Of a DNA stretch of 29,173 bases, positions 1 through 29,173 are shown in pieces. The stretch comes from a virus. The notes under the pieces are model-generated. The model had not been told where the DNA came from and ran no database searches. It saw nothing but the letters and a program-made list of their open reading frames with translations. A program made the position numbers and the translations under genes. The stretch's first letter is position 1. Each line of letters begins with the position of its first letter. The stretch spans positions 1 through 29,173 of IMG/VR virus record IMGVR_UViG_3300044491_000854, one strand, 5' to 3'.

Positions 1-319
1 GTCTTTTTTTATCAAACACATCACTTGCTATATAATCAATATTATCATAGTGACTAAACAACCTATTTTTAGATATGCTTATAGCATGATCATCTAAATC
101 AATTATTGTAATTCGTTTTACATGTTTAAAAAACGGAACTAATATACTACCGTACCAGCCGCCCAAAATTACAATTTCGCTATTAGTATCTACAAATTGA
201 TTAACATGTTCTACTATCTTTTCTTTTGCTTTAAATTGATTTGGGCTATAAGAATCTAGTAACGTTGGATTGTTCCTAGCTTCAGCCATAATATTTTTAA
301 ATAGTTGTAAATCTATCAT
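1..319 (-). CDS. Class I SAM-dependent methyltransferase-like protein, partial (3' end beyond the window)
   Basis: The frame opens with an ATG at 319-317, which overlaps the stop codon of the carbamoyltransferase gene as ATGA, and it stays open to the left edge (106 codons seen). After an N-terminal helical stretch, the translation has a beta-strand followed by a glycine motif (IVILGGWYGS, about residues 50-59), then a second strand ending in acidic residues (ITIIDLDD, about 73-80). This is the layout of motif I and motif II of Rossmann-fold methyltransferases, where the Gly-rich loop and the acidic residue contact S-adenosylmethionine. The catalytic part and substrate-binding half lie outside the window, so the target is unknown. 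It is the last visible gene of the accessory operon and is probably translationally coupled to the carbamoyltransferase. Another Rossmann-type enzyme cannot be excluded from 106 residues. Confidence 0.6.
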   Translation of the reverse strand, partial: MIDLQLFKNIMAEARNNPTLLDSYSPNQFKAKEKIVEHVNQFVDTNSEIVILGGWYGSILVPFFKHVKRITIIDLDDHAISISKNRLFSHYDNIDYIASDVFDKKR

Positions 320-1779
320 TTGCTAACCATCTTATTATCTATTACAAGTATATCAATTGCAGTTTCTTCATAAGTTTCATATGCTTCGTATGGAGTTTCA
401 ACAATAGGTTCTTGGCAGTTAAAACTAGTATTCAGTAACATTGGAATTCCAGTGATTTTATAAAACTCATTTATAAGATCATAAAACTTTTCATTTTGTG
501 TTCGATTAACTGTTTGTATTCTTGCTGTACCGTCGACATGTGTTACACCTGGAATCTTGTCTGACTTAACTGGCATAATCCTACTCATGTATGGACTTGG
601 CTGATTAGTATCAAAATATTCTTGATAGTGTTCTTCTAACACACTTGGAGCAAACGGTCTAAAGTCTTCACGCTTCTTAATGGTAGTATTAATAATATTT
701 TTAATATTAGGATTACGAGGATCAGCAAGTATACTACGATTTCCTAATGCTCTATTTCCACTTTCAGATAACCCTTGGAACCATCCAACAATTTTTCCAT
801 CAGCAATACTTTGTGCAACTTTCTTTATATCTAAGTCAATAAAATTATCAGATAGCACATAATCAAAATGTTTACCTGATGCTGTTTTAGGTAAGTGTAT
901 ATTTTTGTTTAATACATAATCGGCATGCATATATGTTCCAATAGCTTGTCCTTCATCGCCAACTGCTGGCGGAACATGGACATTTGTATAATGCTTAGTA
1001 AACATTTCATTCATATAGCCATTGTACGCAACGCCGCCTGCTACACACAAGTTGTCGCATGTTTTTAAAGGATATACATATTTCTTAATTAAATCTTCGG
1101 TTACCCATTGTAGTGTATAAGCAACATCTTCTTTTAAATGTCTATCTAAAACTTTCTTTGACCATTCTGGTAGTGTAAAGTCATTGTTCATGTAATAGTC
1201 AATCAAAGCATGTATTTGATAATCGTACTGACCGTAACCTGCTAGACCCATAACTTTGCCGGCACCTAAATAACCAAATCCTAAGTCTTGTGATAGTCTG
1301 TTCCACAATCCACCAATTGATAGTTTATCTGATAAGTCATGTATGTGTCCATTCTTGTCAATAAACACACAATTAAATTTCCAACCTCTACCGTCAATGG
1401 CAAGTATATCTGATTGTTTATATCCAGAACTTAAAAAAGCGTATGCGGCATGACTTTGATGATGATCAATATAATAAAAGTCTTGTCCTTGGCAATAGTC
1501 CCATAAGTTAGTAGGTTTAAAATTTAGAAATTCTGTTGTACCGAACTTTTCTTCAATAAGATCAATTACGAATTCTTGTCCAAGATTAGATACTGTAAAA
1601 CATAATAGCTCGTCTTCTGTCTTTATATACTGTTTAAAGAATTCTCTACTAGGTTTGCTATCATGCGGATCTGTGTTTAAGTTATGCTTCCTACGAGTAT
1701 GTCTTTCAACTTGTACATGTGTTTCTCCATTATAAGTATTATGGTCATGCATGTTTAGTGCTACAGAAAATAATTTCAT
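316..1779 (-). CDS. NodU/CmcH/TobZ-family O-carbamoyltransferase
   Basis: This 487-residue protein matches the two-domain carbamoyltransferase family that uses carbamoyl phosphate and ATP to carbamoylate hydroxyl groups on sugars, antibiotics or nucleosides. The N-terminal ASKHA-type domain shows the metal-binding histidine motif DHHQSHAAYAF (105-115), an Asp-Gly pair (IDGRGW, 128-133), SIGGLW (154-159), GAGKVMGLAGYG (172-183), CVAGGVAYN (245-253) and PAVGDEGQAIG (271-281). The C-terminal YrdC-like domain shows GNRALGNRSILADPR (341-355), KREDFRPFAPSVL (369-381), HVDGTARIQTV (414-424) and LLNTSFN (448-454). The length is slightly short for the family. The ATG has a good ribosome site, AGAGGA, about 6 bases upstream. 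The gene overlaps both neighbours by the ATGA arrangement. One oddity is that the usual DGxGD/E is DGRGW here. The acceptor is unknown; with the DegT and glycosyltransferase neighbours, a sugar is most likely. Confidence 0.93.
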   Translation of the reverse strand: MKLFSVALNMHDHNTYNGETHVQVERHTRRKHNLNTDPHDSKPSREFFKQYIKTEDELLCFTVSNLGQEFVIDLIEEKFGTTEFLNFKPTNLWDYCQGQDFYYIDHHQSHAAYAFLSSGYKQSDILAIDGRGWKFNCVFIDKNGHIHDLSDKLSIGGLWNRLSQDLGFGYLGAGKVMGLAGYGQYDYQIHALIDYYMNNDFTLPEWSKKVLDRHLKEDVAYTLQWVTEDLIKKYVYPLKTCDNLCVAGGVAYNGYMNEMFTKHYTNVHVPPAVGDEGQAIGTYMHADYVLNKNIHLPKTASGKHFDYVLSDNFIDLDIKKVAQSIADGKIVGWFQGLSESGNRALGNRSILADPRNPNIKNIINTTIKKREDFRPFAPSVLEEHYQEYFDTNQPSPYMSRIMPVKSDKIPGVTHVDGTARIQTVNRTQNEKFYDLINEFYKITGIPMLLNTSFNCQEPIVETPYEAYETYEETAIDILVIDNKMVSK

Positions 1780-2609
1780 TTTATTTCCTCTAATGCTATT
1801 TTTTCTAATATTGCGAGTCTACGTCCTTTTGGGCGAGGAGGAATAATGTCCATACATGCTGTACAATAATTTTCAAACTCAAATAAATCATGTTCCATCA
1901 TTTTAGTAATATTTTCTACTGTGATATCAAACTCACGTGATCCGTTAATTGCTTTTCTACTACAATGTCTAATCTTTCGGATTTCAAAATCAAACACAGG
2001 TACTTGAGGAAACTTAGCACAAATACGTCTTTCTAATTCAGGTGCTTGTACAAGTTCGTGATCACTAAAGAAATCAGGCGAACGTGAATTATATTCTTTA
2101 AATTCTGTATTTTTATGATCAATATGACTTATATCGTGCTTGTCTCTATATGCGAAATAACCTGGTGTTTCAATAATAAGATTGTAGTTGTTTAAATCGT
2201 TAGGTTCAAACCAATCATAGTTTCCTAATTTTTCAATTTTATCTTCGTAAAAGTCTAATATTAAGTGTTCAATATAGATGACTTCAGGATCTTCAAGTAT
2301 GTGTGGATAAAACTTACGTACTAAACTATTAGATAATACTTGTGGAATTAGATTAGGATATTTTTTAATTTCTGCTATAATCTCATCTAAGTTTTTAATA
2401 AGTCCGGGTTCGCCGCCTAATAAACAGATACGTGTTTTGTAAGGAGCAAGTCCCTTTAGAATAGTTCTTACTAAGTCCATATCAGTGTCTAAGTAACGCA
2501 TTTCTAAAGTCCAGGCAGTACAGTAGTGACAACTTTTATTACATGACTTAGATAGATAAAAGTCTACTGTTCTATATTCTGATCCTTTTAATTCTTCAAG
2601 TGTTATCAT
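1776..2609 (-). CDS. Radical SAM enzyme with four extra C-terminal cysteines
   Basis: This 277-residue protein carries the radical SAM signature C23-x3-C27-x2-C30 (CNKSCHYC), which binds the [4Fe-4S] cluster that cleaves S-adenosylmethionine, and the SAM-contacting GGEPG motif (65-69). The C-terminal third has C197, C216, C249 and C252. The last three sit in HCSRK and YCTACMD contexts, consistent with an auxiliary iron-sulfur site of the twitch or SPASM type. This is inferred from spacing. The ATG lies one base after the stop codon of the nitroreductase-like gene and has no clear ribosome site, so coupling to the upstream gene is likely. Its stop overlaps the carbamoyltransferase start as ATGA. 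The reaction is unknown. It is one of three radical SAM proteins in this operon and is the one next to the carbamoyltransferase. Confidence 0.88.
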   Translation of the reverse strand: MITLEELKGSEYRTVDFYLSKSCNKSCHYCTAWTLEMRYLDTDMDLVRTILKGLAPYKTRICLLGGEPGLIKNLDEIIAEIKKYPNLIPQVLSNSLVRKFYPHILEDPEVIYIEHLILDFYEDKIEKLGNYDWFEPNDLNNYNLIIETPGYFAYRDKHDISHIDHKNTEFKEYNSRSPDFFSDHELVQAPELERRICAKFPQVPVFDFEIRKIRHCSRKAINGSREFDITVENITKMMEHDLFEFENYCTACMDIIPPRPKGRRLAILEKIALEEIK

Positions 2610-2610
2610 A

Positions 2611-3378
2611 TTATTCGTCAGTTTCTTTCAAATGATATTCTATAATATCCTCTAGAGGAGGTTTTGTTTCTGCTCCTCGTACAGCCCAGGACTCTAAATT
2701 ATCAATGTTCGTAGCAAGAATATCTTCAATGTTTGCTTTATAGCCAATCTGTGCCACCATAATAGGCATTTCTTTAATGTAAGGCAAAGCACTCCAATCT
2801 ATACCAGAACCTTTGTTGGTGTCTTTACGATACTCATCTTTTCTGTCATCGCTAAACCTTATCCAGTTCCATTCTGGGAATGATCTTATATAACTAATCT
2901 GTAAGTCATTTTCTAAACACTGGCTAGCAAGTACCTTTAAAAACATGCCAACTTCAACACAGGCAAGTTTAGTATTAGTAGGTCCACGAAATCGTTCATC
3001 TAGTTGTGTAAATCTTTTTTCTCCGTCTTTGTATTTCTCTCCGTGTCTTACTACAAAATTATTTGGTTCACACTTTCGCAATTCGAATATCAGCACCCAA
3101 GGTGCTTTGTGATTTGGATGAGGGGCTTCTTCCATCTGCCATTGATTTACTGATCCGTTTTTAAACAAAGCACAAATTTTGCCTACTGTGTGAATATCTT
3201 TGTTATTGTTAGGACCAATAATATGAATCTTAAATGGAAATAAATTTTGCTTAGAAGGAGCCACATCAAAAGTTGTTTCAATAAGACTGTGGATAAGTTC
3301 CTTACTAGGAATACGTTCTTGATCCCAGGCCCATCTTATTTGTCTGCGTTTTTTAAAAAGTTCGTATATTTTTGACAC
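2611..3378 (-). CDS. Nitroreductase-like flavoprotein (copy A)
   Basis: The 255-residue product begins with KKRRQIRWAW (9-18) and follows with APSKQNLFPFKIHIIG (40-55). These correspond to the RRSxR and APSxxNxQPW segments that bind FMN phosphate and isoalloxazine in nitroreductase-type flavoproteins. A later EVGM segment leads into an amphipathic helix like the family's core dimer helix. The start is GTG (3378-3376), supported by AAGGA six bases upstream; no earlier in-frame ATG fits. It lies 20 bases after the DegT aminotransferase gene and one base before the radical SAM gene. A diverged relative is encoded at 4469-5161, on the other side of the aminotransferase. The family reduces nitro groups, quinones or flavins, or performs dehydrogenation or dehalogenation. 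No substrate can be named, and the similarity is remote enough that catalytic activity is uncertain. Confidence 0.65.
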   Translation of the reverse strand: MSKIYELFKKRRQIRWAWDQERIPSKELIHSLIETTFDVAPSKQNLFPFKIHIIGPNNNKDIHTVGKICALFKNGSVNQWQMEEAPHPNHKAPWVLIFELRKCEPNNFVVRHGEKYKDGEKRFTQLDERFRGPTNTKLACVEVGMFLKVLASQCLENDLQISYIRSFPEWNWIRFSDDRKDEYRKDTNKGSGIDWSALPYIKEMPIMVAQIGYKANIEDILATNIDNLESWAVRGAETKPPLEDIIEYHLKETDE

Positions 3379-3398
3379 GTTGATTCCTTAATTTCAAT

Positions 3399-4472
3399 CT
3401 ATAAAGCATTTTTTACATTGTTAATAATACTTATTACTTCATCCTCAGTAAGCCAAGCATGAATGGGCAACGACAAAACAGTATCAGATGCCGTCTTAGA
3501 CTGCGTACAAGCGTCACTCCTGCACTCTAAGTTGGCATACATACTATTTGCACTTAACGGTGTTTCGTAGTGTATACTGGCACTTAGAGCAGTTTTTACA
3601 CGTTTCCTTGTGTCTTTGTCTTTGAAACGGACTACATATTTGTGGTAGTTATGGTTAAGCCCATTTGACATTGTTTGTGTTACCACAGGTAAATCACTAA
3701 ATGCTGTATTGTATTCTTGTGCTATTTGTTGTCTGCGTTCTTGATTACGTTCAGCATGTCTTAATCTTAAATTAATAATTTCTGCATTCAACACATACAT
3801 ACGACTGTTATATCCTAGTATACTAAAGTCTTTGTCTTTGCCATGGCGTCTAATCATTTTTACACGACGAGCAATATCTTCGTTGTCTGTTAATACAACT
3901 CCTCCACCATTGATGCCAGCAATAACTTTGTTGCTATTGAAACTGTATACTGAACAGTCTCCAATAGTACCTGCCTTTATATTATGTAAACTACTACCCA
4001 AACTTTGTGCGGCATCTTCAATAAACAATATATCTTTGTCTTTACAAAATTGTTGTATCTCTGTAGTATCAGTCATGTTACCAAATAGATGTGGATAAAT
4101 TATTGCTTTTACTTTATCACTGTACATACGTTTAACACTATCTAAACTAATGTGATATGAATCTAAATCAATGTCACAGAACACAGGAACAGCGCCTACC
4201 ATACTAGCACAAGCTGAACTTGAAATCCAACTAAAATCTGTTACTAGCACTTCGTCGCCTAGACCAATGTTGTGTGCTAGTAGTGTAAAATGAAGAGCGT
4301 CTGTAGCACTTGCTACACTAACACAATGTTTACGCCCAACACGTTCAGCAAAACTACTTTCAAAGTCCTCATTATTTTCATAATTTGTTTGACTCATGAA
4401 ACGATCAAACACTTCTAAATAGTCTTGTTTGTTTTCTTGATATTCTCTATCCCAAGCATCATATGCTGTCAT
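3399..4472 (-). CDS. DegT/DnrJ/EryC1-family PLP-dependent sugar aminotransferase
   Basis: This 357-residue protein is a fold-type I aminotransferase of the family that transfers an amino group from glutamate or glutamine to keto-sugars bound to a nucleotide. Visible motifs are the cofactor phosphate region SVASATDALH (52-61), EDAAQSLGS (152-160; D153 pairs with the pyridine nitrogen), the Schiff-base lysine K182 in SFNSNKVIAGINGGG (177-191), RRHG (208-211), and YNSRMYVLNA (221-230), equivalent to the family's YNxRM motif. The catalytic residues all appear present. The ATG overlaps the stop of the upstream nitroreductase-like gene as ATGA. No nucleotide-sugar dehydratase or nucleotidyltransferase is visible in the window, so the keto-sugar substrate must come from the host or from genes elsewhere. 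An internal aldimine role without transamination (dehydrase type) is unlikely because the active-site lysine is present. Confidence 0.93.
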   Translation of the reverse strand: MTAYDAWDREYQENKQDYLEVFDRFMSQTNYENNEDFESSFAERVGRKHCVSVASATDALHFTLLAHNIGLGDEVLVTDFSWISSSACASMVGAVPVFCDIDLDSYHISLDSVKRMYSDKVKAIIYPHLFGNMTDTTEIQQFCKDKDILFIEDAAQSLGSSLHNIKAGTIGDCSVYSFNSNKVIAGINGGGVVLTDNEDIARRVKMIRRHGKDKDFSILGYNSRMYVLNAEIINLRLRHAERNQERRQQIAQEYNTAFSDLPVVTQTMSNGLNHNYHKYVVRFKDKDTRKRVKTALSASIHYETPLSANSMYANLECRSDACTQSKTASDTVLSLPIHAWLTEDEVISIINNVKNAL

Positions 4473-5161
4473 GCTGTGTTCCTTTGACTATTATCAACAA
4501 AATTAAAAATATCCTCAAATGGAGCATCAGTATCGGTTTTTAATCTTTCTGGATGGTAAAACTGCCATTTATATTTTTCAGCTTTTCCAATAGTTTGTAT
4601 AAGGTCAGGGTAAAAATCTATGTAGGGGAAATCTTTCCAGTCTTCCATATTTCTAGGAAGACAAACTGTATACGAAGAATCCCATCCTCTGTCTAATACA
4701 GCACCGGTTACTGTTTTAGCAAGCATACCAACTTCTATGGCATTAGAAGGTCTATTACGTGTATCAATAAATGTTGGATCTTCTAATTGCCATTTTGATT
4801 TTTCTCTTTCAAAGTTTTCTTTATGAAAAGGGTTTGGTGGTGCTATTCTAGGAGTGTATATAATAGTGTAAGGAGCACTTAATATATGATAAAGTCCGGG
4901 GTTAGATGTATAGGCTTCGTCACTGTCGCCAAATTCTTCTTCGTCAGTTCGAATTTTGTTACCTTCGCACATATTCCAAAGTTTTCTGCTTCTTGCCTTA
5001 TTAGGTCCTAGTATATGTGCTTTGTATGCATATGCTTTTTGTTTAGATGTAACAAGAGGATATGCGGTTTGCAGTATTTCAAAAATTTCAGCTTCTGTAG
5101 GTATTACATCTTCACAGTATTTCCATACATGGGCTCTGCGTGAAAGAGAATCTTCAATCAT
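4469..5161 (-). CDS. Diverged nitroreductase-like protein (copy B)
   Basis: I chose the ATG at 5161-5159 (230 residues). It lies four bases after the stop of the radical SAM gene, has GGAG eight bases upstream, and aligns with the start of copy A. A start at 5218 would overlap the upstream gene by 53 bases. Similarity to copy A (2611-3378) runs the full length: SRRAHVWKY (7-15) against RRQIRWAW, TSKQKAYAYKAHILGP (38-53) against SKQNLFPFKIHIIGP, a shared EVGM-x2-K segment, a shared PYI segment near the C-terminus, and APFEDIFNF against PPLEDIIEY. The flavin-binding positions are less like the canonical family than in copy A. A reasonable inference is a heterodimer with copy A in which one subunit has lost part of the FMN site. 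Its stop overlaps the aminotransferase start. Confidence 0.5.
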   Translation of the reverse strand: MIEDSLSRRAHVWKYCEDVIPTEAEIFEILQTAYPLVTSKQKAYAYKAHILGPNKARSRKLWNMCEGNKIRTDEEEFGDSDEAYTSNPGLYHILSAPYTIIYTPRIAPPNPFHKENFEREKSKWQLEDPTFIDTRNRPSNAIEVGMLAKTVTGAVLDRGWDSSYTVCLPRNMEDWKDFPYIDFYPDLIQTIGKAEKYKWQFYHPERLKTDTDAPFEDIFNFVDNSQRNTA

Positions 5162-5165
5162 AATA

Positions 5166-5891
5166 TTAACTCCATGGTGCCTGACGCCAGTTTTCAAGTT
5201 CTTTTGACATATGCCCAATCCATTCTTTTTTAACCCGATCTTGCAAATGTTTTTTATCTGGAGATGTAAGTTTAAAATCTACATTCTTTCTTAACAATGG
5301 ATTATCAGGATTAAATCCTCTATTTGTGTTTACAAATAATAGAGCAAAGTTTTCCTCTTTAGCAATTTCTATAGCACGGTCAACTTCGTGTTCGTTGTAA
5401 CCAAATATAATATACTGCCAAACAATTACATTTCCAAGGTCTCTGCCTAGTTTCATCATTTCCCAGACATTTTCAAAGTTTGATCCGATTCTATAAAGTT
5501 CGCTTTTTTCATCAATGCCGTCTACACCAAAGTACCAAGCGTTTGTGCTTTTGCCGTAACTATATGCTTGTTTCCACCAATCTAAAGATTGTCCACTTCC
5601 GTTAGTAGCAATACGTACTTGCTTACCATCAGACATTTCTAAAAATTTTAAAAAATTAGGATGATATATAGGGTCGGAAATTTGTCCGCAAAATGTAATA
5701 CCTTTATAATAATCTAATATTTTTTGAAAGTTTTTTTCTTCTAGATCAAAAGATCTACGTATTTGATCTTGACTAGATATTTTTTGACGAATACACTGTG
5801 GGCATTTCAAAATACATCGATGCGAAATGTCTAGGTTAGGCCTAGCCCACACCTGTTGTTCTACGTAATTATTAGTAATTCTTTCCGACAC
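5166..5891 (-). CDS. Radical SAM core protein lacking its own auxiliary-cluster domain
   Basis: The 241-residue product has C26-x3-C30-x2-C33 (CILKCPQC), a GGEP-equivalent segment TFCGQISDPIYHP (66-78), RIATNGSG (93-100), and a FGVDGID strand followed by YRIGS, all typical of radical SAM enzymes of the SPASM class. Beyond the core there are no C-terminal cysteines, so the auxiliary cluster domain is missing. The gene directly upstream encodes just such a domain as a separate 119-residue protein, suggesting the two work as a complex. The start is GTG (5891-5889), inside the upstream gene with a 20-base overlap; no other ATG or GTG precedes the cysteine motif and the ribosome site is weak, so translation by re-initiation is likely. 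The substrate is unknown; SPASM-class partners often modify peptides or sugars. Confidence 0.85.
   Translation of the reverse strand: MSERITNNYVEQQVWARPNLDISHRCILKCPQCIRQKISSQDQIRRSFDLEEKNFQKILDYYKGITFCGQISDPIYHPNFLKFLEMSDGKQVRIATNGSGQSLDWWKQAYSYGKSTNAWYFGVDGIDEKSELYRIGSNFENVWEMMKLGRDLGNVIVWQYIIFGYNEHEVDRAIEIAKEENFALLFVNTNRGFNPDNPLLRKNVDFKLTSPDKKHLQDRVKKEWIGHMSKELENWRQAPWS
5170..5173 (-). promoter_or_regulatory. Ribosome binding site (GGAG) deciding the start of copy B
   Basis: GGAG lies eight bases before the ATG at 5161-5159 and overlaps the stop region of the upstream radical SAM gene. No equally good site precedes the longer start at 5218, which is why the shorter form is preferred for the nitroreductase-like copy B. 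Confidence 0.6.
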
Positions 5892-6231
5892 GTTGTTTTA
5901 CACTCTCTAATTTTTCTTCTATTTTACGAATATCATGCTCATCTTCTGTAAGTTCAATACCACACTTTTTCTTACACATATACGAACATTCATCTGGAGC
6001 ATTGTAAAGTTTTTGAAAAAAGTTTTCCCATTGATCACTTGTAAAGATATCTTCTAATTTTTCATTATTTGCTAAAGCAAGTTCTGGGTCTTTTAATCCT
6101 GCCTTAATAATATGATTTAATACAGGAGGATCATCCATCCAGCAACAAGGTAGCATAAAGCCGTCACTAGTGTAAGCGGCTCCTTTTTGATCTCTTTCAC
6201 CAAATGCTAAACACTTTGGCCTAATTTTCAT
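5872..6231 (-). CDS. Stand-alone SPASM-like iron-sulfur domain protein
   Basis: This 119-residue protein has cysteines at C7, C29, C30, C82, C86 and C90. The contexts PKCLAF, a strand with GFMLPCCW (24-31), and LEDIFTSDQW (59-68) followed by C-x3-C-x3-C are those of the SPASM domain normally fused to the C-terminus of radical SAM enzymes, where it binds auxiliary [4Fe-4S] clusters. Here it is a separate gene and lies upstream of the radical SAM core gene, so it is not the frameshifted tail of that gene. The C-terminal 25 residues are a charged helix, possibly for docking. The ATG has a strong ribosome site (GGAGGAATTAA before ATG) and overlaps the previous gene by 11 bases. The assignment rests on cysteine spacing and flanking residues seen by eye. 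Confidence 0.7.
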   Translation of the reverse strand: MKIRPKCLAFGERDQKGAAYTSDGFMLPCCWMDDPPVLNHIIKAGLKDPELALANNEKLEDIFTSDQWENFFQKLYNAPDECSYMCKKKCGIELTEDEHDIRKIEEKLESVKQRVGKNY

Positions 6232-7078
6232 TTAATTCCTCCACTACTTTTACAATAGGTGTTATATCTGGTTCTTTACAATCACGCCTCCAATATACAC
6301 TACCACCATCTACAATCTTTTTATCTCTTAGGTAAATTATATCTTTACCGTAATACTTACACTCTTGAAAAATTCTTGGAGCAGGATCAAATGTTTCTTT
6401 GGTATACACGTAAGTCTCAAACAAGCTCATAAGATTTTCTACTGGTACAAATATATTATTATTCTTTATATTAACATACTTTTCGTCATATGTCAAGACC
6501 CCGTGGTCTGGATAATTACTAATAACTTTTTCAACACTAGCATAGTATTCTGGGTTTGTGGCTAAAAACAAGTGTTTAAACTGTATGTTATCTTTATGTG
6601 GTTTGTATATGCTAAAATTAATAGTTTTTTCGAAATGTGCTCCAATACCGTTGGGGTAAACATCAGTATCACATAGGTCAATTACTTGTGTTGGATTGTA
6701 AAACTCTAGTGCTTTAGGATACTCAGCAGGATGATTCTCTGAATAAACACTGATCACTTTGCCGCCAAATAGTCTTCGCAAGTTCTTTTGTTGTAACTCG
6801 CTATAGTCATTAAAACTTTGCCAGCTTAGAGTCATCATACTTCTGCCCATAATCAATGTTACGTCATCATCACTTGGTAGATAGTTGTCTATGTACACAT
6901 GATCGTATGTAGTATATTTTGCTTTGATAGTATCAATGTATGCTAGTTGGTTAAATTTTCTGTGTGTAATGATAATAACCTGAGCAGGATATCCTGCTTT
7001 GTTAAGCATATCACAGTATTCATAACTGTAATATAATAATCCGTCAACTGGTTTGCTTGTTACAACAATGTTAATCAT
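6221..7078 (-). CDS. Putative GT-B-type glycosyltransferase
   Basis: The 285-residue product opens with a Rossmann-type strand and helix (MINIVVTSKP, then YSYEYCDMLNKAGY at about 17-30), like the N-terminal half of GT-B glycosyltransferases. Near the C-terminus FDPAPRIFQECKYYGK (230-245) resembles the nucleotide-sugar-binding helix region in which proline, arginine and glutamate precede a helix and a G-K turn. It is shorter than most GT-B enzymes (usually 350 or more residues), so it may be a minimal or diverged member. The ATG lies two bases after the SGNH hydrolase stop. Context among other glycosyltransferase-like genes supports the call, but no single motif is decisive. Confidence 0.45.
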   Translation of the reverse strand: MINIVVTSKPVDGLLYYSYEYCDMLNKAGYPAQVIIITHRKFNQLAYIDTIKAKYTTYDHVYIDNYLPSDDDVTLIMGRSMMTLSWQSFNDYSELQQKNLRRLFGGKVISVYSENHPAEYPKALEFYNPTQVIDLCDTDVYPNGIGAHFEKTINFSIYKPHKDNIQFKHLFLATNPEYYASVEKVISNYPDHGVLTYDEKYVNIKNNNIFVPVENLMSLFETYVYTKETFDPAPRIFQECKYYGKDIIYLRDKKIVDGGSVYWRRDCKEPDITPIVKVVEELNEN

Positions 7079-7080
7079 AG

Positions 7081-7734
7081 CTAATTTGTTTCCTTTACAT
7101 ATTTTAACATATCTCTAGCAATTAACTTTTGCGATTCTGGTCCAGGATGATCATTATCAGCTGCAAAATCAACCCAATGTAAAGACTGATTAATTAGATT
7201 TACTTTATTCCATTTAGGATATACATATTCAATATCAGTCTTGTTAGGGCCTAACTTTGAATTAAAATTAGCTTTAAAATTATACACATGACGATGTTCT
7301 TGTAGGGTATAGTTTGCTAAATTTACAGCTTCTAATGATTCAAGAAAACTATTATACGGATCATGAATCCATTTATAATAGTTTTTACACACATTGTTAT
7401 TTTTTGTAGGGTGTATATTCGTTGCTACTTTTGCTAGTTCTATACTCTTAGATGTAAATACTGTTGACCTGTTGACCTCTGTCCATAATATAACTATAAT
7501 GTCGTCTTTTTCTATAGTAGTGTTTAATATTTGCTGAGATATGTATCTGTTACTACACCCAGGGCGTCCTAAATTCACAACTTTTTTATCTAACATTTTT
7601 CCTAGCAATGCTGGCCAAGCATACTGACTAGGCTTATCTGCCATTACTAGGCCATTTGGTCCTTGCCTGTTAAGACAATCTATTTGTCCTTCACCATAGG
7701 TATGACTGCATCCAAAAGCAAATAATCTACTCAT
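7081..7734 (-). CDS. SGNH/GDSL-type hydrolase-like protein
   Basis: The 217-residue protein has the four blocks of the SGNH superfamily: FGCSHTYGEG (7-16; nucleophile S10, with Cys in place of the usual Asp of GDS), NLGRPGCSN (54-62; block II Gly), ILWTEVNR (82-89; Asn of block III), and ADNDHPGPES (192-201; D193 and H196 of the block V DxxH). These enzymes cleave or transfer acyl esters, often O-acetyl groups on polysaccharides. There is no signal peptide, so a cytoplasmic or virion role is expected. The ATG has GAGGA nearby and overlaps the upstream gene by 8 bases. It sits between two glycosyltransferase-like genes, so an O-acyl-sugar substrate is a fair guess. Relatives with this GCSHT motif are common in bacterial polysaccharide and phage clusters. 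Confidence 0.75.
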   Translation of the reverse strand: MSRLFAFGCSHTYGEGQIDCLNRQGPNGLVMADKPSQYAWPALLGKMLDKKVVNLGRPGCSNRYISQQILNTTIEKDDIIVILWTEVNRSTVFTSKSIELAKVATNIHPTKNNNVCKNYYKWIHDPYNSFLESLEAVNLANYTLQEHRHVYNFKANFNSKLGPNKTDIEYVYPKWNKVNLINQSLHWVDFAADNDHPGPESQKLIARDMLKYVKETN

Positions 7735-8404
7735 TAAATTGTTCCTCTAGCCATTCAAAGTTATTTATTAGGTTAAGATCAGAGCTGTTAGAAAGGCCAA
7801 ACTGCATGCCAGCATTAGCACCTCGTAACGCATCTCGTCTATAACTTCCAGTAGCATAAGTAGTCCAAGTTTTAAGTCTATCATTAGTTTCCTCCTCATC
7901 TTGTCTGTTTATTGTTTTGCTTGCTAATTTAGCACATTCTCTAAAAGCACTACGCCAAGTACTAAAAGCATCTGTATCAAATGCTGTAATATTACTAACT
8001 TCGTTTATTACTTTAAATTTATCACTAATACTTGTAGTCATATCTGTAGTAGTTGTGTCCATATTAAGTGTAAGTGTTGTAGGCAACAATTTTACACCGC
8101 CATAACCATATGTTAAATCGTTGATAGGATTCTTACTATAGTAAACGTGTACTATATCTCTTTCCTCTGCTGTATGAGCAAATTTGAAGTCTTGCACGAC
8201 CTTTGCGTCACCGTCTACAACATAGAAGTAACTAGTATTTGCTATCTTAGCCGCTTCAACATGAGCATTGTGTATGCCTTCAACATCTTTAATACGTTTA
8301 ACTCTATCACCAAATACACCAACTGTATTAAACCTATCATAAAGGTCATTAAAATTTTCTTCGGCGTTTGCCTCGTGATAACTTATAAAGATAATATCAT
8401 ACAT
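7727..8404 (-). CDS. GT-A-like glycosyltransferase family protein (pair member 1)
   Basis: I start this at the ATG at 8404-8402 (225 residues), which overlaps the radical SAM stop by 8 bases, rather than at the in-frame TTG at 8419. The product begins with a strand and the motif DIIFISYHEANAEENF (3-18), followed by a YVVDGDA segment (61-67) that looks like the DxD metal and nucleotide-sugar site of GT-A enzymes. Further shared blocks are INDLTYGYGGVKLLP and FSTWRSAFRECAKLA. The same blocks occur in the product of 9764-10657, so the two are paralogs placed on either side of the twitch radical SAM gene. This copy is about 70 residues shorter, ending without the C-terminal extension. The stop is TAG. 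The sugar donor and acceptor are not known. Confidence 0.55.
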   Translation of the reverse strand: MYDIIFISYHEANAEENFNDLYDRFNTVGVFGDRVKRIKDVEGIHNAHVEAAKIANTSYFYVVDGDAKVVQDFKFAHTAEERDIVHVYYSKNPINDLTYGYGGVKLLPTTLTLNMDTTTTDMTTSISDKFKVINEVSNITAFDTDAFSTWRSAFRECAKLASKTINRQDEEETNDRLKTWTTYATGSYRRDALRGANAGMQFGLSNSSDLNLINNFEWLEEQFNE

Positions 8405-9767
8405 TTTTAATAATCTCAAAAAACCCTTCGTATTCAGGAAATGTATTTAAGAAATTTGTATCACGTCTGCGATCGTACTGAAGAATAAACTTAAAAAACA
8501 TATGCTGTGCTTCTTGCTGTTCTTTCCAAAACTTATCCTTATTTTCAAATCTATATTCTACATCTTTTACAATACGCTGTAACTTAGCAGTTTCAATAGT
8601 TTTAAATCCTTTAGGGTCAGTATTTTCTTCCATAAATTTTAATGCCGGTTTCAAATAATCATCAACTAACTGTTGATTGGCTATCTTTACGTCTAAGAAA
8701 GCAGGATTTCTCACATAAGGAATATCAATTAGAATACGTTGGTTCCATCTGTTTTCTCCGTGATATGCCGCTTTTAAATATAGAACCCAAATTAAAAAAT
8801 CTTTAAATGTAGGAAGACTAAAAATATTAAACGCACTCATAAAACTAATTTTACTTTTAGTGTTGCGAACAAAATGTTCTATATTATCTTGAAATTGCTT
8901 CCAGTCCATACCAAATCTACTGTACTCTGCTTGCGGTCCAATGCTTTCGGCACTAGTATACAATGTAAATTCTTTAATACTTTTTGTGTCTTCAAGCGTC
9001 TTAATCAACTGAGTGAACTCTTCCCATATGCCAGCAGGTGGACAACCATTAGTATTGATAGCAAACTGAAGTTGCGGTTGAGGATTGTCTATTAAATATT
9101 GAATTACCTTTTTTGTATGTTTACTTAATAAGGGTTCTCCTCCAGTGATGCGAAATGTCTGCATGTGCTTAACTGCTTCAGGAAACCACTTCCAAAATGC
9201 TTCAATATAAGGATTGTGTTCTCTTTCTGGAATTGGAGATTCGTCTGGATTGATCATATTGTAAGACCAAGTCTTTAAGTCATATGGTCCTTTTTGTTTA
9301 ACTTCTTCTGTCCATTTGCTACTAAATGCTGGTCCGCAATAACTACACTTGAAGTTGCACACATTACCAAAACTTATTTCAACATATCTCGGATAAAAGT
9401 CCTGATCGCTCGAAGAATTTTTAATAGTTTCGTAGTCTGGCCAACTAAATTCTTCTGCGCTTTTATAAACTCTATCACTGAAATTATCTGTATTATCTTC
9501 AATACGCCAGCAATAGTCACACTCTCCTGGGCGTTCACCATTTAACATTTGTCTACGGGTTTCTTTTTTAAATCCCGTGTTATGTAGTGCGTTTGGATTA
9601 TTTTTTAGTTCTTCTAAATCAATTTTATGTGCTTTAACGTGATGGCAACTGTGATTAATACCACTGCCTAAATGAATAGTAACTTGTGTCCATTTAGCAA
9701 GGCAAAACCCACATCCAACACTGTCTAGCTTGTCTTTTACAATAATAGGATCTTCTGGGTTTTTCAT
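8397..9767 (-). CDS. Radical SAM enzyme with N-terminal twitch-type domain
   Basis: This 456-residue protein has an N-terminal cysteine-rich region with C19, C22, C41, C83 and C86 (GCGFC, SCHH, ECDYCW), then the radical SAM motif C137-x3-C141-x2-C144 followed by GP (NVCNFKCSYCGP), and RITGGEPLL (206-214). That order, with the auxiliary-cluster twitch part ahead of the SAM core, is the reverse of usual SPASM enzymes and matches the known N-terminal-twitch radical SAM family found in phages and polysaccharide clusters, whose reaction is not established. The ATG overlaps the stop of the upstream glycosyltransferase-like gene as ATGA, with AAGGA about 11 bases upstream. The two flanking genes are paralogs of each other, which suggests the three products act together. 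Confidence 0.88.
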   Translation of the reverse strand: MKNPEDPIIVKDKLDSVGCGFCLAKWTQVTIHLGSGINHSCHHVKAHKIDLEELKNNPNALHNTGFKKETRRQMLNGERPGECDYCWRIEDNTDNFSDRVYKSAEEFSWPDYETIKNSSSDQDFYPRYVEISFGNVCNFKCSYCGPAFSSKWTEEVKQKGPYDLKTWSYNMINPDESPIPEREHNPYIEAFWKWFPEAVKHMQTFRITGGEPLLSKHTKKVIQYLIDNPQPQLQFAINTNGCPPAGIWEEFTQLIKTLEDTKSIKEFTLYTSAESIGPQAEYSRFGMDWKQFQDNIEHFVRNTKSKISFMSAFNIFSLPTFKDFLIWVLYLKAAYHGENRWNQRILIDIPYVRNPAFLDVKIANQQLVDDYLKPALKFMEENTDPKGFKTIETAKLQRIVKDVEYRFENKDKFWKEQQEAQHMFFKFILQYDRRRDTNFLNTFPEYEGFFEIIKNV

Positions 9768-10657
9768 CTTATTTGAGGTCCTTGATAAACAGTTTTAAAG
9801 AATTCACTTTGTTCATGAGTAAATGGTTGTATGGCAATTGGGCATTCTAGTTCATTAATTAATCGAGAGCCATTTATAAAAATTTCGTCTACTAACACTT
9901 CCGGTGGCATTTCGTCCCTTCCAGCCCAAAGATCTTTTAGTTCATTAAAATCTCTTACTTTAATATAGTCCCAATCGTCTAGCATTGTTGCTACTAATCC
10001 TTCACGTGCTCCGAGTATAGCCCAGTCTCCGTTACTTACATCAGAGCCTACCATCATCCATACATATAACATGTGTAAATTTTTATAATGATTCTTTGTA
10101 AAAAAGTCTTCTTTAGAAATGCGTTCGCCTCTATCTAATGCTAGTTTTACGCCTTCTCTAAATCCTGCTCTCCAGGCTTGATAAGGTGTTGCGTTATTGT
10201 GTGTTGTACTAAATGTATCTCTTACTTGTATATATTGAGCATCCCAACAGAAGTCTACCTGAGCATGAGGATTGTCTGGACTTGCGTTTTCATGTGTACG
10301 CATATTCAACACATATTCTTTAGGCCAACATTTAAGTCCGCCGTTGCCATATCGAAGTCCGTTAATAACATTGTTGCCACACCAACTAATTACACACTTT
10401 GTTAAGTCTTGTGTATCGTCAAGATCAATTACTTGATTTAAAAAATTTTGATCTATAATATTGTCGCCATCAACTGTAATAAAGCGATCTGTTTCACTTA
10501 ATTCAGCGCAGGCTTTGTGTGCGGCATCTGAACCATCAACTCCGTGTACACGTTTTGCCCATGGCACTTTACTTAATAAGTCAGCATAATTTTCTTCAGC
10601 ATTTGGTTCATCGTAACTTAGATAAATTATATCCTGTTCTGCTATTTTTAATTTCAT
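9764..10657 (-). CDS. GT-A-like glycosyltransferase family protein (pair member 2)
   Basis: The 297-residue product has DIIYLSYDEPNAEENY (9-24), RFITVDGDNI (58-67; DxD-like D63 and D65), INGLRYGNGGLKCWP and YQAWRAGFREGVKLA, each matching a block in the 225-residue product of 7727-8404. The carboxyl-terminal part holds a long extra segment with a short Trp- and Asp-rich helix pattern (WDYIKVRDFNELKDLW). GT-A enzymes use such an acidic pair to bind Mn or Mg and the nucleotide-sugar. The ATG follows AAGGA by about 7 bases and shares one base with the upstream stop (TAATG). Function as a glycosyltransferase is inferred from fold-like motifs and context; no donor can be named. Confidence 0.55.
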   Translation of the reverse strand: MKLKIAEQDIIYLSYDEPNAEENYADLLSKVPWAKRVHGVDGSDAAHKACAELSETDRFITVDGDNIIDQNFLNQVIDLDDTQDLTKCVISWCGNNVINGLRYGNGGLKCWPKEYVLNMRTHENASPDNPHAQVDFCWDAQYIQVRDTFSTTHNNATPYQAWRAGFREGVKLALDRGERISKEDFFTKNHYKNLHMLYVWMMVGSDVSNGDWAILGAREGLVATMLDDWDYIKVRDFNELKDLWAGRDEMPPEVLVDEIFINGSRLINELECPIAIQPFTHEQSEFFKTVYQGPQIR

Positions 10658-11190
10658 TACAATTCCTTATACATACATGTTGCCATATCACTGCTGGCGT
10701 AAACGCTATAAGTATCTTTTATATCAATCTTTGCTTCTTTTGGGTCCGCAATATTAAATGTAACCATATCATATAATACGTGAGGATCGCCTTTCTTTGT
10801 AAAACTAAAAGTAATCTCTTTTTGAAGATCTACATTTGTTGTTTTCATTGTGTCTATTAAATCTATACCTGTACTAATATAACATCTTTTAGCCTTTTTG
10901 TCAACTGTTAAAAGCAAATCATACATAATTAAATCGTCTACTGGTTGTAATTCTGTAAATTGGGCTTCATGATTAATGTAAATGTTCTTCTTGAGTACAA
11001 ATTTTTTCTCGGTACGATTATAGGCTACAATATAATCTGTCATTTTTTCTTTTAAAGACTTAATAGGTTCTACTTCTTCTTTAGTAGCTTGTATGTATTG
11101 ATAACCTTCTTCAATACCCGGACCTATACTAAAAATTTCTCCAGTCTTTTGATCAAAACAAATGTACTGCGGAATATCTACATGTAACAT
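10657..11190 (-). CDS. Conserved phage protein of unknown function (177 residues)
   Basis: I choose the ATG at 11190-11188 because a perfect AGGAGG lies four bases upstream; a TTG five codons earlier is the only longer option. The start is inside the preceding glycosyltransferase-like gene (13-base overlap). I do not recognise the family. The protein is soluble, with no signal peptide or membrane segment. It opens with a short beta hairpin (YICFDQKTGEIFSIGPG), then alternates charged helices and strands, with a basic stretch VDKKAKRCYIS in the middle and a SYSVYAS-like segment near the end (YSVYASSDMATCMYK). Its place between two pairs of glycosyltransferase-like genes suggests a partner role in the same pathway or a small virion protein. 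Confidence 0.6.
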   Translation of the reverse strand: MLHVDIPQYICFDQKTGEIFSIGPGIEEGYQYIQATKEEVEPIKSLKEKMTDYIVAYNRTEKKFVLKKNIYINHEAQFTELQPVDDLIMYDLLLTVDKKAKRCYISTGIDLIDTMKTTNVDLQKEITFSFTKKGDPHVLYDMVTFNIADPKEAKIDIKDTYSVYASSDMATCMYKEL

Positions 11191-11969
11191 AACGCCTCCT
11201 CGCAAAAACTATTTTCAGTATAATGAAAAATTCCATGCTGTAAATAGTTTCCAACTTTTAGTTCATCACCGATATAGTAAGGAATAGTGTCAGTCCAAGT
11301 ATCTGTTGGGTTTATCCAGTTTTGTACTTTACTTTTCATATGTACAAATGAAGCAGGTGTATATGTGTAATCTTGTATTCCATTATGTAATAAAGTAATC
11401 GCATGATTTACGTCCATACTACTTAAACTAGGTATTTGTTTAGGAGCATATATTTTATAAAAATCTTTATAATTTTCACATACACTGTTAAGTGTTTTAT
11501 AATACTCTAATGCTATATTATCTTTTTTAAAATAATGAAACGCACAATAAATGTTAGGCAAATTATTTGCTGTAAACACTTTTCTATAATAGTTACTTTC
11601 TATAATAGTATTTCTATAATCTCTTACATTAGTAACAAAGCCTATACTATTTTGTGCGAAGTGTTCCCACCAATGAGAAACATCTGTTAAAAATATCATA
11701 TCAGTATCTAATACAACTGTTTCGTCATACGGAGTAAGATGAAAAACTTTCCAGCGATGTTCTGTTTTATAAAAACTCCTTGCTTCTTTATCATGCCAAG
11801 GTACTTCTATAATTTTATCAAATACAGATTTATATTCTTCTGGAACTGTATCACTAGTTACTAAAGAAACATTCTTAATAGTTTGTGTAGCAATAATACT
11901 TTTAGCACACAAATAGGCTTGTTTCACATAGTCATCGCCCATTGCTACCATAATATACCCTTTAGTCAT
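11178..11969 (-). CDS. DxD-type (GT-A, GT8-like) glycosyltransferase
   Basis: The 263-residue protein starts with GYIMVAMGDDYVKQAYLCAK (4-23), the first strand and helix of GT-A folds, has a KTEHRWKVFHLTPYDE segment (68-83), then VVLDTDMIFLTD (85-96) with D88 and D90 as the DxD metal and donor site. A second signature is SMDVNHAITLL, followed by YTPASFVHMKSK, where H and K resemble the C-terminal His and Lys of GT8 enzymes. All core motifs look intact. The ATG overlaps the previous gene by 8 bases, with GGGGAAC upstream. It is next to a related gene (11962-12786), suggesting two sequential transfers. Donor and acceptor are unknown. Confidence 0.75.
   Translation of the reverse strand: MTKGYIMVAMGDDYVKQAYLCAKSIIATQTIKNVSLVTSDTVPEEYKSVFDKIIEVPWHDKEARSFYKTEHRWKVFHLTPYDETVVLDTDMIFLTDVSHWWEHFAQNSIGFVTNVRDYRNTIIESNYYRKVFTANNLPNIYCAFHYFKKDNIALEYYKTLNSVCENYKDFYKIYAPKQIPSLSSMDVNHAITLLHNGIQDYTYTPASFVHMKSKVQNWINPTDTWTDTIPYYIGDELKVGNYLQHGIFHYTENSFCEEALCYM
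11195..11200 (-). promoter_or_regulatory. Ribosome binding site (AGGAGG) deciding the start of the 177-residue gene
   Basis: A complete AGGAGG is four bases before the ATG at 11190-11188. It sits inside the last codons of the upstream glycosyltransferase gene, so that gene's Glu-Glu-Ala codons double as the signal. It favours the ATG over the upstream TTG. Confidence 0.75.
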
Positions 11970-12786
11970 CTATAAGTTCCCCTAAACTAAACTTATTCAT
12001 AACATGTACATTACATTCATCTGTTGATGCTAATATGTATTCGCCTGTATATTTCTCCTTTTCTACTAAAAATGTAAGAGAAGTATCATTAATTGTTTTA
12101 ATAATATCCCTATCTAGTGTATAAAACATCTTTCCTGGTAAACTCTTTGCCCAGTTACCATCTGTAAATCCGTTCATCATATGTATAGCAATACTAAACA
12201 CATGATCATTTCTAAAGTTTTTACTACCTAAATTGTATACCTGTTCATAATGCTTCCAGTTTGAAACTAAGTGTTGTAATAAGCCAAAAAATATCTTTGT
12301 TTCTTGTGTTTTTGTAAAACAAAAGCAAGTTGCCCAATAAAAAGGAATGCCTGTGTCGTTAATATATTTGAACTCTTTGTATTGTCGCCATTGGCATAGG
12401 TCGACACCGTCCTTATAAATTTGAAAATCGTGTAGACTATCAAAAGCATGTTTAAAGGAATCGTTACAAATAACATAATCTGTGTCAAGCACAAGGGTAG
12501 TAGTATACGGAGACAAATCGTAACTGTTTACTCTGTCGTTATTTTTAAATGCTAAATTTTGATGATGTAACGTGCCGTTATAGTAACGTTTGTAATTTTC
12601 GTTATTATCTTTAATCTCAATTACTTGATCAAATACATCAACATTGTACAAATCATCAATTGTAGAAGTTACTAAAGTTGTTGGTAAGTTTAGATGTTTT
12701 CGTACACGTTTAGCTAATTCTATTGCTTGCTTTATGTAATTAATTTTTCCGTTATTATGAGCAAAGCACAATACGCCATTAGACAT
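11962..12786 (-). CDS. DxD-type (GT-A) glycosyltransferase-like protein
   Basis: This 274-residue protein is related to its downstream neighbour: an opening strand and helix (VLCFAHNNGKINYIKQAIEL, 5-24), a switch to VTSTIDD, and TTLVLDTDYVICND (96-109) with D101 and D103 as the DxD site, at the same place as in the product of 11178-11969. An NDHVFSIAIHMMNG segment corresponds to the neighbour's SMDVNHAITLLHNG. Sequence around the motifs has diverged strongly, so donors or acceptors may differ. The ATG follows AAGGA by eight to nine bases and overlaps the upstream stop by 8 bases. A 75-codon same-strand open frame inside this gene (12267-12494) is a shadow, not a gene. Confidence 0.7.
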   Translation of the reverse strand: MSNGVLCFAHNNGKINYIKQAIELAKRVRKHLNLPTTLVTSTIDDLYNVDVFDQVIEIKDNNENYKRYYNGTLHHQNLAFKNNDRVNSYDLSPYTTTLVLDTDYVICNDSFKHAFDSLHDFQIYKDGVDLCQWRQYKEFKYINDTGIPFYWATCFCFTKTQETKIFFGLLQHLVSNWKHYEQVYNLGSKNFRNDHVFSIAIHMMNGFTDGNWAKSLPGKMFYTLDRDIIKTINDTSLTFLVEKEKYTGEYILASTDECNVHVMNKFSLGELIDD

Positions 12787-13117
12787 GTACCAATCCTTCT
12801 ACACTACGATTTTTGCTAATCTCTTTATAACTTGTAAGATACTTGTTTGTAGCATCAGCATACTTTTGATGAGCTAAAGTTGTAAAGTCTTCTAAGTCGT
12901 CAATTTGAATAGGAGTATTATTGTCATCGATTAACACAGTGTTTGGTGTCTTTAACATATGACAGAAAGTTAATACTTCTTTTGTAATACTAAACTTCCC
13001 GCCTTTGTAGTACAACACAAGATCACCATGGTACTTTTCGAGTAGTATGCGCTTTTGAGAATTAAGGGTAGCAGTAAAGTTTGAAAACTCAAGTGCTTTC
13101 TCTAATTTTTCATCCAT
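12779..13117 (-). CDS. Small conserved phage protein of unknown function (112 residues)
   Basis: The 112-residue product has an N-terminal charged helix (MDEKLEKALEFSNF), a basic strand-turn-strand element (LVLYYKGGKFSITKE, 33-47) and an acidic linker (IDDNNTPIQIDDLEDF), with no Cys motif beyond one Cys and no signal peptide. I do not recognise the family. It is the first gene of the accessory region after the structural genes and is the one preceded by the hairpin and a late-promoter-like box. The ribosome site AGGAG lies about 7 bases before ATG. It may be a chaperone or scaffold for the fibres or a small virion protein; neither is shown by the sequence. Confidence 0.65.
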   Translation of the reverse strand: MDEKLEKALEFSNFTATLNSQKRILLEKYHGDLVLYYKGGKFSITKEVLTFCHMLKTPNTVLIDDNNTPIQIDDLEDFTTLAHQKYADATNKYLTSYKEISKNRSVEGLVHV

Positions 13118-13145
13118 AGTTATACTCCTAGTTTATAGTATAACT
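13118..13145 (-). promoter_or_regulatory. Hairpin abutting the start codon of the first accessory gene
   Basis: On the minus strand, AGTTATAC (13145-13138) and GTATAACT (13125-13118) are perfectly complementary and flank a 12-base loop. The loop holds AGGA of the ribosome binding site AGGAG, whose last G is in the stem, and the ATG follows the stem immediately. The stem has only two G-C pairs, so it is weak. It could modulate initiation on read-through transcripts. Confidence 0.45.
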
Positions 13146-13152
13146 ATTTAAT
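13145..13152 (-). promoter_or_regulatory. Possible T4-late-type promoter box (ATTAAATA)
   Basis: ATTAAATA is one base from the NATAAATA late-promoter box used by T4-like phages. It lies 27 bases upstream of the ATG of the 112-residue gene, close to the 26-base spacing of the perfect box at 15602-15609, and straight after the stop of the 305-residue virion gene. In an AT-rich genome a one-mismatch match is weak evidence on its own. Confidence 0.3.
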
Positions 13153-13153
13153 C

Positions 13154-14071
13154 TTAGAGGTTGTCTGTGTTGCTGAAAGTTGGCGCAGTAATATTAACAC
13201 TATTTGTGTTATTAGGTCTATTCATTTGCGCTGTGCTTGTTGTCGTAGCAGTAACAGCTTCATCAAAGTTCGGATTTGGACCTTTGTCTTCATTAAATGT
13301 AACACGGAATGTCAAAACCGCACCACTCTTACTTGCTTCGATCAAATAATCGTTAGCACTATAAGCACTTGCTGTCTTATTAAAAATTGTTGTAAACGAT
13401 CCTGGTAAATTTGAGTATCCGTAGTTCGTACCTACTGAACCATTTGAAGTAGTTGATCTACCAAATACAACTGTACCAACACTATTCATTAAATTGCGCC
13501 AGTCATTATTAATATTTGTATTTCCTGACCCGATTGTTCCACTTAAATTAATTGTTCCGCCTGCGTTAAAAAACACACGCATATGATCAGCGCCGCTTAC
13601 TGTTGTAGTGCTTCCGTCGCCGTTAGTTACACTATATCCTCCAAATGTAACTGTAAAGGTATGATTAATATCAGTTGACCAACTAGAAGTTCTTTGACTA
13701 GATGTACCAGCTTGTAATCCTAATTGATCTGCTGCCGCAGTTAATCTGTCTGCTTGAGCTGTAATACTAAGTGCTTCGTATTGAGCATACCCTTCTTTTG
13801 ATGTGCTATTACTATCTTCAACTGTATCGCCTACTGTAGGCTGAGCAATTTCTGCTAGAGTAGGACTGCCAGTTTGATGATATCTAATTTTATACATATC
13901 ATTATATAAGTTAACCATATCTTGTGCTGTAATAGTTGCGCCGACAGCAATAGTTGAACTACTTACTGCTTGGCCGTAACCTTCATCACCGGATCCTACA
14001 CCTATTACTGCTGCAATTCTTGCTCTAATATTGTTGTACCGCGCCGCGGTAATTGTATCGCCTACTGCCAT
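13154..14071 (-). CDS. Small tail-fibre or virion structural protein (305 residues)
   Basis: The protein starts with MAVGDTITAARYNNIRARI and continues with a Gly-, Ser- and Thr-rich, almost cysteine-free sequence typical of extended phage virion proteins. An N-terminal helical part with two similar segments (GDTITAARYNNIRARI at 4-19 and GATITAQDMVNLYNDM at 44-59) is followed by a beta-rich part with FTVTFGGYSVTNGDG and later TFRVTFNED. Two copies of the same helical motif suggest a duplicated attachment element. No enzymatic motif is visible. The ATG has AAGGAAG nearby. The gene follows the 494-residue fibre gene after 19 bases and ends before the hairpin that opens the accessory region. The virion role is inferred from composition and location; proteins with this opening are known from marine T4-like phages. 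Confidence 0.7.
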   Translation of the reverse strand: MAVGDTITAARYNNIRARIAAVIGVGSGDEGYGQAVSSSTIAVGATITAQDMVNLYNDMYKIRYHQTGSPTLAEIAQPTVGDTVEDSNSTSKEGYAQYEALSITAQADRLTAAADQLGLQAGTSSQRTSSWSTDINHTFTVTFGGYSVTNGDGSTTTVSGADHMRVFFNAGGTINLSGTIGSGNTNINNDWRNLMNSVGTVVFGRSTTSNGSVGTNYGYSNLPGSFTTIFNKTASAYSANDYLIEASKSGAVLTFRVTFNEDKGPNPNFDEAVTATTTSTAQMNRPNNTNSVNITAPTFSNTDNL

Positions 14072-14087
14072 AATTCTTCCTTTTTTA

Positions 14088-14095
14088 TACTTATA
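14088..14095 (-). promoter_or_regulatory. Weak late-promoter-like box (TATAAGTA)
   Basis: TATAAGTA differs from TATAAATA by one base and lies 16 bases upstream of the ATG of the 305-residue virion gene, overlapping the stop of the preceding fibre gene. The position resembles the other boxes in this region, but the mismatch makes it uncertain. Confidence 0.2.
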
Positions 14096-15575
14096 CTTTA
14101 AGTACGCACTCGACTAACTTTTCTGACTCGTTGTCATTACTTTCAAGGGCAATACCTACTAATCCTGTTGTAGAAATTGTTGAACATACGCCGTCTTCCC
14201 AAGCATAAACTGCTTGTCCTTTTTTAACAGCACCTTTTACTCTTACAGGAACACGACCTTTAAGACCAATTGCTTGACCGTCTGCTTCGCTATTCATTAA
14301 GTATGCTGGCTCTGCTGATATAACACCGATTGCCATACAACTTGATTTACATGCTGTAGTTTCGGCTTCGCCGCCTACACACATTGCTGTTCCTACTGGA
14401 TACTCTTGATCTGTTGTGTATTTTTCTGCTAAGTCAGCATATCTTGCACTTGTTGATATACCGTTAAATACATTAGCAGATAAATTACCACTAGCATCTC
14501 GAACTGCTACTGTATTATTTGTTGGATTAACATCACCTGTTCTATAATTTGATCCAACTTGTAAGTTAATAGCGTTAGTCGCTAAACCGTTAAACGAAGT
14601 AGCATATATATTTCTAAATTTAAAAGTACTAGTACCAATGTCATATGTTGCTGTTGATGTTGGAATTAACCCAACAGCTGAAACGTGGAATGGTTCAGTT
14701 GTTACTCCGCCTGCTGACTTAACTTTAAATCTAATCTTTTTACCAACTGTGTTTTCGATAACTAGTTCATCACCTGTGTTAGCTGGATCGATATAAATCT
14801 TACCGTCGTTTGCCGCACCGACTGTTAGTCCAGTATCGCTGAATCTTACAATATCACCAAATGAACTTTCTTGTCCTGGTGTGTTTTGTACAAAGTTTGT
14901 TGCAAGTACGCCGCCTAATGCGTCAGCATTAGATGCTGTACCGTGGAATCTATGTGCTGTCGAAGTTACACCGTTTGTTCCAGATGTTGTATTCCTTAAT
15001 GTAATACCTTGTCTAACTACATCGTATCCTGTAATTACGTTAGCAGGATCTGTTTGATCAATAGTAAACTCACTAGCACTAATAATAAACACAACTGCGT
15101 CATCAACTGTACCTTTAATAATTGTTCTATTATTCTGAGATGTATCTCTTACTTGGGCAGTAACCATTGCTGATACAGTTTCGCCAATAGATTGTGGACC
15201 AATTAGGACAAATCCACCATCTGCGTTTTGTGCGTATAACTGATTATTTCCGGTATCCCACCAAAAATCACCAGTAGTTAAACCTACTGGTTGTGTGCCA
15301 CTTACTTCAGCACCGCCTGTTGTTCTAAATTTTGTTCCGTCGTAAAACTTTAGTTTTTTTACCGAGCTATCAAACCAAATCTGTCCTGATAAAGGATTAG
15401 CTGGTGAATTGCCACTGGAAAAACTTTCCATCAAATGTACAAAGTTTTCGTTTTGGATTTCACCATAACCAGCATAATTTTTACCTACTAGCTTAATAGT
15501 AGTGCTTTGGTCAATGGTGCCATCTTCAACTGTGGTTAACTGTTGTCCATTTGTTAAATTGATTACATATGCCAT
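14091..15575 (-). CDS. Tail fibre protein with shared N-terminal module and Cys-containing C-terminal domain
   Basis: The 494-residue product begins with the module shared by three adjacent fibre genes: MAYVINLTNGQQL, a ENFVHLMESF helix, and SGQIWFDSSVKKLKFYDG (63-80), followed by a second GDFWWDTGNNQLY repeat. The middle is a long beta-rich shaft with the sequence ATYDIGTSTFKFRNIYA and a SGNLSANVFNG segment. The C-terminal 116 residues start with YADLAEKYTTDQ (379-390) and carry five cysteines (C399, C409, C413, C464, C490) and the KGRVPVRVKG segment (439-448). Similar YADLAE-headed ends occur on fibres of marine T4-like phages and may be an autoproteolytic or receptor-binding head. There are no cysteines elsewhere in the protein. 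The ribosome site AGGGG precedes the ATG by 7 bases and a perfect late box lies 26 bases upstream. Confidence 0.82.
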   Translation of the reverse strand: MAYVINLTNGQQLTTVEDGTIDQSTTIKLVGKNYAGYGEIQNENFVHLMESFSSGNSPANPLSGQIWFDSSVKKLKFYDGTKFRTTGGAEVSGTQPVGLTTGDFWWDTGNNQLYAQNADGGFVLIGPQSIGETVSAMVTAQVRDTSQNNRTIIKGTVDDAVVFIISASEFTIDQTDPANVITGYDVVRQGITLRNTTSGTNGVTSTAHRFHGTASNADALGGVLATNFVQNTPGQESSFGDIVRFSDTGLTVGAANDGKIYIDPANTGDELVIENTVGKKIRFKVKSAGGVTTEPFHVSAVGLIPTSTATYDIGTSTFKFRNIYATSFNGLATNAINLQVGSNYRTGDVNPTNNTVAVRDASGNLSANVFNGISTSARYADLAEKYTTDQEYPVGTAMCVGGEAETTACKSSCMAIGVISAEPAYLMNSEADGQAIGLKGRVPVRVKGAVKKGQAVYAWEDGVCSTISTTGLVGIALESNDNESEKLVECVLKV

Positions 15576-15601
15576 TTATAAACCCCTAATTGTGTTATAT
15601 G

Positions 15602-15609
15602 TATTTATA
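15602..15609 (-). promoter_or_regulatory. T4-type late promoter box (TATAAATA)
   Basis: A perfect TATAAATA on the minus strand lies 26 bases upstream of the fibre gene that starts at 15575. The TAA stop codon of the preceding fibre gene is embedded in the box. T4-like phages use this element with the gp55 sigma factor for late transcription; T4 late promoters need no -35 box. Confidence 0.65.
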
Positions 15610-17443
15610 CTAAACTGCCCGGAGTCAAGTCTTCAACATATACCCATGCTCCCGCAGTAATCCTAAATAGTTTAAGTGTTCTTGTTACTGTTGATGTAAT
15701 AGAACCTGTTGCGTCATTAAATACAGCACTTTGAATAACACTAATTGACCCGTCATCATTTCCACCGTTATCTAATTGCTGAACTAATGTTGTACTTTCA
15801 TTAAATGCTAAGTCTAGTGAAGCACCTGTTAATGTAGCAGTAGCACCTGTAGTTGTTGTACAGTGTACTCTTGCTTCTGTTCCGTCTTGCTTAATACTAA
15901 CTGGAGCAATATCATTTAAAATAGTAGCAATATTTGTATGCTGTTGTGTACTTCCTGCTGTTCCTAGTCCAGTAACATCTAATGCTAACGCAATTACTTC
16001 TAAATTAATTTGACTATCAACATAATTTTTTGTAGCAACATCTTGTGCTGACGATGGATCTGAAACATTTGTAATACGCTGTGTTGTAGTAAGTGATACT
16101 GGTCCAGCAACATCAAATGTTAATCCGTTTCCACTTAAATCAGTTGACGATGATTGTAATCTTACTCCACTAAACGAAATGTTACCAATATTAGCCGATG
16201 TAAGCGCACCGATACTTGTAATACCTGGAGCACTTGTGCCGCTAATAATGTCTACGCCGTTTGCTTTGATTTTTGTTCCTGGTAATAAATTAATACTTTG
16301 ATTGGTTGTCCACGACTGTGTAGCTGTTCTCCATAACCATTCTTTATCGCCTCCGGAACTTTGTACAATTATTCCTGCTTCGTCAACTTGTGTATCATTT
16401 AAAACTGTACTATCACTTGATTTGGCAAGTATAATACTCTTATCTTCAATATTTAATTCTGTAACGTCGATACTAATTGTATCACCGCTTACTATTAAGT
16501 TGCCACCTACACGCACATCTCCGCCTACATCTAATGTATAAGCGGGACTGTCATTGTATATTCCTATTCTACTATCTCGAGCTTTAACACTAATAGCATT
16601 TTGAATACCACCTGATGTACGAACTTGTAATGTATAGTTTTGATTTGAAACTTCGTTAAGTGCTATAACTCCTGCGCTTGTTACTTTGATAACATGGTTA
16701 TCACCTAACCCAACAGTAAGACCGTTGTTATTTCTTACAGCAAGTGAACCACTAGTAGCATCATCCGAGTCACTAGCAAGAAACTGTGCCGCTGTTCTTG
16801 ACACATTATTACTATCAACTAGTGCCGATGTCCTTAAAGCTGTGCCAGCGAAAATAAAGTCTTGGTCAACAACGTTAAATCCCTTAACAACATTACCTGA
16901 AAAGTTAGGAATTGTGTCTACGTTTTGCGGTGTAAATGAAACTTTACTCCATAACCCTACAAGTGTGCCGCCTACCCAATATTTTACAATAGTTCTACTA
17001 GTACCTGTTTGATCAAGTACTGTAATTACTTCAGGACCAGAACGTCCCTGGAACGCATTGTAAATCGGTCCTGCTAATTCTAAGTCTGTGCCGTCAAAGA
17101 AATAAAGTTGATTACTATCATTATTAATCCATAAATCTCCAGCAACCATAACAGGCTGCTGTGGTCCGACAATTGGTCCGCCACCTGTTGTCCAATTAGC
17201 ACCAGTATAAACTTTTAAACGTGATACACTAGTATCCCACCATATTTGTCCAGCAAGCGGTGTCGGAGGAGCAGAAGAACTAGCAAAGTTTTCAAGCATT
17301 TTAACAAAGTTTTCGTTAATTGCTTCGCCGAATCCAGAATACCCTCTACCAACAAGGGTTAAATCTGACGATGTAGAATCTATCTGTCCGTCTGCAAGGT
17401 TAACAAGTAACGCCCCGTTAGTCTTATTAATTTGATATGCCAT
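15605..17443 (-). CDS. Tail fibre protein with shared N-terminal module (612 residues)
   Basis: I start at the ATG at 17443-17441, one base after the stop of the preceding fibre gene, instead of a TTG four codons earlier; it then aligns with MAY at the start of the two sister fibres. The module reads MAYQINKTNGALL, ENFVKMLENFASSSAP (44-59), AGQIWWDTSVSRLKVYTG and GDLWINNDSNQLYFFDG. Further on are a LDVGGDVRVGGNLIVSGD shaft motif, a DVATKNYVDSQ segment that is a common trimer-forming element of phage fibres, and a beta-rich C-terminus ending in WVYVEDLTPGSLV. There is no chaperone or protease domain. It is one of three tandem fibre genes, probably arisen by duplication of the head module. The receptor-binding part is most likely the C-terminus. 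Confidence 0.82.
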   Translation of the reverse strand: MAYQINKTNGALLVNLADGQIDSTSSDLTLVGRGYSGFGEAINENFVKMLENFASSSAPPTPLAGQIWWDTSVSRLKVYTGANWTTGGGPIVGPQQPVMVAGDLWINNDSNQLYFFDGTDLELAGPIYNAFQGRSGPEVITVLDQTGTSRTIVKYWVGGTLVGLWSKVSFTPQNVDTIPNFSGNVVKGFNVVDQDFIFAGTALRTSALVDSNNVSRTAAQFLASDSDDATSGSLAVRNNNGLTVGLGDNHVIKVTSAGVIALNEVSNQNYTLQVRTSGGIQNAISVKARDSRIGIYNDSPAYTLDVGGDVRVGGNLIVSGDTISIDVTELNIEDKSIILAKSSDSTVLNDTQVDEAGIIVQSSGGDKEWLWRTATQSWTTNQSINLLPGTKIKANGVDIISGTSAPGITSIGALTSANIGNISFSGVRLQSSSTDLSGNGLTFDVAGPVSLTTTQRITNVSDPSSAQDVATKNYVDSQINLEVIALALDVTGLGTAGSTQQHTNIATILNDIAPVSIKQDGTEARVHCTTTTGATATLTGASLDLAFNESTTLVQQLDNGGNDDGSISVIQSAVFNDATGSITSTVTRTLKLFRITAGAWVYVEDLTPGSLV

Positions 17444-17444
17444 C

Positions 17445-19526
17445 TTAGCCCCCAACTCCTGTGTAAATAATATATTTGACTGTTAAGAACGGATTCATAA
17501 CATTAAATGGTGTGCCTAGTTCAGTAACATCGAATGTTTCATACTCTTCAAGTCCTGTGTTTGCATTATAAGTAATGTTTCTTCTGTTTAGAACACCGCC
17601 TGATGAAGTTCTTGCTTGTCCTGCTCCTGAGCCTGTAGGAGCATCATATGGAATAGTATCAGCATCCTGTTGTACGCCACTATCATCAAGTATTACATAA
17701 AACTGTGCACCTTTTGGAGATCTTAAATCATGCTCGTGTTCTGGTAAGTTTTTAACATCAATAGATCTGCTTTCAACACCTGAACCAAGGCCAACTATAT
17801 CAGCGTTAACGTCTGAAACTCTGTTAGCACTTGTACCTCCCATATTATCAGCACCTAGGGCAAATCTACCTCTAAAGTCAGGAAGTCCAAAATTACCCGA
17901 TGTAACTTGGCTTTGGTCTTTGAACTGATATAAAATTGTGTTATACAAAGTAAGATAATCTGAAATTTTAACTTCTGATCCGTCGCATAATAACCAACCA
18001 CCCGGTACTGATTGTCCGCCATATGGTACAATAGTTCCTACAGGAATAACTGGAACACTACTAACTAGTGCTTGTTGTGATATTTTAAATACTCCAGTGT
18101 CATCGCCCGAAATTCTGTTGATAATAATTTCATCATCTCTATTAGGTGATGTAACTGATTGTTTACCAGCAATGAATGTATTACTAATAGACGTATTAAA
18201 TGTCTTAGCAGTGCCGCCAACTTGTCCGTCAAATGTAATTTGGTTTGAACTAACATCTCCTGTTAATTCAAAAGTTGTTGCTGATGTTAACTTATTAGCA
18301 TTAGTGGCGCCGCCTGTAACTGTACCTGTAATATTACCAATTAAGTTTCCTCTGAACTCAACAGCATGTACAGCTGACCATCTTTTTGTTGTTGATCCTA
18401 ATGAATGACTTTGTGTAGCTAGTGGTAAAATACTTGCTGTTGTACTTTCACCTGCTACATTTAAATTTGTACCTACAAATAGTTTTTTAGCAATGCCAAC
18501 ACCGCCGCTAATTTTAACTGCTCCTGTGCCGATACTTGCGCTATCTGTTGTACCTTGTATAATTAAATTTTCGCTCGATTGTATTGAGCCTTGAACATCT
18601 AACGCTTCAGCAGGACTTAATGTATTAATACCAACTTTTTCTGTTGAGTCGATTCTAATAACATTTTTCTGTACACCTAAGTTATTAACTTTAAAATCAA
18701 TCGGTGCTCCTGATGTTAAGTTAGTAATGACGCCTGATGTACCTTGTACATCAAATGTTACAGTAGCAGTTTGTCCTACTTGTAAACCTTTGTTATTACT
18801 AATAATAAGTTGTTCGTTTGATGTACTTGTGACATCGTTTCTTAAAAATTTACTTGCGTCAACTTTTACACCGTTAACTACAAGATTTTCTGCTTTTTCA
18901 CTTGTACCTAAAAATCTTCCAATGCCGTCGCCACTAATATTTAGACTCGATAAGTTAAATCCTGGTTGGATTATTGTAAATCCTGGAATAGTTGTTTTTG
19001 GCTGGAATGTCCTTGTACTATAAATTGCTAACGGAGATCCTGCTACTTCAACTTGTAGTATCGTGTAAAGTATATCATCTTTTCCTGTTACCACCGCAGG
19101 TTTAGCACCTGTAAGCAAGCCGTCACTATATTCAGGTCCGACTAGTGTCCAGCCACTACCTGTAAAAATATACAACTGATTATTATCTGTATCCGACCAA
19201 AGATCACCTTGTAAAGCATTTGCTACCTCAGGTGCTGTATTTCCTTTTTTAAGACCACTAGCATTAACCCATACTGTACCGTCATATAGTTTAAGTGTGT
19301 CAACTCCTGTTGAACTATCGTACCATAACTGTCCTTGAATTGGGTTTCTTGGAGCAGATGTACTAGCAAAATTTTCTAATTGTTTTAAAAAGTTTTCAGC
19401 AATAACTGACCCATAGCTAGTAGTGTTACGTCCAGGAATATCTAGACTTGTTTGTTGGTTAATTGTACTATCTTCGATTGATATAGTACCTTTGTTAGTG
19501 TCTGAGTAGTTAATTGTATATGCCAT
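17445..19526 (-). CDS. Tail fibre protein with shared N-terminal module and phage tail-collar domain
   Basis: The 693-residue product starts with MAYTINYSDTNKGTIS, then ENFLKQLENFASTSAP, QGQLWYDSS, LKLYDG and GDLWSDTDNNQLYIF, the same module as in the two fibre genes that follow. A shaft includes LDVQGSIQSSENLIIQGT and RWSAVHAVEFRGNLIGNITG. Residues from about 493 form a phage tail-collar domain: IPVGTIVPYGGQSVPGGWLL, CDGSE, FGLPDFRGRFALG and ENxEHxH-like KNLPEHEHD, then MNPFLTVKYIIYTG at the end. The tail-collar domain often ends fibre proteins and may bind a partner fibre or receptor. The ATG shares one base with the preceding stop (TAATG). Of the three fibres this is the most likely to be the principal one, by its length and domain end. 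Confidence 0.88.
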   Translation of the reverse strand: MAYTINYSDTNKGTISIEDSTINQQTSLDIPGRNTTSYGSVIAENFLKQLENFASTSAPRNPIQGQLWYDSSTGVDTLKLYDGTVWVNASGLKKGNTAPEVANALQGDLWSDTDNNQLYIFTGSGWTLVGPEYSDGLLTGAKPAVVTGKDDILYTILQVEVAGSPLAIYSTRTFQPKTTIPGFTIIQPGFNLSSLNISGDGIGRFLGTSEKAENLVVNGVKVDASKFLRNDVTSTSNEQLIISNNKGLQVGQTATVTFDVQGTSGVITNLTSGAPIDFKVNNLGVQKNVIRIDSTEKVGINTLSPAEALDVQGSIQSSENLIIQGTTDSASIGTGAVKISGGVGIAKKLFVGTNLNVAGESTTASILPLATQSHSLGSTTKRWSAVHAVEFRGNLIGNITGTVTGGATNANKLTSATTFELTGDVSSNQITFDGQVGGTAKTFNTSISNTFIAGKQSVTSPNRDDEIIINRISGDDTGVFKISQQALVSSVPVIPVGTIVPYGGQSVPGGWLLCDGSEVKISDYLTLYNTILYQFKDQSQVTSGNFGLPDFRGRFALGADNMGGTSANRVSDVNADIVGLGSGVESRSIDVKNLPEHEHDLRSPKGAQFYVILDDSGVQQDADTIPYDAPTGSGAGQARTSSGGVLNRRNITYNANTGLEEYETFDVTELGTPFNVMNPFLTVKYIIYTGVGG

Positions 19527-20137
19527 TATTCACTTAGCCCCGATAAACTTTGTACACGCACAGTATAATCAATTTGAATAAGTCTATTCAAACTCTTTTG
19601 TACTGGGTGGAAAATAACATGAGTAAGTAATCTACCTTGTCCGGATGGGCTATAACTTACTAGTCCTAGTTCATCAAAAACATACAAACTATCAGCATTA
19701 GTAGCATTATCAACAGCATCTTGACCTGCTGGTTCGCCGTAATCAAGTAGACAACTAACAACAATATCTGTATAGTTAGTACCACTTACGTGTCTTGATT
19801 CAATTTTATTACGTGCCGGGTCTGTATTGTTAACACTTCTGTCATCAACTACTTTAATAAAAGTTTGATTATACAAACTAGCATTTGTGCCTGTACTGTT
19901 AGGCGTAAGATATGTAATAATTCCTGTAGGATCAATACTTGTACCACCGTTGCCAAATGCCATCTGATAAACAAATCCTTCACCTGCGTTAGCTAAACTT
20001 TCAGCTAATGAAATACTCATGTTTTCATAGTGAATAGCGTTTCTTTTATCAATAAGCACTTCGCCCGACTTAGGGTCAGTAATCTTAATATGTCCTTGGA
20101 GCATTACTCCGTTTTGTTCTTTAATAGTGTCTATCAT
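19526..20137 (-). CDS. Conserved virion structural protein (203 residues)
   Basis: The protein has GHIKITDPKSGEVLIDKRNA (15-34), IHYENMSISLAESLANAG, then MAFGNGGTSIDPTGIITYL (59-77) and a beta-rich C-terminal half with a YVFDELGLVSY segment and LLTHVIFHPVQKSLNRLIQI. This pattern (KRNAIHYENM followed by MAFGNGGT) is known from structural proteins of marine T4-like phages, where it lies next to fibre genes. There is no enzymatic motif, signal peptide or membrane segment. The ribosome site TAGGA is about 9 bases upstream of ATG and a late-promoter box is 17 bases upstream. The location between the giant protein and the fibres suggests a baseplate or fibre-connector role, which is inference only. 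Confidence 0.75.
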   Translation of the reverse strand: MIDTIKEQNGVMLQGHIKITDPKSGEVLIDKRNAIHYENMSISLAESLANAGEGFVYQMAFGNGGTSIDPTGIITYLTPNSTGTNASLYNQTFIKVVDDRSVNNTDPARNKIESRHVSGTNYTDIVVSCLLDYGEPAGQDAVDNATNADSLYVFDELGLVSYSPSGQGRLLTHVIFHPVQKSLNRLIQIDYTVRVQSLSGLSE

Positions 20138-20154
20138 AATTTTTTCCTACACTG

Positions 20155-20162
20155 TATTTATT
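20155..20162 (-). promoter_or_regulatory. T4-type late promoter box (AATAAATA)
   Basis: AATAAATA fits the NATAAATA late-promoter pattern and lies 17 bases upstream of the ATG of the 203-residue virion gene. As at 15602-15609, it contains the TAA stop of the preceding gene. Confidence 0.5.
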
Positions 20163-23100
20163 TGGGTAGCTCCACCTTTTCTGCCTTAAAGAAACGTGCA
20201 ACCAAACTTTCTGCATCATTTAGTGATTCTCCGTGATCTGTCCATAATGTACCTGTTCTGCGTACAACTTGTATTTTAACACCATCACCAGGCTTATTTA
20301 ACAATGTTACAAACGGTGTTGTTCCATCTACTGAAAACTCTGCTGGGGATGTAATATCAGCTTCTGGAGAATCTTGATCTTGTGTTGCGTCAAATAATTG
20401 GATAGCATTTTTACGAAGTCTTTTACCACCTACAAATACCTCAAATTCATTTACGCTATTTGGTGTAAATCCTAACTCAAAAACCTGTGTTGAATTATCA
20501 CCTATAATCTCATCAATAGTAGTAGTATCTTTATAAGGAGCTGTTTGTGTATTATCAGCATTATAAACGTCACTACCTGCTAAATGTAAAGTTTTTGCTC
20601 CTGTACCAAGTGTTGATCGTTGTATTTGACGTAATACGTTACCTTGTTTAATTAAATATTCAATACGTTCGCCATTTACAAATATAATACCTGGTATAGC
20701 ACTATTTTTATCTGGTGCGCTAAGTGTACTAGCATCTTCTAACACAATTTGTTTATCTGTTATTTCTAAATCAATTGCTAATTTTAATGGTGCTTTGTCA
20801 CCTAGACGTTTATAGATATTTCTGTTTAAAATATCTTTAAACTGACTGAATCCAAATTTTGGAGTTACCGGTCCTAACGCACTGAATTGTATAATTTCTA
20901 TAACACTATTATCATCAAAACTTGTTTTATATCTTAAATAGTTTCGATCATCAGTTAATATGTAGTCTACACTAGGTGTTTGTAGTACACCGTCAATAGT
21001 TAACCAAACATACTGAGCATCAATAGCCGTATATCTTAATTTAATAAGGCCGCCTTGTAAACGCTTAAATTCTTTAAAGTCTTCACTGTTTACATTTACT
21101 TCAGTTCTTGAAACAACATCATAATTGATTCTTTCAAAATCCATACTATCGTGCTTATTAAATGTGTATACTGTAAATTTCTCGCCTTCTGCCGGAGCTG
21201 TTTTTAATTGTATATCGGAACCGCTATCAACCCATGTGTCTTGATTGTTAATAGATTGTACACTACCAAACGCATATTCGCCGTCGGTTCGCAAATATAC
21301 TTCTAATGTGTCGCCTGTTTTGCCGATACCTGGTTCAAGTATAATACTACTATTTGATGGTCGAATATTATATTCAACGGCAATAGTTAGTTCTACACCA
21401 TTTAGTAATACTAGTATATCGCTACTATCAAACGATCCTACTGGTGATTGCCAAATTTTAAGATAATATTCTCTAGTACTAGTAACTTCAAACTGTTGAT
21501 TATATCCAGGATTTAGTAATCTATTTCCTTGCTTTACAATTACATTATGACTATTTGGCTTTGCGCTATAAGGAGTTTTAGCTAATGAAAATACTTTTGT
21601 ACTTCCGTCTCCAATAAACTCGGTTGTTTCAATTTTACTAAAACTGTCTGTCTTACTATAGATAGCATAGTTAATTAAACTATTATCAGCAGGCGCAGTA
21701 CCAAATAGTATAGTTGCTTTAGGATCAGCATCGTCGGTACTATCGTCATTTGGACTTGTTACCAATACACTTTCAACAATCTCGCCATTAACTGTAGCAA
21801 TATAATCTAATTCATCTGTAAATCTTGCCTTTGTAACGTACTGTATAGTAGAACCGTCACCGATAATTTCTCCTTGTTCAAGAATGTTTTCACCATTGCC
21901 ACTAATACTAACAATGTTTACTTCAGATCCTAAACTAGGTACTGTTGAAAGTTTAACTGTTTTGTTTTTATAATTTACAGTAAACTGTGATTCAGCTTGT
22001 ATAATACTATTCACTGTAACAAATAATCCGTTTTTATTCTGAGGTTGAATTCCAAAAGTAAATGTATTTTGTATACCATCAGCACTGTAACTATTACTTG
22101 ATAGTATACTGCCGCCTTCTGAAGGTCTGTGATAAACTTTAATATCTACTGAGTCAAGTACTTGTCCTGGTACTTGTTCTTCCGGACCTTTACTAGTAGT
22201 TGGTGTAACAAATCCGTCACCGTCTACTATAATTTCTTCTGGATTTATTCCTTTAGCAGTACCAAATGCTAGATTGCCGCCTTGTAATAATGTATCGTAT
22301 GAAGTAGGATCTGGAATAATCGAACCGTCTGATGATTTTTTACGTACAACTACAACATCGCCATTGACAAATCTTTGTACATCCATTAAAATAGTAACAG
22401 TATCAGTTGTACCGTCACCAGTTAGTGATTGTAATACAGCATTTTCATTAGTTTGAGCATCTGTACCAAAATTTGAATCGTCAATGCGTACACCATTCAA
22501 ATATATGTTATATTCAATTCCATCTTCTAGCGGTGTACTAAGCTGAAATACTTCAGTACTTCCGTCTAGTTGGAATATTTCATCTTCGAATGTAGTATCA
22601 AATGTATCATATGTTGTTGTAAACCAAGCATCTGAATCCCAGCCTGTTCCAGAACCAAAATCAAAGCTAGTAACTTCTACGCCGCCGTAGTCAATTCCAT
22701 CTAGTAACTGACCAAGATCATTACCGTATTGTCCTGTGGTTGGATCATAATATAAATTAATTCTATCTTGCGCTTGTAATAAATCTGGAGATTTGTTATA
22801 CGTTACTGATATTTCTCGACCTAATGATAATGCTGTTGTAAAGTTAATTCTTCCAAAGCTACGTGTAAATCCTTTTGATGTGTCGTTAACATTTTCAAAA
22901 GTGTATTCGCTTCGTAATAATTCTAAGCCATCTAGTAGCACAGTGATATTTGTTGATTTTAGTTGCATTGGCCATTTTAAGTCTTGCTGTAATTGATCTA
23001 CTGTACTAGTAAACGTTTCTGTCTCTGTTAGAGTTTGGAACAAATATGCGCCGGTAACTCTATCAAACTTAACTCTTATTGAAGAAGATTTAGCTTTGCC

Positions 23101-26100
23101 GTTTCCGAAGATCGCACTTAGTCTAGCAGGTGTGCCACCTTCTTCGATTGATCCAATCACTTGTATAACTGGTGTTGACAAATAACCTGAACCACTGTTA
23201 GTAACGTTAACTGATGTTATCTTTCCGTTACCAATAAATGCTTGCGCTGTTGCTCCGGTGCCGCCGCCGCCGATAATTTGTATTATTGGTGCTACATTAT
23301 ATCCAGATCCTGCGTCAGCAATAGCAATACTTGTAATTTCATATCCTACATTGTCAGCCCATGCTTTTGCTGGATATTCTGTTATACGAGAATTATCTGA
23401 TACAATTTGACCGTCAACAATTTGTACACTTTGTGGAACAATTTTTCCTTCAAGCTCACTATAAAACGGCGGTAAATCAAAATCAGTAATATTGTTTAAT
23501 GATGTTTCTAGTTTTTCATACGAACTTAAATATTCTCTAATTTTAGTCTTGTATGGTTTCATTTCTTCTACATATTTTTCATAACTAGGAAGACTATCAT
23601 TTTTAAATGTTATTCTTTGAGATAATTCACCAACATTATGTTTTGCTTTTACAAAACTTGTTTTAATTGCCCAATCTACATTTAACTGTTCTGTAAATAC
23701 ATATTTTAAACTAGCAAAAAATAATTGATTCCAATGAAGTTGTAATTGGTCAATAAAGATTTTATTTTTAATTGCGGCAATAATTTTGCGCATTTCTTTT
23801 ACAGGTTCTGTATCGTAAAAAATCTTATCGTAACTAGCTCCGTCAAATGCTATGTTTTCGCTTGCGACATCATATAAGCTATCTAAAAATTCAATAGTTC
23901 CATTTTCTCTACCAATTGTACTGTAGTTTACACTGTAATCAGTTGTATCTTCATTTGCTATTTTCTGTAACAATAGCCAGCCGCCGGTTCCAATATTATT
24001 AATTTTAACAACATCGCCTATATTGTCATCTAGCCCATATAACTGATAACTAGCATCAATAACATTATTAATAAATGTAAATTGATTGTATTCTGGAGCA
24101 TACCAGTCAATGTATTTCCAATAAAGATTTACATCGTAACTTTGTGTAAGTGTTCTTTGATATTCAGTACCGTCATATTGGAACACACTCCACTTACCGT
24201 TAATATTTTCATCATTCTTAACAAGTACAGCAAACTTACGTAAAGTAATACGTGTATTACTACTATAATTCTTGCCAGGATTAATAATTTCTACGTTACT
24301 AATTTTTCCAGCAGTGTCTAAACTTAAAGAAAGTTCACCGTTACTACCTTGTGAATCTGTAATAGTATATGTTGGTGGATTAATATAACCTTCTCCTGGG
24401 TCTGTAATTAATACGTTAATAATACTACCGTTTTCTATTTCTAGATCAAGCACCGCAGGTTTAACACGAGCAACGCTAACAAATCTAATTTCAGCATAAG
24501 TATCGGCTGTTGTGTCGAATATACCTGTTGCGATTGTTGGTAACGGATCAAACTCTGTTAGATCTGTTAAATCAAAATCATCCACAATTAAATTTTTCTT
24601 AAGAACGCCGTTCACTCTTTCTATAAACTGTTTACGTGCTTCTGTTTTATTAACAAACCAGCTCTGTCTTGGTTCATTAAGAGATCCATATTTTTGATTT
24701 TTAGAAAGATTGATATCCGGAACTGGACGTTCATTAATATCAAATCCTACCAAACTATCGACCCATTTTTGTTCAATTACACTATTTGGTATACTTGTTT
24801 CTAAACCATCGCTAATAATCTGATATTGGTTATGAACATTTTGTTCTTGATTTGAAATAGTCCACCAATTGAAACTAAGTGCTACATCTCTATCTTTTAT
24901 AAAACTACGACAGTTATATAAAGCATATCTATTATCGCCCAAAAGAGCAACAAATCTATGTCCAACTGATGCTGGATCTGAAATATATCGACCAACATCA
25001 AATGCCGAAACAACTCTGTTTTCAATAGCAGGAATTGTACGTTTGTCTTTTACCCAATAGTAGTAGTAATTAGTAAACACACCTGATACAGTATTATATT
25101 TTCTGCGCTTAGAATAAGCACTGTCACCGTATTTAGAAGTACCGCTAATTCCATCTGATAGTCCTGTTTCAGTGCCTGATTGTACGTCCCACTCACTTGG
25201 TAGTAGAGTGCTTTCTACCCATTCATAAACATCAACTGTTGTACCTTCAAATAGTGTATTAAAATTATTAGTACTTTCAGTGATATCTCCTTGATGGTGA
25301 TTAATAAATCTAGCACTATCAATATCCCACCAAAGTTTTCCTACAAATTCAGTACTTGTATAATCTAATTCTTGTGGACTGATACTAGCATCTGTGCTTA
25401 TATTGTATCTACAAGGATCGTAGCTTATCTTAAAACTAAGTTCTTGTTCAGCAGGACCGGCAATTTTCCCTTGAATAGGATCAATATAATCAATATATGT
25501 TACCAGACTATTATCATTTACATCATAAAGAAATACACCTTTGAATTTTTCAGTATCAGCTGGTAATACTGGAACTCTAGCAGAATCCCATGCCTTTGAT
25601 AGTAATGGTTTTCTATATTCAGCAACTACTCCTCTATCTTGAATACCGTTAGTAATAGTAGCTTGCTTAGGCAAGCCAACGTAAACATGATTGTTCTTAA
25701 CTTTCAAAAAACTACCAAAATCTTCAGTATCTGTATTATAACTAAAGTCTTGGCCGTAAAGTAAACTATCATTAACACTTTCGTATATACTAACTAACCC
25801 ACTATTATTATCAGTAGTTAAGAATGAAGTATTTCCTCTGTCAAAAGAAGTAATTTTATCAAATGTTGTTGTACTTTCTATGTCGCCGCCTTTAGATGTA
25901 ATAGCAAGTGTTTCGCCGTCAAAATCTAACTTACTACCAAATCTAGTATTCGGAGTTTTATCTTTAGGTCTAATAGTTTGCTTATATACAAACGAATCAC
26001 CGTCTTGTACATATACATATACAGCACCGTTAGATCTACTTGTATCACTATTGAACGATGCTCCTATAGCAATTTTCTTCCCGTTATTACTAATAGCAAC

Positions 26101-29100
26101 GTCTTCTCCAAAATGTTCTGTAAGATCTGATGGTTCAATTATTTGACTGTAAATGTACTGATCATCAACTTTTCTATATACAGCAATTTTTGTGTTTGGA
26201 ACAGCACTATCGTCAGTATTTAAATATCTAACTGTAGTAATTAATACATTGCCGTCTTTACTAACATCAAATGCTTCGCCTACTTCTTCTAAAAACTTTT
26301 GGTCAACAGTACTTTCTGTAATGCTAAAGTTAGTATCATTTGGGACATACCCTAATAGATCAATTCCACTTGTAACTTGTTCCCATAAAAGCGAATTAAA
26401 TGCTCCTGGAACAATGTTACTTTTAGACTTATATACTGCGTCTCCAAATTTTACATATTCTCCTGTAGTATAACTTGCTTCTATTCTATGTAGACCTCTA
26501 TATAAAGGTTCATTACCTATAGCCCAATCTTCATTATCGTTTTTATCAACAAAGTAAATTTTTCCGTTGTTTACTTCTGTTCCATCACCTTTAGCATGTA
26601 CAAACAATCTGTAACCTGAGGTTGACTGAACAAATTTAAGCTGGTTTCCTAATCTACGATTATTTTCACTCTTTGGTAATGTGTAATAACTTACTAATTG
26701 ATACGTTAAACCTTTCTTTTCATATACAGCAAACGCACCTTCGTTCTCAAGTCCACTTGATGTTCCTTCAGCTGTTAATGGAAGATTATAAGTTCTTGTC
26801 CAATCTAAGTTTATTGCGCTGGGCGGTGATGCTGTTTCAAATATTCCACTTACTGTAGTAGTTTCGTACAAGAAATACTCTAATGATTGTAATGTATTAG
26901 TTGTTGGTATTGGAATATTTTCTCCTTTATCAATAACTAAGAGCGGTCCAGAGATACTATTCTGATGATGTACTGAATTAATAGGCCCAATAGTTCTCAA
27001 TGTGCTATCATTTTCAATAAACGTAGCATTTGAATCTTCACCAAAATCACTACCAACTGACATTACACCTGTTTTATTTTTAAAGAAAATTCTTACAAGT
27101 CCAAATTCTCTTTTAACATAAGTAATTTCTGCCGACTCGCCACTTGTGCTATCAGTGATAGTGTTTCCTACTTGAGGAATAAACGGATCACCTTGTAGAT
27201 TAAAGTTTGTTAATCTAACATCCATAAAGCCGTCCCATACATCATATACAGTATGCTCTGAGTTATTAATATAATCAAAATCTAAACCTATCGGAGTCGG
27301 TGTTTGTAGTTGTCCGTTATAAATTATATCGTTGAGCCAAACTTTAATCTTATCGCTAGACGCAACACTTGCTCCAGCAACTGCTTCTGATCTTATAAAC
27401 CACTTGCTATCGATTCTATCAATTAAAGTTGCGCCTTCAGTATGAGACAATGTTCCAATTAAAGATGGCTGTGTTGGTAATGAAATATCTCGTTGTATTT
27501 CGACATCTAAAATATTTGTAAATACCGGAGTAGGAGTTAACAAATCTCCTTCTACTTTAATAGTGTTAATGACTAGTTGTGGGTCAGTTTCTTCTAACTC
27601 TTCAGAATTAAATGTAGATCCTACTTGAACTTTCCACCAACCGCTATGATAAGTGTCATTAGAGTCTAGTATAACTTCGTAATCGCCGACTGTAACATTA
27701 TTTTGTGTTAGAGTTCCTACACCAGCAAATGTACCGTTGATATCGTCAATATAAACTGTCATTTGATTATCGTTGTTTACTTTTCTGTAAACAACTATAG
27801 CTTTTCCTGAATCAGTTTGTACTGTACTACCAACATCTGGAACACTCAAAGAACTTTCAATTTGTAATACCTTTTGTACTTTTTTGTCAATTACATGTTC
27901 GCCATTTAAAAATGCTTCAGTTAAAACTGGGTCGTTGTTAAACGGAGCCTTACCTGCTTGATTAGCAGTAGTATATCTATTCCATTTTAAGAACAATCTG
28001 TCGCCGGGTTTAGTTCCTTCAAATTGTTCCTGTTCTGCTCTAATTAAAATATGATCTGTTGCTTCGTCTGTACCAAGTCCATAATCACCTCTAGCAATAT
28101 ACACACGCTCTGGATAGCTGTTTGTATTACTATCATATGTATTTTTTAAACTTTGTTGGTTACTAGAAGTAGAAGGGAATACTTGTATACTATCTCCTTC
28201 AATAGTACGTTTAGCTTTCCATAATTGTTCATCGTATAATACAACATCGTTAGCAACATAATTTTCTAAACTTCTATACTCACCTTTTAATTTACTTTTT
28301 AGATTACTAGCGTTTGGAGATCCAATAGCAAGATATTTCCCGTCATCTGACATTGCTACACTTGTACCAAAGCCTCCATTTTGATCGTATAAAAATGCTT
28401 GTTCATCAATTTGCTGTAAATATCCAAAATCTGTATTATCGCTCGGACGAGCAAATACATATACCGAACCGTTAAGATCTTTAGGAGCACTAATTGCTAT
28501 AGTATTGTTATTATCACTGACATCGAAATCTTGTCCAAAATCTTTTTGTGTACTGTCTAACAGTCCTGCTAGTGTATTTTTAATGTCTGTTTTTAATTCA
28601 AATACTTGTTTATTTTTTAAAACTAACCATTTGCCAGTATCGTCGTCATCGACCCAAATAGTGTCATTATAATCAGTGGGCTCATTTCCTAAATTAAACT
28701 GCTTACTGCCTTTAATAATATCATTTGCTTGCGGTATATTTTGTAATCTATAGTTATCAAATTTTGTTACATATCCCGAAACTTCATCAATAGCTGTAAT
28801 ACTGTCTGTAGTTTTAAGACTTAACACATTTAAGTTTATGTCACTAATTTCGTAAAATCCGTCAACTTCATCAGTTACGTCATTTATCCCAATAATGTCG
28901 CCAATAGCATGATTAGAAGCAATATTAAGTGTAATATCAAATTTAGAATTATCACTATCGCCTATGCTTGTAATTTTTTCTAATGTTTCTACATGCTTAT
29001 ATACTCCCCAAGTGCTTGGCATCTTAGACGATGCTGTCCAAACATAAGAGTTAGCCGGAATATCAATAAGTTCTTTTCCGGTAATATCTGTATAATTTAC

Positions 29101-29173
29101 TAGTTGTAAGTTTGTATCATTTGGATTTACATATCCTGCTGTTTTAATATAACTATTAGAATCGTTATAAAAT
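20158..29173 (-). CDS. Giant mosaic virion protein, N-terminus beyond the window
   Basis: An ATG at 29022 is not the true start: the same frame runs open to position 29173 with protein-like sequence (for example AGYVNPNDT, then IPANSYVWTASS), so 3004 residues are visible and the gene is longer. Segments in order: FG-GAP-like blocks near 28310-28540 (DFGQDFDVS, FGTSVAMSDDGKYLAIGSP) and again near 25660-26310 (HFGEDVAISNNGKKIAIG); aromatic-rich carbohydrate-binding-like repeats near 28210-28285 and 26365-26490 (TTGEYVKFGDAVY); a helical segment near 23470-23840 (YKTKIREYLSSYEKL); glycine-rich GSGY-P repeats near 23150-23330 and 24290-24420; and repeated beta modules with IGDGSTxxF motifs from about 22950 to the end. 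It closes with LWTDHGESLNDAE. It is the first gene of the visible structural run, probably an extended tail or fibre component. No enzymatic site is seen. Confidence 0.85.
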   Translation of the reverse strand, partial: FYNDSNSYIKTAGYVNPNDTNLQLVNYTDITGKELIDIPANSYVWTASSKMPSTWGVYKHVETLEKITSIGDSDNSKFDITLNIASNHAIGDIIGINDVTDEVDGFYEISDINLNVLSLKTTDSITAIDEVSGYVTKFDNYRLQNIPQANDIIKGSKQFNLGNEPTDYNDTIWVDDDDTGKWLVLKNKQVFELKTDIKNTLAGLLDSTQKDFGQDFDVSDNNNTIAISAPKDLNGSVYVFARPSDNTDFGYLQQIDEQAFLYDQNGGFGTSVAMSDDGKYLAIGSPNASNLKSKLKGEYRSLENYVANDVVLYDEQLWKAKRTIEGDSIQVFPSTSSNQQSLKNTYDSNTNSYPERVYIARGDYGLGTDEATDHILIRAEQEQFEGTKPGDRLFLKWNRYTTANQAGKAPFNNDPVLTEAFLNGEHVIDKKVQKVLQIESSLSVPDVGSTVQTDSGKAIVVYRKVNNDNQMTVYIDDINGTFAGVGTLTQNNVTVGDYEVILDSNDTYHSGWWKVQVGSTFNSEELEETDPQLVINTIKVEGDLLTPTPVFTNILDVEIQRDISLPTQPSLIGTLSHTEGATLIDRIDSKWFIRSEAVAGASVASSDKIKVWLNDIIYNGQLQTPTPIGLDFDYINNSEHTVYDVWDGFMDVRLTNFNLQGDPFIPQVGNTITDSTSGESAEITYVKREFGLVRIFFKNKTGVMSVGSDFGEDSNATFIENDSTLRTIGPINSVHHQNSISGPLLVIDKGENIPIPTTNTLQSLEYFLYETTTVSGIFETASPPSAINLDWTRTYNLPLTAEGTSSGLENEGAFAVYEKKGLTYQLVSYYTLPKSENNRRLGNQLKFVQSTSGYRLFVHAKGDGTEVNNGKIYFVDKNDNEDWAIGNEPLYRGLHRIEASYTTGEYVKFGDAVYKSKSNIVPGAFNSLLWEQVTSGIDLLGYVPNDTNFSITESTVDQKFLEEVGEAFDVSKDGNVLITTVRYLNTDDSAVPNTKIAVYRKVDDQYIYSQIIEPSDLTEHFGEDVAISNNGKKIAIGASFNSDTSRSNGAVYVYVQDGDSFVYKQTIRPKDKTPNTRFGSKLDFDGETLAITSKGGDIESTTTFDKITSFDRGNTSFLTTDNNSGLVSIYESVNDSLLYGQDFSYNTDTEDFGSFLKVKNNHVYVGLPKQATITNGIQDRGVVAEYRKPLLSKAWDSARVPVLPADTEKFKGVFLYDVNDNSLVTYIDYIDPIQGKIAGPAEQELSFKISYDPCRYNISTDASISPQELDYTSTEFVGKLWWDIDSARFINHHQGDITESTNNFNTLFEGTTVDVYEWVESTLLPSEWDVQSGTETGLSDGISGTSKYGDSAYSKRRKYNTVSGVFTNYYYYWVKDKRTIPAIENRVVSAFDVGRYISDPASVGHRFVALLGDNRYALYNCRSFIKDRDVALSFNWWTISNQEQNVHNQYQIISDGLETSIPNSVIEQKWVDSLVGFDINERPVPDINLSKNQKYGSLNEPRQSWFVNKTEARKQFIERVNGVLKKNLIVDDFDLTDLTEFDPLPTIATGIFDTTADTYAEIRFVSVARVKPAVLDLEIENGSIINVLITDPGEGYINPPTYTITDSQGSNGELSLSLDTAGKISNVEIINPGKNYSSNTRITLRKFAVLVKNDENINGKWSVFQYDGTEYQRTLTQSYDVNLYWKYIDWYAPEYNQFTFINNVIDASYQLYGLDDNIGDVVKINNIGTGGWLLLQKIANEDTTDYSVNYSTIGRENGTIEFLDSLYDVASENIAFDGASYDKIFYDTEPVKEMRKIIAAIKNKIFIDQLQLHWNQLFFASLKYVFTEQLNVDWAIKTSFVKAKHNVGELSQRITFKNDSLPSYEKYVEEMKPYKTKIREYLSSYEKLETSLNNITDFDLPPFYSELEGKIVPQSVQIVDGQIVSDNSRITEYPAKAWADNVGYEITSIAIADAGSGYNVAPIIQIIGGGGTGATAQAFIGNGKITSVNVTNSGSGYLSTPVIQVIGSIEEGGTPARLSAIFGNGKAKSSSIRVKFDRVTGAYLFQTLTETETFTSTVDQLQQDLKWPMQLKSTNITVLLDGLELLRSEYTFENVNDTSKGFTRSFGRINFTTALSLGREISVTYNKSPDLLQAQDRINLYYDPTTGQYGNDLGQLLDGIDYGGVEVTSFDFGSGTGWDSDAWFTTTYDTFDTTFEDEIFQLDGSTEVFQLSTPLEDGIEYNIYLNGVRIDDSNFGTDAQTNENAVLQSLTGDGTTDTVTILMDVQRFVNGDVVVVRKKSSDGSIIPDPTSYDTLLQGGNLAFGTAKGINPEEIIVDGDGFVTPTTSKGPEEQVPGQVLDSVDIKVYHRPSEGGSILSSNSYSADGIQNTFTFGIQPQNKNGLFVTVNSIIQAESQFTVNYKNKTVKLSTVPSLGSEVNIVSISGNGENILEQGEIIGDGSTIQYVTKARFTDELDYIATVNGEIVESVLVTSPNDDSTDDADPKATILFGTAPADNSLINYAIYSKTDSFSKIETTEFIGDGSTKVFSLAKTPYSAKPNSHNVIVKQGNRLLNPGYNQQFEVTSTREYYLKIWQSPVGSFDSSDILVLLNGVELTIAVEYNIRPSNSSIILEPGIGKTGDTLEVYLRTDGEYAFGSVQSINNQDTWVDSGSDIQLKTAPAEGEKFTVYTFNKHDSMDFERINYDVVSRTEVNVNSEDFKEFKRLQGGLIKLRYTAIDAQYVWLTIDGVLQTPSVDYILTDDRNYLRYKTSFDDNSVIEIIQFSALGPVTPKFGFSQFKDILNRNIYKRLGDKAPLKLAIDLEITDKQIVLEDASTLSAPDKNSAIPGIIFVNGERIEYLIKQGNVLRQIQRSTLGTGAKTLHLAGSDVYNADNTQTAPYKDTTTIDEIIGDNSTQVFELGFTPNSVNEFEVFVGGKRLRKNAIQLFDATQDQDSPEADITSPAEFSVDGTTPFVTLLNKPGDGVKIQVVRRTGTLWTDHGESLNDAESLVARFFKAEKVELPK

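Follow-up and report, generated by a model that had tools for sequence, protein, structure and literature searches.

A radical SAM core protein and a twitch-type auxiliary-cluster protein encoded by separate, adjacent genes in marine phages

Known enzymes with auxiliary-cluster domains and the gene pair of the window

The SPASM/twitch auxiliary domain of radical SAM enzymes is normally fused behind the core in the same chain, and in twitch enzymes such as BtrN its cluster has been proposed to take up an electron from the substrate or to hold the substrate in place. The enzymes BtrN, BlsE and DesII, which act on sugar-type substrates, follow this one-chain plan, as do the SPASM peptide maturases SuiB, SkfB, anSME and PqqE, typically with a two-cluster SPASM domain. 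The GGEP motif on the second strand is common in radical SAM enzymes, without being universal or defining by itself. The roles of the auxiliary clusters have been called elusive or enigmatic (PMC9012708, PMC10470005; the definitions of twitch and SPASM used here are taken from the same papers), and they are debated partly because the domain normally lies within the enzyme's own chain. An earlier paper noted as many as 12 radical SAM genes in marine T4-like phages (PMC5332604). Our search of the open-access literature, with most subscription journals outside it, turned up neither a split SPASM/twitch enzyme nor a stand-alone SPASM protein.

The window, the whole 29,173-nucleotide stretch of marine phage DNA that was analysed (IMG/VR record IMGVR_UViG_3300044491_000854), encodes on the minus strand a radical SAM core protein of 241 residues without an auxiliary domain of its own (5166–5891, GTG start) and, upstream of it, a detached SPASM/twitch-type auxiliary-cluster protein of 119 residues (5872–6231, ATG start). 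Separate genes with the SPASM gene upstream were what the initial annotation had described, and both open reading frames lie where it placed them. The two genes have 20 nt in common, read in different frames (5872–5891, minus strand), and the SPASM gene in turn shares 11 nt with the end of the gene before it (6221–7078); by reading of the sequence, a Shine-Dalgarno-like GGAGG stands before the SPASM gene (6238–6242, minus strand). These overlaps are suggestive of coupled translation. Comparison with one related locus, L079, gave a dN of ~0.22 and a dS of ~1.65 for the SPASM gene and ~0.26 and ~1.68 for the core gene, so that dN/dS is about 0.14–0.15 across both genes and purifying selection is similar on the two. 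Because dN is so much lower than dS for each gene and the pair recurs in every relative uncut by contig ends, the arrangement is not a product of chance. It represents a recurrent variant within a known enzyme class, undescribed as far as we have found, and is probably a radical SAM enzyme with its twitch domain as a separate subunit.

The core protein, the small protein and their fused homologues

The 241-residue core scores above the cut-off of the Radical_SAM family PF04055 (30.4 bits, cut-off 29.5), and its CX3CX2C motif (C26, C30, C33; 5793–5816, minus strand) is invariant in 60/60 close relatives. The initial annotation named these three cysteines correctly but overlooked a fourth, C68 (5688–5690, minus strand), which is likewise invariant in all 60; its statement that the core has no C-terminal cysteines holds for the part beyond C68, the last cysteine of the protein. 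This residue lies in the sequence F-C-G-Q-x-S-D-P, found at the position that GGEP occupies in most radical SAM enzymes; BtrN, BlsE and DesII likewise differ from the core in having GGEP in place of C-G-Q-x-S-D-P. Since C68 lies close to the SAM site, it may be a further ligand or a catalytic thiol. Against the twitch domain-containing family NF033640 (N_Twi_rSAM) the core scores 21.9 bits, below the cut-off of 170. The core ends at the point where its fused homologues run on into the auxiliary domain.

The small protein of the window scores 18.7 bits against the SPASM family PF13186, below the cut-off of 21.5, whereas its relatives in L149 (24.9 bits) and L079 (24.6 bits) exceed it, and 14/16 members of a diverse alignment of detached family proteins match the family at E-values up to 1. 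The next Pfam match, Molybdop_Fe4S4, is weak (14.9 bits) and is found in 2/16 members only; no zinc or other iron-sulfur family competes. A comparison with PDB sequences gave no meaningful match and thus no sequence relative with a solved structure. The cysteines of the small protein are arranged as C7-x21-C29-C30 and C82-x3-C86-x3-C90, as the initial annotation had read them, but the pattern is not conserved as a whole. Across 162–163 aligned domains C7 (6211–6213), P28, C29 and C30 (6142–6147, in the G-x4-CC motif), C86 and C90 occur without exception, the C86-x3-C90 pair (5962–5976; all codons on the minus strand) in 163/163 domains, whereas C82 is a cysteine in only 11/162. The PF13186-type pattern, C-x(n)-G-x4-C followed by a later C-x2-3-C pair, is present as C7...G24-x4-C29...C86-x3-C90, and the seven-cysteine motif of a full two-cluster SPASM domain is absent. 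Because only five cysteines are invariant and C82 is variable, the pattern fits one auxiliary cluster, as in a twitch domain, and not the two clusters of SPASM. The SPASM assignment made initially therefore stands as homology to the SPASM/twitch group, with the one-cluster twitch type the better fit.

The identity of the small protein is reinforced by fused homologues, 16 distinct sequences in which the same domain is placed behind the same core. One natural fusion (L145:2336–3253) was modelled from an 84-row alignment with a pLDDT of 86.6 and a pTM of 0.87. Residues 1–296 of the model superpose on SuiB with Z 19.3 (rmsd 3.3, 257 aligned), and the model superposes on BlsE with Z 19.1 (rmsd 3.5, 261 aligned), on DesII with Z 17.1 and on BtrN with Z 15.6 (rmsd 3.2, 220 aligned); MoaA, PqqE and anSME were also superposed. 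The fused homologue thus shares the core fold and the position of the auxiliary domain with BtrN, BlsE and DesII, and its overall architecture with SuiB, SkfB, anSME and PqqE. In all of these enzymes the auxiliary domain belongs to the same chain, whereas in the window an upstream gene of its own encodes it, and the five invariant cysteines of the family set it apart from the two-cluster maturases. Because the fused homologue superposes over its whole length on SPASM/twitch enzymes, the detached domain of the window corresponds to their C-terminal auxiliary domain. The homology of the small protein to the fused auxiliary domain, and hence its true kinship with SPASM/twitch, is near certain.

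The two window genes were also read through as one chain, joined via a single four-letter word (GTCG=V). The model of this artificial construct, the sole evidence on an interface of the pair, made with an unpaired alignment and without a negative control, reached a pTM of 0.82 and a pLDDT of 80.7, and the former value argues for a defined mutual position of the two domains in the predicted structure. Its core part matches SuiB (Z 13.0) and BlsE (Z 12.4); since the domain order is permuted, sequential aligners return mainly core matches when the model is compared with the PDB.

Gene order and pairing across relatives

Scans of IMG/VR yielded 48 loci with the small protein as query and 80 with the core, and in these the core and SPASM genes are adjacent at every locus left intact by the contig ends. 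A third scan with fused homologues as queries added 80 further loci. Architectures were determined by two rounds of profile search over all open reading frames, and distinct sequences were then counted because the IMG/VR contigs are partly redundant, although distinct sequences are still not independent events. Of the 148 distinct cores of the family that do not lie at contig ends, the SPASM gene comes first in 82, the core gene in 49, a SPASM gene lies on both sides in 1, and 16 are fused; unpaired cores number 0/148. Another 6 cores lie at contig or locus ends, outside the 148, and three more remote full-length cores (326–387 residues) have, by eye, similar cysteine motifs in their own C-terminal part. 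Conversely, 131/131 detached SPASM reading frames away from contig ends adjoin a core, with 2 more at contig ends. Two-protein encoding occurs in at least 100 distinct phage relatives and is the commonest state of the family, not a peculiarity of one phage. Two short MAG contigs are the only bacterial occurrences found.

A quick tree of 63 cores needs at least 6 changes to account for the three architectures, with the SPASM-first state requiring 2 and the fused state 4, and because of this splitting, fusing and reordering probably happened repeatedly. The spacing of the two genes varies as well: the overlaps measure -20, -19, -17, -11, -8, -4 or -1 nt, other loci have gaps between +5 and +13 nt, and both relative frames are represented. 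A distance of ~300 nt separates the genes in L092, L095, L099 and L123; the interval in L095 holds a 108-residue open reading frame (5678–6004) that appears MazG-like by eye. In L088 (5361–6001), L089 and L113–L116, two tandem SPASM genes precede a single core gene, which may reflect a stoichiometry other than 1:1 or the service of one copy to another partner.

A cultured phage, Pelagibacter phage Mosig EXVC030M, carries the core-first version in a similar gene cluster (QOI69048.1 and QOI69049.1). As in the window, a split core (211 residues) is accompanied by a split SPASM protein (112 residues, annotated as hypothetical); unlike in the window, the core gene comes first, and the Mosig core is 32% identical to that of the window. 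The small Mosig protein matches the family profile with an E-value of 9e-13, and the fused L145 query matches both adjacent Mosig genes in succession. A tblastn search of cultured phages with the small protein of the window gave no relative, and the Mosig copy was reached through the core and the profile. The neighbouring Mosig gene QOI69047.1 (L127, 5096–5962) is a homologue of the window gene at 6221–7078 (52% identity) without a radical SAM motif, and its annotation as a "molybdenum cofactor biosynthesis enzyme" looks wrong.

Functional interpretation and gene neighbourhood

The pair is, with good probability, one twitch-type radical SAM enzyme made of two subunits. A partnership of the core and the small protein in trans is likely, mainly because of their fixed neighbourhood, the gene overlaps and the existence of fused versions, while the tandem SPASM genes of some lineages caution against assuming a fixed 1:1 complex. 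The small protein would bind one [4Fe-4S] cluster through C7, C29, C86 and C90, with C30 as an extra ligand or an active-site thiol, and would dock on the open end of the partial barrel of the core, the site of the fused domain in homologues. The core would cleave SAM and then abstract a hydrogen from the substrate, and the auxiliary cluster, acting in trans, would accept an electron from the substrate or hold it. An enzyme type otherwise known as a single chain thus appears to work here as a two-part machine. Such a natural split between core and auxiliary domain would permit the cluster domain to be added, omitted, swapped or mutated in vitro, and a large, mostly unannotated family of marine phage proteins gains a clear partner.

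The neighbouring genes, all on the minus strand, include a NodU-type carbamoyltransferase (316–1779), another radical SAM gene (1776–2609), a DegT aminotransferase (3399–4472), two nitroreductase-like genes (2611–3378 and 4469–5218), the 285-residue gene directly upstream of the SPASM gene (6221–7078) and a twitch domain-containing radical SAM gene (8397–9767) that matches NF033640 with 312.8 bits (cut-off 170). The cluster also includes a weakly SGNH-like protein. Tail-fibre genes (14091–19526) and the gene for a 2954-residue virion protein lie upstream of the pair. To judge from the name of NF033640 and a reading of its cysteines, with the domains compared without mutual alignment, this family has its auxiliary domain before the core, which parallels the SPASM-first order of the window, although its protein is one chain and the window pair is two. 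The nitroreductase-like genes flank the DegT gene; one has a weak Pfam match, the other is its distant homologue, and it is possible that they are flavin electron donors for radical SAM enzymes. Two paralogues of an unknown family (7727–8419 and 9764–10657; ~28–30% identity via relatives) flank the twitch radical SAM gene.

Native fusions join the SPASM domain to other proteins in some relatives. It stands behind a homologue of the upstream 285-residue protein in L037–L039, L044–L047 and L080–L082, and ahead of a PHROG glycosyltransferase (phrog_1962, E 1.8e-13) in L206 (3627–4736); in L149 (3620–4525) it precedes a domain that looks similar by eye, 'YLDLDMVIYDKL'. The core gene remains a neighbour in these native fusions. 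A reading of the upstream 285-residue gene as a GT-B glycosyltransferase, based on the by-eye motif FDPAPRIxQECKYYGK, found no support from Pfam or PDB profiles.

Gene neighbours and fusions suggest a sugar or glycan as the substrate, the proposal being founded on the DegT aminotransferase, the carbamoyltransferase, the nitroreductase-like flavoproteins, the tail-fibre genes and the SPASM–glycosyltransferase fusion. Most likely, the two-subunit enzyme sits in a tail-adjacent sugar or decoration cluster, and the sugar or glycan substrate would serve to decorate the tail of the phage or the surface of the host. A bolder version, which we regard as possible yet rather doubtful, is that the twitch domain is an independent cluster-bearing cartridge serving both the core and glycosyltransferases, within a modular phage complex for the synthesis of a radical-modified sugar and its attachment. 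We know of no earlier case in which a SPASM/twitch domain was shown to act in trans, and this one, if borne out, would be the first.

The strongest competitor of the two-subunit enzyme, though an improbable one, is that the small protein works unattached, carrying electrons or shuttling clusters like a ferredoxin, and serves one radical SAM enzyme of the gene cluster or several. The additional radical SAM genes at 1776–2609 and 8397–9767 would provide recipients, tandem SPASM genes before one core would suit such a role, and there is a documented precedent for electrons passing from another molecule to a radical SAM enzyme (PMC10470005). However, in fused homologues the domain has its fixed, canonical place, each SPASM-less family core has its own neighbouring copy, and the domain matches SPASM and no ferredoxin family. 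It is still less probable that the detached domain no longer serves the core and instead tethers glycosyltransferase-like proteins to the pathway, in the role of scaffold or regulator. The native fusions to the upstream 285-residue protein and to the PHROG glycosyltransferase would be expected of such a tether, but five cysteines invariant in all aligned domains would be needless for it, and next to these fusions the core gene is retained.

Sactipeptide-type clusters usually pair a small cysteine-containing open reading frame with a radical SAM gene, and the layout of the window resembles them. That the small protein is a RiPP-like precursor and the substrate of the radical SAM enzyme is nevertheless very unlikely, since its conservation spans the whole domain with no variable core peptide, fused enzymes carry its homologue as their C-terminal domain, and in relatives the domain is also fused to other large proteins. 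A single polypeptide produced by programmed frameshifting, or split by a sequencing error, at the 20-nt overlap of two different frames is contradicted, and is the least credible reading by far, since overlaps vary in length and occur in both frames, the genes can be ~300 nt apart with a reading frame between them in L095, and the fused enzymes have the two parts in the opposite order; the initial annotation had already argued on the last ground that this is not a frameshift of one gene.

In Campylobacter phage F379 (L128, 189–7255), several radical SAM genes adjoin an inosamine-phosphate amidinotransferase and a nucleotide-sugar transferase, possibly forming another phage sugar-modification cluster.
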